A DNA stretch of 64,000 bases from Amycolatopsis antarctica (lineage in GTDB: Bacteria; Actinomycetota; Actinomycetes; Mycobacteriales; Pseudonocardiaceae): the NCBI RefSeq assembly GCF_002262875.1, contig NZ_NKYE01000002.1, positions 248,001 through 312,000 on the forward strand, given 5' to 3'. The notes beneath the pieces were generated by a model. It saw only the letters and a program-made list of their open reading frames with translations. It made no database searches and had not been told where the DNA came from. The translations under genes were made by a program, and so were the position numbers. Shown in pieces: positions 1 to 64,000 of this stretch (position 1 is the first letter of the stretch; every line of letters starts with the position of its first letter).

Positions 1-1
1 C

Positions 2-1624
2 GAGCCGCCTCCCGCGAAGCCGGCGAAGCCCCGGGTGGCACCACCGGCCGAGGTGCCGGAGCGCAAGCCCCGCAAGGCCGAGCAGACCACGCTGGACGTC
101 ACCCCTCGCCGGGTCGAGGGCGACTACGCGCTGCCGTCGCCGGAGCTGCTCTCGCTCGGCGACGCGCCGAAGACGCGCAGCAAGGCCAACGACGCCATGA
201 TCGAGGCGATCACCGGCGTGCTGGAGCAGTTCAACGTCGACGCGCAGGTCACCGGTTTCACCCGGGGCCCGACGGTGACCCGGTACGAGGTGGAGCTCGG
301 CCCTGGCGTGAAGGTCGAGAAGATCACCGCGCTGACCAAGAACATCGCCTACGCCGTGGCCACCGACAACGTCCGGCTGCTGGCACCGATTCCGGGCAAG
401 TCCGCCGTCGGCATCGAGGTGCCGAACTCGGACCGCGAGATGGTGCGCCTCGGCGACGTGCTCCGTTCCGCCAAGGCGGTCAAGGACGAGCACCCGATGG
501 TCATCGGGCTGGGCAAGGACATCGAGGGCCACTTCGTCACGGCGAACCTAACGAAGATGCCGCACCTGCTGGTCGCGGGTTCCACCGGTTCCGGTAAGTC
601 CAGCTTCGTCAACTCGATGCTCGTCTCGCTGCTGGCCAGGGCCACGCCGGAGGAGTGCCGGATGATCCTGATCGACCCGAAGATGGTCGAGCTGACGCCG
701 TACGAGGGCATCCCGCACCTGATCACGCCCATCATCACCCAGCCGAAGAAGGCGGCCGCCGCGCTGGCCTGGCTGGTGGAGGAGATGGAGCAGCGCTACC
801 AGGACATGCAGGCCAACCGGGTCCGGCACATCGACGACTTTAACAAGAAGGTGAAGTCCGGGGAGATCACCGCCCCGCCGGGCAGCGAACGCGAGTACCG
901 GCCCTACCCGTACATCATGGCGATCGTCGACGAGCTGGCCGACCTGATGATGACCGCTCCCCGCGACGTCGAGGACGCGATCGTCCGGATCACCCAGAAG
1001 GCCCGTGCCGCCGGGATCCACCTGGTGCTGGCCACGCAGCGGCCCTCGGTGGACGTCGTCACCGGCCTGATCAAGACGAACGTGCCCTCGCGGCTGGCGT
1101 TCGCCACCTCCTCGCTCACCGACTCGCGGGTCATCCTCGACCAGCCGGGCGCGGAGAAGCTCATCGGTATGGGCGACGCGCTCTACCTGCCGATGGGTGC
1201 GGGAAAGCCGGTCCGCATCCAGGGCGCCTTCGTCGGCGACGACGAGATCTCCGCGATCGTCGAGTTCACCAAGAACCAGGCGCAGCCGGAGTACCAGGAC
1301 GGTGTCACCGCACAGAAGTCCGGCGAGGCCAAGGACATCGACCCGGACATCGGCGACGACATGGACGTCCTGCTGCAGGCGGCCGAGCTGATCGTCACCT
1401 CGCAGTTCGGGTCCACCTCGATGCTGCAGCGCAAGCTGCGGGTCGGCTTCGCGAAGGCGGGCAGGCTGATGGACCTGCTGGAGTCACGCGGGATCGTCGG
1501 CCCTTCGGAGGGGTCGAAGGCCCGCGACGTCCTGATCAAACCCGAGGAACTCGAGGGCGTGCTGTTCATGATCCGTGGTGGCGGATCCGGCGCACCCGAC
1601 CCGTCCGGGGAGGACGAAGCCTGA
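2..1624 (+). CDS. ftsK: DNA translocase FtsK, C-terminal part (5' end outside window)
   Basis: FtsK pumps DNA through the closing septum and helps resolve chromosome dimers. The reading frame is open to the window's left edge, so the N-terminal membrane domain lies upstream; what remains starts in a Pro/Lys-rich linker. The motor domain is complete: Walker [10 protein letters not shown] near base 580, a Walker B-like ILIDPK segment shortly after, DELADLMMT near base 930, and the family signature [13 protein letters not shown] near base 1030. The last 70 or so residues form the gamma winged helix that reads KOPS-type sites ([19 protein letters not shown]). A GTG at base 35 is only an internal in-frame codon. 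A neighbouring NAGS-like gene and pgsA match the mycobacterial ftsK neighbourhood. The assignment is secure. Confidence 0.97.
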
Positions 1625-1637
1625 GTCCACTGTGGAC
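1625..1637. repeat. 13-bp palindrome GTCCACTGTGGAC, copy 1
   Basis: A perfect GTCCAC-T-GTGGAC palindrome immediately after the ftsK stop codon, identical to 33016-33028. It might contribute to termination, but its recurrence elsewhere suggests a genomic repeat motif. Confidence 0.6.
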
Positions 1638-1654
1638 GAGCAGCGCGCGAGGAC

Positions 1655-1680
1655 GGGCCGCTCCCTCCAGGAAGCGGCCC
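1655..1680. terminator. Bidirectional hairpin between ftsK and phospholipase gene
   Basis: A perfect 8-bp inverted repeat, GGGCCGCT and AGCGGCCC, is separated by 10 bases between the convergent ends of ftsK and the phospholipase gene. It has no T-run, as is common for actinobacterial terminators. Function is inferred from position and symmetry. Confidence 0.6.
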
Positions 1681-1697
1681 GCCGCGTGGGTGCGGGA

Positions 1698-2138
1698 TCA
1701 GCTCGCGCCGAAGTTGCGCACCGCCTGGTAGTAGGTCCAGGCCGCCCCGTTGCAGACCGTGTTGCCGTTGCACATGGTCTTCATGTCGGCGTGGAAGTTG
1801 TCGTCGATCCGGAGCCGGTTGGCGTCGGTGAACCGGCTCTGCTTCTTGTAGTTGCGGTACCCGAAGTCGTGCCGGTGGCAGGCGCCGGTGAAGTCGAAAC
1901 CCAGTGGCTGGTCGGGGGACCAGGAACACGCGTCCGAGGACCAGTCGAGCTGCCCGGCGTTCGGCTGTTCCGCCCTGATCGAGGAGAACTGCGACAACGA
2001 GGTGCTGAACAGGTACTCGTCGGTGGTGGTCTCGATGCTCTGTGCCTGTGCGGTGCCCGCACCGGCGAAGAGGGTGCCGGTGATCGCGGCCGTGACGGCC
2101 ATCCGGCGAACTGCGCGACGCAGGGTTGTCGCGGTCAT
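1698..2138 (-). CDS. Secreted prokaryotic phospholipase A2
   Basis: A predicted exported phospholipase A2 of about 146 residues, which would release fatty acids from the sn-2 position of phospholipids outside the cell. The start at 2138 is chosen because GAGGAG lies 7 bases upstream; an ATG 21 bases further up lacks this. The N-terminus has arginines, a hydrophobic stretch and an AQA-like cleavage site near residue 33. The catalytic motif CHRHDFGYRNY, with the His-Asp pair of the prokaryotic PLA2 family (PF09056, as in Streptomyces violaceoruber PLA2), is near residue 88. Cysteines in CSW, CHRH, MCNG and VCNG would form the two expected disulfides. It is convergent with ftsK and stands alone. 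Confidence 0.9.
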   Translation of the reverse strand: MTATTLRRAVRRMAVTAAITGTLFAGAGTAQAQSIETTTDEYLFSTSLSQFSSIRAEQPNAGQLDWSSDACSWSPDQPLGFDFTGACHRHDFGYRNYKKQSRFTDANRLRIDDNFHADMKTMCNGNTVCNGAAWTYYQAVRNFGAS

Positions 2139-2292
2139 GGCGGGCTCCTCGCTGATCATGTTGTCACGTCAGCGTCAGCCTTGTGTGTTCTGTGCCACAG
2201 CTCTACCGCTGTTCGGTCGATTGTCGGTGAATTTCCTCCCGCAATCAGGTTTCGTCGGGCCGCTTCCCGGGTATCCGGGCGCGTTCCGAGAC

Positions 2293-2802
2293 TCAGAGCC
2301 GGCGGAGCATCCGCGTGTTGCCCAGCGTGTTCGGCTTCACGAACGGAAGGTCGAGGAACTCCGCGACACCGGTGTCGGCGGAGCGCCGCATCTGTTCGTA
2401 CACCTCGTTCGGCACCGGCGTGCCGTCGATCTCGACGAAGCCGTGCCGGGCGAAGAAGCCGGTCTCGAAGGTCAGCACGAAGATCCGGGGCAGGCCCAGC
2501 TCGACGGCGAGGTCGAGCAGCCCGCGGACGAGTACGTGCCCGATGCCACGCCCGCGCAGGTCCCGGGCCACCGCGACGGTGCGGATCTCGGCGAGGTCCT
2601 CCCACAGCACGTGCAGTGCGCCGCACCCGACGACCCTGTCCTCGAGTTCGACGACCCAGAACTCCTGCACGCTCTCGTACAGCGTCACGAGTTCCTTCTC
2701 CAGCAGCACCTTGCCGGCGTCCGCGTCGACGAGCGCCTTGATCGTGCGCACGTCGGCGATGCGGGCACGGCGAACGATAAGATCGTCGGGAACGTCAGGC
2801 AC
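2293..2802 (-). CDS. GNAT N-acetylglutamate synthase-like acetyltransferase
   Basis: A 169-residue GNAT acetyltransferase resembling the short actinobacterial N-acetylglutamate synthase (M. tuberculosis Rv2747), which would acetylate glutamate as the first step of arginine synthesis. The acetyl-CoA loop is visible as VARDLRGRGIGHVLV near residue 70, and the C-terminal half has the ETGFFARHGF segment typical of these proteins. I chose the GTG at 2802 because the protein then begins VPDVPDDLIVRRARI, directly before the GNAT fold; the frame is open further upstream but that extension is low-complexity. Its position beside ftsK and near pgsA mirrors the mycobacterial order, which supports the assignment over a generic GNAT. 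Confidence 0.8.
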   Translation of the reverse strand: MPDVPDDLIVRRARIADVRTIKALVDADAGKVLLEKELVTLYESVQEFWVVELEDRVVGCGALHVLWEDLAEIRTVAVARDLRGRGIGHVLVRGLLDLAVELGLPRIFVLTFETGFFARHGFVEIDGTPVPNEVYEQMRRSADTGVAEFLDLPFVKPNTLGNTRMLRRL

Positions 2803-2959
2803 GAGGTGACCGTAGCGGTGCCACGGCGCGGTTCCTCGACCGCCTGTGCCGCCCTGTGACCGGGCTCCCCGACACACGCCTGACCAGCGAGGCGGACTCG
2901 CTCGCGGGGGCGTCAGGGCCTGCCCGTGGGCCGGCGGAAGAGAAAGGTGCGCAGAGCGG

Positions 2960-4990
2960 ATGCTGCCCGGTACGAGCGTCGCCACCGGTGCCCCCACCAG
3001 CCGCCCCGCCGCCCGCTCGTTCCGGCCGGAACTGCAGGGGCTGCGCGCGCTCGCCGTCACCCTGGTCGTCATCTACCACGTATGGCTGGACCGCATCTCC
3101 GGCGGCGTCGACGTCTTCTTCCTCATCTCCGGTTTCCTGATCACCGGTCAACTCGCTCGCGCGGCCGGACGCGGCGGCATCACGCTGCGTCCCATGTGGG
3201 GCCGGATGCTCAAACGGCTGCTCCCCGCCGCGCTGACCGTTCTCGCGGCGACGATCGCGGCCGCCCTCGTCCTGCTGCCCGAGCACCGCTGGTTCCAGAC
3301 CATCGGCGAGGTCGTCGCCTCGGTGTTCTATGTGGAGAACTGGCGGCTGGCCGCCGACTCCGTGGACTACTTCGCCCAGCACGACTCGGCCAGCGTTGTG
3401 CAGCACTTCTGGTCACTGTCGATCCAGGGCCAGTTCTATCTGGTGTGGCCGCTGCTGGTGCTGCTGGTGGCCTGGATCGCGCGCCGGGCGGGACGGTCGC
3501 TGCGCCGCACGCTCGCGTTCGCCCTGGGGATCCTGTTCACCGCCTCACTGGCCTACTCGGTGGTGCTCACCGCCGCCGACCAGCCGCTGGCGTACTTCCA
3601 CTCGCTGACGCGGGTGTGGGAGTTCGCCCTCGGCGGGCTGCTCGCACTCGCCGTCGACGCACTGGTGCTGCCACGCGCCGCCCGGATCACGCTCGGCTGG
3701 CTGGGCGTCGCCGGGCTCGTCTCCTGCGGCATGGTGCTTCAGGTCGGCACCGTGTTCCCCGGTTACGCGGCGCTCTGGCCGACGCTCTGCGCGGCCTTCG
3801 TGATCGTCGCCGGCGCCACCGGCTCGCGCTTCGCCGCGGACCGGCCGCTGAGCTCCCGGCCGATGGCCTACCTCGGCAACCTGAGCTACGCCCTGTACCT
3901 GTGGCACTGGCCGGTGCTGCTGTTCTACCTGCTGGCCAGGGGACGGGAGCAGGTCGGGCTGCTGGGCGGCGCCGTCGTCATCGGCGTCTCGCTGGCGCTC
4001 TCCGCGCTGACGTACCACTTCGTCGAGAAGCCGGTCCGCGACTCGCGCATCGGCGTCGAGCGGCCCTGGGGCAGCTACCGGTTCGCCGTGCTCGCCATGA
4101 TCCCGGTGCTCGTCGCGGCCGGGACCTGGCAGTTCGTCGCCACCGAGCGGGCGGGCGCGTTCGCCGCCGCACCGTACGACCGCAACTACCCGGGCGCGAA
4201 CGCGCGCCTGCCCGGTTTCCAGTACCAGGGCGACGAGGACGTCGAGTTCGGCCCGCCACTGGTCACCCTGCCCGACGACTTCGCCCGGATCGACGACTGC
4301 GGACCCGCCGAGCGCGACGAGCGGATGGAGATCTGCACCATCCCCGCCGAACGCCCCGAGCGGCGGGTGGTGATCGTCGGCGACTCGCACATCCAGCAGT
4401 ACACCGCCTCGCTGCGCGCCATCGCGGAGAAACGCGGCTGGGAGATCACCACGATCCTGCGCGGAGCCTGCCCCTTCTCCGTCACCTCCGACGTCAACCC
4501 GGACGATCAGTCCTGCGTCGACTGGAACGCCTCCACGCTGGCCGAGATCATCGACCGCGCCCCGGACGCCGTGCTCACCCTCGCCAGCAGGGACGTTCGC
4601 GCCGGGCTCACCGAGAACACCCCGCGCGGCTTCGTCGACCAGTGGCACAACCTGGACGCGGCCGGCATCCCGGTGCTGGCCGTACGGGACAACCCGCGCT
4701 TCGACTTCTCCCCGCCGGACTGCGTCGCGGCCAACGGCCCGGCCGCCGCCGAGTGCCGGGCGCCACGCGACGAACTGCTGGCCGAGAGCCCGCCGTACGA
4801 GGCCGTCGGCGACGTGCCGCCGAACGTCTCCTTCCTCGATTTCAGCGACTTCTTCTGCGGACGTGAGTGGTGCACCCCGGTGGCGGGCAACGTCTACACC
4901 TTCATGGACGACAACCATCTCAGCGCGACGTTCATGACGACTCTGGCCCCGGTCGTGGAGCGGGACATCACCGACGCCCTCGGATGGTGA
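2960..4990 (+). CDS. Acyltransferase-3 / SGNH fusion, cell-surface O-acetyltransferase
   Basis: A 676-residue OatA-like two-domain protein that probably carries acyl groups across the membrane and attaches them to an extracytoplasmic glycan or lipid. The N-terminal half is an acyltransferase-3 domain with about ten membrane segments, opening with [12 protein letters not shown] and [13 protein letters not shown] and containing the [13 protein letters not shown] block. The C-terminal half is an SGNH hydrolase-like domain with GDSH (block I) and DDNHLS (block V), which carry the catalytic Ser and Asp-x-x-His. The ATG at 2960 follows AAAGGTG by about ten bases; the frame continues upstream without support. 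The acceptor is not predictable from sequence. Confidence 0.85.
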
Positions 4991-5024
4991 GCGGCCGCAC
5001 CCCGATACCGGCACGTGCGCCAGC

Positions 5025-5030
5025 TACCCT
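5025..5030 (+). promoter_or_regulatory. -10 box (TACCCT) for leaderless rimO
   Basis: TACCCT fits the actinobacterial TANNNT -10 pattern and ends 7 bases before the rimO GTG. No Shine-Dalgarno lies between, which suggests transcription starts at or next to the start codon. Confidence 0.5.
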
Positions 5031-5037
5031 GAGTCCC

Positions 5038-6519
5038 GTGCCTTCTCCCACCACCGAGTCATCCGGTCGCAAGGTCTCCCTGCTGACGCTGGGCTGTGCC
5101 CGCAACGAGGTCGACTCCGAGGAACTCGCCGGCAGGCTGGCCGCCGACGGCTGGGAACTGACCGACGAGGCCGAGGGTTCCGACGTGGTCGTCGTCAACA
5201 CCTGCGGATTCGTGGAGTCGGCCAAGAAGGACTCCGTCGACACCCTGCTCGCCGCCTCCGATACCGGGGCCAAGGTCGTCGCGGTCGGCTGCATGGCCGA
5301 GCGCTACGGCGACGAACTCGCCCGGAACCTGCCCGAGGCCGACGCGGTACTCGGCTTCGACCACTACGCGGCGCTCGGTGAGCGGCTCGACGACGTGGTG
5401 GCCGGCCGCTCCGTGGCCTCGCACACGCCCACCGACCGGCGCACCCTGCTGCCGATCAGCCCCGTCCAGCGGCCCGCCGCCGCCGAGGACGTCGCCGTGC
5501 CAGGGCACGCGCAGGCGGGCTGGGGACCGCGGGTGCTGCGCACCCGGCTCGACGACGCGCCCGTCGCCGCGCTGAAGATCGCCTCCGGCTGCGACCGCCG
5601 CTGCTCGTTCTGCGCCATTCCGTCCTTCCGCGGGTCGTTCGTGTCCCGCCGGCCGGACGAGATCGTCGCCGAGGCGGCCTGGCTGGCCGGCCAGGGCGTG
5701 CGCGAATTGTTCCTCGTTTCGGAGAACTCCACCTCGTACGGCAAGGACTTCGGCCGCGAGCAGGGTGGCGGACGCGCGCTGGAGGCCTTGCTGCCACGGC
5801 TCGCCGACGTGGAGGGCATCGACCGGGTGCGCGTGTCGTACCTGCAGCCCGCCGAGACCCGGCCGCAGCTCGTGAAGGTCATCGCGACCACGCCCGGCGT
5901 GGCGAGCTATTTCGACATGTCGTTCCAGCACTCCAGCGAGCCGGTGCTGCGCCGGATGCGCCGGTTCGGGTCCACCGAGTCCTTCCTGGCGCTGATCGAG
6001 CAGATCCGGGAGTACACCCCGGACGCGGGTATCCGGAGCAACGTCATCGTCGGGTTCCCCGGCGAGACCGAGCAGGACGTCGACGAGCTGGAGCGGTTCC
6101 TCGTCGCGGCGCGCCTGGACGCGGTCGGCGTGTTCGGTTACTCCGACGAGGACGGCACCGAGGCCGAGGGCTACGACGGCAAGCTGCCCGATGAGGTCGT
6201 CACCGCGCGCGTGGCCAGGATGTCGGCGCTGGTCGAGGAGCTCACCACGCAGCGCGCGGAGGAGCGGATCGGCGAGTTCGTCGAGGTGCTCGTGGAGTCC
6301 GAGGGGGGAGTGGACGCCGACGAGAGCGACCACAGCGAGCCGACGGGCCGCGCCGCGCACCAGGCACCGGAGGTCGACGGCGAGTGCGTGCTCGTCGACG
6401 CGGGCAAGGTGAGCGTGGGCGAGGTCGTCCGCTGCGAGGTGGTGGACAGCGAAGGCGTCGACCTGATCGTGCGTCCCGTGGAGCACCCGGTGGGACCCGG
6501 CGCGGACGCGGACCGGTGA
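5038..6519 (+). CDS. rimO: Ribosomal protein S12 methylthiotransferase RimO
   Basis: RimO is a radical-SAM enzyme that methylthiolates an aspartate of ribosomal protein S12. The 493-residue protein shows all three domains. The N-terminal MTTase domain carries cluster cysteines at about residues 20, 56 and 85 ([27 protein letters not shown]). The radical-SAM core has CDRRCSFC at residues 185-192. A C-terminal TRAM-like RNA-binding domain completes it. [11 protein letters not shown] separates RimO from MiaB. The GTG at 5038 follows a TANNNT box by 7 bases. The stop overlaps the pgsA GTG in a GTGA junction, so rimO, pgsA and cinA are probably co-translated. Confidence 0.95.
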
Positions 6520-7274
6520 GCACGGCGGCCAGCGGGCCGGCCGAGGCCTCCGACGCGTCCGGCGAGGCCGGTCTCGGCACCGCCACCGGCGACGGGAGCG
6601 GGACCGGCGGCGGCGCAGGGGCTCCGGCAGCCGAGCGGCCCGCCGGGACCGGGCCGCCGGAACGGCTGCCCGCACCCACTCCGGCGGCCGCGCCCGAGGC
6701 GACCCCGGTCCCGACACTCAACGTCGCCAACATCCTGACGCTGTCCCGGCTCGCGCTGGTTCCGCTGTTCGTCGCCGCGCTCTTCGTTGGCGACGGCTCG
6801 GACACCACCTGGCGCTCCATCGCCACGGCCCTGTTCGCCATCGCCTCGCTCACCGACCAGATCGACGGCTGGGTCGCCCGCAAGTACGGCCTGGTCACCG
6901 ACTTCGGCAAGATCGCCGACCCGATCGCCGACAAGGCACTGATCGGCGCGGCGCTGGTCGGCCTGAGCATCCTCGGCGAGCTCGGCTGGTGGGTGACCAC
7001 CGTGATCGCCCTGCGCGAGGTCGGGGTGACCGTGCTGCGGTTCTGGGTGATCCGGCACGGGGTGATCCCGGCCAGCCGGGGCGGGAAGGCCAAGACGATG
7101 GCGCAGATCGCCGCCATCACCCTCTACCTGCTGCCGTTGCCGGACGGCGCCGAGCCGGTGCGCTGGGTGGTGCTGGGCGTCGCGCTGCTGCTCACCGTCA
7201 TCACCGGACTCGACTACGTGCTGCGCGCGGTCAAGCTGCGGGCTGCGGGTCGCCGCGCGGCGGTCGGGCCGTGA
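6516..7274 (+). CDS. pgsA: CDP-diacylglycerol-glycerol-3-phosphate phosphatidyltransferase
   Basis: An integral membrane enzyme that makes phosphatidylglycerol phosphate from CDP-diacylglycerol and glycerol-3-phosphate, the committed step to anionic phospholipids. The CDP-alcohol phosphotransferase signature D-x2-D-G-x2-A-R-x8-G-x3-D-x3-D is complete, beginning [12 protein letters not shown] and ending KIADPIAD. About five or six membrane helices follow [14 protein letters not shown]. The first 65 residues are an Ala/Pro/Gly-rich extension absent from most PgsA proteins; translation may start further in, but the GTG at 6516 overlaps the rimO stop, which favours it. A CDP-alcohol transferase for another head group cannot be fully excluded, though the ftsK-clgR context matches mycobacterial pgsA3. 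Confidence 0.88.
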
Positions 7275-7780
7275 CTTCGGTCCCGTCTGCCACGGACCCG
7301 CCGGACCCGGTCGCGGCAGCGGTGGTGGCGGCGCTGTCCGCCCGGCGGGAGACGGTGGCCGCGGCCGAGTCGCTCACCGCGGGCCTTGTCTGCGCGACGC
7401 TCACCTGCGTCCCCGGATCGAGTGCCGTGCTGCGGGGCGGGCTGGTCGTCTACGCGAGCGACCTCAAGACAAGCCTGGCCGGTGTCGACGGTGCGCTGCT
7501 CGCCCGCCTCGGCCCGGTGCACCCGGAGGTCGCCGCGGCCCTCGCCGAGGGTGCCCGCACGCGGTGCGGCGCCGACTGGGGGCTGGGACTGACCGGCGTG
7601 GCGGGTCCGGGCCCGCAGGACGGGGTACCGGCGGGCACGGTGCACGTATCCCTCGCGGGCCCGGGTGGTGACCACCCCGCGCGCACCGGCCGTACGCTGC
7701 GGATCGACGGCGACAGGCAGGCCGTCCGGGCGGCCTCGGTGGCGGCCGCGCTGGCACTGCTGCGGGAACAACTCGGGTAA
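7271..7780 (+). CDS. cinA: CinA C-terminal domain protein, nicotinamide-nucleotide amidase
   Basis: A 169-residue stand-alone CinA-C/PncC domain protein. Enzymes of this family deamidate nicotinamide mononucleotide to nicotinate mononucleotide, recycling pyridine nucleotides. Family landmarks are AAESLTAG near residue 35, [14 protein letters not shown], and the loop [18 protein letters not shown] near residue 120. Length is that of the single-domain form; the N-terminal molybdopterin-binding-like domain of full CinA is absent. The GTG start overlaps the pgsA stop by four bases. It is the last gene of the rimO operon, immediately upstream of clgR. Confidence 0.88.
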
Positions 7781-7787
7781 CCCGATC

Positions 7788-7805
7788 GTTCGCCCTTGGC
7801 GGAAG
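7788..7805 (+). promoter_or_regulatory. Candidate ClgR operator upstream of clgR
   Basis: GTTCGCCCTTGGCGGAAG contains the CGC-N5-GCG core reported for actinobacterial ClgR sites, with CGCC and GGCG arms. It lies about 70 bases before the clgR start, where autoregulation would be expected. The match is to a short motif remembered from the literature, so confidence is moderate. Confidence 0.5.
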
Positions 7806-7875
7806 CACAGCGTGTACTCGTGCGGCCGGACGGCCGGACTGGGTAACGTGGGAGGCAGACGAAGGGAGGCGCGTG

Positions 7876-8340
7876 ATGACCGTGCTGTTGCGTGAGGCGA
7901 TCGGTGATCGGCTCCGTCATGCCCGCACCAACCAGAGCAGGACTCTGCGCGACATCTCCCGCGCCGCCAGGGTCAGCCTCGGATACCTGTCCGAGGTCGA
8001 ACGCGGCCAGAAGGAGGCCTCCAGCGAGCTGCTGGCCTCGATCTGCGATGCCCTGGAGCTGCCACTCTCGGAGCTCCTGCACCATGTGGCGGCGGACGTG
8101 TCCGCGCTCGACGACGTCGAGGTCGCCCCGGTGACCGAGCAGGCCGCGGGCACCGCGAAGGCTGTCCCGGCAGCCGCCGGGGGTGACCTGGAAGGCGGCA
8201 GGTTGCTGCCCAGCGTGGTCGGCAACGACCTGACCGACCTCCGCCTTTCCACTCCGCACGTGTCCGCTTCGCCCCGGATGTCCACCACGCTGCGCACCAC
8301 GATCACCACGCCGAAGCTGGCCTCGACGATCGCGGCCTGA
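7876..8340 (+). CDS. clgR: ClgR family transcriptional regulator
   Basis: ClgR is an XRE-type activator of clp protease genes and of the psp envelope-stress operon in actinobacteria. The 154-residue protein has its helix-turn-helix at about residues 15-65 ([19 protein letters not shown], then [20 protein letters not shown]), followed by a long Ala/Thr-rich tail ending in Ala-Ala, a C-terminus that Clp proteases often recognise. GGGAGG sits 6 bases before the ATG at 7876, which is preferred over the GTG directly upstream. It precedes pspA, the same arrangement as M. tuberculosis Rv2745c-Rv2744c. A symmetric site 70 bases upstream suggests self-control. Confidence 0.92.
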
Positions 8341-8368
8341 GATCCGTCGCGACGAGCGGCGTGCCGCG

Positions 8369-8398
8369 GACGACCCCGAGTCACGACTCGGGGTCGTC
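8369..8398. terminator. Long perfect hairpin after clgR
   Basis: A 14-bp perfect inverted repeat with a 2-base AC centre (arms contain CGACCCCGAGTC and GACTCGGGGTCG) begins 28 bases after the clgR stop. It has no T-run. A factor-independent actinobacterial-type terminator is likely; it would isolate clgR from pspA. Confidence 0.7.
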
Positions 8399-8503
8399 GC
8401 CGTCCGTAGGCCCCGCGTCGACGTCGGGTGGGCGCGCCCCGGTCAGGGCGATCCCGGAATTCGGCGGGGTCGCCTGGAACGACGGACGCTGACCTGACAC
8501 GAT

Positions 8504-8530
8504 GGAACCCAACGCCGGGGGCGGGACGTT
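8504..8530 (+). promoter_or_regulatory. Candidate ECF-sigma promoter for pspA
   Basis: GGAACC, 17 bases, then CGTT matches the general -35/-10 form used by stress ECF sigma factors such as mycobacterial SigE or SigH. It is 94 bases before pspA. In mycobacteria this operon is under SigE and ClgR, so the motif makes sense, but short ECF motifs occur by chance in GC-rich DNA. Confidence 0.4.
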
Positions 8531-8624
8531 GCACTGAGCAGGGGAGCGCGACACGCCCCGCACGACACCCGGCGACGACATCCGGCGATACAGCCAGTGG
8601 GACGCAAGAAGGCAGGCGGAGGAG

Positions 8625-9479
8625 ATGGCCAACCCTTTCGTGAAGGCATGGAAGTACCTGATGGCGGCGTTCTCGTCGAAGGTCGACGAGCACGCCGATC
8701 CGAAGGTGCAGATCCAGCAGGCCATCGAGGAGGCGCAGCGCAACCACCAGGCGCTCTCCCAGCAGGCCGCATCGGTGATCGGTAACCAGCGTCAGCTGGA
8801 GATGAAGCTCAACCGCCAGCTCGGCGACGTGGAGAAGCTGCAGGCCTCGACCCGTCAGGCGTTGGTGCTGGCCGACGAGGCCCGCGGCAAGGGCGACGAG
8901 GCCAAGGCGCAGGAGTTCGAGACCGCGGCCGAGGGTTTCGCCGCGCAGCTCGTCACCGCCGAGCAGAACATCGAGGACCTCAAGACGCTGCACGACCAGT
9001 CGCTGCAGGCGGCGGCCCAGGCGAAGCAGGCCGTCGAGCGCAACGCGAGCATGCTGCAGCAGAAGCTGGCCGAGCGCACGAAGCTGCTCTCCCAGCTCGA
9101 GCAGGCCAAGATGCAGGAGAAGGTCTCGGCCTCGCTGAACCAGATGACGGAGCTGGCCTCGCCGGGCAACACGCCGTCGCTGGAGGAGGTCCGCGACAAG
9201 ATCGAGAAGCGCTACACCACCGCCCTCGGGTCGGCGGAGCTGGCGCAGAACTCGGTCCAGGGCCGCATGATGGAGGTACAGCACTCCACCACGCAGCTCG
9301 CCGGGCACAGCAGGCTGGAGCAGATTCGCGCGTCGATGAAGGGCGACTCGGTCGCCCAGGTCACCGATGGCGGCGCGAACAGCGCCGCGGCTTCCGGCTC
9401 CGCTGCGACTCAGTCCAGCGCGAACGTGCAGGCCGAGATCCAGAAGCGTGTCCAGGCCGAGCAGAAGAACCAGGCGTAG
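8625..9479 (+). CDS. pspA: Phage shock protein A (PspA/IM30)
   Basis: PspA is a peripheral membrane protein that oligomerises on damaged membranes and protects their integrity. The 284-residue protein opens with an amphipathic helix ([16 protein letters not shown]) and continues as long coiled coils rich in Glu, Gln, Lys and Ala to about residue 225, the usual PspA/IM30 shape. A low-complexity Ala/Ser/Gln tail of about 50 residues follows, typical of the actinobacterial form (mycobacterial 35-kDa antigen). GGAGGAG lies directly before the ATG. pspM follows after only 4 bases, so the two are surely co-transcribed. Confidence 0.95.
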
Positions 9480-9483
9480 CACC

Positions 9484-10491
9484 GTGGCGGCGTCGGGCAA
9501 GGGTTCGGGCAAGCGCGACTTCAGCGAGCGGCGCGCGAAGCTGGAGAAGCACATCGAACGCTTGCCCGACTACGCGCAGCGGGCCCAGGAGAGGCTGCAG
9601 AAGTACCTGCCGCCGAACGAGGCGGGCCGGTCCGGTACGGCACCGGGAGGATCCGGGACCGCGGATTCGGCGAGCAGGAGCGACGAGGGCGGCGCCGAAC
9701 GCCAGCGTCCGCGCCTGTCCATGCCCCCGGTGCCGGTGAACGTGCCGGTCGTCGAGGAGGCCCGCTCGAAGTGGGCCGAGTGGAACGCACCGCAGGCGAA
9801 GCTGGAACGCCGCAAGCGGCGTGCCGCGCGCGCGATCTCGTTCTGGATCGTCGTCTGCCTGATCCTGGCCACCGTGGCCGGACTTTCGTTCGCCGGGTTC
9901 ATGTCCGCCGCGGCGGACGCGAGCACGATCACGGCCGGGGCGATCGGTGCCTCCGTGCTGTCCGTCATCGCCGCCTATTTCGGCATCAACTCCGCACTCC
10001 GGCTGCGCACCCTCAAACGCACCGAACTACCGGTGGCCGCCGCGCCGCAACGGCTCCCGGCGTCCGGCTCGGCGGCCAGGGCTCCGATGGAGCGGCTGCG
10101 CGAGTCCGAGGCCACCCTCGCCGAACTGCTCCGCCAGCTCTCCACCAGCACGACCGGTGCCCCCGGCGCCGTCCCCGAGATGTCCGTCGAGGACGCTCGC
10201 CGCACGGCCGACGAGGCCGCCAAGGCGCTGCACGGCATCGCCGACCGGATCGAGGCGATCGAGCGGGCCCGCAGGGCCGCCCCCGACCACGAGCGATCGG
10301 CGCTCGACTCAGCCGTCGCCACCCTTCAGGAGCAACTCGACGACGGGCTGGACGGGTACGGCAGCCTGGTCGCGGCGGCGGGTCGTGCGGTCGCCGCCAG
10401 CAGCGGGGCCGTGCAGCCTGCCAAGGACGCACTGACCGACGCCACCGACCACCTCGCCGGGCTGGCGATCGCGCTGCGCGAACTGTCCTGA
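9484..10491 (+). CDS. pspM: PspM-like envelope stress membrane protein
   Basis: A 335-residue membrane protein immediately behind pspA, in the place of mycobacterial PspM (Rv2743c), the membrane partner proposed to anchor PspA. Residues 1-115 are hydrophilic and charged with a short helix-rich start. Two membrane helices follow at about 120-142 and 150-172 (ISFWIVVCLILATVAGLSF and AGAIGASVLSVIAAYFGI). The rest is Ala/Arg/Glu-rich with helical, probably coiled-coil, character. The GTG at 9484 is 4 bases past the pspA stop; the frame is open upstream inside pspA but that is not credible as coding. Identification rests mostly on context and topology. Confidence 0.78.
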   Translation: MAASGKGSGKRDFSERRAKLEKHIERLPDYAQRAQERLQKYLPPNEAGRSGTAPGGSGTADSASRSDEGGAERQRPRLSMPPVPVNVPVVEEARSKWAEWNAPQAKLERRKRRAARAISFWIVVCLILATVAGLSFAGFMSAAADASTITAGAIGASVLSVIAAYFGINSALRLRTLKRTELPVAAAPQRLPASGSAARAPMERLRESEATLAELLRQLSTSTTGAPGAVPEMSVEDARRTADEAAKALHGIADRIEAIERARRAAPDHERSALDSAVATLQEQLDDGLDGYGSLVAAAGRAVAASSGAVQPAKDALTDATDHLAGLAIALRELS

Positions 10492-10492
10492 C

Positions 10493-10513
10493 CGGCGGCC
10501 GACCGCGCCGCCG
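10493..10513. terminator. Short hairpin between pspM and pyrD
   Basis: CGGCGGC and GCCGCCG form a 7-bp stem with a 7-base loop, filling the 22-base gap between two convergent genes. No T-run is present. Confidence 0.5.
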
Positions 10514-11560
10514 CTACCGGCGGGGCGCGATGCTCCGGTTGATCCGCCGCACCAGGCCTGGACCGTGCAGCGCGAAGCCGGTGTAGAGCTGGACCAGCGA
10601 GGCGCCCGCCTCCAGCATCCGCAGCGCGTCGTCCGGCCCGAGGATCCCGCCTACGCCGATCACCGGCAGCGCCCCGGCGGTCTGTTCGTGCACGAAGCGC
10701 ACCACCTGCACCGAACGCCGGGTCAGCGGCCGCCCGGACAACCCGCCCGCCTCCTCGGCGAGGCGCGTCTCCGCCGGGGCCACCCCCTCGCGGGACAGCG
10801 TGGTGTTGGTGGCGATGATCCCGGACACCCCGTGCTCGGTGCACACCTGCAGCAACTCGCCCAGCGCCTCGTCGGTCAGGTCCGGCGCGACCTTCACCAG
10901 CAGCGGTGTCGGCGGGCGGTCGCCGGAGGGTTCCGTCGTCGTCTCGCGCAGCGCCGACAGCAGCGCCGCCAGCGCCCCCCGGTCCTGCAGGGCGCGCAGG
11001 CCGGGAGTGTTCGGCGAGCTGACATTGATCGCGATGTAGTCGGCGTACGGGCGCAGTGCGCGCAGTGAGTACCGGTAGTCCTCGACTGCGTCGTCCAGGG
11101 GCGCTGCCTTCGACTTGCCGATGCTGATACCGAGCGGTACGCCCAGTGGTCCCTGCGCGGCCAGCCGCGCGGCCAGTGCGTCCGCGCCGGAATTGTTGAA
11201 GCCCATCCGGTTGATGACGCCGTCGGTCGCCGGGAGGGTGAACAGGCGTGGACGCGGGTTCCCGGGCTGCGTCAGCCGGGTCACGGTGCCCACCTCGACG
11301 AAGCCGAAACCGAGTGCGGGCCAGGCGGGCAGGGCGCGGCCGTCCTTGTCCATTCCGGCGGCCAGGCCGATGGGGGAGGGAAAGCGGACGCCGAACGTGG
11401 TGACCGGCGCGTCGATGCCGTGCACGCGCCGCAGCGCGCGCAGCACCGGGGGCATCGCGGCGACGCGCTCCAGGGCGGAGACGGTCCGCTCGTGCACCGT
11501 CTCGGCGTCGTTTCCGCCCAGGCGGTACATGGCGGGGCGCAGGACTCGGTCGAACAGCAC
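10514..11560 (-). CDS. pyrD: Dihydroorotate dehydrogenase, quinone-dependent (class 2)
   Basis: PyrD oxidises dihydroorotate to orotate at the membrane, passing electrons to quinone, in pyrimidine synthesis. The 348-residue protein has the class 2 N-terminal membrane-associating helix ([15 protein letters not shown]) and the barrel motifs [42 protein letters not shown] with the catalytic serine region, and [27 protein letters not shown] for FMN phosphate binding. The GTG at 11560 gives the usual length. It is convergent with pspM and a single-gene unit here. Confidence 0.96.
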
Positions 11561-11633
11561 GAGCCCATCGTGCCGCAGTACCCCTGCCGATCGCGCCCCG
11601 GCCCGCCCGTGGGCGGATCGCGGATCGGTGCGG

Positions 11634-12206
11634 TCAGGCCGGCGTGCCGCGGCCGGCCGCCCATTCGCGCTCGAGGATCGCGTAGACGAGTTCGTCAGTC
11701 CAGTCGCCCTTGAAGAACTGGTTCTCCCGGAGCCTGGCGTCCAGGGTCATGCCGAGGCGCCGCATCAGCGCCGCCGACGCCGTGTTGCGGGCATCGCAGT
11801 GGCCGACTGCGCGGCGCAGCCCGAGATCCCGGAAAGCGAGGAGCAGCAAGGCTTCCGCGGCCTCCTGCGCGTATCCGTGACCGTGGTGGTCCGGGTGGAA
11901 CACGAAGCCGATCTCGCCACGGCGGTGCTCGGCGCTGAGCCAGCAGAGGGTGAGGTCGCCGATCAGGGCACCGGTATCGGTGCGTTCGACGGCGAGGGCG
12001 AGGGTCTGCCCCTCGGTGGTGATCCGGGCGCCGGCGATGCGCTTCTCCAGTGCGTCGGCGGTTTCCTGCCGGGACCGGGCCTCCCAGTACAGGTAGCGCG
12101 CGACCTCGGGCAGGGACTGGAAAGCATGCAGTTCGTCCAGATCGGTCTGGGTGAACGGGCGCAGAACGAGACGGGCTGTGCGGATCGGGTAGGTGGGGGT
12201 CAGCAC
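11634..12206 (-). CDS. GNAT family N-acetyltransferase (RimJ/RimL-like)
   Basis: A 190-residue acetyltransferase of the Acetyltransf_3 type, the group containing ribosomal-protein and small-molecule acetylases. It begins [16 protein letters not shown], has the beta-strand [20 protein letters not shown] including the acetyl-CoA loop near residue 115, and ends with [14 protein letters not shown]. The GTG at 12206 is taken because the fold starts a few residues later; the frame is open for another 52 codons upstream, but that translation is low in family resemblance. The substrate is unknown. It lies downstream of pyrD's promoter region and is not obviously in an operon. Confidence 0.75.
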
Positions 12207-12421
12207 GGACGCGACGTTACCGGTGACCGGCTCCCGGGATATGAGAATCCCCGGCACCGCTCCGCAGACGTCGTCAGCCGTCCGTGGCCCGAGCAGGACT
12301 GGGTCTCGGGAGTGCCGGGGATCCGGTGACCGCCTGGTATTCGCCAGCAGGCAGGCACGCACACAGGTGACGAGCCGACAGGTGGTCGGGTGAAGTCCCT
12401 GTGGAGAAAGTCCAGTGCGCG

Positions 12422-12439
12422 CTGTCCGCTAGCGGACAG
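12422..12439. repeat. Perfect 18-bp palindrome
   Basis: CTGTCCGCTAGCGGACAG is symmetrical over all 18 bases. It could be a repressor operator (the CCGCTAGCGG core resembles many TetR sites) or the stem of a terminator. On the minus strand, its centre is the stop codon of a 12-codon frame. Confidence 0.7.
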
Positions 12440-12467
12440 TCACCTCACGAGTCCTGTAGTTCTTCAA
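12429..12467 (-). CDS. Possible 12-residue leader peptide
   Basis: A TTG-started frame encodes LKNYRTREVTVR and stops at TAG in the middle of the 18-bp palindrome. GGGAGG is 10 bases upstream. An upstream in-frame ATG would give a 30-residue version. The nearest downstream gene on this strand is the GNAT at 12206. I do not recognise the peptide, and it may not be translated. Confidence 0.3.
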   Translation of the reverse strand: MKNYRTREVTVR

Positions 12468-12561
12468 CTTCGGACCACCTCCCTTCTCGTGTAACCGCCA
12501 CGCTAAACGCGAATTCGCCATGCTGCAAGGAGATTTCCCGCCCCGCGGGGCAGGGCGGCGA

Positions 12562-13377
12562 TCATCGCGGGGCGTTCGCCGCGGGCGCGGGCCCGTCCTG
12601 GCAGCGGGGGCAGAACCAGGTGTGCCTGCGGGTGACGTCGGCACCCTGCCACGCGCAGCGCACCGGGCCGCCGCAACGGAAGCAGCCGGAGCGGTGGCGC
12701 TCGTAGACCCAGTACCGCCGATTGCGCGCGAGTTCGCCGGTGGTGCTCCGCTCTGGGCGCCACGCGTTGGCGCGCAACAGTTTCCGTGCCAGTCGAACGA
12801 CTCGTTGACCGTCCACTTCGGACACGGCGGTCCAGGGTGTGACACCGAGCAGGAAAGCCACCTCGACCTTGTAGACGTTGCCGACACCGGCCATCACCCG
12901 CTGGTCGAGCAGAGCGAGTCCCAGTTCGCGGTCCGGATCGGCGGTGAGCGCCGCGATCGCCCGTTCCTCGTGTGCCTCGGTCCAGGCCTGGTCGAGCAGG
13001 TCCGGACCGAGGTGCCCGACCACGCTGTCTTCCCGTCCGGTGCGCAGGACGGACAGATCGTGCACCTGGAAGCCCACGACCTGGGCGTCCTCGACGTCGA
13101 ACACCACCCGCGCGTGATGGCCCGGCCTGCGCCACCGCTGGCCCGGCCGGTACACCTGCCAGGAGCCGTCCATCCGCAGGTGGCTGTGCAGGCTCAGGTC
13201 TCCGGAGAACCGGGTGAGCAGATGCTTTCCCACACTGTGGACGCCCAGTACGGTCCGTCCGGCGACATCCACGGTCGCCAGCGCCGGATGCCGGAAGTCG
13301 GCGCGCACCAGCGTCTTCCCGGCCAGTGCCTGGTGCGTGCGCCGGGCCGTGAAGAAGACGGAGTCGCCTTCGGGCAA
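12562..13377 (-). CDS. nei: Fpg/Nei family DNA glycosylase (Nei2 type)
   Basis: A 271-residue base-excision repair glycosylase/AP lyase of the endonuclease VIII group, acting on oxidised bases. It begins PEGDSVFFTARRTHQAL, with the catalytic proline and glutamate right after the initiator. A helix-two-turn-helix segment follows (DQRVMAGVGNVYKVEV), and the C-terminal zinc finger has CFRC and CPRC pairs around residues 230-260. The MPEGDS opening favours Nei2 over Fpg (MPELPE). The start is TTG at 13377, forced because Pro must be residue 2. Only 4 bases separate it from the parA stop, so the two genes are coupled. Confidence 0.9.
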   Translation of the reverse strand: MPEGDSVFFTARRTHQALAGKTLVRADFRHPALATVDVAGRTVLGVHSVGKHLLTRFSGDLSLHSHLRMDGSWQVYRPGQRWRRPGHHARVVFDVEDAQVVGFQVHDLSVLRTGREDSVVGHLGPDLLDQAWTEAHEERAIAALTADPDRELGLALLDQRVMAGVGNVYKVEVAFLLGVTPWTAVSEVDGQRVVRLARKLLRANAWRPERSTTGELARNRRYWVYERHRSGCFRCGGPVRCAWQGADVTRRHTWFCPRCQDGPAPAANAPR

Positions 13378-13381
13378 GTCC

Positions 13382-14236
13382 TCAGCCCGCGTTCCGCGGC
13401 TGCCCGGCGGCGCGTACGGGCTCGCCGGCCTCGTTCGCGGCCCGGTGCCGCCCGGCCCGGTCCGAGCGCAGGATCTTGGCCAGCACCATGTTGAACGTCA
13501 ACGCGATCTCCTGCGCCCCGGGGGAGTTCCAGTCGTGGATCGAGGTGCACGCGCCCTGGGCCTGTTGCACGGCGAGCCGGTCGGGGATCGCGGTCGGCAT
13601 GACCAGCCTGCCGAAGGACTCGCGCAGTTCCTGGATACGGAACTGGTGCTCGTAGGACCGTACGCGCAGCCGGTTCACCAGCACTCCGGCCGGGCGCAGC
13701 CGCGGGTTGGCCTCCAGCCGGATCGAATCGATCGCCTCCAGCGCCCGCTGTGCCCCGGCGACCGCGTACATGGTCGGCTCCGTCACCAGCAGCGCACTGT
13801 CGGCCGCGATCAGGGCGGAGCGGGTGAGCCTGCCGAGTGAGGGCGGGCAGTCGAGGATCGCGAGCTCGTACGGCGCGCCGTCCGGCTCCCGCTCCAGCTC
13901 GCCGAGCGCACGGGCGAGGTTGTCCATCCGGCGGCTCTCCGGCCCCGGGTCGTTGAGCAGTTCGAGTTCCTCGGAGCCCACCAGTACGTCTAGCCGGTCG
14001 CTCCACGCGCTGGGGGCGATGGCGCCACCGATCACCGGGCGGCGCGGGGTCTCCAGCACGTCGGCCAGAGTCGTCTCGGTGTCCGGGGGATCGAGGGTTG
14101 CGGTGGCGTTGCCCTGCGGGTCCAGGTCCGCCACCAGCGCGCGGTTGGTCCTGCGCAGCGCTGCGGAGGCGATGCCGAGCGCAACCGTCGTCTTCCCGAC
14201 ACCACCCTTGAGGCTGAGTACGGCGACCGTGTGCAC
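13382..14236 (-). CDS. ParA/MinD-type ATPase
   Basis: A 284-residue deviant-Walker ATPase of the ParA family. The P-loop is LKGGVGKTTVALGIAS at residues 9-23, followed by ADLDPQGNATATL and the DCPPSLGRLT switch region near residue 127. No parB is adjacent, so it is unlikely to be the chromosome-segregation ParA and may position another cargo or act as an orphan. The GTG at 14236 gives MHTVAVLSLKGG, with the P-loop at the expected distance. It is the first gene of a unit with nei. Confidence 0.85.
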   Translation of the reverse strand: MHTVAVLSLKGGVGKTTVALGIASAALRRTNRALVADLDPQGNATATLDPPDTETTLADVLETPRRPVIGGAIAPSAWSDRLDVLVGSEELELLNDPGPESRRMDNLARALGELEREPDGAPYELAILDCPPSLGRLTRSALIAADSALLVTEPTMYAVAGAQRALEAIDSIRLEANPRLRPAGVLVNRLRVRSYEHQFRIQELRESFGRLVMPTAIPDRLAVQQAQGACTSIHDWNSPGAQEIALTFNMVLAKILRSDRAGRHRAANEAGEPVRAAGQPRNAG

Positions 14237-14370
14237 GCGGGCAAGCCTACGGGCACCCGCCCGTCCGTGGGCCCGGCGGCGGCCACCTGCCGGGCGCCCG
14301 GCCCTGTCCTGGCACCTCCGGGGCCTGCTTGGTCACGACTCCCATCGACCGGGAATCATCGGACAGGGCC

Positions 14371-14376
14371 TAGGGT
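14371..14376 (+). promoter_or_regulatory. -10 box (TAGGGT) for methyltransferase gene
   Basis: TAGGGT ends 8 bases before the ATG at 14385 with no Shine-Dalgarno, indicating a probable leaderless transcript. Confidence 0.45.
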
Positions 14377-14384
14377 GTGGCGCT

Positions 14385-15128
14385 ATGCGAACGGACTCAT
14401 CGGTGGCCCGCGGATCGGTGGCCGTCCGGCGGGCGCTGGAGACCGAACTGGAGGCCGCGGCCTCCAGGACCGGGCGCCCGCGGGTGGTCGACGTCGGTGG
14501 CGGCAGTGGTGTGTGGGCGGTGCGCTTCGCCGCGGCGGGCTGCCTGGTCACCGTGGTCGAGCCGAACCACAACGCGCTGGCCACCCTGCGCCGCCGCGCC
14601 GCCGAGGAGGGCGTGGCGGACCGGATCACCGCGATCGCGGACGATTCCGACTCCCTCGGCGCGCATGTCCCGGCCGGTTCCGCCGACCTGGTGCTCGCCC
14701 ACGGCCTGCTCGAGGTGGTCGACGATCCGGCCCGCGTGATCGGGGCACTGGCCGAGGCCGTGGCCCCGCACGGGGCCGTGTCGGTGCTGGTGGCGAACCG
14801 GCCCGCGGCCGTGCTGCACCGCGCCCTCGGCGGCAGGCTCGCCGAGGCCCGGCAGTTGCTCACCGCGCCCGACGGGGTGCTGCCCGCGGACGGCGACACC
14901 CTGCTGCGGCGATTCGACACCGCCGGGCTGCGGGCGCTGCTCGGCACGGGCGGCCTGGAGCCGGTGCTGCTGCGCGGCGACGGCGTGGTCGCCGACGTAC
15001 TGCCCAGCGGCAACGTCCCGGTCAGGGAGGACGAGCTGACCGAGTTCGAACTCGCCGCGGCCGCCGAGTCACCGCTGCGCGACATCGCCACCCGCCTGCA
15101 CGCGCTCGCCCGCCGCGCCGGCTCGTGA
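14385..15128 (+). CDS. Class I SAM-dependent methyltransferase
   Basis: A 247-residue Rossmann methyltransferase. Motif I is VVDVGGGSGVWAVRFA near residue 40, followed by an acidic strand end (VTVVEPN) and a motif similar to methyltransferase type 11 (DLVLAHGLLEVV DDPARVIG). The substrate cannot be inferred; in related actinobacteria this protein sits next to dinB. The ATG at 14385 is 8 bases past a TANNNT box. It is divergent from parA and followed 52 bases later by dinB, which has its own promoter. Confidence 0.85.
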   Translation: MRTDSSVARGSVAVRRALETELEAAASRTGRPRVVDVGGGSGVWAVRFAAAGCLVTVVEPNHNALATLRRRAAEEGVADRITAIADDSDSLGAHVPAGSADLVLAHGLLEVVDDPARVIGALAEAVAPHGAVSVLVANRPAAVLHRALGGRLAEARQLLTAPDGVLPADGDTLLRRFDTAGLRALLGTGGLEPVLLRGDGVVADVLPSGNVPVREDELTEFELAAAAESPLRDIATRLHALARRAGS

Positions 15129-15166
15129 GCGCCGCCGGCGGCGGCGGGTTTGTCGGACCCACCGGC

Positions 15167-15172
15167 TAACCT
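15167..15172 (+). promoter_or_regulatory. -10 box (TAACCT) for dinB
   Basis: TAACCT ends 8 bases before the dinB ATG with no Shine-Dalgarno between. No LexA-type box is visible just upstream. Confidence 0.4.
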
Positions 15173-15180
15173 CGGCTCCG

Positions 15181-16467
15181 ATGGGCAGAAACACCGGGTT
15201 ACCGGCCCGCCTCGCGCGCTTCCGCGTCGACGAGAGCACCCCGGCGAGCACCTGGCCGGACGACACCGGTTGCGGCTTCCTGCACGTCGACATGGATGCC
15301 TTCTTCGCCGCGGTCGAACTGCGCAGCCGTCCGGAACTCGTGCACCGGCCGGTCGCCGTGGCCGGTGAGGGGCCGCGATCGGTCGTCACCTCGGCGAACT
15401 ACATCGCCAGGGAGTACGGCGTGCGCTCGGCCATGCCGGTCGGCGCGGCCCGCAGGCTCTGTCCGGGCCTGGTCTGCATCCCGCCGTCCCGCGGGGCCTA
15501 CAGCGAGGTCTCCCGTGGCGTCATGGAGATCTTCCGTGAGCTGACCCCGCTGGTCGAACCGTTGAGCCTGGACGAGGCGTTCCTGGACGTCAGCGGGGCC
15601 CTGCGCAGGCTCGGCAGTACCCCGGCCGCGCTCGGCGCGCGGATCCGCGCGCGGGTCGTCGCCGAGCACGGCATCACCTGCTCGGTCGGCGTCGCGCCGG
15701 TGAAGTTCGTCGCCAAGCTCGCCTCGGGGATGGCGAAGCCGGACGGGATCCTGGTGGTGCCGGAGGCAGACCTGCTCGGCTATCTGCACCCGCTGCCCGT
15801 GTCCGCCCTGTGGGGCGTGGGCAAGCGCACGGAGGAACACCTGCTGCGGCTGGGCATGCACACGATCGCCGACATCGCCCGTACGCCGAGGACGTCCCTG
15901 CGCCGTTCGCTCGGCGTCGCCACCGGCGACCATCTGCACGCCCTGGCGAACGGCAGGGACCATCGTGCGGTCGAACCCGACTCGCCGGACAAGTCCATCA
16001 GCGCGGAGCGCACCTTCGACGTCGATCAGGCGCAGCGGGACGTCCTGGAGCGTGAGCTGCTGCGGTTGTCCGAACGTGTCGCCGGGAGCCTGCGGTCGAA
16101 GGGGCTGCGCGGCCGGACGGTGTCGATCAAGGTCCGCTACAGCGATTTCCGCACGGTCACCCGGGCACGCACCCTGGTCTCCGCCACCGATGTCACGCAC
16201 CAGATCCACGCGACGGCGGTCGCATTGCTCGCCGAACTCGACGGCGTCGCGCCGGATACCACTCTCAAGGGCCGACAAGGTTCACCCATACGGCTGATCG
16301 GGGTCCGTGCTGTCGGACTTGGTGACGGAGCCGATGGCGAGCAACTCGAGTTCGCCGCCGAGGGCCCGCGATGGCGGGATGCCGAGCTGGCGGCCGATGT
16401 GGCCCGGTCCAGATTCGGCACCGCAGCCGTCCGGCCTGCGTCGTTGCTGTCCCCGGACGAGGGCTGA
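15181..16467 (+). CDS. dinB: DNA polymerase IV (Y-family)
   Basis: A 428-residue translesion polymerase. The catalytic motifs are complete: FLHVDMDAFFAAVE at about residue 36 and PLSLDEAFLDVSG near 130, supplying the metal-binding Asp, Asp and Glu. The finger segment SANYIAREYGVRSAMP and the helix-hairpin-helix (VSALWGVGKRTEEHLLRLG) are present, as is a little-finger domain to about 400. It ends without an obvious clamp-binding motif that I can name with certainty. An N-terminal extension of about 35 residues precedes the catalytic core. It appears monocistronic and leaderless. Confidence 0.95.
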   Translation: MGRNTGLPARLARFRVDESTPASTWPDDTGCGFLHVDMDAFFAAVELRSRPELVHRPVAVAGEGPRSVVTSANYIAREYGVRSAMPVGAARRLCPGLVCIPPSRGAYSEVSRGVMEIFRELTPLVEPLSLDEAFLDVSGALRRLGSTPAALGARIRARVVAEHGITCSVGVAPVKFVAKLASGMAKPDGILVVPEADLLGYLHPLPVSALWGVGKRTEEHLLRLGMHTIADIARTPRTSLRRSLGVATGDHLHALANGRDHRAVEPDSPDKSISAERTFDVDQAQRDVLERELLRLSERVAGSLRSKGLRGRTVSIKVRYSDFRTVTRARTLVSATDVTHQIHATAVALLAELDGVAPDTTLKGRQGSPIRLIGVRAVGLGDGADGEQLEFAAEGPRWRDAELAADVARSRFGTAAVRPASLLSPDEG

Positions 16468-16579
16468 CGCCGTGGATCGGTGGCTTCCGAGTCGGCAGGA
16501 AAGCCCCTTCCGGGCCGAATCACGTCAAATCCGTATGTGCTTCCTGCGGGATCGGGTAGTCGTCCGCGCAAAGGGCTCG

Positions 16580-16585
16580 TATCCT
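16580..16585 (+). promoter_or_regulatory. -10 box (TATCCT) upstream of DUF3040 gene
   Basis: TATCCT fits TANNNT and would give a leader of about 80 bases before the DUF3040 gene, which has its own strong Shine-Dalgarno. Confidence 0.4.
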
Positions 16586-16673
16586 GGACAGCGACACCCC
16601 GTTCGGGATGTCTGTTTGGGTCCACGACGTTGCGCGGCCCGGCGCCCGCGACAGCTGTGCCGGAGGAGGAAAG

Positions 16674-17087
16674 ATGCCACTCTCCGAGCATGAGCAGCGG
16701 CTGCTCGACCAGATCGAGCGCGAGCTCTATGCCGAGGACCCCAAGTTCGCGTCCACGGTCCGTGGCACGAAGATGCGCCGCCCCGCGCGGCGCCGCCGGT
16801 TGCAGGGCGCCGCCCTGTTCATCGTCGGTGTGGCGCTTCTCGTGCTGGGCGTGATCGTGCCGTTCCGGGTCGCCGATATCCCTCTGGTGAGCGTTCTCGG
16901 GTTCCTGGTGATGTTCTTCGGGGTCCTGCTCGCCGTCACCTCCTTGAAGGGGGGACAGGACGAGCCGGAGTCGAAGGACGGTGACCCACCGCCGAGCGGT
17001 GGCGGGTCACCCAAGCAGCAGCCGAAGCGGAACTCGTTCACCGAGCGCATGGAATCCCGCTTCCGGCAACGCTTCGACGAGCAGTAG
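16674..17087 (+). CDS. DUF3040 membrane protein
   Basis: A 137-residue actinobacterial DUF3040 protein of unknown function. The family signature is the start, MPLSEHEQRLLDQIERELYA, then EDPKFASTVRG. A basic stretch (RRPARRRRL) leads into two membrane helices at about 50-70 and 75-95. The tail is charged and Pro/Ser-rich. GGAGGAGGAAAG directly precedes the ATG at 16674. The homologue Rv2169c lies close to mraZ in mycobacteria; here the mraZ cluster is 6.5 kb away, with the moxR operon between them, so context hints at an envelope or division role only loosely. Confidence 0.9.
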   Translation: MPLSEHEQRLLDQIERELYAEDPKFASTVRGTKMRRPARRRRLQGAALFIVGVALLVLGVIVPFRVADIPLVSVLGFLVMFFGVLLAVTSLKGGQDEPESKDGDPPPSGGGSPKQQPKRNSFTERMESRFRQRFDEQ

Positions 17088-17445
17088 GCCCGGAACCTGC
17101 GGCCGCCCCCGGCAGGGACGCCGTCAGCAGGCGCCGTCCCCGGCCGGTCCGCTCCTGAGCGTTCGCGCGGCCCGCGCCGCAGGACCTTGACACCTCACGG
17201 ATCCGAGCGAGTGAGTCGCGATGCCGAGATGCCGGCCGGGCGCTCGCCGGTACACGACGGTGCCCTCGACTGATCACCGGCGGCGCGGCACACCGGCCCC
17301 GGCAGGCAACGCCGTCGTCGGCCGGCCGGGCAACCCGGCTCGAGCCTGGGCCGCACCACGGTGACCGCCCGTCGAAGCCGCCGCTACCCGTGGACCCGGT
17401 TCCGTCCGGGTGCCGATCGGTGCGGCCGGTCCACCGGCCAGCCCC
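17088..17445. other. Intergenic region between convergent genes
   Basis: A gap of 358 very GC-rich bases between the DUF3040 gene and the convergent tgpA. Several short GGCCGG and CCGGCC inverted segments occur, but none forms a clear single terminator and I see no credible gene. Confidence 0.5.
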
Positions 17446-19962
17446 TCAGCGCTGCTTGCCGCGGGTGAACAGCGAACGGGGCAGAAGCCGTCCCCGCCAC
17501 GACATCGGTGCGTTCTTGTGCAGGCTCCGGCGTACGCCGTTGAACGCCTCGACGAACGCCGGATCGTCCACCTCGGCGTTGCTGTACCAGGAGCGCTCCA
17601 CCACCCCGATGACGGTGCGCAGGTCGTCCCGGCCGTCTTCGTCGAGATGGTGCTTCTGCGCCACCTTCTGTGCCGTCACGCGCACCGTGTCCGACTCGGA
17701 GACCGCTGTGCCGCGGTCTGCCCACTCGTCGAGCAACTCAGCCCAGGCGTCGTCCGCGGCGCCACTGCGCAGCCCCGCGATCGTCCGCAACCTGCGCCGC
17801 CGGGTCAGCGAGCGAACCGCCGCCGGGACCATCGCCAGCCCGGTGAGCGCCAGGAACACCACCGCGATGGTCCAGTGCACCAGCCAGCCGGCCAGCGCGA
17901 TCGCCAGCACCCAGAACGCGGCCGCCGCCAGCGGCAGCCAGTCGGCCGCGGCGGGCCGCTCCCGGACAGCGCCGTCCGCCGAACGCCGCAACGCGCTGGT
18001 ACGACGAGCGAGGGCACCGGCGCCGAGCGAGGCCAGCAGCGCCGCCACGGCCGCCGCGACCGCTCCCCAGGTGACCCAGGAGGGCGCGCTCAGCGGACTG
18101 TCCTGTCCCTGTGCCGCACCGAGATCCGGATCGATCTGGTCCTCCGGGGCGACCCCCGTCGGAGCCTGAGCGGACTCGGACGCGCTCGGCGAATCCTCAC
18201 CGGTCTCCGACGGCGACTGTGAGGGCACGTCGTCCGGGCGCAGGTACGGCGGCACGTAGCCGCGGCCGTCGGCCAGCGGTGTCGGATCGAAACTGACCCA
18301 GCCGCGATCGCCGAAGTACACCTCGACCCAGGCGTGGGCGTCCTGCGAGGTGATCGCCCGGTAGTCGCCGGTGGTATAGCCGGTGGTGAAACCGACGGCC
18401 ACCCGGCTCGGGATGCCCTGTGCCCGCAGCATCACCGCCATCGCCGAGGCGAACTGCTCGCAGAACCCGCGCTTGCCGTTGAGGACGAAGTCGGCGAGGG
18501 CGTCGGCATCGGTGGCCTGCGCGGTCTGGGTGTCGTAGGTGAACCCGTTCTGCGCGGTGAAGTACCGCCAGATCTCGGTCGCCTTGTCGAAGTTGTTGTC
18601 CGCGTTCTCGGTGAGCCTGCTCGACAGTTCGGCTACCCGGGGATCGACCTGGCCCGCGTCGCTGTAGATCGGCGGGAGGTCACGGGTACCCGGTGCCGTC
18701 GTCCGCAGGATGTCCTTGTCCGGTTCGGCCAGCGAGGTGGCCACGGTGTACGCGGGCGGCCGCTGCTTGCGCTCGCTGAACACCGCGCCGCTGGTGCGGT
18801 CGTAGAACCAGCCTGGCGGGATCCGGTCCAGCTTGCGGGGCGCGCCGTACACCGGCAGCCAGACGTCCACCCAGTTGATCGGCTCGATCTGGATCTCGCG
18901 GGTCTCCCCGCTCGCGTCGTCGCCCGGTGCGGCCGGCAGCGGCTGCTCGGCCGGGACGCCCGCGGGCATCGGTCCGTCCGCCAGCCCCCAGCCCTGATTC
19001 GGCCGGTAGGTGTCCAGGGTGAACGCACGCAGCAGGCGCTTGTCCTCGCCGAGGCCCCGCACGCGGAACAGTTCGACGTTGCCGCCCTGGTCCAGCATGC
19101 CGCGCAGCGAGGTGAACGGATTGACGCCCAGGCCCCCCGCCGTGCTGGTGCCCTCGCCGTCGCCACTGCTGCCGGGCAGCCTGCCGACCGTGCCGATACC
19201 GGTGAAGGCGATGCCGGCGACCAGGCCGAACACGACCGCGACACAGACCACGGCGACCGGTGTGCTGGCCGAGCCGGGGGTGCTGCCGAGGCCGGGGGCG
19301 TACCGGTTGCGCCAGCGGCGGTGCCGGTGGCTGCCGTCCACCGCCAGCAGGCCCGCGAACGCCGCGGCCCCCAGCACGAACGTGACCCACGGGAGCATGC
19401 TTTCCGACAGCGACGCGGGCACCGCGTAGACGCACAGCAGAACCAGCCCGGTCGCGGCAGGGGCGGCGGCGGCGACGGCCAGCGTGTCCACCAGGACCGC
19501 GACGAGACCGATCGCGATCACGACCAGGCACAGGATCGGCGGGCTCGCCTCGACCGGCGGGAGACCGGTGCGGATCTGTTCCGCCGACGCTCCCAGCACA
19601 TCGCCCAGTTCGGACAGGGCGGCGGGGCCGGGGATGATCGCCAGGATCCCGCTGCGGGTGAACACCCCGGTGACCAGGCAGGCCAGCACGATGAGCTGGG
19701 CCATCCCGACCACGAACGCGGGCGCGCGCAGTGAGCGCAGTGCCAGGCCCGTGCAGGCGACCAGCACCACGGCCACGAAGACGTAACCCAGCCAGCTCCA
19801 GCCGTTCACCACGCCGGTCAGCGAGGTGGAGGCGCAGAGTGTGGCGACGCCGGCGGCCAGCGGGGCGAGTACCGAGCTGCGCCAGTCCACCGGCGGCCGG
19901 TACTGCGGCTGGGGCGCGTCCGGGGGTGGCGGGGACGGCGGACGGTTCATGGTCGCCGTCAT
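17446..19962 (-). CDS. tgpA: TgpA-type membrane transglutaminase-like protein
   Basis: An 838-residue membrane protein with a transglutaminase-like domain on the outer face. The first 270 residues carry about seven membrane helices. The transglutaminase core has RGFCEQFASAMAVMLRAQGIPSRVAVGF (shown in part; catalytic Cys in GFCEQFA), TSQDAHAWVEVYF with the His, and WVSFDPTPLADG with the Asp. A Pro/Ser/Glu linker, one or two more helices, then a cytoplasmic DUF4129-like tail with DDAWAEL end the protein. The ATG at 19962 overlaps the DUF58 stop in an ATGA junction. The moxR-DUF58-tgpA set is conserved; substrate is unknown. In Pseudomonas the homologue is essential. Confidence 0.9.
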   Translation of the reverse strand: MTATMNRPPSPPPPDAPQPQYRPPVDWRSSVLAPLAAGVATLCASTSLTGVVNGWSWLGYVFVAVVLVACTGLALRSLRAPAFVVGMAQLIVLACLVTGVFTRSGILAIIPGPAALSELGDVLGASAEQIRTGLPPVEASPPILCLVVIAIGLVAVLVDTLAVAAAAPAATGLVLLCVYAVPASLSESMLPWVTFVLGAAAFAGLLAVDGSHRHRRWRNRYAPGLGSTPGSASTPVAVVCVAVVFGLVAGIAFTGIGTVGRLPGSSGDGEGTSTAGGLGVNPFTSLRGMLDQGGNVELFRVRGLGEDKRLLRAFTLDTYRPNQGWGLADGPMPAGVPAEQPLPAAPGDDASGETREIQIEPINWVDVWLPVYGAPRKLDRIPPGWFYDRTSGAVFSERKQRPPAYTVATSLAEPDKDILRTTAPGTRDLPPIYSDAGQVDPRVAELSSRLTENADNNFDKATEIWRYFTAQNGFTYDTQTAQATDADALADFVLNGKRGFCEQFASAMAVMLRAQGIPSRVAVGFTTGYTTGDYRAITSQDAHAWVEVYFGDRGWVSFDPTPLADGRGYVPPYLRPDDVPSQSPSETGEDSPSASESAQAPTGVAPEDQIDPDLGAAQGQDSPLSAPSWVTWGAVAAAVAALLASLGAGALARRTSALRRSADGAVRERPAAADWLPLAAAAFWVLAIALAGWLVHWTIAVVFLALTGLAMVPAAVRSLTRRRRLRTIAGLRSGAADDAWAELLDEWADRGTAVSESDTVRVTAQKVAQKHHLDEDGRDDLRTVIGVVERSWYSNAEVDDPAFVEAFNGVRRSLHKNAPMSWRGRLLPRSLFTRGKQR

Positions 19963-21233
19963 GCGTTCCCCCCGATCAGCGACCCGCGTCCGGTCGCGCT
20001 GTGGCACAGCTCTGTCCACGCCTGCTGCATGGGTGTGTCCGGCCCGGCGACGACCACGCCCCAGCCCGCCGCGCGGAGAAGCTGTGCCGACTCCTCGGTC
20101 GCCGCGGCCCGGTGCTCGGGCGCGCTCACCGCGCCCGACCAGGCCGGAGTGTCGAGCAGGACGGCGAGACTGCGGATGCCGCGCCTGCGGTAGCGCGCGA
20201 GCTCCTCGACGGACTCGTTGCTGACCGTGCCGAGCACGGCGACCAGTTCCTGCCCGTCCGCCGGGTCGTGTCCGGTGGTGATGTCCCGCTGGTGTGCCGG
20301 TTGCAGCGCCGCCAGCGAGTCCAGCATCAGGTTGTCGTAGTTCGACCCGCCGTCCCCGGGGGCATCGGCGAGCAGCAGGCCGTGCTCGCTGACCAGCCGT
20401 ACGTGGTGCCCGGCGCGGCGCAGGTGCAGGCTGATGCTGGCGGCGAAGGAGATCGCCCATTCCAGGCTGGCCGTGGGGCCGCTGCCGTGATGTGCCGCGG
20501 CACGGTGATCGAGCAGCACGGTCGTCCCGCCCCGCCACGGGCGTTCCTCGACGCGCACCATGACCTCGTCCCGCCGCGCGGTGGAGCGCCAGTGCACCTT
20601 GCGCAGGTCGTCACCCTGGCGGTACTGCCGGACGATCACGTCCGTCTCGCCCTGGCCCGCGTGCAGGCGGATGCTGCCGTCGTCGCCCGCGCCCACGCCC
20701 GCCCCGGTGGGCAGCCCGTACAGGCCGGCGATCCGCGGCACGACGACCAGCCGCGAGTGTGCGATCAGCTCACGCTCGAACTCGCACAGGCCGAACGGGT
20801 CGGTGACCGTCGCGCGCAGCGGCCCCACTTGGTGCACCCCGCGCAGCACCGGGTTCACCGGGTACCGCAGGGCCACCGGTGGACGATGGGGGAGACGCTC
20901 GACGACGAACCGGGGGCGGGCACCCAGCGCGTACGGCAGCCCGTCCTCCAGCAGGATCTCCCCGGCGGGCAGCCTGCCGGTGCGCCACAGGTCGAGCTGC
21001 ACCTCACCGGGGACGCCGACCGCGACCCGGTCCGGCAGCAGCCGCCGCGTCGCGCTGATCCGCACCCGTGAGGCGGAGACGAACAACGCCACCAGGATGG
21101 GCAGCGCGATGACGAACACCGCCACCCGCAGCAGGTCCCGTTCGTTGAGTACCGCCGAGCACACGGCGGCCGCGATCCCCGCTGCCAGCAGGCATCGTCC
21201 GCGGGTGGTGAGGCCGGACAGCGAGCGCAGCAT
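19959..21233 (-). CDS. DUF58 domain protein
   Basis: A 424-residue protein with two N-terminal membrane helices (about residues 14-30 and 37-52) and a DUF58 domain marked by DVIVRQYRQGDDLRKVHWRSTAR-like sequence near residue 200 (key residues Arg, Tyr, Gly-Asp, His-Trp). The C-terminal part resembles a von Willebrand A fold (TTVLLDHRA, then a DxAxSxxxHL-like helix), though a full MIDAS is not obvious. In known systems DUF58 proteins work with MoxR ATPases, probably in maturation of partner proteins. It abuts moxR with no gap and overlaps tgpA by four bases. Confidence 0.88.
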   Translation of the reverse strand: MLRSLSGLTTRGRCLLAAGIAAAVCSAVLNERDLLRVAVFVIALPILVALFVSASRVRISATRRLLPDRVAVGVPGEVQLDLWRTGRLPAGEILLEDGLPYALGARPRFVVERLPHRPPVALRYPVNPVLRGVHQVGPLRATVTDPFGLCEFERELIAHSRLVVVPRIAGLYGLPTGAGVGAGDDGSIRLHAGQGETDVIVRQYRQGDDLRKVHWRSTARRDEVMVRVEERPWRGGTTVLLDHRAAAHHGSGPTASLEWAISFAASISLHLRRAGHHVRLVSEHGLLLADAPGDGGSNYDNLMLDSLAALQPAHQRDITTGHDPADGQELVAVLGTVSNESVEELARYRRRGIRSLAVLLDTPAWSGAVSAPEHRAAATEESAQLLRAAGWGVVVAGPDTPMQQAWTELCHSATGRGSLIGGNA

Positions 21234-22334
21234 CTACCGGCGGTTCTGTCCGTTGCCCGCGGCGGTGCCGTGCGGCACCGGAACGCGGTGCAGGACGGCG
21301 CGCACGACATCGGTGGCGGAACGCCGGGCGGCGTGCGCCTCGGTGGTCAGCACCAGCCGGTGGGCCAGCACCGGCACCGCGACGGCGTGCAGATCGTCGG
21401 GCACCACGTACTCCCGGCCGGACAGTGCGGCCTGGGCGCGAGCCGCGCGGACGAGCTGCAGCGTCGCCCGCGGCGAGGCGCCCAGCCGCAGTTCCGGCAC
21501 CTGGCGCGTAGCCGACGCGAGTTCCACCGCGTACTGGCGGATCTCCTGGGTCATGTGCACCGCGCGGACGGCCTCGATCAGCCTGCGCACGGCGGCCGCG
21601 TCGGACACCGGGGTCAGGTCGGCCAGCGGGTTGTGGCCGGCGTGCTCGTCGACCATCGCGAGTTCCGCGGCGGGGTCGGGGTAGCCGATGGAGACGCGGG
21701 CGGTGAACCGGTCGCGCTGCGCTTCGGGAAGGGCGTACGTGCCCTCCATCTCGATCGGGTTCTGGGTCGCGATGACCATGAACGGCTCGTCGAGGTGGTA
21801 GGTCGTCGTGTCGACGGTGACCTGGTGCTCCTCCATGCACTCCAGCAGCGCGGACTGGGTCTTCGGCGAGGCGCGGTTGATCTCGTCGCCGACGACGATG
21901 TTCGCGAACACCGGCCCGGCGCGGAACTCGAAGTCGTTGTTCTGCCGGTTGAAGATGGAGGTGCCGGTGACGTCGCTCGGCAGCAGGTCCGGGGTGAACT
22001 GGATCCGGCTCACCGTGCAGTCGATCGATCGGGCCAGCGCCTTGGCCAGCGAGGTCTTGCCGACGCCGGGTACGTCCTCGACGAGCAGATGCCCCTCGGC
22101 CAGCAGCGTCACCAGCGCGATACGCACGACCTCGGGCTTGCCCACCAGTACCCGCTCGACGTTGGCCGCGATGCGGTGGGCGGTGTCGTGCAGTTCGGTC
22201 AGGCTCGCCGCCACGGGCCGGTGGCCGGCGTCTCCCACGGCCTGCGCACCCGGGTGGGCGAGGGACCGGGACTGCTCCGTTCCCGGGGCGCCCGCTGTCC
22301 CGCCGGGCGAGGCAGGCTGGGTTCTCGACGTCAC
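21234..22334 (-). CDS. MoxR-family AAA+ ATPase
   Basis: A 366-residue AAA+ chaperone-like ATPase. Walker A is EDVPGVGKTSLAKALAR near residue 93, Walker B is VVGDEINRASPKTQSALLECMEE near 160 (Asp-Glu key), and the sensor ATQNPIEMEGTYALPEAQRDRF follows. I chose the GTG at 22334 because AGGAGG sits 5 bases upstream. The first 50 residues are Pro/Gly/Ala-rich and disordered. The stop directly touches the DUF58 start. The three genes form one operon reading left from a promoter in the divergent 22.3-22.7 kb region. Confidence 0.93.
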   Translation of the reverse strand: MTSRTQPASPGGTAGAPGTEQSRSLAHPGAQAVGDAGHRPVAASLTELHDTAHRIAANVERVLVGKPEVVRIALVTLLAEGHLLVEDVPGVGKTSLAKALARSIDCTVSRIQFTPDLLPSDVTGTSIFNRQNNDFEFRAGPVFANIVVGDEINRASPKTQSALLECMEEHQVTVDTTTYHLDEPFMVIATQNPIEMEGTYALPEAQRDRFTARVSIGYPDPAAELAMVDEHAGHNPLADLTPVSDAAAVRRLIEAVRAVHMTQEIRQYAVELASATRQVPELRLGASPRATLQLVRAARAQAALSGREYVVPDDLHAVAVPVLAHRLVLTTEAHAARRSATDVVRAVLHRVPVPHGTAAGNGQNRR

Positions 22335-22688
22335 ACGACCTCCTGGTGCAGATGCCCTCGCGTCCAGGGGACGCGCGGTGGGCGCCCTGGTTTTCCCGGC
22401 TGCCCGCGTTGCGGTCAGCCTCCCACGAAGTGTGTCAAACCCGGGCGAACTCGACGCGATAGGCCTTTGCTTCCGGCCGCCGGGCACGAGTGCTTAGTGT
22501 AAACGGGTGACGGTTGGGTAGCGTGGGAACCGCGTCCGGCGGCTGGGGCTCTTCCGCTGGGACGCCACCGGCAGGCCCCCGGGATGCCGGTCCCAGATGC
22601 CAATTCCAGATGTCAGTCCCGGACGTCGTCGTCTCCGGAGCCCGGCGCGGTTCCGGGAGCCGGGTTCCGGGTTTGCCGAGGAGTACCC
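22335..22688. other. Divergent promoter region, moxR / YbaB-like gene
   Basis: A gap of 354 bases holding divergent promoters. On the plus strand TAGCGT (22520-22525) is a plausible -10 for the YbaB-like gene, with a long leader. On the minus strand TACACT within GTTTACACTAAGC near 22500 could serve moxR. A loosely repeated CCAGATG(C/T)C pair lies near 22590-22620. Confidence 0.4.
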
Positions 22689-23231
22689 ATGACTGTTCCG
22701 TCCCCGGGTCCGGCGCGCGGCCGGCGTGGACCGGACCGACTGCCCCCGGTGGGCGCGCAGCCACCGGTCACCCGCAGCAGCCGGGACGGCTCGGTGACGC
22801 TCGGCGTGCGCCCCGGCGGTGACCTGGCCTCGCTCGTCCTCGCCCCGTCCGCCGAGGGCATGCCCGCGCACCGGCTCGCGGAGATCATCCTGGCCACCTA
22901 CCGGGAGGCCGCCGACGCTGCCGCGGGCACCGTTCCTGCTCCACCGGCGGCCGGCGCGGACGCGGAGACCGTGCGCCTGGTCCGCGGTTCGCTGCCCGCC
23001 GAGCCGGGGGAGACCCCTGCCGAGGGTGGTGCGGGCGGATCCAGGGGACGGACCGTGTTCGCGGCGCAGGCGGGCGACCTCGCCGCCGAACAGCCGCCCC
23101 CGCCCCCGCCCCCGCGCCCGTCCCGGACGCCGGCGCCGCGGCGGACCCGGCGCCGCCCGCCGGGCGGGCCGGACGGCCGGGACGGCGACGAGCGGACCGG
23201 TGGCGCGCCGAACCGGCCCGCCGGCCGCTGA
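22689..23231 (+). CDS. YbaB/EbfC-like protein with disordered tail
   Basis: A 180-residue protein. GAGGAG lies 5 bases before the ATG, which supports translation. Residues 25-75 resemble the C-terminal half of the YbaB/EbfC nucleoid-associated fold: SSRDGSVTLGVRPGGDLASLVL, then PAHRLAEIILATYREAADAA, i.e. strands followed by the long helix. The N-terminal helix of YbaB is replaced by a basic, Pro-rich segment. After residue 75 the protein is low-complexity with a run of nine prolines and a strongly basic end. It may bind DNA or be an ESX-neighbour-type YbaB variant. The family call is tentative; function is unknown. Confidence 0.6.
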   Translation: MTVPSPGPARGRRGPDRLPPVGAQPPVTRSSRDGSVTLGVRPGGDLASLVLAPSAEGMPAHRLAEIILATYREAADAAAGTVPAPPAAGADAETVRLVRGSLPAEPGETPAEGGAGGSRGRTVFAAQAGDLAAEQPPPPPPPRPSRTPAPRRTRRRPPGGPDGRDGDERTGGAPNRPAGR

Positions 23232-23557
23232 GACCCGCGCCTTCCGTACCCGGGTGGCTCCGGTTCCCATCGCATCCACCGGGCGCGGCCCACTTCTCCC
23301 ACCGCGTCCGCGCACGGTTCTCCGGCGTTCCCCACCACCTCCCCCCGCGCTCCCCACAACGCCCCCCAGGGGCCCCCTGCACCCGGGCAGGCCGTGCGGG
23401 GACGTCCGTTGTGGGCGTTTTTCGTCCGCTGTGGCGCCGGAATTCTCACCCCCGCGGGGGGAGCGGTAGTGGCGGCCCCCACTCGCCCCCACCTGAACCC
23501 CACCGTTGTGAGCTGCGGAAACGTTGAATGATCACGGGAGATCGCGTCGATTTCGCG
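23232..23557. other. C-rich intergenic region before mraZ
   Basis: No gene seen. The strand is markedly C-rich around 23320-23375, then carries a folded element ending in a T-run (listed separately) and less GC-rich DNA from 23515 leading into the mraZ promoter. Confidence 0.5.
23353..23422 (+). terminator. Compound hairpin with T-run; terminator or small RNA 3' end
   Basis: Outer arms CCCACAACG (23353-23361) and CGTTGTGGG (23407-23415) pair perfectly over 9 bp. Inside, CCCC-T-GCAC pairs with GTGCGGGG. Five Ts follow at 23418-23422. A T-run after a stem is unusual in such GC-rich DNA and points to an intrinsic terminator, either for the YbaB-like gene or for a small RNA. Confidence 0.5.
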
Positions 23558-23600
23558 TTGACTGTGGTGAAAAGTGGGGTACGGTGGTGATCAGTGGGGC
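23558..23600 (+). promoter_or_regulatory. mraZ promoter overlaid by MraZ-type repeat operator
   Basis: TTGACT (23558-23563), 16 bases, then TACGGT (23580-23585) is a good vegetative promoter. Four GTGG(T/G)G repeats start at 23564, 23574, 23584 and 23594, exactly one helical turn apart, covering the promoter from just behind the -35. MraZ proteins bind tandem GTGG-type repeats with 10-bp spacing at their own promoter, so this is a probable autorepression site. Confidence 0.8.
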
Positions 23601-23663
23601 GGAAGGGAAGCCCTGTGGTCGATTCCGGCGTGTGCGTCGGCTTCGGCAGGGGAGGTGGCGGCC

Positions 23664-24095
23664 GTGTTCCTCGGTACCCACACCCCGAAGCTGGACGACA
23701 AAGGGCGGCTCACCCTGCCCGCGAAGTTCCGCGACGCGCTGGCGGGCGGGCTGATGGTCACCAAAGGTCAGGACCACTGCCTGTACGTCTTCCCGCGCGC
23801 CGAGTTCGAGCAGATGGCCCGCAAGGTCGCCGACGCCCCGTTCACCAACGAGGCGGTACGTGCGTATCAGCGTTATCTGTTCGCCGGGACGGACGAACAG
23901 CGTCCGGACGGGCAGGGGCGCGTGGCCATCGCGTCCGAGCTCCGGCGCTACGCCGGACTCAACAAGGAGTGCGTGGTGATCGGAGCGATCACCCGGTTGG
24001 AAATCTGGGACGCCGAGGCGTGGCAGGGCTACCTGGATGAACACGAGGACAGCTACGCGAAGGCTCAAGAGGAAGTTCTGCCGGGCGTCTTCTAG
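23664..24095 (+). CDS. mraZ: Transcriptional regulator MraZ
   Basis: MraZ is the AbrB-like ring-forming DNA-binding protein that heads the division and cell wall cluster and controls its promoter. The 143-residue protein shows both SpoVT-AbrB halves: [23 protein letters not shown] at the start, and [25 protein letters not shown] near residue 72 (key residues D-x-K/Q-G-R). The start is GTG at 23664, with GGAGGT about 7 bases upstream. Four tandem GTGG repeats overlay its promoter. It heads mraZ-rsmH-ftsL-pbpB. Confidence 0.97.
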
Positions 24096-24200
24096 ACGCG
24101 CGGTCGTGGTGCACCCACGCCGTCGGGGGGCGGGGGTCCCCTCGGCCGGCACGGGTGCCCGGTGGCGGATGCCGTGAGGCCTCTGTCCGCTCTCGGTGGC

Positions 24201-24226
24201 CCTGGTGCACCTTCCCCGGCACCAGG
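24201..24226. other. Hairpin in mraZ-rsmH gap
   Basis: CCTGGTGC and GCACCAGG form a perfect 8-bp stem with a 10-base loop inside the 224-base gap between mraZ and rsmH. It could attenuate or stabilise the operon transcript. Confidence 0.35.
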
Positions 24227-24319
24227 CCCGTCAGCGGGCGGACGGAGACCTGACCGCATCGGCGGACGTCCTCCGCTGGCAAGGCTGCACCGAGGTGATG
24301 GGCGAAAGGGGGCGGGGCG

Positions 24320-25288
24320 ATGCCGGACGAACTCAGGCGAGACCACGAGCACGTCCCGGTCCTGCTGGATCGCGTGCTGGCCCTGCTCGCCCCGGCGCTG
24401 GCCCGTCCGGGAGCGGTGCTGGTGGACGCGACCGTCGGCCTCGGCGGCCACTCCGACGCGCTGCTCGCCGCGCACCCCGAACTCCGTCTCATCGCCTTCG
24501 ACCGCGACCCCGCCGCGCTGGAGCGGTCCGGCGCGCGGCTGGCCCGGCACGGTGAGCGGGTGCAGTTCGTGCACGCCGTGTACGACCGCATCCCCGAGGA
24601 ACTCGCCAGGCTGGGTCTGTCCACAGTAGACGGCCTGCTGTTCGACCTCGGCGTCTCCTCTATGCAACTCGACCAGGAGGGGCGCGGATTCGCCTATTCC
24701 CGGGACGCGCCACTGGACATGCGCATGGATCCGACCACCGGAGTCACCGCGGCGGACGTGCTCAACACCTACGAGATCGGCGAACTGTCCAGGGTGCTGC
24801 GCGAGTACGGCGAGGAGCGGTTCGCCCACCGCATCGCGAAAGCGGTCGTGGCCGAGCGCTCGAAGGCCCCCTTCGAGCACAGCGCGCGACTGGTGGAACT
24901 GCTGTACCAGGCGGTTCCGGCCGCGAGCAGGCGTACCGGCGGCCATCCCGCGAAGCGCACCTTCCAGGCACTGCGCATCGAGGTCAACGGCGAACTCGAG
25001 ACCCTGCGCGCCGCTCTTCCCTCGGCCTTCGGCGTCCTGGCCACCGGGGGACGTATCGCCGTCGAGTCGTACCACTCGCTGGAGGACCGGATGGTGAAGC
25101 GGGAGTTCGCCGGGCGCGCGAAATCCCGTACGCCCGAAGGACTTCCGGTGGAGCTGCCCGGCCACGGCCCGGAGCTGAGGCTGCTCACCCGCGGCGCGGA
25201 GGTCGCGGGCGAGGACGAGACGGCGCGCAACCCCCGGGCCGGTTCGGTACGCCTGCGGGCCGCCGAACGGATCGGCTGGGCCGCCTGA
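24320..25288 (+). CDS. rsmH: 16S rRNA (cytosine-1402 N4)-methyltransferase
   Basis: RsmH methylates C1402 of 16S rRNA at the P site. The 322-residue protein begins with the family signature [15 protein letters not shown] and contains [15 protein letters not shown] (SAM binding), [24 protein letters not shown] sequence near residue 108, and [14 protein letters not shown] near the end. A GGGGGCGGGG stretch precedes the ATG. It lies 224 bases behind mraZ, longer than usual, with a hairpin in the gap. Confidence 0.97.
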
Positions 25289-25394
25289 TGCCGATCGACG
25301 TCCATCCCGCCGGACGCGGATCCGGAACCGGGCACAGACCAGAGCCGACCGTTCCCGTCCTTCCGATGACCCAGCCGACCGTGGAGGTGGCGAC

Positions 25395-26162
25395 ATGACG
25401 GCGCCGACCCGCTCCCGCACCCAGACCGGCTCCCGGCCCGCCTCGACCGGGGCGCGGGCGACGACCACCGAGCAGCCCGCGAGGTCCGGCAGGCAGCAGT
25501 CCCGGAACCGGACCACCGCCGCCGAGCGCGCGTACGCCCGCCGTGCACAGCGTGCCGAGCAGGTCCGCCGCGAACCGGAGGCCGCGGTCGGTGAGGCGGG
25601 CCGCATTCCGGCGCTGCGCCTGCGACTGAGCAGGCCGACCTCCCGCGCGACCTTCGTGCTGATGCTGATGGGGCTGCTCGTCGCCGGTGTCGCGGCGACC
25701 CTGTGGCTGACCACCCAGTCGATCGCCGACTCGTACCGGCTCGAGGACGTGCGCAAGGACACCGCCGGTCTCGCCGAGCGCGCCGAGCGCCTTCAGCAGG
25801 ACGTGACCCGCGAGGAGTCCGCGTTCACCCTCGCCGACAAGGCGAAGAAGCTGGGGATGGTGCCCGGCGGGGATCCCGCGCACGTCGTCGTCGCCCCCGA
25901 CGGCACCACCCGCGTGGTCGGCGAGCCCACGGCCGCCACCGAACCGGCACCGGCAGCGCCCCCTGCCCCGGCAGCGGAGCCAGCCCCGCAGGAGGACGCC
26001 CCGCCGGCCCCGGCCCCGGTCGACCAGGCACCCCCGCCCGCCCCGGAGGAGGAGCCCGCGGACCCGGCCGCCGGCCAGCCGCCTGCCGACCAGCAGGCCG
26101 CACCCGGTGCGGAGCCCGCACCCGACCAGGGCGCCCAGGCGCCCCAGGCCGGGGGACGGTGA
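25395..26162 (+). CDS. ftsL: FtsL-like division protein
   Basis: A bitopic membrane protein of 255 residues in the ftsL position between rsmH and pbpB, corresponding to M. tuberculosis Rv2164c. A basic cytoplasmic N-terminus of about 85 residues precedes one membrane helix (TFVLMLMGLLVAGVAATLWL) and a short coiled coil (RLEDVRKDTAGLAERAERLQQDV) of the kind that recruits the FtsQLB/FtsWI complex. The last 110 residues are an Ala/Pro/Glu-rich tail, longer than in most FtsL proteins. GGAGGTGG precedes the ATG. Its stop overlaps the pbpB start (TGATG). Confidence 0.85.
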   Translation: MTAPTRSRTQTGSRPASTGARATTTEQPARSGRQQSRNRTTAAERAYARRAQRAEQVRREPEAAVGEAGRIPALRLRLSRPTSRATFVLMLMGLLVAGVAATLWLTTQSIADSYRLEDVRKDTAGLAERAERLQQDVTREESAFTLADKAKKLGMVPGGDPAHVVVAPDGTTRVVGEPTAATEPAPAAPPAPAAEPAPQEDAPPAPAPVDQAPPPAPEEEPADPAAGQPPADQQAAPGAEPAPDQGAQAPQAGGR

Positions 26163-28084
26163 TGGCCGGCCGCACAGGACCGGCAGGGGCCGGACGCGGC
26201 CGTCCCGCCAGCGCGCGCCGCACCTACTCGACGACCGCGCGCCGCACCGCGGCGCCCACCGGGGCAACCAGCGGGCGCGGCCGGTTCACCGCCGTCCGCA
26301 TCGCTCTGGTCGTACTGCTCGCCATCGCCGGGTTGAAGCTCGTCCACGTGCAGACCTTCGAGGCCGAGGCGCTGTCCGCGCGGGCGGAGAAACAGCGCAC
26401 CACCACGATCGACATCCCCGCGCAGCGCGGCACCATCAAGGACCGCAACGGATCCGACCTCGCGTTCTCCGTGGAGACCCGGACGCTGACGGTCAACCTG
26501 CGGCTGATGCGGAAGAACTGGGACGAGGCGGCCCAGAAGGCACCGGAATCGGGGCAGAACTTCCAGACCCGGGCCACCGAGGCGGCGAAGTTCATCGCCG
26601 CGAAGCTGCCCGGAAAGACCACCGAGCGGGAGCTGCTGGACAAGTTCACCAAGCCGAACGCATTCACCTACCTCGTCAACGATGTGGAGCCGTCGACCGC
26701 CGACGCGATCCGGGAGAAGTTCCCCGAGATCGGGATGGAGAAGCGGGCACTGCGGGAGTACCCGGGCGGCACCCTCGCCGCGGACATCATCGGCAGCGCG
26801 AACTGGCGGATGGACGATCCCGACCCGTCGAAGCACAACCTGGGCGGTCTTGCCGGGCTGGAAAGCCTGCGCAACAACGATCTCGCCGGAACCCCCGGCC
26901 GCAGGCTGGTCAGCACCGAGCAGGGCAGCGACAGCGTCGTGATCCCCGGTACCGAACGGGACCTGGAACCCGCCACCGCGGGTTCGGACCTGGAACTGAC
27001 GGTGGACTCGGACCTGCAGTACGACCTGCAGAGCAAGCTCACCGACTACGTGGCGAAGTCGCACGCCAAGGGCGGCAGCGCCGTCATCATGGACTCGAAG
27101 ACCGGTGAGGTCTACGCCCTGGCCAACGACAAGAGCATCGATCCCAACGATCCGGCCTCGCTGCGGTCCGACCAGAGCAACCGCGCGGTGACCACGCCGT
27201 TCGAGCCCGGTTCGGTGAACAAGATCATCACGGCCGCGGCGGCCATCGAGAACGGTATCGCCACGCCAGAGTCGACCATGCCGGTGCCGGGCTCGCTGCG
27301 GGTGGCCGACCACACGGTGCATGATGCCTGGAGCCACGGCACACAGCCGTTCACCACCACCGGCATCTTCGCCAAATCGTCCAACGTCGGCACCTTGCTG
27401 CTCTCCCGGAAGATCGGCGAGGACGCCTACGCCGACATGATGACGAAGTTCGGGCTCGGTCAGCGCACCGGAATCGGCCTGCCCGGCGAGAGTTCCGGCA
27501 GCGTCCCGAAGCGCAGCCAGTGGACCGGAACCACCTTCGGCAACCTGCCGATCGGGCAGGGCCTGTCGATGACGGTCCTGCAGATGGCCGGGATGTACCA
27601 GGCGATCGCGAACGAGGGCCTGCGGGTGGAGCCGCGCATCGTCCGGTCGCAGATCAACCCGGACGGCAGCCGCACCGAGGAGCCCGCGCCCAGGACGACG
27701 CAGGTGGTCAGCCCGCAGACGGCGAACACCGTCAAGGACATGCTCCGCGCGGTGACCCAGAAGGGGTCATCGGGCAACAGCGGGACGGCGCCCGCGGCGG
27801 CGCTGGAGGGCTACCAGATCTCCGGCAAGACCGGGACCGGCCAGCAGGTGGATCCGAACACCGGCGCGTACAGCGATTCGCTGTACAACATCACCTTCGC
27901 CGGGATCCTGCCCGCCGACGACCCGCGCTTCGTGGTCGGCATCCGCCTGGACGCTCCGGACGGCACGTTGCCCGAGGGCCACTCCGCGGCGCCGCTGTTC
28001 CACGACATCGCCTCGTATCTGGCCCAGCGGTACCAGCTTCCGCTCTCCGACGAGCCCGCCCCGGTGGTCCCGTTGGTGCTCTGA
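26162..28084 (+). CDS. pbpB: Septal peptidoglycan transpeptidase PbpB/FtsI
   Basis: A class B penicillin-binding protein of 640 residues that cross-links septal peptidoglycan. After a basic cytoplasmic stretch comes one membrane helix at about residues 45-62, the dimerisation/pedestal domain from IPAQRGTIKDRNG, and the transpeptidase domain. Catalytic motifs are SVNK at 351-354, SSN at 406-408 and KTG at 556-558. The SVNK form (rather than STFK) matches mycobacterial PbpB. The ATG overlaps the ftsL stop. No murE follows; the next genes are unrelated, so the cell-wall operon ends here. Confidence 0.96.
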   Translation: MAGRTGPAGAGRGRPASARRTYSTTARRTAAPTGATSGRGRFTAVRIALVVLLAIAGLKLVHVQTFEAEALSARAEKQRTTTIDIPAQRGTIKDRNGSDLAFSVETRTLTVNLRLMRKNWDEAAQKAPESGQNFQTRATEAAKFIAAKLPGKTTERELLDKFTKPNAFTYLVNDVEPSTADAIREKFPEIGMEKRALREYPGGTLAADIIGSANWRMDDPDPSKHNLGGLAGLESLRNNDLAGTPGRRLVSTEQGSDSVVIPGTERDLEPATAGSDLELTVDSDLQYDLQSKLTDYVAKSHAKGGSAVIMDSKTGEVYALANDKSIDPNDPASLRSDQSNRAVTTPFEPGSVNKIITAAAAIENGIATPESTMPVPGSLRVADHTVHDAWSHGTQPFTTTGIFAKSSNVGTLLLSRKIGEDAYADMMTKFGLGQRTGIGLPGESSGSVPKRSQWTGTTFGNLPIGQGLSMTVLQMAGMYQAIANEGLRVEPRIVRSQINPDGSRTEEPAPRTTQVVSPQTANTVKDMLRAVTQKGSSGNSGTAPAAALEGYQISGKTGTGQQVDPNTGAYSDSLYNITFAGILPADDPRFVVGIRLDAPDGTLPEGHSAAPLFHDIASYLAQRYQLPLSDEPAPVVPLVL

Positions 28085-28132
28085 TCCCGTTCGTGCTTGT
28101 CCGGCCCCGGCCGACGGCGCATGCTGGACGGG

Positions 28133-28324
28133 ATGACGGAGCGAGAGCACCGGCACGAGCGGGACCGCGAGGACCGCGAGCCGGAGGAGAACCAGGAGCC
28201 AGGTCGCGCCGAACCGCCGCTGGGTCCCGACGTGCCGGTGCCGCCGGGCCGGGACACCGGCGTGGGCCGCACCCGTGAGGTCGGCGGCCCGCCCAACTCC
28301 GCCGACGTCCCGCCGCCGGACTGA
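28133..28324 (+). CDS. Small charged hypothetical protein
   Basis: A possible 63-residue protein, MTEREHRHERDREDRE at the start, then a Glu/Pro-rich, probably disordered body ending in ADVPPPD. Another in-frame ATG lies 12 bases upstream. No clear Shine-Dalgarno or TANNNT box is present, so translation is uncertain. It sits 48 bases behind pbpB on the same strand. Confidence 0.35.
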   Translation: MTEREHRHERDREDREPEENQEPGRAEPPLGPDVPVPPGRDTGVGRTREVGGPPNSADVPPPD

Positions 28325-28393
28325 GCCTCGGGAAGCGCCGGGCATCGCCGTCGATCGTGAATCCCGTCGACCCGGAAGCACCGGGCACCGCCT

Positions 28394-28399
28394 AGGCTG
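28394..28399 (+). promoter_or_regulatory. -10 box (TAGGCT) for DapA-like gene
   Basis: TAGGCT fits TANNNT and would give a leader of about 40 bases ending in a GGAGG Shine-Dalgarno before the ATG at 28448. Confidence 0.4.
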
Positions 28400-28447
28400 C
28401 CGCCAGGGGCAGGGCAAGCAGCCCTGCTCTGCACACGGAGGTAGCCG

Positions 28448-29314
28448 ATGGTCCAGCGTCCGGCGGTGCTCGCGGCCGTTCCCACGCCGTTCGACGAGAA
28501 CGGTGAGGTCGACCTGGTGGCGGTCCGGCAGCGTGTCACGGCCCTGGCCGGGGTCGTCGACGGCGTGTTCGTGGCCGGGCCGGAGGGAGAGTTCCCCGCG
28601 CTCGACGACCACGAGCGCACCGATCTCGCGGTGATCGCACTGGCGGCCGCGGGCAGGGACGCCGTCATGGTGCACACCGGTGCGCCCAGTGCTCGCCAGG
28701 CCGTGGAGCTGACCCGCCGGGCGGTGCGCCGGGGTGCCCGCCGGTTCGCGGCCGTCACGCCGTACTTCTACCGGTCCCCGCTGTCCCGGATCGTCGACTA
28801 CTACCGCGACATCCGTTCCGCCGCCGGTGACGGCGAGCTGCACGCCCGCGTCGATCCTGAGCACACCGGCGCGGACCTCGGACCCGACGACGTTGCCTGG
28901 ATCGTCGCCAGGGCGGACCTGAACGGCGTGCTGCTCGGTGGTTCCGCGGCCGCGCGCCTCGCCGAGTTCCGCGCTGCGCTGCCGGCGGACGTGCGGCTGT
29001 ACGCGGCCGGCGACGTGGCGCTGCCGCGGGTCGCGGCCGACGGCGGCACCGGCGTGGTGTCGGGGGTGGCTGCCGTGTTTCCCGAGGCCTACCGGCGGCT
29101 CGCCGACGCGATCGCAGAGGGGGACGCGGAGCGGGTGCACGAGCTGGGCGCGCGGCTGGACGGTCTCGCCGGGGTCGCCGGGGCGAGTGTGGCGCACCTG
29201 AAGATGGCACAGAGCCTGCGCGGTTGGTCGCTCGCCGACGTGCGGGCCGCGGTGGCACCGGTGGACGCCGAGACGATCAGCGCGCTGGGCAAGTACATCG
29301 CCGACCTGGGCTGA
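28448..29314 (+). CDS. DapA-fold protein lacking the catalytic lysine
   Basis: A 288-residue member of the dihydrodipicolinate synthase/N-acetylneuraminate lyase family by overall layout: AVPTPFDENGEVDL at the start, VTPYFYRSPLSRIVDYYRDI with the conserved tyrosine near 107, and a helical C-terminus. The usual GTTGE loop is GPEGE (near residue 44), and the Schiff-base lysine expected in a G-[IV]-K segment is leucine (NGVLLGG, residues 159-165). Aldolase chemistry through a lysine imine therefore looks impossible. It may be a regulatory or altered-function paralogue. GGAGG precedes the ATG. It is followed by a MarR gene. Confidence 0.75.
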   Translation: MVQRPAVLAAVPTPFDENGEVDLVAVRQRVTALAGVVDGVFVAGPEGEFPALDDHERTDLAVIALAAAGRDAVMVHTGAPSARQAVELTRRAVRRGARRFAAVTPYFYRSPLSRIVDYYRDIRSAAGDGELHARVDPEHTGADLGPDDVAWIVARADLNGVLLGGSAAARLAEFRAALPADVRLYAAGDVALPRVAADGGTGVVSGVAAVFPEAYRRLADAIAEGDAERVHELGARLDGLAGVAGASVAHLKMAQSLRGWSLADVRAAVAPVDAETISALGKYIADLG

Positions 29315-29375
29315 ACGCCGGCCGCTTGCCCCGGTCCGCGACCCCGCGAGGCGCCCGCCAGGGGCGTCCCGGCCC

Positions 29376-29381
29376 TACGCT
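29376..29381 (+). promoter_or_regulatory. -10 box (TACGCT) for MarR gene
   Basis: TACGCT ends 6 bases before the ATG at 29388, consistent with a leaderless transcript. Confidence 0.45.
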
Positions 29382-29387
29382 GTGGGG

Positions 29388-29927
29388 ATGCCCAGTGCTC
29401 CCCGTCCGGCCGACGGTCTCGATTTCCTGTCGTTCGTGGACTTCGCGGTGGAGCGTGCGGAGCGGGAACTGCCCGGCGTCGACCCGGTGGCGATGCGGCT
29501 GGTGCTGATGCTGAGCCGGGCCGCCGGCGCGATGGCCTACGACCTGGAGTCCTCGGTGCACAGGCCGCGTGGCTGGAGCTGGCCCGGTTTCCGGGTGCTG
29601 TTCGTGCTCTGGCTGGCGGGACCGCTTGAGGGCAAGCGCACCGCGGAGCTGTCCGGGATGAGCCGCGCCTCGGTGTCCTCACTGGTCAACACGCTGGAAC
29701 GGGACGGTCTGGTCTCGCGCAGCCAGGACACCGAGGATCGTCGTGCCGTCCGGATCGAGCTCACCGCGGCCGGGCGGGAGGCGATTCTCGGAGCGTTCAG
29801 CGCACACAACGAGCGGGAGCAGGCCTGGACCGGGGCACTGGGCGCCGAGGAGCGGACCGTGCTGATCGGCCTGCTCGGCAAGTTGGTGGACGGCTCGGCC
29901 GACGTGGCGGCCAAGCGGCGCTTCTGA
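29388..29927 (+). CDS. MarR family transcriptional regulator
   Basis: A 179-residue winged-helix regulator of the MarR family. The recognition segment is TAELSGMSRASVSSLVNTLERDGLVSRSQD near residues 85-115, followed by the wing DTEDRRAVRIELTAAGREAI. An N-terminal extension of about 50 residues includes helices that probably dimerise. The ATG at 29388 follows a TACGCT box by 6 bases. It lies between the DapA-like gene and the unknown gene upstream of fumarylacetoacetase and may control the aromatic-degradation genes; that link is inferred only from position. Confidence 0.88.
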   Translation: MPSAPRPADGLDFLSFVDFAVERAERELPGVDPVAMRLVLMLSRAAGAMAYDLESSVHRPRGWSWPGFRVLFVLWLAGPLEGKRTAELSGMSRASVSSLVNTLERDGLVSRSQDTEDRRAVRIELTAAGREAILGAFSAHNEREQAWTGALGAEERTVLIGLLGKLVDGSADVAAKRRF

Positions 29928-30074
29928 GTTTCGCCGAAGCGGTGCTGCTGAATCCCGGTCGACGAGGGTTCCGCCACCGGGACGTGCCGCGTAGGCTTCG
30001 GCAGCGAAGTAATCAAGACCTTGACCATCGGTGGTGGCCGCCGCCCCCGCCCGGTGTCATCGGAGGAGGCCGTC

Positions 30075-30923
30075 ATGACCGCGACCGCACCGGTCTGGGC
30101 GCTCGTCGACGACGCGGGACTGTTCCCGCCGACCGCGTTGCCGATGGACGCGGCGCTCGCCCGGCACCGCAACGACGTCCGGCGTGCGCATCCTTTGCAC
30201 ACCAACAGGTTCCTCTGCCCGGCGAGCCGGATCAGTGAGCTCGCCTCACTGCTCGGCCCGCAGGAGCCCATCCGGCTCGGCCTGATCTGCGACACCGGCT
30301 CGGACGGCCTCGGCATGGCGCTGGCCGCGGTGATGGCCGATCGCAGACTGGACCTCGCCGTGGTCGAGTTCCCGCTCGCCGCGGCGGACGAGGCGGACCC
30401 GGTGGCGGCGCTCGCGGCGGTACTGGAACGCACCCCGGAGACCATTCCACTGTTCGTCGAACCGGCGGCGATGGAGCAGGCGGACATCTTCGTCGCCGCC
30501 CTCGCCGCGGTCGGCGGACGGCCCGCCGGGCTGAAGGTGCGCTGCGGGGGCGTCCGCGCCGACCTGTTCCCGAGCGTGGAGACCCTGGCGCACGTCCTGT
30601 CCGTGGTGGCCGCCGCTCGGGTCCCGATGAAGGCCACGGCGGGCCTGCACCGCGCCGTCCGGTACCGCGACCCGGACACCGGCTTCACTCACCACGGCTT
30701 CGTCAACCTCCTGGCCGGCGTCATCGGCGCCGTGTCGGGAGCGGACGAGGCGGCCGTGGCCAGGACGCTGCGCGAGCAGGACCCGGACCGGCTCGCCGGG
30801 ATCGTCGCCACCGCGGAGCCGGACGTGCTGACCGTCGCCCGCGCGGTGTTCACCAGTTACGGCTCCTGCAGCACCAGCACCCCGTTGGCCGAGATCGGCG
30901 CGCTGGGCCTGCGCGCAGGCTGA
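30075..30923 (+). CDS. Conserved-looking protein of unknown function, upstream of fahA
   Basis: A 282-residue protein that I do not recognise. GGAGGAGG lies 6 bases before the ATG. It is mostly Ala/Leu-rich alternating strands and helices, which suggests a barrel or Rossmann-like fold. Striking segments are VDDAGLFPPTALPMDAALARH near the start, LKVRCGG near 158, and VPMKATAGLHRAVRY near 190, where Lys, His and Arg could be functional. The C-terminus has FTSYGSCSTSTPLAEI. fahA starts 68 bases later, so a shared transcript and a role in tyrosine or related aromatic degradation are plausible but unproven. Confidence 0.7.
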   Translation: MTATAPVWALVDDAGLFPPTALPMDAALARHRNDVRRAHPLHTNRFLCPASRISELASLLGPQEPIRLGLICDTGSDGLGMALAAVMADRRLDLAVVEFPLAAADEADPVAALAAVLERTPETIPLFVEPAAMEQADIFVAALAAVGGRPAGLKVRCGGVRADLFPSVETLAHVLSVVAAARVPMKATAGLHRAVRYRDPDTGFTHHGFVNLLAGVIGAVSGADEAAVARTLREQDPDRLAGIVATAEPDVLTVARAVFTSYGSCSTSTPLAEIGALGLRAG

Positions 30924-30991
30924 GGCGGACGTTCCCGGCGGGGCGCACCCGGGCGGGCGAGAACGACGATGTGAGATGAGAGGACCTGGCT

Positions 30992-32209
30992 GTGAGCGAG
31001 ACCTGGCTGCCCGTACCCCGGGAATCCGGCTTCGGAATGGAGAATCTGCCCTACGGCGTGTTCTCACCCGAGGGAGGCGACGCCCGGGTGGGCGTCGCGG
31101 TGGGGGAGCAGGTGCTCGACCTCGCGGCGGTGCTGGGGGACGCGGAGTTCGCCCGCCCGTCGCTGAACGCCTTCCTGGCCGGGGGCCGCCTCCGGTGGGA
31201 CGCGGTGCGCACGTCGGTCACCGGCCTGCTCACCGACCCGGGACGACGGGACGCCGTCGAGCGCTGCCTGCACCCACTCGGCGCGGTGACCATGCACCTG
31301 CCCTTCGAGGTCGCGGACTACGTCGACTTCTACGCCTCCGAGCAGCACGCCACGAACCTGGGCCGGATGTTCCGCCCGGACTCGGCGGCGCTGCTGCCGA
31401 ACTGGAAGCACCTGCCGGTCGGCTACCACGGCCGCGCCGGGACGGTCGTCGCCTCCGGGACCCCGGTGGTCCGCCCGTGCGGGCAGCGCAAGGCGCCCGC
31501 GGAGCAGGTGCCCACCTTCGGCCCCTCCCGCAGGCTCGACATCGAGTGCGAGGTGGGCTTCGTCGTCGGCTCGGGGTCCACGCTGGGCGAGCCGGTGCCG
31601 ACCGGGGACTTCGCCGAGCACGTTTTCGGGGTGTGCCTGGTGAACGACTGGTCGGCGCGCGACATCCAGGCCTGGGAGTACGTCCCACTGGGCCCGTTCC
31701 TCGGCAAGTCCTTCGCCACCTCGGTCTCACCGTGGGTGGTGCCGCTGGCCGCGCTCGAACACGCCAGGGTGCCGACGCCCGCGCAGGAGGACCCCCGGCC
31801 GCTGCCCTACCTGCGCGAGGACCGCTCCTGGGCGCTCGACCTGCGGCTGGAGATCGAGCTGAACGGCGAGATCGTGTCCCGTCCGCCGTACGCGGCGATG
31901 TACTGGTCACCCGCGCAGATGCTGGCCCACCTCACGGCGAACGGGGCGTCGGTGCGCACCGGGGACCTGTTCGCCTCCGGCACCGTCTCCGGCGACGAGC
32001 CCGGCCAGCGCGGTTCGCTGATCGAGATGTCCTGGGGCGGCGCCGAGCCGCTGACCATGGCGAACGGGGTGACGCGCACCTTCCTCGAGGACGGCGACAC
32101 GGTGACCATTCGCGCCTGGGCGCCGGGCGCCGGGGGCGCGCGGATCGGTTTCGGCGAGGTCACCGGCACGGTCGAGCCCGCCCGCGGGGCGAGCGCCGAG
32201 CACGGCTGA
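30992..32209 (+). CDS. fahA: Fumarylacetoacetase
   Basis: The last enzyme of tyrosine/homogentisate degradation, hydrolysing fumarylacetoacetate to fumarate and acetoacetate. The 405-residue protein has the N-terminal FAH domain, the active-site region VADYVDFYASEQHATNLG near residue 105, the metal ligands in DIECEVGFVVG near 182, and CLVNDWSARDIQAWEYVPLGPFLGKS-type sequence near 213 (key residues D, R, D, Q, K). Start is GTG at 30992 with AGAGGA upstream. Homogentisate dioxygenase and maleylacetoacetate isomerase genes are not in the window. Confidence 0.94.
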   Translation: MSETWLPVPRESGFGMENLPYGVFSPEGGDARVGVAVGEQVLDLAAVLGDAEFARPSLNAFLAGGRLRWDAVRTSVTGLLTDPGRRDAVERCLHPLGAVTMHLPFEVADYVDFYASEQHATNLGRMFRPDSAALLPNWKHLPVGYHGRAGTVVASGTPVVRPCGQRKAPAEQVPTFGPSRRLDIECEVGFVVGSGSTLGEPVPTGDFAEHVFGVCLVNDWSARDIQAWEYVPLGPFLGKSFATSVSPWVVPLAALEHARVPTPAQEDPRPLPYLREDRSWALDLRLEIELNGEIVSRPPYAAMYWSPAQMLAHLTANGASVRTGDLFASGTVSGDEPGQRGSLIEMSWGGAEPLTMANGVTRTFLEDGDTVTIRAWAPGAGGARIGFGEVTGTVEPARGASAEHG

Positions 32210-32242
32210 GGCGCCGACGGTGACCGTGGCAGACTCGCCGCG

Positions 32243-32986
32243 ATGAACGGGACGATCCTGGTACTCGGCGGGCGCAGCGAGATCGGTCTGGCCGTGGCCG
32301 AGCGGCTGGTGCGGGAGCGGGCCCGCCCCGTGGTGCTCGCCGCCCGCCGCGCGGGCGAACTGGGCGGCGAGAGTGCCCGGTTGCGCTCGGCCGGGGCGAC
32401 GGCCGTCGAGACGGTGGAATTCGACGCCGACGACACCGCCGCGCACGGTCCGCTGCTGAACGGCCTGGCGGAGCGCCACGGCCCGATCGAGGTCGTGGTG
32501 ACCGCCTTCGGCCTGCTGGGCGAGCAGGACCGGGCCGAGCGCGAGGCCGAGCACGCGCTGCGGATCGCGCACACCGGCTACCTCGCCCACGTCAGTGTGC
32601 TCACCCACGTGGCGAACCTGTTGCGGCGCCAGGGCAGCGGGAGCCTCGTCGTCTACTCATCGGTGGCCGGGGTGCGCGTGCGGCGGGCCAACTACGTCTA
32701 CGGCTCGGCGAAGGCGGGGCTGGACGGCTTCGCCTGCGGCCTGGGGGACGCGCTCGCGGGCAGCGGCGCGCGCCTGCTGCTCGTCCGGCCCGGTTTCGTG
32801 ATCGGCCGGATGACCGAGGGGATGACCCCGGCGCCGTTCTCCAGCACGCCCGAGCAGGTGGCCGACGCGACGGTGGGAGCGCTGCGGCGTGGCCGCGGGG
32901 TCGCGTGGGTCCCTGGTGTGCTGCGACCGGTCTTCGCCGCCCTGCGCTTCGTGCCCAGGGCGATCTGGCGGCGCATGCCGCGCTGA
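32243..32986 (+). CDS. DprE2-like short-chain reductase
   Basis: A 247-residue SDR. It resembles DprE2, which reduces the keto intermediate in decaprenylphosphoryl-arabinose synthesis for arabinogalactan: LVLGGRSEIGLAVAERL at the cofactor site, VTAFGLLGEQDR, VRRANYVYGSAKAGLDGF with catalytic Tyr and Lys near 152-156, and the end LRFVPRAIWRRMPR. These segments parallel M. tuberculosis DprE2 closely. No dprE1 is adjacent, whereas the two are normally paired, so it may be a second copy or an SDR with a related prenyl-sugar substrate. Confidence 0.75.
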   Translation: MNGTILVLGGRSEIGLAVAERLVRERARPVVLAARRAGELGGESARLRSAGATAVETVEFDADDTAAHGPLLNGLAERHGPIEVVVTAFGLLGEQDRAEREAEHALRIAHTGYLAHVSVLTHVANLLRRQGSGSLVVYSSVAGVRVRRANYVYGSAKAGLDGFACGLGDALAGSGARLLLVRPGFVIGRMTEGMTPAPFSSTPEQVADATVGALRRGRGVAWVPGVLRPVFAALRFVPRAIWRRMPR

Positions 32987-33015
32987 GGCGCCGGAAGCCG
33001 TTCGTTTCACCGTCG

Positions 33016-33028
33016 GTCCACTGTGGAC
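33016..33028. repeat. 13-bp palindrome GTCCACTGTGGAC, copy 2
   Basis: A perfect GTCCAC-T-GTGGAC palindrome, identical to the sequence at 1625-1637. Near-copies occur at 45720-45730 (11 bp) and 34201-34213. Its role is unknown. Confidence 0.6.
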
Positions 33029-33077
33029 GGCAGGTTCCTCGCTCCAGGGTGCCTGCGGGCACTACTGTCCGAATTAG

Positions 33078-33099
33078 TTGACAATGGTTTTCATTGTAT
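33078..33099. promoter_or_regulatory. Zur/Fur-family operator overlapping a promoter
   Basis: ACAATG-GTTTT-CATTGT (33081-33097) is a perfect 6-bp inverted repeat. Overlapping it, TGACAATGGTTTTCA matches the actinobacterial Zur consensus I recall (TGAAAATGATTTTCA) at 13 of 15 positions and the 19-base Fur box at 13 of 19. A TTGACA -35-like element (33078-33083) is embedded in it. It is 145 bases upstream of the PLP-enzyme gene. It does not resemble the DtxR/IdeR box, so zinc control is more likely than iron. Confidence 0.75.
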
Positions 33100-33241
33100 G
33101 TAAACCTTCGCGTGGCCGGAGCGGCGACCCAGCCTGCCCGGCCCGCGCGGCGGGCGAGCCCGGGATGCCGGCGTCCCCGGCGCCGATGTCGATGTATCCC
33201 ACGATTTCCGGGGCGGTGACGCCCCGGAGGCTGGAGCACGG

Positions 33242-34285
33242 ATGTACGAGCACTTCGCCGACGCGGTGAAGGAACCCGACGCGATCGCGGTGGACGGCGA
33301 CCTGCTGTGCCTGCGGTTCGAGACGATGAAGGTCTACTCGGCACTCGGCGCGGTACGCCACCTCCTCGACACCGGGGCGGTGGCGCCGGGGGACACGCTG
33401 GTAGACAGTTCGAGCGGCATCTACGCGCACGCGCTTGCCCTGGCCTGTCACCGTTTCGGGCTCCGATGTCATATCGTCGGATCCACCACCGTCGACCGGA
33501 CACTGCGGGTCCAGCTCGAGATCCTGGGCGCGACGCTGGAACGGATGCCGCCCTCGGACAACTTGCGCCTCGACCAGAATCTGCGGGTGCGGCGCGTCGC
33601 CGAGATCCTCCGGGAGAACCCCTCGTACCACTGGATGCGGCAGTACCACGACGACATCCACTACCTCGGCTACCACGAGGTCGCCGCCGCCATCGATCGG
33701 GAAGCGCCCGCCGGACCGCTCGGCCTGGTCTGCAGTGTCGGCACCGGCGCGTCGAGCTGTGCGATCGCCTCCCGGCTGCGGGCGGCGGGGCGGGAGGTGA
33801 CCCTGCACGGGGTCCAGCCGTTCGGCAGCGTCACTTTCGGTGGCGAACGGGTGCCCGATCCGGACATGCTGATCGCCGGTATCGGCAGTTCCATCGAGTT
33901 CGGCAACGTCCGGCACGAGTTGTTCGACCGGATCCACTGGATCTCCTTCGACTACGCCACCTCCGCGGCCGTGGAGTTGTTGCGCACCAGCGGTATCTTC
34001 GCCGGGCTGTCCTCCGGGGCGGCCTACCTCGCCACCCGGTGGGAGCGGCACCGGGACAGCCGCCGCTCGTACGTCTTCCTGGCGCCGGACACCGGGCACC
34101 GCTACGTCGACTCGGCCTTCGCCCGGCATCGGGAATCGGTGCCCTTCGGCGATATGCGCCCGCACGAAATCGGTACCGTCGGCGATCTGGACCTGCCGTG
34201 GTCCACAATGGACTGGGGACGCCGCCGCGAACGGTGGATCCCGCACCAGGCAGCGCGTTCGGTACTGCGGGGTGCGGCCCGATGA
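33242..34285 (+). CDS. Fold-type II PLP enzyme, cysteine synthase-like
   Basis: A 347-residue relative of cysteine/cystathionine synthases. The PLP lysine is probably Lys30 in RFETMKVYSALG. The substrate loop is SSSGIYAHALALACHRFG near residue 58 in place of SSGN, and the phosphate loop is CSVGTGASSCA near 165. Because the motifs diverge from true O-acetylserine sulfhydrylases, a specialised beta-replacement or elimination (for example making an aminated or metal-binding amino acid, as SbnA-like enzymes do) is more likely. A GGAG lies before the ATG. It is the first gene behind the Zur-like operator and overlaps the next by ATGA. Confidence 0.8.
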   Translation: MYEHFADAVKEPDAIAVDGDLLCLRFETMKVYSALGAVRHLLDTGAVAPGDTLVDSSSGIYAHALALACHRFGLRCHIVGSTTVDRTLRVQLEILGATLERMPPSDNLRLDQNLRVRRVAEILRENPSYHWMRQYHDDIHYLGYHEVAAAIDREAPAGPLGLVCSVGTGASSCAIASRLRAAGREVTLHGVQPFGSVTFGGERVPDPDMLIAGIGSSIEFGNVRHELFDRIHWISFDYATSAAVELLRTSGIFAGLSSGAAYLATRWERHRDSRRSYVFLAPDTGHRYVDSAFARHRESVPFGDMRPHEIGTVGDLDLPWSTMDWGRRRERWIPHQAARSVLRGAAR

Positions 34286-35106
34286 CCGCCCTCCCGGCCG
34301 TACACGACGTCGCCGCGCTCACCGAGTCGATACTCGGCCGCGCCCATGGACCCGCCCCCCGCGAACTGCTCGTCACCAGCGCGTTCTGGCTGCACCACAC
34401 CACCCGACTCGCCGGGGGCGCCACGACGTACCGCAACCACTACCTGCTCCTGCGTACCGGCACGGCGTTCGGCGCCTGCTCGTTCGAGGAATCCGAGCTG
34501 CCGCCGGACTTCTGCGCGGAGGCGTCCGGCCGTCCGCTCGCCGAGCTGCTGCGGCACGACTCGCCGGCGGTGCGGATAGCCGCGATGGACGCCTACCTCG
34601 GCGCGGTCCGCCCGCACCGGGACGACCCCGCCGCCGAACCCGTGACGCTGCCGGGCGGCACCCCCGAGACCAGGGCCCGCGCCAGGGACGCGGCGATCGC
34701 GGGCTTGCTCGACGTCGCCCCCGGCAGCAGGGTCGCGCTCATCGGTGTGGTCAACCCGCTGGTGGCGGCGATCCGCGAGCGAGGGGCCGAATGCCTGCCC
34801 TGTGACCTGAGCCTGCGCAGTACCCAGTGGGGCGATCCGGTGTCCGCCGACATGACGGAGACCATTGAGGCCGCGGACGCCGTGGTCGCCACCGGCATGA
34901 CGCTGGGCAACGGCAGCTTCGACGCCCTGCTCGGGCACTGCCGGGCGAAGGCGAAGCCGCTCGTGGTCTACGCGCAGACCGGCAGCGCGGTCGCCAGGGC
35001 GTTCCTCGGCGACGGCGTCACCGCCCTCTCCGCGGAACCCTTCCCTTTCTCCCAGTTCAGCGCGGACCCGACCGTGCTGTACCGCTACCGTGACCGGCCG
35101 GAGTGA
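34282..35106 (+). CDS. DUF364-like Rossmann protein (putative metal-chelate related)
   Basis: A 274-residue protein resembling the DUF364/DUF4213 family, annotated in general as putative heavy-metal-chelation proteins with a Rossmann-like C-terminal half. The N-terminal part has SAFWLHHTTRLAGG and YRNHYLLLRTG. The C-terminal part has VALIGVVNPLVAAIRERG, VVATGMTLGNGSFDALL and LVVYAQTGSAVARAFLGDG, ending in AEPFPFSQFSADP. Cysteines at CLPCD and GHCRAK might bind metal. It overlaps the PLP-enzyme gene by four bases. Its reaction is not known; the operator upstream and exporter downstream suggest a step in making or handling a small metal ligand. Confidence 0.7.
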   Translation: MTALPAVHDVAALTESILGRAHGPAPRELLVTSAFWLHHTTRLAGGATTYRNHYLLLRTGTAFGACSFEESELPPDFCAEASGRPLAELLRHDSPAVRIAAMDAYLGAVRPHRDDPAAEPVTLPGGTPETRARARDAAIAGLLDVAPGSRVALIGVVNPLVAAIRERGAECLPCDLSLRSTQWGDPVSADMTETIEAADAVVATGMTLGNGSFDALLGHCRAKAKPLVVYAQTGSAVARAFLGDGVTALSAEPFPFSQFSADPTVLYRYRDRPE

Positions 35107-35262
35107 ACCGTGATCGTTCGGGAAACCGTTGCACGGCAAGGAAAAGACAGTGCACGTACGGGTCGGAGACGTGAGGGCGGGGAGATGCGGGTGAGGGGCG
35201 CGCGCCGGGAGGACACCGGCCAGGGGCGTTCCCCCGTGCTGTCCGGTCCGCGAGGTGGCCCG

Positions 35263-36462
35263 GTGGACGAACCGCCGGGCGATCTGCGGATGGCGCGGTT
35301 GCTCTGGCCGATCCTGCTGGCATCGGCGGTGAGCCTGCTGCCGTTCACGGTGTTCAGCACCTTCCTGGTGCCGATATCCGAGGACGCGGACAGCGGTGTC
35401 GCCGCGATGGGCGGGTTGCGCGGACTGGGCGGACTCGCCTCGCTCGCCGTCGGGGTCGCCTGCGCCCCGCTGATCGACCGCGTCCGAACCGATCTCGTCA
35501 CGGCGGCCGGGCTGGCCCTGCTCGGCGTGTCGGCCGTTCTCGGCGCCGCCGGGCACTTCCTCGCGCTGGCCGTGTTCTGCTTCCTGGTCGGCGCCGCCAC
35601 CTCGGTGCTCGGTCCCGCGCTCGCCACCGCGGCGGCGAACCGGTTCGACTCCGCCGCGGCCTCGGGCCGGGCGGCGACGCTGGTCACCGCGACGCAGTCG
35701 CTGGCCGCGATGCTCGCCGCACCGCTGGTCGTCGCGCCGGGCCTGCTCTGGGGCTGGCAGGGCAACCTGCTGGCCGTGGCGGCGATCGCGCTCGTTCTGG
35801 CCGCCCTGTTCCTGGTGCGGGGCAGGCGCGCCGTGGTAGCTGGTCCGTCCACATCGGACGCCCGGATCGGATACCTCGCCTCGTTCGCCGCGCTGGCGAG
35901 GATTCCCGGTGCCGTGCCGCTGCTGCTGATCGCCTTGCTGCGCACCGCGGCGTTCATGGGTTACCTGTCGTACCTGGCCGCGTTCTACGACGAGCGCTTC
36001 GCCCTGGAGCCGGGGCCGTTCGCCTTCGTCTGGACGCTGAGCGGCGCGTCGTTCTTCGTCGGCAACCTGATCACCGGGCGGCTCACCAACCGGGCGAGCG
36101 CCCGGATCGGTACCGAACGGGTACTGCAGGCGGGCCTGGTCACGGCGGCCCTCGCGATGGGCGGCTTCTACCTCACCGAGTCGCTGCCGGTGGCACTGCT
36201 GCTCACCGCGGCTCTCGGCGGGGCACACGCGGTCGTCGCGGCCTGCCTGATCGGTCTGCTCGTACGCCGCTGCCCCGACCTGCGCGGAGCGGCACTCGGC
36301 CTGAACGCCGCCGGGATGAGCCTGGGCGTGTTCGCCGGGGCAGCGCTCGGCGGAGCCGGTCTTGCGGTCGCCGGGTATCCCGGTATCGGCGTCGTCCTCG
36401 GTGGGATCACGCTGCTCGCGCTGATTCTCGGCGTGCTGGTCCGTCGCTCGCCCGCCGCGTGA
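35263..36462 (+). CDS. MFS transporter, probable exporter of the operon product
   Basis: A 12-helix major facilitator of about 399 residues. The GTG at 35263 has GAGGTGG 4-5 bases upstream and puts the first membrane helix (LLWPILLASAVSLLPF) close to the N-terminus, as usual. In-frame alternatives at 35110 (GTG with GGAG, 3 bases past the previous stop) and 35185 would add a hydrophilic N-terminus. Helical segments alternate with short basic loops (LIDRVRTD, VRGRR, RRCPDLRG). The third position in this operon, behind two biosynthetic-looking genes and a Zur-like site, fits export of a small metallophore; direction is inferred. Confidence 0.8.
   Translation: MDEPPGDLRMARLLWPILLASAVSLLPFTVFSTFLVPISEDADSGVAAMGGLRGLGGLASLAVGVACAPLIDRVRTDLVTAAGLALLGVSAVLGAAGHFLALAVFCFLVGAATSVLGPALATAAANRFDSAAASGRAATLVTATQSLAAMLAAPLVVAPGLLWGWQGNLLAVAAIALVLAALFLVRGRRAVVAGPSTSDARIGYLASFAALARIPGAVPLLLIALLRTAAFMGYLSYLAAFYDERFALEPGPFAFVWTLSGASFFVGNLITGRLTNRASARIGTERVLQAGLVTAALAMGGFYLTESLPVALLLTAALGGAHAVVAACLIGLLVRRCPDLRGAALGLNAAGMSLGVFAGAALGGAGLAVAGYPGIGVVLGGITLLALILGVLVRRSPAA
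35846..35860. repeat. 15-bp repeat CGTCCACATCGGACG, copy 1
   Basis: CGTCC-ACATC-GGACG, a 5-bp inverted repeat, lies inside the MFS gene. An identical copy starts at 36464, two bases after the same gene's stop codon. Confidence 0.6.
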
Positions 36463-36463
36463 A

Positions 36464-36478
36464 CGTCCACATCGGACG
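36464..36478. repeat. 15-bp repeat CGTCCACATCGGACG, copy 2
   Basis: An exact copy of 35846-35860 directly behind the MFS stop codon. Short symmetry could make it part of a weak terminator or a protein-binding site. Confidence 0.6.
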
Positions 36479-36532
36479 AGACACAGACAGGGGCGCGCGC
36501 GGTCGCCGGGCGGCGTCGGCGACACTGGGGTG

Positions 36533-36790
36533 ATGCCCGACGAACCCGTCACTCCCGGGGAGATCGCCCACGCGCTGCGCCGCGTGCGCCCCTCTGTCTA
36601 CCGGATCGGCGAGGGCGCGGACCCCACCCTGGCGCTGGTGATGAACGCGGGCCCGGCGGGCAGGCGCAACGCGGCCGCGAAGATCGCCGGGCTGCTCGCC
36701 GAGCACGGGCTGACCCTCGGCACCGGCGACGACATCGCCGCGCTGACCGAGGACGATGGTGCGCTGCCCGTCCGCCGATCGGCGGGGTGA
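36533..36790 (+). CDS. Small hypothetical protein
   Basis: A predicted 85-residue protein. It reads MPDEPVTPGEIAHALRRVRPSVYRIGEG, then a MNAGPAGRRNAAAKIAGLLAEHGL helical segment (about residues 38-60) and an acidic loop. I do not recognise a family. There is no clear Shine-Dalgarno; a GTG 3 bases upstream is an alternative. Codon use is like the neighbours. It lies 70 bases behind the MFS gene and could be a separate unit. Confidence 0.5.
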   Translation: MPDEPVTPGEIAHALRRVRPSVYRIGEGADPTLALVMNAGPAGRRNAAAKIAGLLAEHGLTLGTGDDIAALTEDDGALPVRRSAG

Positions 36791-36872
36791 CGGCCGGTCT
36801 GCGTGCCCGGAGCCCTTGTGGTGCACTGGGATGCCCCTCCGACGAGGGTGCGAACCAGAAAGGTGGCCCACG

Positions 36873-37382
36873 GTGAGCATCATCGAGACGTCGACCGCGG
36901 TGCGGGCGTCCGTCGCGGACACATTCGCCCGGTTCACCGACTTCGAGTCCTATCCGGCCTTCATGCGGTCCGTCGACCAGGTGACCCGCGATTCCGCCCA
37001 GCAGGACCGGCTGCGTTTCGTCTACTCGATCGGCGGTATTCCGCGGCACTACACGATCGACGTGGACAGCAGCGAGGAGTTCGCCGAGGTGCACTGGACG
37101 AGCGTGGACGGCCCGCAGCACACCGGACTGGCGCGGGTCTCCGCGGCCGGTGAGGGGAACAGCGAGCTGTACATCAAGGTGGATCTGCGTCCTGCCGGGA
37201 TCATCGACAGCATGGGCGACGCTCTCGGGCTGATCCGCTCCCGAGTGCAGCACGACATGAAGCGCTTCGCCGAGTACGTCGAGAGCGGTGGCGAGGCCGT
37301 GCCCGGCCCGGCCGACGCCGACCACCGTGCGCCGCTGGAACGGCTGTTCGACCGGGTGTTCCCGACCGACCAGAGCCGCTGA
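36873..37382 (+). CDS. SRPBCC (polyketide cyclase / COQ10-like) protein
   Basis: A 169-residue START-like domain protein. VSIIETSTAVRASVADTFARFTDFESYPAFMRSV is the typical beginning of the COQ10-type branch (shown by its pattern: ADTFARFTDFESYP), and the long C-terminal helix is near residues 118-140. Such proteins bind lipids or aromatics in a deep cavity. AAGGTGG lies 7 bases before the GTG at 36873. A similar family member occurs at 56602-57114. No substrate is inferable here. Confidence 0.82.
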   Translation: MSIIETSTAVRASVADTFARFTDFESYPAFMRSVDQVTRDSAQQDRLRFVYSIGGIPRHYTIDVDSSEEFAEVHWTSVDGPQHTGLARVSAAGEGNSELYIKVDLRPAGIIDSMGDALGLIRSRVQHDMKRFAEYVESGGEAVPGPADADHRAPLERLFDRVFPTDQSR

Positions 37383-37496
37383 ACCGCCCGGGCGGACCCG
37401 GCCGGACGCCGGACGGCTCCGGTTGCCCGCTCGCCCTCGCCGCCGGAGGGGGTCCGCGGGGCGGACCCGCGACTCGTCGCAGTACTGCAGGTGGCC

Positions 37497-37520
37497 GGGG
37501 GCCGGGACACCCCGGCCCCC
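37497..37520. terminator. Strong hairpin between convergent genes
   Basis: GGGGGCCGGG and CCCGGCCCCC form a perfect 10-bp stem around ACAC, between the SRPBCC gene and the convergent lipoprotein gene. Confidence 0.75.
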
Positions 37521-37539
37521 GATCAGGAACCGGCGCCGC

Positions 37540-38184
37540 TCACGCCTTCCAGACCAGTGCCGCGTCCTCGTACTGGTCGCCTTCGGTGAATCGGACGGAG
37601 TCCACCGAACTCGCCTCAGGGGCGACCGCGAGGACGCAGGTCTCGTAGCTGGCGCCCTTGGCGGTGAAGTCCTTGGGAGCACTCTCGTTCTGGCACTTCT
37701 CGAAGTCGCCGATGATGCTCACCCGGCCCGCCATGCCCCCGTCGGGAAGCTGCCCGGTCAGCCGGGGCGCGGAGGTGAACGCCATGTCCTCGCCGCCCTC
37801 GTTCGAGATGGCGACGCGGATGTAGTAGGGAACCTGCCCCTCGGCCTTGTCGCCGAGGTCGAGCGGAGCGAGGTCCTCCGGAGTGCCCTTCTCGATCGCG
37901 GAGATGGTGATGCCGATCGTGCCCTCGTTGCTGCCCGACTTGTAGGGCACGACGGCCTTGTCGCCCAGCGAGTACTCGGTTCCCGGCGCCGCGGCCTCGC
38001 CGGCGGGCGCCTCCTCGGAGTCGCTCGCGGGTGCCTCGGACTCATTCTCCGGTGCGGCGTCGACGGGCGCGGGCGCCGGGGGAGCGGCCGGCGGTGCGGC
38101 GGCGCCCTCCTCGTCCGAACAGCCGGCGAGCAGGCTCGCCGCGATGGCCACGGTGCCGATCAGACCCAGGCGTGCGCGCTTCAT
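37540..38184 (-). CDS. Putative lipoprotein
   Basis: A 214-residue predicted lipoprotein. MKRARLGLIGTVAIAASLLAGCSDEE carries a basic start, hydrophobic core and LLAGC lipobox with Cys21. An Ala/Pro/Glu-rich linker to about residue 68 leads into a beta-rich domain (GDKAVVPYKSGSNEGTIGITI at its start) with two cysteines (FEKCQNES and YETCVLAV) that could pair. This resembles DUF4352-like extracellular domains in general shape. GGAG precedes the ATG. Function is unknown. Confidence 0.82.
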   Translation of the reverse strand: MKRARLGLIGTVAIAASLLAGCSDEEGAAAPPAAPPAPAPVDAAPENESEAPASDSEEAPAGEAAAPGTEYSLGDKAVVPYKSGSNEGTIGITISAIEKGTPEDLAPLDLGDKAEGQVPYYIRVAISNEGGEDMAFTSAPRLTGQLPDGGMAGRVSIIGDFEKCQNESAPKDFTAKGASYETCVLAVAPEASSVDSVRFTEGDQYEDAALVWKA

Positions 38185-39924
<1,740 letters not shown>

Positions 39925-39942
39925 GCCGCCGATCCGTCCCGC

Positions 39943-42174
39943 TCAGGGAATGGTCCGCAGCCGCACCGTGCTGCCCGCGGGCAGCCGGGTGCCGGGAGCG
40001 GGCTGCTGGTCGATGACGAAACTGAACGCGGGCGCGGAACCGTCCGCCCCCTCGATCTGGAAACCCTTGCTCTGCAGCTCCGCCACCGCGTCCCTGGTGG
40101 TCCGGCCGACCACGGTCGGCATCTCCGCGGCGTTGGAGACGTAGACGCCCACCTTGTTGTTGGTGGTGTCCACCGTGGTCCCGGCACCCGGTTCGGTGCG
40201 GGTGACGGCGCCGGCCGGCACGTTCTCGGCGAATTCCTGGCCCGCTTCGAAGGGGGCGAAACCGGCCGCCTGCAAGGCGGCGAAGGCGGCGTCCTTGCCC
40301 TGTCCGGCCACGTCGGGGACCTGGATCGGGGCGGGACCGTTGGACAGTACGAGGCTCACCGGGTCACCGATGTTGGCCCGGCTGCCCGGCTGCGGTTCCA
40401 GTCGCAGCACCGTTCCGGCGGGCACGTCCGGGCTGTACTCGCCGGGTTTGTCCCTGCGCGGGGTGAGCTGGGCGTCGCCGATCGCCTTCTCCGCAGCGGC
40501 CGGATCGGTTCCCGGTGCGACGTCGGGCACGGTCGGCGGGCCGCTGGACACGACGAGCGCGATCGTCGAGCCCTCGGTGACCTCGGCGCCCGGGGCCGGA
40601 TCGGTGCTGACCACAGAGCCCGCGGGCACCGTGTTGTGCCGCTGCCGAGTCACCTGCGGGGTCAGCCCCGCCCCGCGCAGCAGCGTGTCGGCGGCGGCCT
40701 CCTGCTGGCCGACGGAATCCGGTACCGGCACGTTCGCCGGGCCGGACAGCGCCCAGATCCCGGCACCGATTCCGCCGGCGACCAGCAGGGCGGCCACGAT
40801 CCACAGCGCCGCCCACCGCTTGTACCAGGGTGATGCCCGCTCCGGCTCCTGCCGCGCGGCCGCCACCTGCTGGCCCTGCGGACCCGCGGCCGGTGGGGTC
40901 CGGGCAGGACCGGTGCCGGGAGCGTGCCCGGCCGCGGGCCGCAGGAGGGCCTTCGTGCCGCGGGGGCCGGCCGGGTCCACGGGGCCGCCGGGCACCGCCG
41001 GGGACATCGCGGGCACGGTGGCCGCGGCGAAGCCGGGCATGGTGACCTCGTTCATCGAGGCGTCCCCGCCCGGCACACCGGCCGGAGGCGTCCCGGTCGA
41101 GCTGCCGTCCGTGGCCGGGGCCTGCCCGATCGCGGCGGGCAGACCCCGGGTGGTCTCGCTCGCCGTCGTCCCGTCCGCGCCGGCGTCCGCCGCGGCACCG
41201 TCGCCCGCTCCCGCGCCGAGGTCCGTTCCGCCTTCCGCGGCCCGGGGGGCGGAAGGCACCGGCACCGGAACGGGAACCGGGGACAGGTCGAGTTCGGCGC
41301 GCACGCGGCGCAGTTCGGCCAGGAACGCTCCCGCGTCGGCGGGCCGGGCCCGCGGATCCCGCCGGGTCGCCCGCAGCACCAGATCGTCGATCGCGGCGGG
41401 GATCGCGGCCACCGCCCGGCTCGGCGCCGGCACGTCGTCGTTGACGTGCCGGTAGGCGACCGAGAGCAGGGTGTCCCCGGTGTAGGGGGGCTGACCGGTC
41501 AGCATCTCGTAGAGCAGGATCCCGGCCGAGTAGACGTCGCCGGGTTCGCCCGCCGTCCCGGTGGTGACCTGCTCGGGAGCGAGGTAGGCGACGGTGCCGA
41601 GGATGATGCTGGCGCTGGTGGTCCCCGCGCTGGACACCGCGCGGACGAGGCCGAAGTCCGCGACCTTCACCACCCCGCCGCCCGCCGGGGTGCCCGGATT
41701 GCCGTCCGGGCCGATCAGCACGTTCTCCGGCTTGACGTCGCGGTGCACCAGACCGGCCCCGTGGGCCACGGCGAGCGCGGAGAGCACAGGCTCCAGCACG
41801 CTCAGCGCGAGCCGGTGGTCAAGTGCGCCGCCGGAGTCGATCAGGTCCCGCAGGGTGCCGCCGTCGACCAGTTCCATCACCAGGAAGACCCGGCCGTGCT
41901 CGGGGCCCGCCGAGCGGTCCACACCCTGGTCGTGCACGGCGACGACGTGCGGGTGGTGCAGCCGCGCGGCGGACCGGGCCTCGCGTTCGAACCGTTCCAC
42001 GAACGAACGGTCGTCGGCGAACCGCGGGTCCATCACCTTCACCGCGACCGCCCGGTCCAGCCGGGTGTCCACCCCGCGGTAGACCGAGGACATGCCGCCG
42101 CGCGCGATGAGCCGGTCGACGCGGTAGCGGCGGTCCAGCAGCGCGCCGATCAGGCCGGTGTCCGTGCGTGTCAC
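39943..42174 (-). CDS. pknL: Serine/threonine kinase PknL with four PASTA domains
   Basis: A 743-residue membrane receptor kinase. The kinase domain (residues about 18-275) has GGMSSVYRG, the lysine in VAVKVMD, HRDVKPENVL and VADFGLV. An Ala/Pro/Thr-rich juxtamembrane linker of about 170 residues leads to one membrane helix (WAALWIVAALLVAGGIGAGIW). Outside are four PASTA repeats, each ending in a VxLxxS-like strand, which bind muropeptides or lipid II. The M. tuberculosis PknL lacks PASTA domains, while corynebacterial PknL has them. Start is GTG at 42174, 8 bases past TAGGAT. It is divergent from its likely substrate gene. Confidence 0.93.
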   Translation of the reverse strand: MTRTDTGLIGALLDRRYRVDRLIARGGMSSVYRGVDTRLDRAVAVKVMDPRFADDRSFVERFEREARSAARLHHPHVVAVHDQGVDRSAGPEHGRVFLVMELVDGGTLRDLIDSGGALDHRLALSVLEPVLSALAVAHGAGLVHRDVKPENVLIGPDGNPGTPAGGGVVKVADFGLVRAVSSAGTTSASIILGTVAYLAPEQVTTGTAGEPGDVYSAGILLYEMLTGQPPYTGDTLLSVAYRHVNDDVPAPSRAVAAIPAAIDDLVLRATRRDPRARPADAGAFLAELRRVRAELDLSPVPVPVPVPSAPRAAEGGTDLGAGAGDGAAADAGADGTTASETTRGLPAAIGQAPATDGSSTGTPPAGVPGGDASMNEVTMPGFAAATVPAMSPAVPGGPVDPAGPRGTKALLRPAAGHAPGTGPARTPPAAGPQGQQVAAARQEPERASPWYKRWAALWIVAALLVAGGIGAGIWALSGPANVPVPDSVGQQEAAADTLLRGAGLTPQVTRQRHNTVPAGSVVSTDPAPGAEVTEGSTIALVVSSGPPTVPDVAPGTDPAAAEKAIGDAQLTPRRDKPGEYSPDVPAGTVLRLEPQPGSRANIGDPVSLVLSNGPAPIQVPDVAGQGKDAAFAALQAAGFAPFEAGQEFAENVPAGAVTRTEPGAGTTVDTTNNKVGVYVSNAAEMPTVVGRTTRDAVAELQSKGFQIEGADGSAPAFSFVIDQQPAPGTRLPAGSTVRLRTIP

Positions 42175-42182
42175 GACAGACG

Positions 42183-42188
42183 ATCCTA
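42183..42188 (-). promoter_or_regulatory. -10 box (TAGGAT) for pknL
   Basis: On the minus strand TAGGAT lies 8 bases before the pknL GTG, suggesting a leaderless transcript. Confidence 0.5.
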
Positions 42189-42260
42189 CGGAGAGGCGCG
42201 CCCGCGGACGACGCGCCTCTGGCGAAGGATCGCGCGGCGGCATGTGGCATGGTGTGCCCC

Positions 42261-42629
42261 GTGAGTGGGATCCCAGTCGCCGATGACGTTCTCGGCGCCG
42301 ATGTCGCCATGCTCCCGCTGTCGGAGGTCTCCGACTCGCTGGGCGTGTCGGAGAACAAGGTGCGCCAGTTCCTGCGTGAGGGCACGCTGATCGCGATCCG
42401 CCGCGACGGCGACCTGCACGTACCGGCCGCGTTCCTCGACGACGGTGCCGTGGTGAAGTCCCTGACCGGCACCATCACCGTCCTCTCCGACTCCGGCTTC
42501 AGCCACACGGAGATGATCCGGTGGCTGTTCGAGAAGGACGACTCGCTGGCGGGCGGTTCACCGATCGAGGCGCTGCGCGGCAATCACGGCACCGAGGTCA
42601 AGCGCCGCGCCCAGGCGATGGCTTTCTGA
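42261..42629 (+). CDS. Rv2175c-like DNA-binding protein, PknL partner
   Basis: A 122-residue winged-helix protein matching M. tuberculosis Rv2175c, a DNA-binding substrate of PknL. It starts SGIPVADDVLGADVAMLPLSEVSDSLGVSENKV in outline, with the MerR-like recognition helix in VSENKVRQFLREGTL, the wing IAIRRDGDLHVPAAF, the segment VVKSLTGTITVLSDSGFS, and the near-invariant end RRAQAMAF. The GTG at 42261 is preferred; an ATG at 42249 is in frame. It is divergent from pknL across 86 bases, the same head-to-head arrangement as in mycobacteria. Confidence 0.9.
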   Translation: MSGIPVADDVLGADVAMLPLSEVSDSLGVSENKVRQFLREGTLIAIRRDGDLHVPAAFLDDGAVVKSLTGTITVLSDSGFSHTEMIRWLFEKDDSLAGGSPIEALRGNHGTEVKRRAQAMAF

Positions 42630-43815
42630 GCCGGTATCCGGCCGGCCGGACCCTGAGCAGCAGGTAGGCCCCGGCGGCGAGGAGCTGCGCGCAGGCGGCG
42701 GCGGCAAGGCAGTGGGCGGGCGAGGCGGAGGCGAGCGGCCCGGCCAGCGCGACGCCCGCGGCGAACGCGGCGATCTTCAGGCTCGCCGCCGTGGTGAACA
42801 CCTGCGCTCGCGCGGACTCCGGTGCCTCCCGGTGCCGCACGCCGAACAGGGCCGTCAGTTGCGGGCCCTCGCCCAGTCCGGTCAGTGCCGCACCGGCGAC
42901 CAGCGCGACGACCTCGCCGGTCGCTGCCGTGACCGCCAGTCCGGTGGCGATGACGAGGGTGGTGGCGAGCAGCAGCCGATCCGGTCCGCACGCGGGCGGG
43001 CGGCGGGCCAGCACCGCGTTGGCGGCCATGCCCGCCCCGGCCACCACGGCGAGCAGCGCCGTGCCGTGCCCGGCCCCGCCGAGGTGGGCCTGGCCGAGCA
43101 GGGGATAGCAGACCATCGCCATCCCGATCCCGGTGTAGGAGATCATCGACGTGACGGTGGCGCGCAGCAGCGGGCGACGGGTGAGGACGACGCCGAACCC
43201 CTCGCGCAGGCGCGTCCGCAGCGGCACCGCGACGGGCGGGCTCGCCCGTCGAGGCAGGGCGCGGGCGGCTGGCAGCGCGCCCGCGACGAGCGCGGCCGCC
43301 AGCATCATCGCCGACGAGCCTCCGGTGAGGCCGCCCACCAGCCCGGCGAGCGCGGGCCCGAGCAGCGCGGCGAGGCCGAAGGTCATGGCGTCCATGGCCT
43401 GACCTCTGGCCGGGGTGCGGTCGCCGAGAACGGCGGGGAGTTGTGCGGTCCAGCCGCCCGCCACCGCCGGGTTGGCCAGTCCGGTGAGTGCCGCCAGTGC
43501 CAGCACGGCGGGCAGCGGGAGCGTCGGCAGAGCGAGCAGGATCGCCGCGAGTCCGGCCGAGTAGCCGGCGAGCACGAAGGCCAGCGTGCGCCCGGGGTGC
43601 CTGCTCGCGTCCAGATACGCGCCCAGGACGGGGCCGCCCGCGGCGGCGGCGATCGTCAGCGCCGCGAGCAGTGCCGAGGCGGCGGCGGGCGAGCCCGTCA
43701 TGGTCAGGCCCAGCAGCAGCAGGGCGGGGGCGGACAGTTCGTCGCCGGTACGTGCGCAGCCGGCGCCGATCAGGTAACCGAAGAGCGTGACCCGTCCTCG
43801 GTAACGGCTTTGCAC
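42598..43815 (-). CDS. MFS transporter
   Basis: A major facilitator transporter of about 405 residues with some 12 hydrophobic helices (LFGYLIGAGCARTG first, PALLLLGLTMTGSPAA next), resembling efflux-type permeases. The GTG at 43815 is 8 bases behind a TAACGT box on the same strand; the frame is open further upstream but that part is Arg/Pro-rich and overlaps the divergent gene. The last 32 bases overlap the end of the Rv2175c-like gene on the other strand. Substrate is unknown; the divergent CGNR regulator may control it. Confidence 0.8.
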   Translation of the reverse strand: MQSRYRGRVTLFGYLIGAGCARTGDELSAPALLLLGLTMTGSPAAASALLAALTIAAAAGGPVLGAYLDASRHPGRTLAFVLAGYSAGLAAILLALPTLPLPAVLALAALTGLANPAVAGGWTAQLPAVLGDRTPARGQAMDAMTFGLAALLGPALAGLVGGLTGGSSAMMLAAALVAGALPAARALPRRASPPVAVPLRTRLREGFGVVLTRRPLLRATVTSMISYTGIGMAMVCYPLLGQAHLGGAGHGTALLAVVAGAGMAANAVLARRPPACGPDRLLLATTLVIATGLAVTAATGEVVALVAGAALTGLGEGPQLTALFGVRHREAPESARAQVFTTAASLKIAAFAAGVALAGPLASASPAHCLAAAACAQLLAAGAYLLLRVRPAGYRLRKPSPGRGA

Positions 43816-43822
43816 AGGAATG

Positions 43823-43832
43823 ACGTTACAGT
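43823..43832. promoter_or_regulatory. Overlapping divergent -10 boxes
   Basis: ACGTTACAGT contains TAACGT on the minus strand (43828-43823, for the MFS gene) and TACAGT on the plus strand (43827-43832, for the CGNR gene), sharing two bases. The two start codons are only 23 bases apart, so the two transcripts should exclude each other. Confidence 0.55.
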
Positions 43833-43838
43833 GACGGG

Positions 43839-44399
43839 GTGCCCGACGGAACCGCCGAACCCGCTCCGGGCCGCACCGCGCGTGCGGCCGCCGTGCGCGC
43901 CGCCGACCTGCTCGAGGTGCTGCTGCGGCCGGGAGAGCCGGACGCGGGGCGGGTGGCCGAGGTGCTGCGCGCCCACGGCGAACGGGAGCCGCTCGAGCTG
44001 ACCGCACCGGACCTGGCCGAGCTGAGGGAGGCCGCACTGGCGATCCGGGAGGTGTTCGCCGCACCGGATACCCACCGTGCGGCCGCCACGCTCAACTCCC
44101 TGCTGACCGCGCACGCGCGGCCGCCGCGACTGACCACGCACGGCGGGGAGCACCCGTGGCACCTGCACGCGGACGCCGCCGACGACGGGCCGTGGGGGCG
44201 GTGGCTGATCACCTCGTCCTGCCTGGCGCTCGCGGTGCTGCTCGCCGACCGTCAGGAACCACCCGGCGGGCTGTGCGCCTCGGCCCCGTGCGGGAGACCG
44301 TTCGTCACCGGTGGCAACGGCAGTCCGCGGAAGTACTGCTCCCCGCGGTGCGCGACCAGAGAGCGGGTGGCCGCGCACCGCAGGGCGAAACGGAACTGA
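43839..44399 (+). CDS. CGNR zinc-finger / ABATE-domain regulator
   Basis: A 186-residue actinobacterial CGNR zinc-finger protein, a family believed to act as stress-related regulators. The N-terminal ABATE-like region (about residues 20-130) includes LRAHGEREPLELTAPDL and LITSSCLALAVLLAD. The C-terminal zinc finger has LCASAPCGRPFVT and RKYCSPRCATRERVAAHR, with four cysteines around residues 146-174 and a basic end. The GTG at 43839 is 6 bases past TACAGT. It is divergent from the MFS exporter, its likely target. Confidence 0.88.
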   Translation: MPDGTAEPAPGRTARAAAVRAADLLEVLLRPGEPDAGRVAEVLRAHGEREPLELTAPDLAELREAALAIREVFAAPDTHRAAATLNSLLTAHARPPRLTTHGGEHPWHLHADAADDGPWGRWLITSSCLALAVLLADRQEPPGGLCASAPCGRPFVTGGNGSPRKYCSPRCATRERVAAHRRAKRN

Positions 44400-44404
44400 G
44401 CGGA

Positions 44405-45193
44405 TCAGCCGTTCTGGGCGTCGCGCCAGGCGAGCCACTTCTTCAGCAGGTCGAGGTCGTAGTCCGGCCCGCCGGTGCCGACGGTGAACGTGGTGATGCC
44501 GAGGTCGAGCAGGGGCTTGCCGAGCTCGTCCGGACCGGACTGCACGCCGACGGACCGCTCGATCTCGGCCGGGTCACGGCCCACGTCGGCGCAGTGCTGG
44601 TCGAGGATGCGCACCTTCCGCCCGGCCACCTCGACGTCACCGAAGCCGTGCCAGATGTCGGCGTGCCTGGCGACCAGCTTCAGGGTCTTCTTCTCGCCAC
44701 CGCCACCGATCAGCACCGGGATGTCCCGGGTCGGCGCCGGATTCAGCTTGGCCAGGCGGGATTCGATGCGCGGCAACGACTCCGCGAGGTCGTCCAGCCG
44801 GCCGCCCGCGGTGCCGAACTCGTAGCCGTACTCGTCGTAGTCCTTCTCGAACCAGCCGGAACCGATGCCGAGGATGAGCCTGCCGCCGGAGATGTGGTCG
44901 ACCGTGCGCGCCATGTCCGCCACCAGTTCCGGGTTGCGGTAGCTGTTGCAGGTGACCAGCGCGCCGATCTCGACGTTCGAGGTCGACTCTGCCCAGGCGC
45001 CCAGCATGGTCCAGCACTCGAAGTGCGCACCCTCGGGCTCACCGTAGAGCGGGTAGAAGTGGTCCCAGTTGAAGACGATGTCGACGCCGAGTTCCTCGGC
45101 CTGCGAGGCGGTTCGCCGGATCGTGGCGTAGTCGGCGTGCTGCGGCTGGATCTGCAGTCCGACGCGGATCTTCCTGTTCGCTGCTGTCGTCAT
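44405..45193 (-). CDS. LLM class F420-dependent oxidoreductase
   Basis: A 262-residue luciferase-like monooxygenase-fold protein of the class that normally uses coenzyme F420. Recognisable segments are VGLQIQPQHADYATIR, VDIVFNWDHFYPLYG, VTCNSYRNPELVADMARTVDHISGGRLILGIGSGW (in outline: ADMARTVDHISGGR then GIGSGW) and IPVLIGGGGEKKTL. A similar gene (Rv2161c) is close to pbpB in mycobacteria. The ATG at 45193 is 6 bases past TAGGGT on the minus strand, so it is probably leaderless. Substrate is unknown. Confidence 0.9.
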   Translation of the reverse strand: MTTAANRKIRVGLQIQPQHADYATIRRTASQAEELGVDIVFNWDHFYPLYGEPEGAHFECWTMLGAWAESTSNVEIGALVTCNSYRNPELVADMARTVDHISGGRLILGIGSGWFEKDYDEYGYEFGTAGGRLDDLAESLPRIESRLAKLNPAPTRDIPVLIGGGGEKKTLKLVARHADIWHGFGDVEVAGRKVRILDQHCADVGRDPAEIERSVGVQSGPDELGKPLLDLGITTFTVGTGGPDYDLDLLKKWLAWRDAQNG

Positions 45194-45202
45194 GACACCA
45201 CC

Positions 45203-46231
45203 CTAGTTGTGCCGGACCGCACGCGCTCGGGAGCCGGAAGTGACCGGACGCCAACGGTTTCCTCCCGCCGGGCGGGTGGCGGAGCGGATGAGCCCGGCCC
45301 CGGCCACAGCGAGCCTGCGGCCGTTCGGCACGGCCACCCGGTGACCCAGCACCGCGTAGTCGGCCGCCGCGATCTCGTCCAGGATCCCCTCGTAGAGCGT
45401 GAGCGCGGTGGACACGCACGCCCGCGACTCCGGCCGCAGCAGTGCCACGCCCGGCCACGCGCGCCGGTAGATCGCGCGGGTACGGGCCACCAGCGCGGCC
45501 AGGGCCTGCCGGATGCGGCGGTCCGGCCTGCCGGTGCGCCGGGACCAGAGCAGCAGCTCACGGTCGACGCCGTGCACGGCGAGCTCCGCGGTCGGCAGGT
45601 AGAGCCGCCCGCGGTCGAGGTCCTCGCCGATGTCGCGCAGGAAGTTGGTGAGCTGGAAGGCCTCTCCGGCCGCGCCCGCCGTGCGCCGCGCGGCCGCGCC
45701 GGGATCCGCGCCGTCGAAATCCACTGTGGACCGATCGGATCTGGCGACGGTGCCGAGTACGGGCAGCATCTGCAGGCCGATCACCCGGGCCGAGCCGTGC
45801 ACGTAGGTGTCGAGTTCGGCGAACGTCCGGTACTCGGTGACCACGGTGTCCATCCGCATCGACGCGAGGAAGGCGTCGAACAGCGCGCGGTCGAGCCGGT
45901 AGGTGCGCACGGTGTCGGTGAGCGCCGCCAGCACCGGGTCCCCTGCCACGGGGCCCGGCGCACCCTCGTCGTACACGGTGTCCAGTGCCCGCTCCATCCG
46001 CAGCAGCCCGGCCGCCGGGTCGGCCGTCGCCACGGGATCGTCGACCAGGTCGTCGCACGAGCGGGCGAAGCCGTACAGGGCGTGCGTGGCGGGACGGGCG
46101 CGCGCGGGGAGCAGCCGGGTGGCGAGGAAGTAGGTACGGCCGTGCTGGGCGTTGATCCGGCGGCACTCGGCGTAGGCGGACCGCAACGCCGTCCCGGTGA
46201 TCCCGGCGGCGTCGAGTTCGCGCCGGTTCAC
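45203..46231 (-). CDS. crtB: Phytoene synthase
   Basis: A 342-residue squalene/phytoene synthase, joining two geranylgeranyl diphosphates to phytoene. The two aspartate-rich motifs are SCDDLVDD near residue 60 and NFLRDIGEDLDRGRLYLP near residue 197. YALYGFARSCDD and YFLATRLLP are typical of CrtB. The GTG start overlaps the crtI stop (GTGA), making it the third gene of idsA-crtI-crtB. The last 40 residues are a variable Arg-rich tail. Confidence 0.94.
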   Translation of the reverse strand: MNRRELDAAGITGTALRSAYAECRRINAQHGRTYFLATRLLPARARPATHALYGFARSCDDLVDDPVATADPAAGLLRMERALDTVYDEGAPGPVAGDPVLAALTDTVRTYRLDRALFDAFLASMRMDTVVTEYRTFAELDTYVHGSARVIGLQMLPVLGTVARSDRSTVDFDGADPGAAARRTAGAAGEAFQLTNFLRDIGEDLDRGRLYLPTAELAVHGVDRELLLWSRRTGRPDRRIRQALAALVARTRAIYRRAWPGVALLRPESRACVSTALTLYEGILDEIAAADYAVLGHRVAVPNGRRLAVAGAGLIRSATRPAGGNRWRPVTSGSRARAVRHN

Positions 46232-47739
46232 CGGAGGTGCCCGGTGATCCTCGCCGCTGCCAGCCTGCCGGAGATGAGCACCGGCGGGATGCCGACCCCC
46301 GGTGTGGTGCCACAGCCGGCCAGCACGACGTTTCCCGCGCCGCGCACCAGGTTCCGCGGCCGGAACGGGCCGGTCTGCGCGAAGGTGTGCGCCAGCGAGA
46401 ACGGTGTGCCCGCGGACATCCCCCGTGCCGCCCAGTCCGCCGGGGTCACCAGCTCGTGCACCCGCGCCGCCCCGGCGAAGCCGGTCAGGCCCCGGTCCTG
46501 GAGGGTGGCCAGTAGTTCCTCGCCATACGCGGGGCCGACCCGGGGCCAGTCGATCGCCCCGGTACGCAGGTTCGGTGCGGGCGCCAGGACGGAGACGACG
46601 TGCCTGCCGTCCGCGCCGAGCGACGGATCGGTGGCCGTCGGCCGGGTCACCAGCAGCGAGGGGTCGCTCATCGGCCTGCCCTCGCGGATGATCTCGGCGA
46701 AGGTCCGGGTCCAGGCATCACCGAAGAAGATCGTGTGGTGGCCCAGTTCCTCCCAGGTCCGGTCGGCGGAGGCGTGCAGCACCACCGCCGAGGGGGAGTA
46801 GCGCGGACGTGCGGGCCTGCGCGGCCGGGTGCCGAGCAGCCGGTACGCCGTCGCCAGTTCGGTGGCGACCACCACCGCGTCGCACGCGATCCGCTCGCCG
46901 GTACCGGTGCGCACGGCCCGCACCGTCGAGGACACCCGTTCCAGCCAGGCTGCGCCGGTGCCAAGGCGCAGGTCCGCCCCGGCGCGTACGGCGGCCTCGG
47001 CCATCGACCTGGCCACCGCGCCCATTCCGCCCATCGGGAAGTACACGCCGCCGACGGTGTCCATGTAGGAGATGACGCCGTAGGCACCGATCGCGCGCAT
47101 CGGGTCCAGTCCCGCGTAGAGCGACTGGAAGGAGAACAGCCTGCGCACCCGCTCGTCGTGCAGGTAGCGGGCGATCCTGGGGCCCAGTCTGCCGAATCCG
47201 CCCAGTGCTGCCAGCCTGACCAGTTCCGGCCGGAACAGATCCAGCGGAGAGTCGAAGTTCGCGCCGATGAAGTGGTCCTTCTGCACGGCGTACAGCGAGG
47301 TGAGCCAGCGGCGCAGGCGCCGGTAACCGTCCGCCTCACCGGGTCCCGCCACCCGCCGGATCTCCTCCTCCATCGCCTCCGCGCCGGTGTGCACGGCGAT
47401 CGTGCTGCCGTCGGCGAACCGGGCCCGATAGGCCGGGTCGAGCCGCACCAGGTCCAGATTTCCCGCCGTGGTCTCATCCACCGCCGCGAACGCCTCGTCC
47501 AGCAGTTCCGGCATGGTGAGCACGCTCGCGCCGGTGTCCACCCGGTGCCCGTCCAGGACCTCCTGGCCTGCCCGGCCGCCCGGCGCCGGATCGCGTTCGA
47601 GGATCGTCACCCGCCGTCCGGAGCCCAGCAGGTGCAGTGCCGAGGACAGGCCCGCCAGCCCGGCCCCGATCACCACGACGTGGTCCGACCGTCCGGCGGT
47701 CCTGGCGAATCCTTTGGGGCGCAACGGGTTGCGCGACAT
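46228..47739 (-). CDS. crtI: Phytoene desaturase
   Basis: A 503-residue FAD-dependent desaturase converting phytoene towards lycopene. The FAD-binding motif is VVVIGAGLAGLSSALHLLGSG near residue 22, and the C-terminal signature is GCGTTPGVGIPPVLISGRLAA. FPMGGMGAVARSMAE and LDPMRAIGAYGVISYMD are typical of CrtI. The ATG at 47739 is 2 bases past the idsA stop. No cyclase, hydroxylase or glycosylase gene follows, so the end product encoded here is probably acyclic. Confidence 0.94.
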   Translation of the reverse strand: MSRNPLRPKGFARTAGRSDHVVVIGAGLAGLSSALHLLGSGRRVTILERDPAPGGRAGQEVLDGHRVDTGASVLTMPELLDEAFAAVDETTAGNLDLVRLDPAYRARFADGSTIAVHTGAEAMEEEIRRVAGPGEADGYRRLRRWLTSLYAVQKDHFIGANFDSPLDLFRPELVRLAALGGFGRLGPRIARYLHDERVRRLFSFQSLYAGLDPMRAIGAYGVISYMDTVGGVYFPMGGMGAVARSMAEAAVRAGADLRLGTGAAWLERVSSTVRAVRTGTGERIACDAVVVATELATAYRLLGTRPRRPARPRYSPSAVVLHASADRTWEELGHHTIFFGDAWTRTFAEIIREGRPMSDPSLLVTRPTATDPSLGADGRHVVSVLAPAPNLRTGAIDWPRVGPAYGEELLATLQDRGLTGFAGAARVHELVTPADWAARGMSAGTPFSLAHTFAQTGPFRPRNLVRGAGNVVLAGCGTTPGVGIPPVLISGRLAAARITGHLR

Positions 47740-47741
47740 GG

Positions 47742-48878
47742 TCAGTACGTCCTCCTGGTCGCCCTGGCGGCAAGGGCGACCAGTTCGTCGACGGCGGGGG
47801 CCGCCGGGTCCGCGGCGCGCAGCGCGGCGAGCGCGGAGGTGGTCAGCTCCTCGATGCGCCGCTCCACGGCGTCCACCGCGCCGACGGCGGTCAGTGCGCG
47901 GCGCACCTGCTCGACCCGGTCCTCGGTGAGCCCGGCGTCGCCCACGGCGGCCGCGACGGTGGCGTGCTCGGCCTCACTGCCCTGCCCGGCCGCCAGTTCG
48001 AGACCGAGGGCGAGCAGCAGCGTCCGCTTGCCCTCGCGCAGGTCGTCACCCGCGGGCTTGCCGGTGACCGAAGGGTCGCCGAACACGCCGAGCAGATCGT
48101 CGCGCAACTGGAAGGCGACGCCGAGATCCCCGCCGAAGGCGAGCAGGCCCCCGGTCAGCTCCGGGCCCGCCCCCGCCAGCGCGGCCCCCAGGTGCAACGG
48201 GCGCGCCACCGTGTACGCGGCGGTCTTCAGCCGGTCGATCCGCAGCGCCGCCTCCGCGGAGGCGTCCCCGGTGGCCTGGGTGTGCACGTCGAGGTACTGC
48301 CCGGCGAGCACCTCGGTGCGCATCGCCCGCCAGGCGGGCCGGGCGGCGTCGAGAGTGGCGGCGGGCAGCGGGGTCCCGGCGAACATGTCCTCGGCCCAGG
48401 CCAGCGCCAGATCGCCGATGAGCACGGACGCGGCCTGGCCGAACGCGGCGGGCTGCCCGAGCCACCCCGCGTCGGCGTGCCGCTTGGCGAAGGCGACGTG
48501 CACCGTCGGCGATCCCCGCCGCGAGTCGGAGGAGTCGATCAGGTCGTCGTGGATGAGCGCGCAGGCCTGGATCAGTTCGAGGCTCGCCACGGCGCGCACC
48601 ACGGCGCGGGCGTCGGTCCCGCGGCTCGCCCCGCCGGCGCCCCGCCAGCCCCACCAGGCGAACGTGGGGCGCAACCGCTTGCCGCCGCCGAGCACGAAGC
48701 CGGTCAGCGCCTCGACGGCGTGGCCGAAGGTGGGTTCGACGTCCAGTATCGGCTCACCCGCCTCCCGGAGGAACCCGGCCAGCGCGCGTTCCACGTGCGC
48801 CGGCAGGTCCGCGTCGTAGTCCTCGGCGCCGTGGTGGTCCGGGGCGTGCTGATCGGCTTCGTGGTCGGCCTGGCTCAT
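47742..48878 (-). CDS. idsA: Polyprenyl (geranylgeranyl) diphosphate synthase
   Basis: A 378-residue all-trans prenyl diphosphate synthase supplying the C20 precursor of the carotenoid operon. The first aspartate-rich motif is LIHDDLIDSSD near residue 108 and the second is FQLRDDLLGVFGDP near 255; GGGKRLRP near 69 is the conserved phosphate-binding lead. Chain length cannot be read reliably, but linkage to crtI and crtB suggests geranylgeranyl diphosphate. The ATG at 48878 gives a hydrophilic His/Asp-rich start. Mycobacteria have idsA2 in the equivalent place next to metF. Confidence 0.92.
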   Translation of the reverse strand: MSQADHEADQHAPDHHGAEDYDADLPAHVERALAGFLREAGEPILDVEPTFGHAVEALTGFVLGGGKRLRPTFAWWGWRGAGGASRGTDARAVVRAVASLELIQACALIHDDLIDSSDSRRGSPTVHVAFAKRHADAGWLGQPAAFGQAASVLIGDLALAWAEDMFAGTPLPAATLDAARPAWRAMRTEVLAGQYLDVHTQATGDASAEAALRIDRLKTAAYTVARPLHLGAALAGAGPELTGGLLAFGGDLGVAFQLRDDLLGVFGDPSVTGKPAGDDLREGKRTLLLALGLELAAGQGSEAEHATVAAAVGDAGLTEDRVEQVRRALTAVGAVDAVERRIEELTTSALAALRAADPAAPAVDELVALAARATRRTY

Positions 48879-48986
48879 GCCCCCATCGTCCGCGCAGGCA
48901 CGGGGCACGCGAAGCGCGGGGTACGCCGGATGTGGCCCGCGCGGCAGCCGGTGCGCCGAGCGCGCGGCCACGTCCCCGGTGTTCGG

Positions 48987-48992
48987 TAGGTT
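48987..48992 (+). promoter_or_regulatory. -10 box (TAGGTT) for PIG-L gene
   Basis: TAGGTT ends 6 bases before the ATG at 48999 with no Shine-Dalgarno; the transcript is probably leaderless. Confidence 0.5.
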
Positions 48993-48998
48993 CGCCGC

Positions 48999-49802
48999 AT
49001 GGCAACCCTGGTGTCCTTCCACGCCCATCCCGACGACGAGTGCATCGCGTGCGGGGGTGTCATGCGCAAGGCGTACGAGCAGGGGCACCGGGTGGTGCTC
49101 GTGGTCGCCACCCGCGGCGAGCACGGCGAGGTGGCCGAGGGCTTCCTCACCGAGGGGGAGAGCCTGTGGCAGCGCCGCGTGCGGGAGACGCACGCCGCGG
49201 CCGAGGTGCTCGGTGCGTCGCGGGTGGAGTTCCTGGGCTACGTGGATTCCGGGATGATGGGCAGGCCCACCAACGACGAGCCCGGTTCCTTCTGGACCGC
49301 CCCGGTGGAGGAGGCGGCCGAGCGGCTCGCCGCGATCCTGCGGGAGGAGAACGCCGAGGTACTCACCGTCTACGACGACAACGGCGGATACGGGCACCCG
49401 GACCACATCCAGGTGCACCGGGTCGGCATGCGCGCGGCGGAACTCGCCGGTACGCCGCGCGTCTACCAGTCCACCTCGAACCGGGACGAGTTCGTCCGCC
49501 ACCTGACGGTGATGGCCGAGGAGGCCGAACGGACCGGTGAGCGGGCGGACCTGCCCTCGGTGGCGGAGATGTCCGATTTCGGCAAGCCCGAGGAGGAGTT
49601 GACCGCGGTCGTCGACGTGTCGGCCTACCTCGCGCACAAGCGCACCGCGATGCGCGCTCACGCCAGCCAGATCGCCGAGGACTCGTTCTTCCTGGCGCTG
49701 CCGGACGACCGGTTCGCGCTCGCCTTCGGCACCGAGTGGTTCATCCGTGCGGGGCAGGGCCCGGGGATCACCGAGACCGACCTGATGGCGGGCCTCGGCT
49801 GA
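48999..49802 (+). CDS. PIG-L family deacetylase
   Basis: A 267-residue zinc-dependent LmbE/PIG-L deacetylase. The metal-binding motif is FHAHPDDECIACGG at residues 7-20, and the second histidine site is GYGHPDHIQVHR near residue 140. The family includes MshB and Mca of mycothiol metabolism; length and EMSDFG-like C-terminal features do not decide between a mycothiol-S-conjugate amidase and another N-acetyl-sugar deacetylase. It is transcribed away from the carotenoid operon and precedes metF. Confidence 0.9.
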   Translation: MATLVSFHAHPDDECIACGGVMRKAYEQGHRVVLVVATRGEHGEVAEGFLTEGESLWQRRVRETHAAAEVLGASRVEFLGYVDSGMMGRPTNDEPGSFWTAPVEEAAERLAAILREENAEVLTVYDDNGGYGHPDHIQVHRVGMRAAELAGTPRVYQSTSNRDEFVRHLTVMAEEAERTGERADLPSVAEMSDFGKPEEELTAVVDVSAYLAHKRTAMRAHASQIAEDSFFLALPDDRFALAFGTEWFIRAGQGPGITETDLMAGLG

Positions 49803-49867
49803 CTCGCGTACCAGGCAGGGCCGCTCTCACGGAACGGGAGAGGAATTCCACGGTCCGGGTCACCCAC

Positions 49868-49873
49868 TAGGAT
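49868..49873 (+). promoter_or_regulatory. -10 box (TAGGAT) for metF
   Basis: TAGGAT ends 7 bases before the metF ATG, consistent with leaderless transcription. Confidence 0.5.
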
Positions 49874-49880
49874 CAACGCC

Positions 49881-50765
49881 ATGACGACAGTGGTGGAGCG
49901 CCTGCGAGGAGACGGGCCCAAGTTCTCGGTCGAGTTCTTCCCGCCCCGCGATGCCGAGGACGAAACGGTGCTGTGGCGGTCGATCCGGGAGCTGGAGCAG
50001 ATCGACCCGGCGTACATGTCGATCACCTACGGCGCGGGTGGCTCCAGCCGGGACGGCACGATCCGCAACATCGCCAGAGCGGCCACCGAGACGACGCTGG
50101 TGCCGATGGCGCACCTGACGGCCGTGGACCACTCCGTCGCCGAGCTGCGTAACGTCATCGGCTGGTACGCCTCCGTCGGCGTGCGCAACATCCTCGCGCT
50201 GCGCGGCGACCCGCCGGGCGACGTCTACGGCGAGTGGGTGCCGCACCCGGACGGGCTGAACTACGCGGAGGAGCTGGTGGAGCTCGTCCGTTCGCTGGGT
50301 GACTTCTGCGTGGGCGTGTCCGCCTTTCCCTACGGCCACCCGAGGTCGCCCGATCTGGACACCGACACCCGGCACCTGGTGCGCAAGTTCCGGGCGGGTG
50401 CCGACTTCGGGATCGCCCAGCTCTTCTTCGACGCCGAGGACTTCCTCCGCCTGCGCGACCGGGTCGCCGCCGCGGGCTGCGAGGCGATGCTCATTCCCGG
50501 GGTCATGCCGCTGACCACCCCGCGCACGCTGCGCACCACCGTGAAGCTCTCCGGTGCGCCTGCCCCGTCCGCTCTGCTGGACCGGCTGGAGCCGCTGGCC
50601 GGAGACCCCGCGGCGTTCCGCGCCGAGGGACTCGACGTGGTGACCGCTCTGTGCGAGCGACTGCTCGCCGAAGGGGTGCCGGACCTGCACTTCTACACCT
50701 TCAACCGGTCGAAGGCGACGCGCGAGGTGGTCAGCAGGCTCGGCCTGGTTCCGGCCAGGGCGTGA
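49881..50765 (+). CDS. metF: Methylenetetrahydrofolate reductase
   Basis: MetF reduces methylene-THF to methyl-THF for methionine synthesis. The 294-residue barrel enzyme begins FSVEFFPPRDAEDE with the conserved catalytic Glu, has SITYGAGGSSRDGT, HLTAVDHS, NILALRGDPPGD and AQLFFDAEDFLRLRDR, and ends with LHFYTFNRSKATREV. Length is standard for bacterial MetF. It is next to the prenyl-synthase region, as in mycobacteria (Rv2172c). The FAD- and folate-binding residues I can place are intact. Confidence 0.95.
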   Translation: MTTVVERLRGDGPKFSVEFFPPRDAEDETVLWRSIRELEQIDPAYMSITYGAGGSSRDGTIRNIARAATETTLVPMAHLTAVDHSVAELRNVIGWYASVGVRNILALRGDPPGDVYGEWVPHPDGLNYAEELVELVRSLGDFCVGVSAFPYGHPRSPDLDTDTRHLVRKFRAGADFGIAQLFFDAEDFLRLRDRVAAAGCEAMLIPGVMPLTTPRTLRTTVKLSGAPAPSALLDRLEPLAGDPAAFRAEGLDVVTALCERLLAEGVPDLHFYTFNRSKATREVVSRLGLVPARA

Positions 50766-50794
50766 ATCCGGTGTGCCCGCGGCGGGCCTGCCGG

Positions 50795-50800
50795 TAGCGT
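50795..50800 (+). promoter_or_regulatory. -10 box (TAGCGT) for DUF885 gene
   Basis: TAGCGT ends 6 bases before the ATG at 50807; probably leaderless. Confidence 0.5.
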
Positions 50801-50806
50801 TCCGGC

Positions 50807-52504
50807 ATGGCTTCCGACGCTTCCACACCCGGCGTGCACGAGATCTGCGACAGCTATGTCGACGAGATCGCCGCGGCACATCCCATCGTCGCCACCGAGA
50901 TGGGCATCAAGGGCTACGACGACCAGCTCACCGACTACTCGCCCGAAGGGCACGCCGCACGGGCGGGCATCTCCCGCCGCGCCCTCGACGCGATGACGGC
51001 CGCCGAGCCGGCCGACGATTCCGAACGCGCGGCGAAGGCGGTGTTCACCGAGCGCGTCGGTCTCGATCTGGAGATCCATCAGGCCGGACTGGACCTGGCC
51101 GCGCTCAACGTCATCTCGAGTCCGGTGCACGAGATCCGGATGACCTTCGATCTGATGCCCACGGCCACGGCTGCCGACTGGACCACGATCGCCACCCGCA
51201 TGGAACGGGTACCGTCCTGTGTGGACGGTGTGCGGAGTTCGCTGCTGGCCGCCGCCGACGCGGGCAGGGTGGCGGCTCTGCGTCAGGTGAGCAAGGTGGC
51301 CGGTCAGGCCGAGACCTGGGCCGGGTTGCATGGCACGACCGGCTACTTCAGGGCGCTCGTCGCGGCCGCGGACGAGGTCGCCGAGGTACCCGCCGATCTG
51401 CGGGAGCGGCTCGGCCGGGCCGCGGACCGGGCGCAGGAGGCCTACGCGGAACTGGCCGGATTCCTGCGGGCCGAACTCGCGCCGCGGGCGCCGAACAAGG
51501 ACGCGGTGGGCGAGGACGTGTACCGGCTCTGGTCGCGTTACTTCACCGGAGCGGCGTTCGACCTGCGCGAGGCCTACGACTGGGGCTGGCAGGAGTTCTC
51601 CCGCCTTGAGGCGGAGATGCACGCCGTCGCGGCACGGATCACGCCCGGTGGCGGTCTCGCCGAGGCAGCCGCGGTGCTCGACGCCGACCCGAAGTACCGG
51701 GTGCGCGGCCAGCAGGGTTTCGCCGAGTGGATGCAGCGGCTGTCCGACGAGGCACTGGCGGCCCTGCGGGACGAGCACTTCGACATCCCCGACGCGCTGA
51801 TGGCACTGGAGTGCCGGATCGCCCCGCCGGGTGGCGGCGTCGGCGCGTACTACACCGGCCCGGACGAGGATTTCACCCGGCCCGGCCGCATGTGGTGGTC
51901 GGTGCTGCCGGAGAAGGAGGAGTTCCCCACCTGGCGTGAGGTCAGCGTCGTCTACCACGAGGGCGTCCCCGGCCATCACCTGCAGATCGCCACTTCGGTG
52001 TACGAGCGCTCGCTGAACCGGTTCCAGCGGCTGATGGCGTTCACCTCGGGACACGCGGAGGGCTGGGCCCTCTACGCCGAACGTCTCATGCAGGATCTCG
52101 GGTACCTCGACGACGACGGCAACCTGCTCGGCATGCTGTCGGAGCAGCTCTTCCGTGCCGCGCGGGTCGTGGTGGACATCGGCATGCACCTGGAGCTGGA
52201 GATCCCGGCGGGCACGGGTTTCCACGAGGGGGAGCGCTGGACACCGGAGCTGGGCCTGGAGTTCATGCTCACCCGCACGGTCACCGACGCCGACCACGTC
52301 CGCGACGAGATCGACCGCTACCTCGGCTGGCCCGGCCAGGCGCCCTCGTACAAACTCGGCGAGCGGCTCTGGCTCAGTGCCCGTGAGGAGGCCCGCGAGC
52401 GGCAGGGGGATTCCTTCGACCTCAAGGAGTTCCACACCAGAGCGCTGCGTCTCGGTGGCATGGGCCTGGACACCCTGCGCGAGGAACTCGCCCGCCTCGG
52501 CTAG
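50807..52504 (+). CDS. DUF885 family putative metallopeptidase
   Basis: A 565-residue DUF885 protein, a family distantly related to gluzincin-type metallopeptidases. The zinc motif is YHEGVPGHHLQ near residue 383 (a His-Glu-x5-His-His variant of HExxH), followed by SGHAEGWALYAERLM, which provides the downstream glutamate. The protein is mostly helical and lacks a signal peptide, so it is probably cytoplasmic. The substrate is unknown. The ATG at 50807 follows TAGCGT by 6 bases. Confidence 0.9.
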   Translation: MASDASTPGVHEICDSYVDEIAAAHPIVATEMGIKGYDDQLTDYSPEGHAARAGISRRALDAMTAAEPADDSERAAKAVFTERVGLDLEIHQAGLDLAALNVISSPVHEIRMTFDLMPTATAADWTTIATRMERVPSCVDGVRSSLLAAADAGRVAALRQVSKVAGQAETWAGLHGTTGYFRALVAAADEVAEVPADLRERLGRAADRAQEAYAELAGFLRAELAPRAPNKDAVGEDVYRLWSRYFTGAAFDLREAYDWGWQEFSRLEAEMHAVAARITPGGGLAEAAAVLDADPKYRVRGQQGFAEWMQRLSDEALAALRDEHFDIPDALMALECRIAPPGGGVGAYYTGPDEDFTRPGRMWWSVLPEKEEFPTWREVSVVYHEGVPGHHLQIATSVYERSLNRFQRLMAFTSGHAEGWALYAERLMQDLGYLDDDGNLLGMLSEQLFRAARVVVDIGMHLELEIPAGTGFHEGERWTPELGLEFMLTRTVTDADHVRDEIDRYLGWPGQAPSYKLGERLWLSAREEARERQGDSFDLKEFHTRALRLGGMGLDTLREELARLG

Positions 52505-52561
52505 TTCCCACCCCGGCGGTGCCCGGCGGTCGGCCGGGCCGCCGGGCGTGTCGTGCGCCCC

Positions 52562-52627
52562 GGCACCCCGTGTCGCGCGTTCTGGCATGCCGTGTCGCGC
52601 GTTCTGGCACCCCGTGTCGGGCGTTCA
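52562..52627. repeat. Three tandem 22-bp repeats
   Basis: Three back-to-back copies of a 22-base unit, consensus GGCAYSCCGTGTCGSGCGTTC(T/A), start at 52562, 52584 and 52606. Copies 1 and 2 differ at two positions. A partial copy precedes them. The third copy runs into the stop codon of the minus-strand GNAT gene. Confidence 0.85.
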
Positions 52628-53188
52628 GTCCAGCGGCAGGGAACGGCCCAGGATGGCGAACGGCCGCGGGTCGCCGGCGAAGTGGTAGTCGCGCAGGACG
52701 TCGGCGAAACCGAGCCGCCGGTACAGCTTCCACGCCCGGCTGGTGCCCTCCGGAGTGGACAGCAGGACGTGCGCGTCGGGCACACCGTCGAGCAGTCGCC
52801 GGAGCATGTCCTCGCCGATCCCGGAGCCCTGGCTGTCCGGGCTGACGTGGATCTCGGTGAGTTCGAAGTAGTTGCCCAGCCAGTCGGTCTCGGGAGCGAC
52901 CTGCCGCTCGGCCAGCCCCCGCCGCACCTGCTCGTGCCACCACTGCCCGGCGCGCCCGTGATAGCCGTAGGCCAGGCCCAGCAGCGTGCCGTCGGCGGCC
53001 AGCGCGGCGATGCAGCGCCACCCCTCACGCAGTACGTGGGTCAGCCACATCGGTGCGCGTTGTTCGGCGGTGCCCGGCGGGTAGTGCATCGCCCGTACGT
53101 AGATCTGCAGCGCCTCCGGCAACCGCTCCCGGAACTCGTCCGGTGACAGAGATTCGAAGCGGTGGCAGCGCGAGGACATGGCGGTCAT
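52625..53188 (-). CDS. GNAT family N-acetyltransferase
   Basis: A 187-residue acetyltransferase. The acetyl-CoA loop is TEIHVSPDSQGSGIGEDMLRRLL near residues 110-132, followed by LSTPEGTSRAWKLYRRLGFADV with the conserved C-terminal tyrosine/Leu-Gly-Phe segment. The N-terminal 35 residues are a helical addition. ATG codons at 53188 and 53179 are both possible. Substrate is unknown. Its 3' end overlaps the tandem repeats, and the gene lies 22 bases behind the YbaK-like gene on the same strand. Confidence 0.85.
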   Translation of the reverse strand: MTAMSSRCHRFESLSPDEFRERLPEALQIYVRAMHYPPGTAEQRAPMWLTHVLREGWRCIAALAADGTLLGLAYGYHGRAGQWWHEQVRRGLAERQVAPETDWLGNYFELTEIHVSPDSQGSGIGEDMLRRLLDGVPDAHVLLSTPEGTSRAWKLYRRLGFADVLRDYHFAGDPRPFAILGRSLPLD

Positions 53189-53210
53189 GATGCCGTCCCG
53201 GTACGCGGGG

Positions 53211-53717
53211 TCATGATCCGGCCACCTCGGCCGCCGTTCCGCCGGTGAGGGCGAGAAGGTCGTCGAACGTCGTCGGGTACACCGACTTCGCGTGCCCGGC
53301 GGCCGCCCACACCTCCTCGTGACGCCGCAGCTCGGTGTCGACGAGGGTGACCGGACGGGTGACGTGCCCGATCGGCGCGACCCCGCCGATCACCTGACCG
53401 GTGTGCCGCTTGACGAACGCCGGATCGGCCTTGCCGACGCTCGCCGCGCCACAAAGCGAGGTCAGTGCCGCGAGGTCGGCCCGATGTGCTCCGGAGGTGA
53501 GGGCCAGCAGGGGGAACTCGGCACCGTCCGCGGCCACCGCCCGGAAGATCAGGCTGTTGGCGATGGCGCCGACCTCGACACCGAGGGCCTGTGCGGCCTG
53601 CGCGGCGGTGCGTGCCTCGTCGGGCAGGATCCGGATCCGGTCGGCCGCCCGCTGTTGTCCCGCTTCGGCGAGTGCGGCCGCGACCGTGGCGATCGCTGGG
53701 TGTTCGAACGAGCTCAT
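53211..53717 (-). CDS. YbaK/EbsC-type aminoacyl-tRNA deacylase
   Basis: A 168-residue protein of the YbaK/ProX family, which hydrolyses mischarged aminoacyl-tRNAs. Segments are EVGAIANSLIFRAV, LLALTSGAHRADLAAL, SVGKADPAFVKRHTGQVIGGVAPIGH and VDTELRRHEEVWAAAGH; the GGVxPxGH motif is diagnostic. The ATG at 53717 gives MSSFEHPAIATV, the usual beginning. It is divergent from the LexA-box operon and may form a unit with the GNAT downstream. Confidence 0.92.
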   Translation of the reverse strand: MSSFEHPAIATVAAALAEAGQQRAADRIRILPDEARTAAQAAQALGVEVGAIANSLIFRAVAADGAEFPLLALTSGAHRADLAALTSLCGAASVGKADPAFVKRHTGQVIGGVAPIGHVTRPVTLVDTELRRHEEVWAAAGHAKSVYPTTFDDLLALTGGTAAEVAGS

Positions 53718-53820
53718 GACCGTTATGAGACCACGGACGAGGAGCGCGTGCGACGCCGTATCCCTGGTCACACCCCGTCCGGGGTTGAGCGAAGCGGGCA
53801 CCGGGGTTACTCTTGAATTG

Positions 53821-53838
53821 TTCGAACATACGTTCGAA
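53821..53838. promoter_or_regulatory. LexA (SOS) box
   Basis: TTCGAACATACGTTCGAA contains TCGAAC-N4-GTTCGA, a perfect match to the actinobacterial LexA consensus, with one further symmetrical base pair on each side. It is 157 bases before the HEPN gene on the right and 104 bases before the YbaK-type gene on the left. Confidence 0.9.
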
Positions 53839-53961
53839 GTTCGGTGAGTACTCGCCGGTTCGGCATCCGGTGCGGGGGCGGGGGAAGCGTCTCCACGCCG
53901 GGTGCCATCCGGGTCACCCGCCGATGCGGCGGCAGGTCAGCCGTCGCGACCGCACAGCCAT

Positions 53962-53981
53962 GTGCACAGTCGTCTGTGCAC
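53962..53981 (+). other. Hairpin in leader of HEPN operon
   Basis: GTGCACAG and CTGTGCAC form a perfect 8-bp stem around TCGT, ending 2 bases before the GAGGAGGT Shine-Dalgarno of the HEPN gene. It might influence translation initiation or be a protein-binding site. Confidence 0.5.
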
Positions 53982-53994
53982 CGAGGAGGTCGCC

Positions 53995-54600
53995 GTGTCC
54001 ATCACGGTCGCGCCCCTAGAGGGCACAGGAGGAACCGCCGCGCGAGGCTGCGCCGCGGTCCCGGGCCGTGGTCCGGCGCGCGGGCAGGCACAACGTACGT
54101 CCGCCCGGCGAACCGCACCGGAACCCGTCCGGGAGAACGCCGAGGCGGGCGCGATCCCGGAAAGCGGGGGTACCGATCCGGCGGAGCACGGTACGCAGCC
54201 CGTGCTGCCGATGCAGTTCCGTCCGCCGGTCGCGCGGGCGGCGGAGTCGCTGCTCCGGCAGGCCCGGCGAGGGCTTGCCGAGGCCGGTGGTGAGGCAGAC
54301 CCGGCGGAGCGGTTCATCGGCTCGTATCTGTCCGCGCTGCGGGCCGCCGCTGCGGTGCTCTCGGCCCGTGGCAGGCCGCACCGTGGCCGGGCACGGCCGG
54401 CCAGTGTCTGGGTGCTGCTCGACTCCGCTGCTCCGGAACTGCGGGAGTGGGCGGCGTTCTACACCGCCAACTCCGCCACCCGGGCCGCCGCGCAGGCAGG
54501 CATCACGCGGATGGTCAGCGCTCAGTCCGCGGACGAGCTGCACCGGCAGACCGCGCACTTCCTCACTCTGGTCACGCGCGTCATCCACGGGGCCGGGTGA
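53995..54600 (+). CDS. SAV_6107-family HEPN-domain protein
   Basis: A 201-residue protein whose C-terminal two thirds match the SAV_6107 HEPN type: FRPPVARAAESLLRQARRGLAEA, AERFIGSYLSALRAAAAVLSARG, ASVWVLLDSAAPELREWAAFY in order, all helical. HEPN proteins are often RNases or partners of nucleotide-handling proteins; an R-x4-6-H RNase motif is not obvious. In related actinobacteria this gene accompanies SOS mutagenesis genes (imuB/dnaE2). Start is GTG at 53995 with GAGGAGGT 4 bases upstream. A perfect LexA box lies 157 bases upstream. The next gene overlaps by one base. Confidence 0.82.
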   Translation: MSITVAPLEGTGGTAARGCAAVPGRGPARGQAQRTSARRTAPEPVRENAEAGAIPESGGTDPAEHGTQPVLPMQFRPPVARAAESLLRQARRGLAEAGGEADPAERFIGSYLSALRAAAAVLSARGRPHRGRARPASVWVLLDSAAPELREWAAFYTANSATRAAAQAGITRMVSAQSADELHRQTAHFLTLVTRVIHGAG

Positions 54601-55370
54601 TGCGGGGGCAGGCACTCGTCGATCACGGCCGGCTGCTGGAAGTGCTTGGGATGGAAGGGGAACTGCTCGGCGAGATCACGCACGCGGTGCAACCGGACAT
54701 CCCGGTGACGACCTGCCCGGGGTGGACGACGGGTGAGCTCCTCCGTCACGTCGGCAGCGTGTACCGGGTCGCGCTCGGCTGGCTCGCCGACGGGCGGCAG
54801 CCGACGGAATGGCAACGCGAACCGGTCCGCGGGCAGACCCTGGAGGAGTACCTGGAAACCGGGTACGCCGCCCTGTTCGCCGAACTGTCCCGGCACGATC
54901 CGGGAGAACGCGCCGGAAGCTGGTGGCCCGCCGACCGGACGTACGGTTTCTGGTGTCGCCGGATGGTGCACGAGACGGTCGTGCACCGGGTCGACGCGCA
55001 GCAGGCCGCGACTCCGGACCAGGTAAGCCCGGTCGACGAGGACATCGCGGCGGACGGGGCCGACGAGGCGCTCGCGCTCTGGTTCGCGCAGAGACTGCCG
55101 ATGCTCGGGCTCACCGGTACCCGCGCCGGTTCGGTGGGGGTCCGCGCGGGCGGACACAACTGGATCGCACGGGCGGGACCGGCGGAGACCACGGCCTGGC
55201 GATGTTCCCCAGCGGAGGCGGAGATGGCGGACGGTTTCGTCTCCGGCACGGCGGAGAAAGTCTACTTGTGGATGTGGGGACGCCAGCCCTGGTGGTCGGT
55301 GACCCTGGACGGGCACGACGACGACGCGGTGGGCCAGTTGTGGGCGTTGCTCAGGCTGGCGACGAGATGA
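54600..55370 (+). CDS. Mycothiol-dependent maleylpyruvate isomerase-family protein
   Basis: A 256-residue protein of the DinB-like four-helix group. The N-terminal domain includes CPGWTTGELLRHVGSVYRVALGW with the conserved histidine near residue 48 and WCRRMVHETVVHRVDAQQA near 121, which provide the His triad for metal binding. The C-terminal part (FVSGTAEKVYLWMWGR) is the usual second domain. Such enzymes use mycothiol in isomerase or transferase reactions. The ATG overlaps the HEPN stop (TGATG), so it should be induced with it. Substrate is unknown. Confidence 0.85.
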   Translation: MRGQALVDHGRLLEVLGMEGELLGEITHAVQPDIPVTTCPGWTTGELLRHVGSVYRVALGWLADGRQPTEWQREPVRGQTLEEYLETGYAALFAELSRHDPGERAGSWWPADRTYGFWCRRMVHETVVHRVDAQQAATPDQVSPVDEDIAADGADEALALWFAQRLPMLGLTGTRAGSVGVRAGGHNWIARAGPAETTAWRCSPAEAEMADGFVSGTAEKVYLWMWGRQPWWSVTLDGHDDDAVGQLWALLRLATR

Positions 55371-55552
55371 CCGGCGTGTGGGGAAGCACTGCCGATCCTC
55401 CGTCGTACCGGCTCGCGGCTCGCGCCGTGGCTGCCGAGCGGCGCCGTGCCCAGGCGCGCAGCGGATACTCACGCCGGGGCCCGCGTGCCAATGGTCCCGG
55501 CCGCCGCCTGCGCGGACGAGTTCGCCTCGCCAGGGCGATGCCGGAGGTGTGA
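55367..55552 (+). CDS. Small basic protein of the SOS operon
   Basis: A 61-residue protein that I do not recognise, MTGVWGSTADPPSYRLAARA at the start and then Arg-rich with about 16 arginines. The ATG overlaps the preceding stop by ATGA, which argues that it is a real third gene of the operon. The high Arg content could mean nucleic-acid binding. No further gene follows on this strand; an SDR gene converges 39 bases later. Confidence 0.6.
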   Translation: MTGVWGSTADPPSYRLAARAVAAERRRAQARSGYSRRGPRANGPGRRLRGRVRLARAMPEV

Positions 55553-55591
55553 GCGGCCGGTCGCCGTCGCCACTGCCTTGCCCCCGTGTGG

Positions 55592-56548
55592 TCACCGCGG
55601 CGTTCGTGCCGGGTTCGTCCGCGAGCCGTCCGCCGGGTCCTCGTTCCCGGCCTCCAGCGCCCGGACGAGCTGGTGCATCCTGACGTCCGCCGCCAGGTAG
55701 CCGTCGGCGAACACGTTCACCAGGCCGCGCAGCAACGCCCAGCCCTGCCACGACGCCGGGGCCACGGTGCGCGCGGCGCGCCGGGAGATCGCGTCGGCGA
55801 GTACCGCGGCCGCGGCGTCGGCGGTGATGCGGCGGCGCAGCGGGGCGGGCAGCCGGGCATCAAGTTGCCTGCCGATCGGGTCCTCGTCCAGCGTCGCCCT
55901 GGCGAGCCGGGTGTCCACCATGCCGAAGTAGGCCACGCCCGCCGTCGCGCCCTCGCCGGCGATCTCCAGCCGCAGCGCGCGGCCGAGCTGCTCGACCCCG
56001 GCCTTGCTGATCATGTAGGCCGCACCGCCGGGACCTGGGGCGAAGGCGGCGGCCGAGGACACCACGACGATGTGTCCCCTGCGGGCGACGACCTCGTCGA
56101 TCGCCGGATGGACGGTGTTGAACACGCCGGTGAGGTTGACGCCGAGCACCCGGTCGAACCCGGCCGGATCGATCTGCCGCAGGGTGGCCGGAGGTGGTGT
56201 CACACCGGCGTTCGCGACGACCACGTCCAGCCGGCCGGTGCGGGCACGGACCTCGCGCACCGCCGACCGCATCGCACCGCGATCCCGGACATCGGCGGTC
56301 ACCGTCAGCACCCGTTGCCCGCCGAGGCCCGCCGCCGCGCGGACGAGCGCCGCCTCGTCGACGTCGATCAGGGCCACGGTGGCGCCGCGGGAATGCAGGA
56401 CGCGTGCCAGGGCGAACCCGATTCCGTCACCGCCACCGGTGATCAGGACGGTCCGGCCCGCGACGTCGTAGTCGATTCCCTTGCCGGGCAACGGTATGCC
56501 GAGATCCCGGACGATGCCCGCGAGAACTGCGCCGGGACTGATCACCAT
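55592..56548 (-). CDS. Short-chain dehydrogenase/reductase
   Basis: A 318-residue classical SDR. The cofactor site is VLITGGGDGIGFALARVL near residue 34, NAGVTPP follows, and the catalytic serine and YMISK are near residues 165-182. An N-terminal extension (MVISPGAVLAGIVRDLGIPLPGKG) resembles the SadH-type enzymes of mycobacterial mymA-like operons. It is the last gene of the TetR/monooxygenase block and probably oxidises or reduces an alcohol/ketone in the same pathway. Confidence 0.9.
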   Translation of the reverse strand: MVISPGAVLAGIVRDLGIPLPGKGIDYDVAGRTVLITGGGDGIGFALARVLHSRGATVALIDVDEAALVRAAAGLGGQRVLTVTADVRDRGAMRSAVREVRARTGRLDVVVANAGVTPPPATLRQIDPAGFDRVLGVNLTGVFNTVHPAIDEVVARRGHIVVVSSAAAFAPGPGGAAYMISKAGVEQLGRALRLEIAGEGATAGVAYFGMVDTRLARATLDEDPIGRQLDARLPAPLRRRITADAAAAVLADAISRRAARTVAPASWQGWALLRGLVNVFADGYLAADVRMHQLVRALEAGNEDPADGSRTNPARTPR

Positions 56549-56601
56549 GTCTGTACCTTCCGTGCGGGAACTGGCAGGCGGTTTCGGGCGGGGAGTGGCG
56601 C

Positions 56602-57114
56602 TCACCGGCATGCCCCACCGGATCGGGCGGACACCCGCCGCGCCACCCCTCGGGCCCACGCCGCGGTCGTCCGATGCGCGAACGGTCGCAGCAGCGCCGC
56701 GGCGGGCGCGGACCAGGACGCGGTCTCGACGGCGAACGTCCAGGTGAGCAGGGTGCCGCCGGAGTGGACCGTGAGTACCAGGTCTTCGGCGAACCGGCGC
56801 AGCCCCGCCCGGTTCGCCGCGTCCACGGTGAACGTCATCCGCTCGTTCTCGTCCCACCGGTAGAACCGTTCCCGCAGCGCGGCGACGCCGTGCCCGACCG
56901 TCACCGTCCTGGTGGTGCCGACGCCGAACGGCCGGGGCGAGGTCCAGTGGGTGCCGGTGATCCCGCGTGCCCAGGAGGTGAGGGCGTCGTCCGCGGCGAG
57001 CACTCGCCACACCACCTCCGGTGGGGCGTCGATACCGATCGTGTGCGCGAACCGGAGTCCGGCCGTGCGCAGGAAGTCGTCGTCGCTCTCGGCGAGCGGA
57101 TACCAGTGTGTCAT
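56602..57114 (-). CDS. SRPBCC family protein
   Basis: A 170-residue START/SRPBCC-like protein: RFAHTIGIDAPPEVVWRVLAADD near the start, then beta-strands (GTTRTVTVGHG, RMTFTVDAAN, LLTWTFAVETAS) and a C-terminal helix. These proteins bind hydrophobic ligands. It lies between the ferredoxin reductase (10 bases away) and the SDR (53 bases) on one strand, and so belongs to the monooxygenase operon. Ligand is unknown. Confidence 0.8.
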   Translation of the reverse strand: MTHWYPLAESDDDFLRTAGLRFAHTIGIDAPPEVVWRVLAADDALTSWARGITGTHWTSPRPFGVGTTRTVTVGHGVAALRERFYRWDENERMTFTVDAANRAGLRRFAEDLVLTVHSGGTLLTWTFAVETASWSAPAAALLRPFAHRTTAAWARGVARRVSARSGGACR

Positions 57115-57124
57115 CGTCGCCGCC

Positions 57125-58192
57125 CTAGAGATCGATGGTGAGTGGTCCGCCGGCCGATCGGGATACGCAGACGAGCATCGCGTCCGCCCGGGCGGACGTG
57201 GGCAGCGCCGTGTCCCGGTGCTCGACGCTGCCCTCCAGCACCCGTACCTCGCAGGTCCGGCAGAAACCCTGCCGGCAGGAGTAGGCGAGGCCGGGGACTT
57301 CCCGGCGGATGGCCGTCAGCGCGGACTCGTCCGGGCCCACGAACACCGTCCTTCCGCTTCGCCGCAACCGGATCTCGAACGGAGTGCCCTCGCGGACCGG
57401 CGGCGCGGAGAATCGTTCCGCGTGCAGTGACCCCGCCGTCTTCCGTGCGACCGCGCGGGCCGCGGCCATCAGCGGGGGCGGCCCGCAGAGGTAGACGGCG
57501 GCTCCCGGTGCGGTGGCCGGCAGAACGGCGCCGAGGTCCGGCGGGCCGTATTCGTCGTCCGGCCGGATCCGGGTCACGCCGCTGCCGAATCCGGCGAGTT
57601 CGTCCAGGAAGGGCATGTCGTCGCGCGATCGGCCCAGGTACACCAGCCGCCACGGCACACCGCGGCGGTGGCAGGCGCGCACCATCGGCAGGATCGGCGT
57701 GATTCCGATGCCTCCGGCGACGAACAGGTACGAGTCCGCCTCGACCAGGCGGAAGGCGTTCCGGGGGCCGCGCGCGGTGAGCCGGTCGCCCACGCGCAGC
57801 TCCTCGTGGATCTCCCGGGAGCCACCCAGCCCGTCGCCGATCTGGCGCACCGCGATCCGGTAGACGGACCGATCGGCCGGGTCCCCGCACAACGAGTACT
57901 GCCGCTGCCTGCCGGAGGGCAGGAAGACGTCGACATGGGCGCCCGGAACCCACGTGGGGAGCTCGCCGCCGTCCGCCGCGTTCAGTGTCAGGGCGAGCAC
58001 CTCGTCGGCCACCCGGCGCGTCCCGCGGATCACGAGGTCGAGGTCGAATCCCTCGTAGCGCACGGGATTCGGGCGGGACAGCAGCGGTGCCACCCGGCTC
58101 GCGGCGAACAGCCGCCGGTAGGCGGCGCTGAACCCGCCCACCGCGCGCAGTACGGGGCCGGGCCGGAACCCGCCCGGTGCCGTCGGCGTCAT
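57125..58192 (-). CDS. Flavin/2Fe-2S oxidoreductase (ferredoxin reductase)
   Basis: A 355-residue electron-transfer reductase of the phthalate-dioxygenase-reductase type. The flavin-binding RQRQYSLCGDP is near residue 95, the NAD(P)H-binding GGIGITPILPMVRACHRRGV near 160, and the C-terminal 2Fe-2S ferredoxin domain has CRQGFCRTCEVRVLEG plus a later VCVS, supplying four cysteines. It would feed electrons to the PF10118 protein or another partner. The ATG overlaps the stop of the hydrolase gene (ATGA). Confidence 0.92.
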   Translation of the reverse strand: MTPTAPGGFRPGPVLRAVGGFSAAYRRLFAASRVAPLLSRPNPVRYEGFDLDLVIRGTRRVADEVLALTLNAADGGELPTWVPGAHVDVFLPSGRQRQYSLCGDPADRSVYRIAVRQIGDGLGGSREIHEELRVGDRLTARGPRNAFRLVEADSYLFVAGGIGITPILPMVRACHRRGVPWRLVYLGRSRDDMPFLDELAGFGSGVTRIRPDDEYGPPDLGAVLPATAPGAAVYLCGPPPLMAAARAVARKTAGSLHAERFSAPPVREGTPFEIRLRRSGRTVFVGPDESALTAIRREVPGLAYSCRQGFCRTCEVRVLEGSVEHRDTALPTSARADAMLVCVSRSAGGPLTIDL

Positions 58193-59121
58193 CCCCGGAG
58201 CCCCTCTCGTCCCGCGTTCGCGGCGGGGGAGCCGGACAGGTAGCGGATCGCGGCGTCCATGCTCCCGAGCTGGGACGGATGGAATCCGGGACGCAGGTAC
58301 TTCGGGATCTCGGTGACCAGGAACCGCAGGTCGGGGATCAGGCCCCGGCGTGCGGTACCGATGAGCTGGAGGAACCAGAAGCGCCCCTTGCCAGGTGACG
58401 GGTCCTTGCGGAACAGATATGCCTGCGTGGACAGGTACAGCACGGCCAGGGTGGCGCTCGCCAGCAGCGCGGTGCGGACCCGGCGGGCGTAACTGCCGTC
58501 GACGTACATGAAGGCGTCGAAGGCGACGTTGCGGTGCTCGACCTCCTCGGCACCGTGCCAGCGCACCAGATCCAGCATCATCGGATGCATTCCGGCCCGT
58601 TCCAGTTCACCCGCGTGCAGCAGCCATTCCCCGGCCACCGCGGTGTAGTGCTCGAGCGCGGCGAACATGCCGAGTCGCTCGCACAGCCAGGCGTGCCGGG
58701 CCCGCCCGGTCAGTCCGCGGTCGCTCAGCACGTTGTCGACCAGCCACTCCATCGTCCGCACCATCGGCTCGACGTCGAGTCCGATCGACGCCAGGTGCTC
58801 CCGCGCCCCCTCGTGCGAGGAGGCGTGCGTCGCCTCCTGCCCGACGAAGCCGACGACCTCCTCGTGCAACCGCTGGTCCTCGATCAGCGGTAGCGCCTCG
58901 GCCAGCGCGCCGGACATCGCGCGTTCACCCTCGGGCAGCACCAGGTGCATGAAGTTGATGCTGTGCGTGGCCATCACCTCACCGGGGACGTAGTGCATCG
59001 GCACGCCGTCCCAGGAGAACTCGACCTCGCGTGCGGCGATGGTGTGTGCCTCCGCCGTGTACCGGCGGGCGCCCCGCGGATCGATCACCGGATTCCGGCC
59101 GTGCCGGCTGAACGGGAACAT
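58189..59121 (-). CDS. PF10118 metal-dependent hydrolase-like protein
   Basis: A 310-residue helical protein resembling PF10118 ('predicted metal-dependent hydrolase'). Conserved-looking metal ligands lie in QEATHASSHEG (Glu, His, His near residue 107), ALEHYTAVAGEWLL (Glu, His near 166) and HGAEEVEHRNVAFD (His, Glu, Glu, His near 200), an arrangement like a di-iron helical bundle. With a ferredoxin reductase directly behind it, an oxygenase or desaturase role is as likely as hydrolysis. The start overlaps the monooxygenase stop (ATGA). Confidence 0.82.
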   Translation of the reverse strand: MFPFSRHGRNPVIDPRGARRYTAEAHTIAAREVEFSWDGVPMHYVPGEVMATHSINFMHLVLPEGERAMSGALAEALPLIEDQRLHEEVVGFVGQEATHASSHEGAREHLASIGLDVEPMVRTMEWLVDNVLSDRGLTGRARHAWLCERLGMFAALEHYTAVAGEWLLHAGELERAGMHPMMLDLVRWHGAEEVEHRNVAFDAFMYVDGSYARRVRTALLASATLAVLYLSTQAYLFRKDPSPGKGRFWFLQLIGTARRGLIPDLRFLVTEIPKYLRPGFHPSQLGSMDAAIRYLSGSPAANAGREGLRG

Positions 59122-60677
59122 CAGGAACTCCTCTCGGTCGAGCCGGACCCGTTGTGGCGCATGGCTTTCCCCTGGCCGGTGGTGTGGTATTCGGACAGGT
59201 CGACGTTCCGGGTGCGGGCGCGGAAACGCCGGTTGAATCCGGGGAAGAACACATGGTTGCGGCCGGCGTCGTTGAGGTAGTAGCTGTCGCAGCCGCCCGA
59301 GTTCCACACCGAGCCGCGCAGTCCGCGGTCCACCGCCTCGACGAACTTCCGTTGCACGTCCCCGCGCACCTCGATGCTGGTCAGCGATCGCCGGTCCATC
59401 GCGCGCAGACAGCTCAGCACGTAGGTCACCTGCGCCTCGATGGTCACCACCTGAGAGGTGTAGACCACTGAATTGGGGCCGAGCAAGAAGAACAGGTTGG
59501 GGAAGCCGTTGATCGTGGTGCCGAGGTAGGCGCTCGCGTCGCCGTCCCAGACCTCGCTCAGGGGGCGCCCGCCGCGGCCGCGCAGACGGCCGAACGCCGG
59601 GTTGTCGGTGGTGCGGAACCCGGTGCCCATGACGATGGTGTCCACCTCGTGCGTCACGCCGTCCGCGGTGACGATCCCGTCCGGGCGGACTTCGCGGATG
59701 CCGCTGGTGACGACCTCGGTATTGGCCGCGGCGAGCGCCGGATAGTACGTGCTGGAGAACGTCGGGCGTTTGCAGCCGAATTTGTACGCAGGGGTCAGCT
59801 TGGCGCGTAGTTCCCGGTCCCGTACCTGACGGCGAAGATGTGCGCGGCCGAGCAGGTCCATCCAGGTGAGCAGTCCCGGCCGGTACACGAACCCCGGTAC
59901 CAGCGATTCGTGGAACAGGTCGATGCCGGTCCTGGCCATCCGCTGGACGGCGGGGAAGCGCTCCAGCATCCGGCGCGACCGTCCGGTCATCGACCGGTCC
60001 GGATGCGGCAGGATCCAGGTCGGCGTGCGCTGGAAGACGGTGAGTGCGCCGACCCGGGGCTGCAGCCGGGGGATGATCTGCACGGCCGACGCGCCGGTGC
60101 CGATGACGGCCACCCGCCCGCCGGACATGTCGTGCTCGTGGTTCCACGCCGCCGTGTGAAAGACCTTGCCCTGGAAGGAATCCAGGCCTGGCAGGTCGGC
60201 CGTGGCGGGTTCGCTGAACGGGCCCATCGCGCCGACGAGGATCTGCGCCTGCCAGGTTCCGTGCCCGGTGACGATGGTCCAGTGTCCCGCCCGCTCGTCC
60301 CAGGAGGCGTCGAGCACCTCGTGGCCCAGCCTCAGGTGTGGACCGAGACCGAAGTTCTCCGCACAGTCGCGCAGGTACTCGTGGATCTCCGGTTGCAGCG
60401 GGTAGAGCCGGGTCCACTTCGGATTGGGGGCGAAGGAGAACGAGTACAGGATCGACGGGATGTCGCACTGCGCGCCCGGATAGGTGTTGACCTGCCAGGT
60501 GCCGCCGACCTCGGCGGCCCGCTCCAGCACCACGAAATCGTCGATGCCGGCCTGTTTGAGCCGCATCGCCATGCCGAGGCCGCCGAATCCGGCGCCGATG
60601 ATCGCCACCCGCACCCGATGCGCCGGAGGGGGCTCGTTCCGGGCCCGGGTGACGGTCCTCGACCGTGTCGCGGCCAT
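59121..60677 (-). CDS. Baeyer-Villiger-type flavin monooxygenase
   Basis: A 518-residue FAD/NADPH monooxygenase. Both Rossmann motifs are present (VAIIGAGFGGLGMAMRL near 24, VAVIGTGASAVQIIP near 190), and the Baeyer-Villiger fingerprint F-x-G-x3-H-x3-W is exact at residues 168-178. GTWQVNTYPGAQCDIPS follows the first motif as usual. The substrate is probably a ketone or lipid-like compound; the neighbourhood (TetR, hydrolase, reductase, SDR) resembles mycobacterial mymA-type modules. GAGGAGG lies 7 bases before the ATG. It is the first gene of the operon. Confidence 0.93.
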   Translation of the reverse strand: MAATRSRTVTRARNEPPPAHRVRVAIIGAGFGGLGMAMRLKQAGIDDFVVLERAAEVGGTWQVNTYPGAQCDIPSILYSFSFAPNPKWTRLYPLQPEIHEYLRDCAENFGLGPHLRLGHEVLDASWDERAGHWTIVTGHGTWQAQILVGAMGPFSEPATADLPGLDSFQGKVFHTAAWNHEHDMSGGRVAVIGTGASAVQIIPRLQPRVGALTVFQRTPTWILPHPDRSMTGRSRRMLERFPAVQRMARTGIDLFHESLVPGFVYRPGLLTWMDLLGRAHLRRQVRDRELRAKLTPAYKFGCKRPTFSSTYYPALAAANTEVVTSGIREVRPDGIVTADGVTHEVDTIVMGTGFRTTDNPAFGRLRGRGGRPLSEVWDGDASAYLGTTINGFPNLFFLLGPNSVVYTSQVVTIEAQVTYVLSCLRAMDRRSLTSIEVRGDVQRKFVEAVDRGLRGSVWNSGGCDSYYLNDAGRNHVFFPGFNRRFRARTRNVDLSEYHTTGQGKAMRHNGSGSTERSS

Positions 60678-60715
60678 CGGATGCCTCCTCGCGTCGGCTC
60701 ATCGTGCCAAGCCCG

Positions 60716-60744
60716 ACGGTATTTCTGACATCAATCAATGTCAA
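60716..60744 (-). promoter_or_regulatory. Promoter of monooxygenase operon
   Basis: On the minus strand TTGACA (60744-60739), exactly 17 bases, then TACCGT (60721-60716) forms a near-ideal vegetative promoter. The predicted start gives a leader of about 30 bases with a strong Shine-Dalgarno. Confidence 0.75.
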
Positions 60745-60759
60745 CATCAACTGATGTCA
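60726..60759. promoter_or_regulatory. Double palindromic operator, probably TetR-type
   Basis: TGACATCAATCAATGTCA (60726-60743) has TGACAT and ATGTCA arms; ACATCAACTGATGT (60744-60757) is perfect over 6-bp arms. The pair covers the -35 and most of the spacer of the monooxygenase promoter, an arrangement suited to repression. The TetR gene 100 bases upstream is the obvious candidate regulator. Confidence 0.7.
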
Positions 60760-60861
60760 AAGTGTGCGCGCGACTGATCGCCGGTGGAGGTACCGGGAGT
60801 CCGGCCGGCGGGCGCGGGTGTCGCCCGTGATGACGAGGACGGCGCGTGCGGGTCGCGGAGT

Positions 60862-61515
60862 TCAGCCGCCGGCGGGTGCCGAGCTGGCCTGGCCGAGGTG
60901 TTCGATCACCTGCGAGACGTGCTCGACGAACCGGTCCACGGGCAGTGCGACCCGCCGCTCCAGCCAGACCTGGTACAGGAAGGCGAGCGCGCCGAACACC
61001 GCCTGCGAGTTCAGTTCGACATCCAGATCGTCGCCGCCGGGCCGGGAACCGCGCAGCGCCCCGGCGATCGTCACGGTGAACTCGTCGACGAGTTCGATGG
61101 CACGGGTGGTGAGTTCGGGGGCGGCCATCGACTCGACGAACAGCACCCGGCCGCGGCGTGGGTCAGCGGTGACGAAACCGGTGAACGCGCGGACCGCGTG
61201 CCGGATCAGGGCGTGGAACTCGCTCGGCCCCTCGTCGAGTGAGGCGATCAGTGTGTCCCTGGCCGAGGCGGTGGTCGCCTCCAGTACCGCGACGAGCAGA
61301 TCCGCGCGGCTGGCGAAGTTCTCGTAGAAGTACCGTTCGGTGAGCTTCGCCTCGCGGCACACGCCGCGCATCGTGACGGCGGCGGCGCCCTCGGCGCCCA
61401 GCACGGCGAAGGCGGCGTCGATCAGCTGTTCCCGGCGCCGGGACTGCCGTTCGTCCGCCCCCACCCCGCGCCAGGGACGGCGCGGTGCCTTCGACGGGTC
61501 CGTTCCGGCGGCCAT
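60862..61515 (-). CDS. TetR family transcriptional regulator
   Basis: A 217-residue TetR repressor. The DNA-binding domain spans about residues 24-75: RREQLIDAAFAVLGAEGAAAV, then TMRGVCREAKLTERYFYENFASRADLLVAVL in outline (helix-turn-helix with the usual YFYENF). The C-terminal ligand-binding half is helical and variable. It lies upstream of the monooxygenase operon in the same orientation, separated by the double operator region, so it probably represses that operon. It has a Pro/Arg-rich N-terminal extension. Confidence 0.9.
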   Translation of the reverse strand: MAAGTDPSKAPRRPWRGVGADERQSRRREQLIDAAFAVLGAEGAAAVTMRGVCREAKLTERYFYENFASRADLLVAVLEATTASARDTLIASLDEGPSEFHALIRHAVRAFTGFVTADPRRGRVLFVESMAAPELTTRAIELVDEFTVTIAGALRGSRPGGDDLDVELNSQAVFGALAFLYQVWLERRVALPVDRFVEHVSQVIEHLGQASSAPAGG

Positions 61516-61877
61516 CGGTCCATCCTGTCACGCGCGTTCCGCCGGGTCAGGGCTCAGGTGCGCGGTGCGGGACCGTCCGGGCGGGAGATCGCCACCGGAT
61601 CATGACGATCTCGCCGACACCGAGCTCTCCTGGCCGGCCCGCCTGGCCGCCACGTGGAATTCCATTGTGGACGGTGTGGGTCGGGCCAGGCCCGGTACCG
61701 CCACGACGCGTCCGCGGCCCGCTCAGCGCCGGGTGGAACGATCCGCCGTCGAGGGCTCCTGCTCGCCGGTCCGCGTCCGGCGAGGCCCCGGCTCCGGCGC
61801 AGGTGTTCCGGACGGTGACCGTCTCGCGCGGTCGATCCCGCCGGTGACGACCGACGAGCGGCCGCCGACGGCGTGGG
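61516..61877. other. Intergenic region before the TetR gene
   Basis: A gap of 362 GC-rich bases between def and tetR, both on the minus strand. It contains a degenerate copy (TCCATTGTGGAC) of the 13-bp palindrome near 61660-61672. I find no convincing gene, and the open frames here do not resemble proteins. Confidence 0.45.
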
Positions 61878-62378
61878 TCAACCGTTCCAGAACCACGACG
61901 TACCACGTGCCTGCTTGAACGCCTGACGCTTGCGATCCGCGGTGAGCCGGTCGAGATACAGCACCCCGTCGAGGTGGTCGGTCTCGTGCTGAAGGCACTG
62001 GGCGAGCACGTCCCTGCCCTCCACGGTGATCGGCTCGTTGCGCAGGTCGACCCCGCGCACCACGGCGCGCTGCGCCCGTTCGGTCGGGAACCGCAGCTCC
62101 GGCACGGACAGGCATCCCTCGCCGATCTCGTGCGTCTCCGCCGAGAGTTCCACGATCTCCGGATTGATCACATAGCCGGACAGGCCGTCGACGTCATAGC
62201 TGAACACCCGCATCCCGACACCGATCTGCGGTGCGGCGAGGCCTGCCCTTCCCGGCGCTCTCACCGTGTCCATCAGGTCCGCCACCAGGGCCTGGGTGGC
62301 CTTGTCGAAGGTCTTCACCGGGTCACACGCCGAGGTCAGCACCGGATCCCCGAAGTAGCGCAGTTCGCGCACTGCCAT
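61878..62378 (-). CDS. def: Peptide deformylase
   Basis: Def removes the formyl group from nascent N-terminal methionine. The 166-residue protein has the three metal-site motifs: GLAAPQIG near residue 46, EGCLSVPE near 88 with the Cys ligand, and QHETDHLDG near 130 with two His ligands and the catalytic Glu. Residues 20-45 include the DKATQALVADLMDT helix. The ATG at 62378 gives the usual length. It shares orientation with lhr, 72 bases upstream. Confidence 0.96.
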   Translation of the reverse strand: MAVRELRYFGDPVLTSACDPVKTFDKATQALVADLMDTVRAPGRAGLAAPQIGVGMRVFSYDVDGLSGYVINPEIVELSAETHEIGEGCLSVPELRFPTERAQRAVVRGVDLRNEPITVEGRDVLAQCLQHETDHLDGVLYLDRLTADRKRQAFKQARGTSWFWNG

Positions 62379-62450
62379 GACAGTTCCCCTCCCAGTGTGC
62401 TCGCGCCGCAGTCTAGAGAGCCCGCTCCGGCCCTGGCGTTCCCGGCCCGG

Positions 62451-64000
62451 TCACTGGGCGCGCAGCCGCAGGCCCTTCGGCGTTGCCCGGAAACCGGCTT
62501 CCCGCAGCACCACGGCGAGCTCCGAGGTCAGCGCCTGTTCGCCGTCGGCGCGCTGCACCGCCAACTGGCCCAGCCATCCGTCCCGGACGGCGCCGGTCAG
62601 CGCGTGCGCCGCGGCCCGCAGCGTGTCCGCGTCCTCGGTGAACGACAGCAGCGAGCGCCCGCCCCGCTCCACGTAGAGCACCGGGACACCGTCCACGAGC
62701 ACCGCCAGCGCCCCGGCCTTGCGCGCGGGCCGGTGCTTGGTGTCGCCCAGGGCCGCGGGCCAGGACAGGGCGGCACCGTAGGGCTGCGCGGGATCGGTGG
62801 CCGCCAGCACCACCGCGCCCGTCCTGTCCCTGGGAGCGCCGGAATCCGCGAGTGCACGCAACTGGTCGACCGCGCCGCGCGCCGCGAACTGCGCCGCGCC
62901 GAGTCCTTCCACGACGTACCCGCGCACCACCTGCCCGGAGTCCTCCATCCCACGGAGAACCTTGTATACCCCCGAGAAACCACCGGTCACCCGCTCGGTC
63001 TCCAGCGCGCCCCTGGTGAGTACCCCGTGCCGTTCCAGGAACGCCTCGGTCCGGGCCAGAGCCCGCCGGGTCGGATCGGCGGCTCGGGGCTGCACGAGCG
63101 CCCACCGTCCGGCGACGGTCGGCGGGCCGGTCCGGGACGGCATCGCCGGACGCCCCGCCCGCAGCCGGGCATACCGTCCTCGCGGTGCCGACCGCCGCGG
63201 CTTGTGCGCGGCCCCGCGCCCGGCCACCTGCGCACGCAGCGGGGCGAGTGTGTCGCCGGTGACCACGCCCGCCCACACCAGGTCCCACAGCGCGGCCACC
63301 ACGTCGCCGTCTCCCGGCGCGGCCTCCAGCAACGGGGCCACCCGGTCGGTGAGCTGCCGGAAGAACAGCGCGCCACCATCCAGCGCGGAGACCACGGCGG
63401 CGTGCAGCGGGCTCTCCGGCGGGTCGTCCTCGGGATCCGGCAGCAGTAGTTCGGCGACGTCGGACGGGGCGAGGGCCACCCAGCCGTCGCTGCCCGGCAG
63501 CGCCCCGCACCCGCTCCAGGTCACCTCGCCCGCCGTGGTCAGCTCGTCCAGCAGCGCGGGGTGATAACCGGGGAGCCTGCCCGGCAGCACCAGCGATTCC
63601 AGCGCGCTCGCCGGCAGCGGCGCTCCGGCGAGTTGTTCCACCACCGACAACACGTCGTCGGCGGTCGGCGCCGACCGCAATCGTGCGCCGATTCCGTGCC
63701 AGGCGGGCAGGAACCGGCCCAGCGCCGCCGGTTCCACCGGCTCGACCTCCGCGCGCAGCCTGGCAAGCGAGCTCCTGCGCAAGCGGCGCAGTACCGCCGC
63801 GTCGCAGTACTCCATGCCGGTACCGGACGGTTCCGGACTCAGCTCGCCGCGCACCAGCCTGCCCTCGCCGGTCAGCCGGTCCAGCACGCCGGAGACCACC
63901 GCCGGGCCGAGCCCGAACCGCTCCGCCGCCCGGGACACCGCGAACGGGCCACGGGTACGGGCGAACCGCGCGAGCAGGTCACCGAGCGGATCGGCGACGG
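62451..64000 (-). CDS. lhr: Lhr-type helicase, C-terminal part (5' end outside window)
   Basis: The C-terminal 516 or so residues of a large DEAD/H helicase-related protein Lhr, cut by the window's right edge; the frame remains open there (VADPLGDLLARFARTRGPFAV at the edge). The helicase core is outside. What is visible is the winged-helix region (SRAAERFGLGPAVVSGVLDRLTGEGRLVRG) and the long Lhr-specific C-terminal extension with TRRALARTEAFLERHGVLTRG, VYKVLRGMEDSGQVVRGYVVEGLGAAQFA-type sequence, and LVDGVPVLYVERGGRSLLSF. Lhr is a 3'-5' helicase in DNA repair. No truncation at the 3' end. Confidence 0.92.
   Translation of the reverse strand, partial: VADPLGDLLARFARTRGPFAVSRAAERFGLGPAVVSGVLDRLTGEGRLVRGELSPEPSGTGMEYCDAAVLRRLRRSSLARLRAEVEPVEPAALGRFLPAWHGIGARLRSAPTADDVLSVVEQLAGAPLPASALESLVLPGRLPGYHPALLDELTTAGEVTWSGCGALPGSDGWVALAPSDVAELLLPDPEDDPPESPLHAAVVSALDGGALFFRQLTDRVAPLLEAAPGDGDVVAALWDLVWAGVVTGDTLAPLRAQVAGRGAAHKPRRSAPRGRYARLRAGRPAMPSRTGPPTVAGRWALVQPRAADPTRRALARTEAFLERHGVLTRGALETERVTGGFSGVYKVLRGMEDSGQVVRGYVVEGLGAAQFAARGAVDQLRALADSGAPRDRTGAVVLAATDPAQPYGAALSWPAALGDTKHRPARKAGALAVLVDGVPVLYVERGGRSLLSFTEDADTLRAAAHALTGAVRDGWLGQLAVQRADGEQALTSELAVVLREAGFRATPKGLRLRAQ

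Follow-up and report, generated by a model that had tools for sequence, protein, structure and literature searches.

A candidate Zur-repressed, NRPS-free metallophore operon built around a PLP enzyme and a DUF364 protein in Amycolatopsis antarctica

Introduction

In Amycolatopsis antarctica, three consecutive genes—for a PLP enzyme, a DUF364 protein, and an MFS transporter—stand behind an inverted repeat that resembles the operator of the zinc regulator Zur. What could so short an operon make, and does it act alone? The initial annotation of this DNA had proposed that the trio makes and exports a small amino-acid-derived zinc ligand by a minimal pathway. This proposal holds up as to the kind of system and falls short as to the trio standing alone, since a probable importer, preceded by a Zur-like box of its own, is encoded at another place in the genome. 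We read the operon as the biosynthesis and export half of a zinc-starvation system—a Zur-repressed, NRPS-free metallophore pathway with the PLP enzyme and DUF364 as its core—and give this reading a probability of roughly 0.72. The window denotes the whole stretch of 64,000 nucleotides that was analyzed; its relevant features are collected in Table 1.

Table 1. Features of the operon and its upstream region, in window positions.
Feature	Position	Strand	Basis
Candidate −35 hexamer TTGACA, partly shared with the operator	33078..33083	+	Sequence; overlap alike in 18 relatives
Candidate Zur-type operator TGACAATGGTTTTCA, 7-1-7 box	33079..33093	+	Overlaps 17-bp repeat; motif scans; equivalent boxes in relatives
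PLP enzyme of SbnA/CysK fold	33242..34285	+	PF00291 3.8e-32; K30 conserved; fold match SbnA 5d86
DUF364 (PF04016) two-domain protein	34282..35106	+	ATGA overlap with PLP gene; PF04016 3.4e-13
MFS transporter, probable exporter	35110..36462	+	PF07690 1.2e-24; kin in 34/80 loci

The operator and the Zur motif in the genome

TTGACAATGGTTTTCATTGT begins at 33078, and the inverted repeat ACAATG-gtttt-CATTGT of 17 bp occupies 33081–33097. The 15-bp Zur-like box agrees with TGAAAATGATTTTCA at 13 of 15 positions; the repeat, this agreement, and the overlap with TTGACA had all been described before and are present in the sequence as described. No other site of the window comes within three mismatches of TGAAAATSATTTTCA—100 dinucleotide shuffles gave a mean of 0.02 matches—and TGANAANNNTTNTCA, the core of the published actinobacterial Zur motif, occurs exactly at this position alone in the 6.34 Mb genome. 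Together with the reversed-motif control in the loci of relatives (see below), these values rule out a chance palindrome. The overlap of TTGACA and box recurs in 18 relatives; a count by eye finds ATGCT at the distance expected of a −10 in 17 of them. A −10 of the form TAnnnT is found in 0 of the 19 rows made up of these relatives and the window, and a promoter scan at the window site found no consensus −10.

Scanned across the genome with up to three mismatches, the published 21-bp Zur motif picks five places: the window site, the operon of a FecCD importer, the rpmG/rpmB locus, and two others. The available text of PMC5472717 gives rpmG/rpmB as a Zur target, ribosomal protein genes being among the other processes under Zur. 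The claim of a Zur-type operator is strengthened by this grouping with a known target and by related boxes at known targets; CGACAACGGTTTCCATTA lies upstream of znuA, and GACAAYGGTTTYCATT is common to the znuA region and the window site. The boxes at znuA and at the FecCD operon each agree with the plain consensus at 10 of 15 positions, the latter reaching 13 of 15 only against strings taken partly from relatives. As the tightened pattern TGAMAAYSRTWWTCA was built with both sites already known, the argument is carried by the published motif instead. The S. coelicolor ChIP motif at one mismatch proved too loose here (89 places per strand versus 11 in the control).

A Zur gene is present at L104:6693-7115, its product matching FurB (2o03, 1.1e-54) and the S. 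coelicolor protein 3mwm (4.5e-54) and scoring above no NCBIfam cut-off. The Fur-family matches in the genome number three, which would also suit control by Zur, or by a different Fur paralogue, of a siderophore-like ligand for iron, nickel, cobalt, or copper. Such a ligand would further agree with the FecCD and Peripla_BP_2 models, which stem mostly from iron, corrinoid, or haem systems, and with the NikA/Opp-type importer carried by a Kribbella locus—an importer that suggests that the metal may differ between clades. Nevertheless, the box fits the published Zur motif, and the same motif picks rpmG/rpmB here; a metal other than zinc therefore seems unlikely for the operon.

The genes of the operon

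SbnA of the staphyloferrin B system (L-Dap pathway; structures 5d84-5d87) uses O-phosphoserine and glutamate as substrates. Its model, TIGR03945, is the best NCBIfam model for the PLP enzyme, at 130 bits and thus under its cut-off of 350, and SbnA 5d86 comes first in the fold search at about 20% identity. In a profile search SbnA is the third distinct sequence, behind 9k2p and 4ofx, and when the single sequence is searched against the PDB, many chains of cystathionine beta-synthase and CysK outrank it. K30 is invariant in 29 sequences and aligns with the SMK motif of SbnA—its equivalent there being the PLP-binding lysine—whereas SSGI stands at the position of the TSGN of SbnA. Judged by sequence, the enzyme would work like SbnA while falling outside the SbnA equivalog. 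The PF00291 match, the likeness to SbnA by model and fold, and the ATGA overlap with the next gene agree with the initial annotation, which had named a divergent enzyme of the cysteine-synthase fold coupled to its neighbor. An ordinary cysteine synthase was rejected as the main reading, because the cysK model yields 80 bits where 351 would be needed and SbnA scores higher, and also because the link to DUF364 is strict in the loci examined.

The DUF364 assignment is upheld by a PF04016 score of 49.9 bits (gathering score 23) and by the fold: the structure model (pLDDT 91) best matches 3l5o (Dhaf4260), 3npg being another top match, with TM-scores of 0.51–0.59 by query length at 15–17% identity. 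A sequence search with the protein found 3npg alone, and weakly. The genome context of the DUF364 structures had suggested heavy-metal uptake or chelation; unlike the situation here, the available text connects the 3l5o and 3npg proteins with neither Zur nor a PLP enzyme (PMC2954201). In the literature, where the family has been known by structure since 2010, we found no assigned chemistry for DUF364. Within the genus, 0 of the 10 genomes listed carry the DUF364 gene.

The first ~55 residues of the MFS protein are unconserved across 36 aligned sequences, with conservation setting in near residue 56. Hence, the start of this gene is uncertain, and the true start probably lies downstream of 35110. 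A domain-model scan of the operon and its seven flanking open frames found no NRPS or NIS synthetase, as had been stated earlier for this locus.

Gene content and operators of related loci

With DUF364 as the query, the loci counted are the best 80 of 260 relatives. All 80 have a PLP relative close to DUF364, although that of L010 is fragmented, and so do 19 of 20 family regions; no fewer than 11 of these regions are contigs that the 80 already include. FecCD and the binding protein (SBP) each occur in 57 loci and together in 55, the SBP matches reaching down to 28% identity and the FecCD matches to 42%. MFS relatives of the window type account for the count in Table 1, and either MFS type is found in 77 of the 80; an ABC count of 70/80 was set aside, as it takes in unrelated ABC transporters at 33–38% identity. 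Metallophore-type importers and MFS exporters hence accompany the PLP–DUF364 pair across actinobacteria. A GHMP kinase (47/80), for which PDB sequences gave no match at 0.001, a methyltransferase (45/80), and others are added in the relatives; with its probable importer lying in trans, the trio is one part of a split system.

This linkage also bears on the possibility that the operon is a form of the known EDDS- or EDHA-type aminopolycarboxylate pathways of actinobacteria, a reading that appears very unlikely. DUF364 is, to our knowledge, no part of the [S,S]-EDDS pathway, while the PLP gene lies near DUF364, the query, in every locus counted. L007 and L011, two loci with assigned genes from one cluster end to the other, contain neither an SbnB (ornithine-cyclodeaminase) nor a lyase gene; the missing SbnB partner is a further difference from SbnA. 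As in those pathways, an SbnA-like enzyme takes the central place, and [S,S]-EDDS of Amycolatopsis japonicum is, in the available text of PMC9252823, a complexing agent of an actinomycete under Zur control—a likeness at the level of regulation.

The published Zur motif at up to four mismatches occurs at 98 places in 67 of the 80 loci, and the reversed motif at three places in three loci. For most of these places (77/98, spanning 59 loci) a cluster gene follows at no more than 600 bp, and one of the 98 lies inside a matched gene. In a permutation control covering every fourth locus, each of 20 permutations gave 0 versus 16 observed. Related operons that lack the operator and belong to primary metabolism had been named as speaking against the initial annotation; the 67 loci speak in its favor, and 13 of the 80 lack the motif at this threshold. 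Ten of these 13 are of one Streptomyces type with the order methyltransferase–PLP–DUF364–MFS, and nine of the ten show a match to another ABC gene upstream; their operator may be farther out than the 7 kb examined.

A probable importer in trans

A FecCD-ABC-SBP importer is encoded on contig 9, apart from the window operon and behind its own weaker Zur-like box. It is 72–73% identical to the cluster importer of L011 and is probably the importer of the window operon. The linked exporter and importer expected of a metallophore system hence both have probable candidates, with the MFS gene in the operon and FecCD plus SBP beside the pair in 55 of 80 relatives, the importer being encoded in trans here.

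Rather than a secreted zinc ligand, the product could be an antibiotic or another small metabolite for which zinc starvation sets no more than the timing, with the MFS protein exporting it and FecCD serving another ligand. MFS exporters are generic, the importer is unlinked in its own genome, and Zur also governs other processes, e.g., ribosomal protein genes. However, FecCD and SBP share a region with the PLP–DUF364 pair in 55 of 80 loci, and the unlinked importer is a boxed homologue of a cluster importer; we regard a merely timed product as quite unlikely.

No GHMP kinase or methyltransferase is linked to the operon, and no clear homologues of the relatives' versions were found in this genome. 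The type-A kinase query gave no match—B-type kinases being 33–39% identical to type-A—and a PF00288 search led to three places, two of them IspE and ThrB by reading, while the methyltransferase gave a 33% partial match only. Without these linked genes, the pathway may be incomplete or yield a simpler product.

Proposed pathway and known systems

In the metallophore pathway that we favor, Zn-Zur would prevent transcription as long as zinc is available by sitting on the box, which covers the −35 region. Upon zinc scarcity, the PLP enzyme would join an activated amino acid of the serine type, O-phospho-L-serine being the probable one, to a second amino acid through the amino group of the latter, and a diamino-polycarboxylate skeleton would result. 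A phospho-amino-acid substrate would fit the GHMP kinases linked in more than half of the loci. DUF364 might then carry out a further condensation or modification of uncharacterized kind, the MFS protein would export the product, and the SBP-FecCD-ATPase importer of contig 9 would recover the metal complex.

Aspergillomarasmine/toxin A is fungal and made by a cysteine-synthase-like enzyme, with no link to DUF364 or Zur that we know of, and SCO7676-7682 of Streptomyces coelicolor is the coelibactin cluster. According to the available texts, the former belongs to the aminopolycarboxylic acids (PMC10792612), like the skeleton proposed here, and Zur binds the promoters of the zincophore cluster SCO7676-7682 (PMC5472717). 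Coelibactin is given as a putative non-ribosomal peptide in the available text of PMC3430247, whereas the window operon bears no NRPS.

Perspectives

A PLP/DUF364 metallophore pathway of this kind was not found in the literature searched. Tentatively, and with somewhat less than even confidence, we suggest that the pair lies at the heart of a metallophore class of its own, widespread among actinobacteria and without NRPS, NIS, or opine enzymes, in which DUF364 would be the key ligand-forming enzyme. The zinc or nickel ligands might differ between at least two sub-lineages, the first marked by FecCD importers and frequently a GHMP kinase, the second by an L-amino-acid-ligase-like ATP-grasp protein and Opp/Nik-type binding proteins.

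If the proposed pathway is true, DUF364 would gain a testable reaction, and metallophore clusters that lack the usual marker genes—NRPS, NIS, opine—would be widespread. Through the Zur box these clusters could be switched on directly, either by depleting zinc or by deleting zur. A zinc ligand so far undescribed in the literature searched would then be a product of many Streptomyces and related actinobacteria.

Candidate operator in the window and the genome

The box, the inverted repeat, the overlap with a TTGACA element and the three genes behind it were all found where the initial annotation had placed them (see the table), and the claimed agreement with the Zur consensus TGAAAATGATTTTCA at 13 of 15 positions was borne out for TGACAATGGTTTTCA. 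This is the sole site in the window within 3 mismatches of TGAAAATSATTTTCA—shuffled sequence gives a mean of 0.02. In the whole genome (6,342,753 bases, 64 contigs), TGANAANNNTTNTCA—the core of a 21-bp actinobacterial znuA motif quoted in PMC5472717—has its sole exact match at the window box, and its reversed control gives 0 exact matches.

A genome-wide scan for Zur sites, proposed in the initial annotation, was carried out with the published 21-bp motif as yardstick. At up to 3 mismatches it returned five places, against one for the reversed control, and recovered the window box together with an rpmG/B-like locus, whose site is also divergent from a CobW-like GTPase gene; rpmG/B of S. coelicolor is a Zur target (PMC5472717). 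The znuA gene of the genome carries CGACAACGGTTTCCATTA upstream, sharing GACAAYGGTTTYCATT with the window site, and the plain consensus scores only 10/15 for this znuA box and for the FecCD box. The gene directly upstream of the operon scores above the cut-off for the DprE2 model (decaprenylphospho-beta-D-erythro-pentofuranosid-2-ulose 2-reductase) and seems to bear no apparent relation to the operon.

Coordinates of the operon, the motif places and further features (C, contigs of the genome; L, other stretches; no prefix, window)
Feature	Position	Remark
DprE2-like gene	32243-32986	
TTGACA	33078-33083	
Candidate Zur box	33079-33093	motif place 1 of 5
17-bp inverted repeat	33081-33097	
PLP enzyme	33242-34285 (+)	
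DUF364 protein	34282-35106 (+)	
MFS protein	35110-36462 (+)	
Motif place 2 of 5	C9:176684	upstream of FecCD
Motif place 3 of 5	C60:242887	adjoins ribosomal protein L33 and L28 genes (by eye)
Motif place 4 of 5	C12:3466	inside predicted open frame
Motif place 5 of 5	C25:468685	
Zur orthologue	L104:6693-7115	beside ArsR/SmtB gene
NikA/Opp-like genes (Kribbella)	L045:200-2806	Zur-like box at 249
SBP and FecCD genes	L103:2731-5716	

Proteins of the operon

The PLP enzyme belongs to PF00291, and its top NCBIfam model is SbnA at 130 bits, below the cut-off of 350. CBS and CysK chains lead a single-sequence PDB search, with SbnA further down; SbnA is the third distinct sequence in a profile search, behind 9k2p and 4ofx, and comes first in a fold search from the AlphaFold2 model (pLDDT 84). 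For the DUF364 protein (PF04016; model pLDDT 91), 3l5o and 3npg are the best fold matches. Seven papers in the literature searched name DUF364, PF04016 or DUF4213, among them a 2010 structure paper that suggests condensation or hydrolysis in flavin, pterin or siderophore synthesis (PMC2954201). The MFS protein has a generic family match only.

Gene content of related loci

How often the three genes co-occur had been raised as a check in the initial annotation. DUF364 relatives were sought in GTDB species genomes; 260 were found, and the best 80 were used for all counts, some of these loci ending at contig ends. A PLP relative lies in the same locus in 80/80 (in L010, a Streptomyces locus, split into two separate pieces), an MFS gene of either type in 77/80, the window's type in 34 and a second type in 43. 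FecCD and SBP genes are present in 57 loci each and together in 55, a GHMP kinase in 47, a methyltransferase in 45, a PhyH dioxygenase in 12 and a RimK ATP-grasp in 4. Twenty regions were also drawn from genomes of the family; judged by length, at least 11 are contigs that the set of 80 already contains. Of the twenty, 19 hold both PLP and DUF364 genes; the exception, L160, has a partial DUF364 and no PLP gene.

The cluster copy of L160 looks degraded—methyltransferase and DUF364 matches are partial, the PLP gene was not found and boxes are retained. In the Kribbella locus, the place of FecCD is taken by a permease and a substrate-binding protein of NikA/Opp-like type, each matching under its model cut-off. 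Several Streptomyces loci also carry an upstream ABC gene at 33-38% identity.

Candidate operators in related loci

With up to 4 mismatches, the published motif occurs at 98 places in 67/80 loci (reversed, 3 places in 3 loci), counts that are non-independent trials because the loci share descent. Of these places, 77, spread over 59 loci, fall in sequence free of matched genes and at most 600 bp upstream of a cluster gene; one lies within a matched gene, and the others are elsewhere in the loci. The exact core occurs at 25 places in 23 loci and never when reversed; of 20 random permutations, nineteen gave 0 and one gave 1. A site of at least 13/15 is found in 48/80 loci, with consensus strings partly learned from the same loci. 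Eighteen relatives share TTGACAAT[CG][AG]TTTTCA, and 17 of them show, by eye, ATGCT at about -10 spacing; hence, the box covers the -35 and spacer, as repression would predict.

Thirteen loci lack the motif at this threshold: L029, L031, L079 and ten Streptomyces loci of the methyltransferase-PLP-DUF364-MFS type (L001, L005, L008, L010, L017, L018, L022, L027, L028, L030), all except L018 with another ABC gene matched upstream. In L002, of the same type, the box sits at position 62, the extreme edge of the sequence covered for that locus, and the operator of the ten may therefore lie further upstream.

Probable importer and genes not found

The window locus is without importer genes. Elsewhere in the genome, a single gene is closely homologous to the cluster SBP (72%, E 1.3e-161), and its FecCD-ABC-SBP operon is 72-73% identical to the cluster genes of the relative's locus L011, preceded by a box of 13/15 against strings taken partly from relatives. 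No dedicated GHMP kinase was found in the genome (type-A kinase query, B-type only 33-39% identical; PF00288), the three PF00288 places reading as IspE, ThrB and a third that is hard to read, and no dedicated methyltransferase beyond a 33% partial match. For the SBP and FecCD genes of L103, the best NCBIfam models are 'putative F420-0 ABC transporter' (TIGR03868/TIGR03869), below cut-off; the annotation of that transporter family may merit re-examination.

Distribution and a second subfamily

The DUF364 gene is patchy in the family: 80/200 genomes match at 1e-40, our genome and a more distant DUF364 subfamily included, and 0/10 same-genus genomes match among those listed (100 non-matching genomes being unlisted).

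A second DUF364 subfamily (L164-L173, family genomes; 39-48% identical) likewise has a distant PLP enzyme (29-33%) as its partner in 10/10 regions taken, 2 of which carry Zur-like boxes of at least 13/15. Among the neighbours, from open frames of 5/10 regions with Pfam on genes of 3, L170 has an ATP-grasp/L-amino-acid-ligase gene and L164 a methyltransferase, while SBP_bac_5 lipoproteins are encoded in both L165 and L170.

Proposed pathway

In the titles and abstract starts of a largely open-access literature, no paper was found that ties DUF364 to a PLP enzyme as parts of one metallophore pathway. The PLP step is proposed by analogy with SbnA and from the linked kinases, which would supply a phospho-amino acid. 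Zinc loss would free both boxes—that of the operon and that of FecCD—whereupon the PLP enzyme and the DUF364 protein would build the ligand, the MFS protein would export it, and SBP-FecCD-ATPase would retrieve it.
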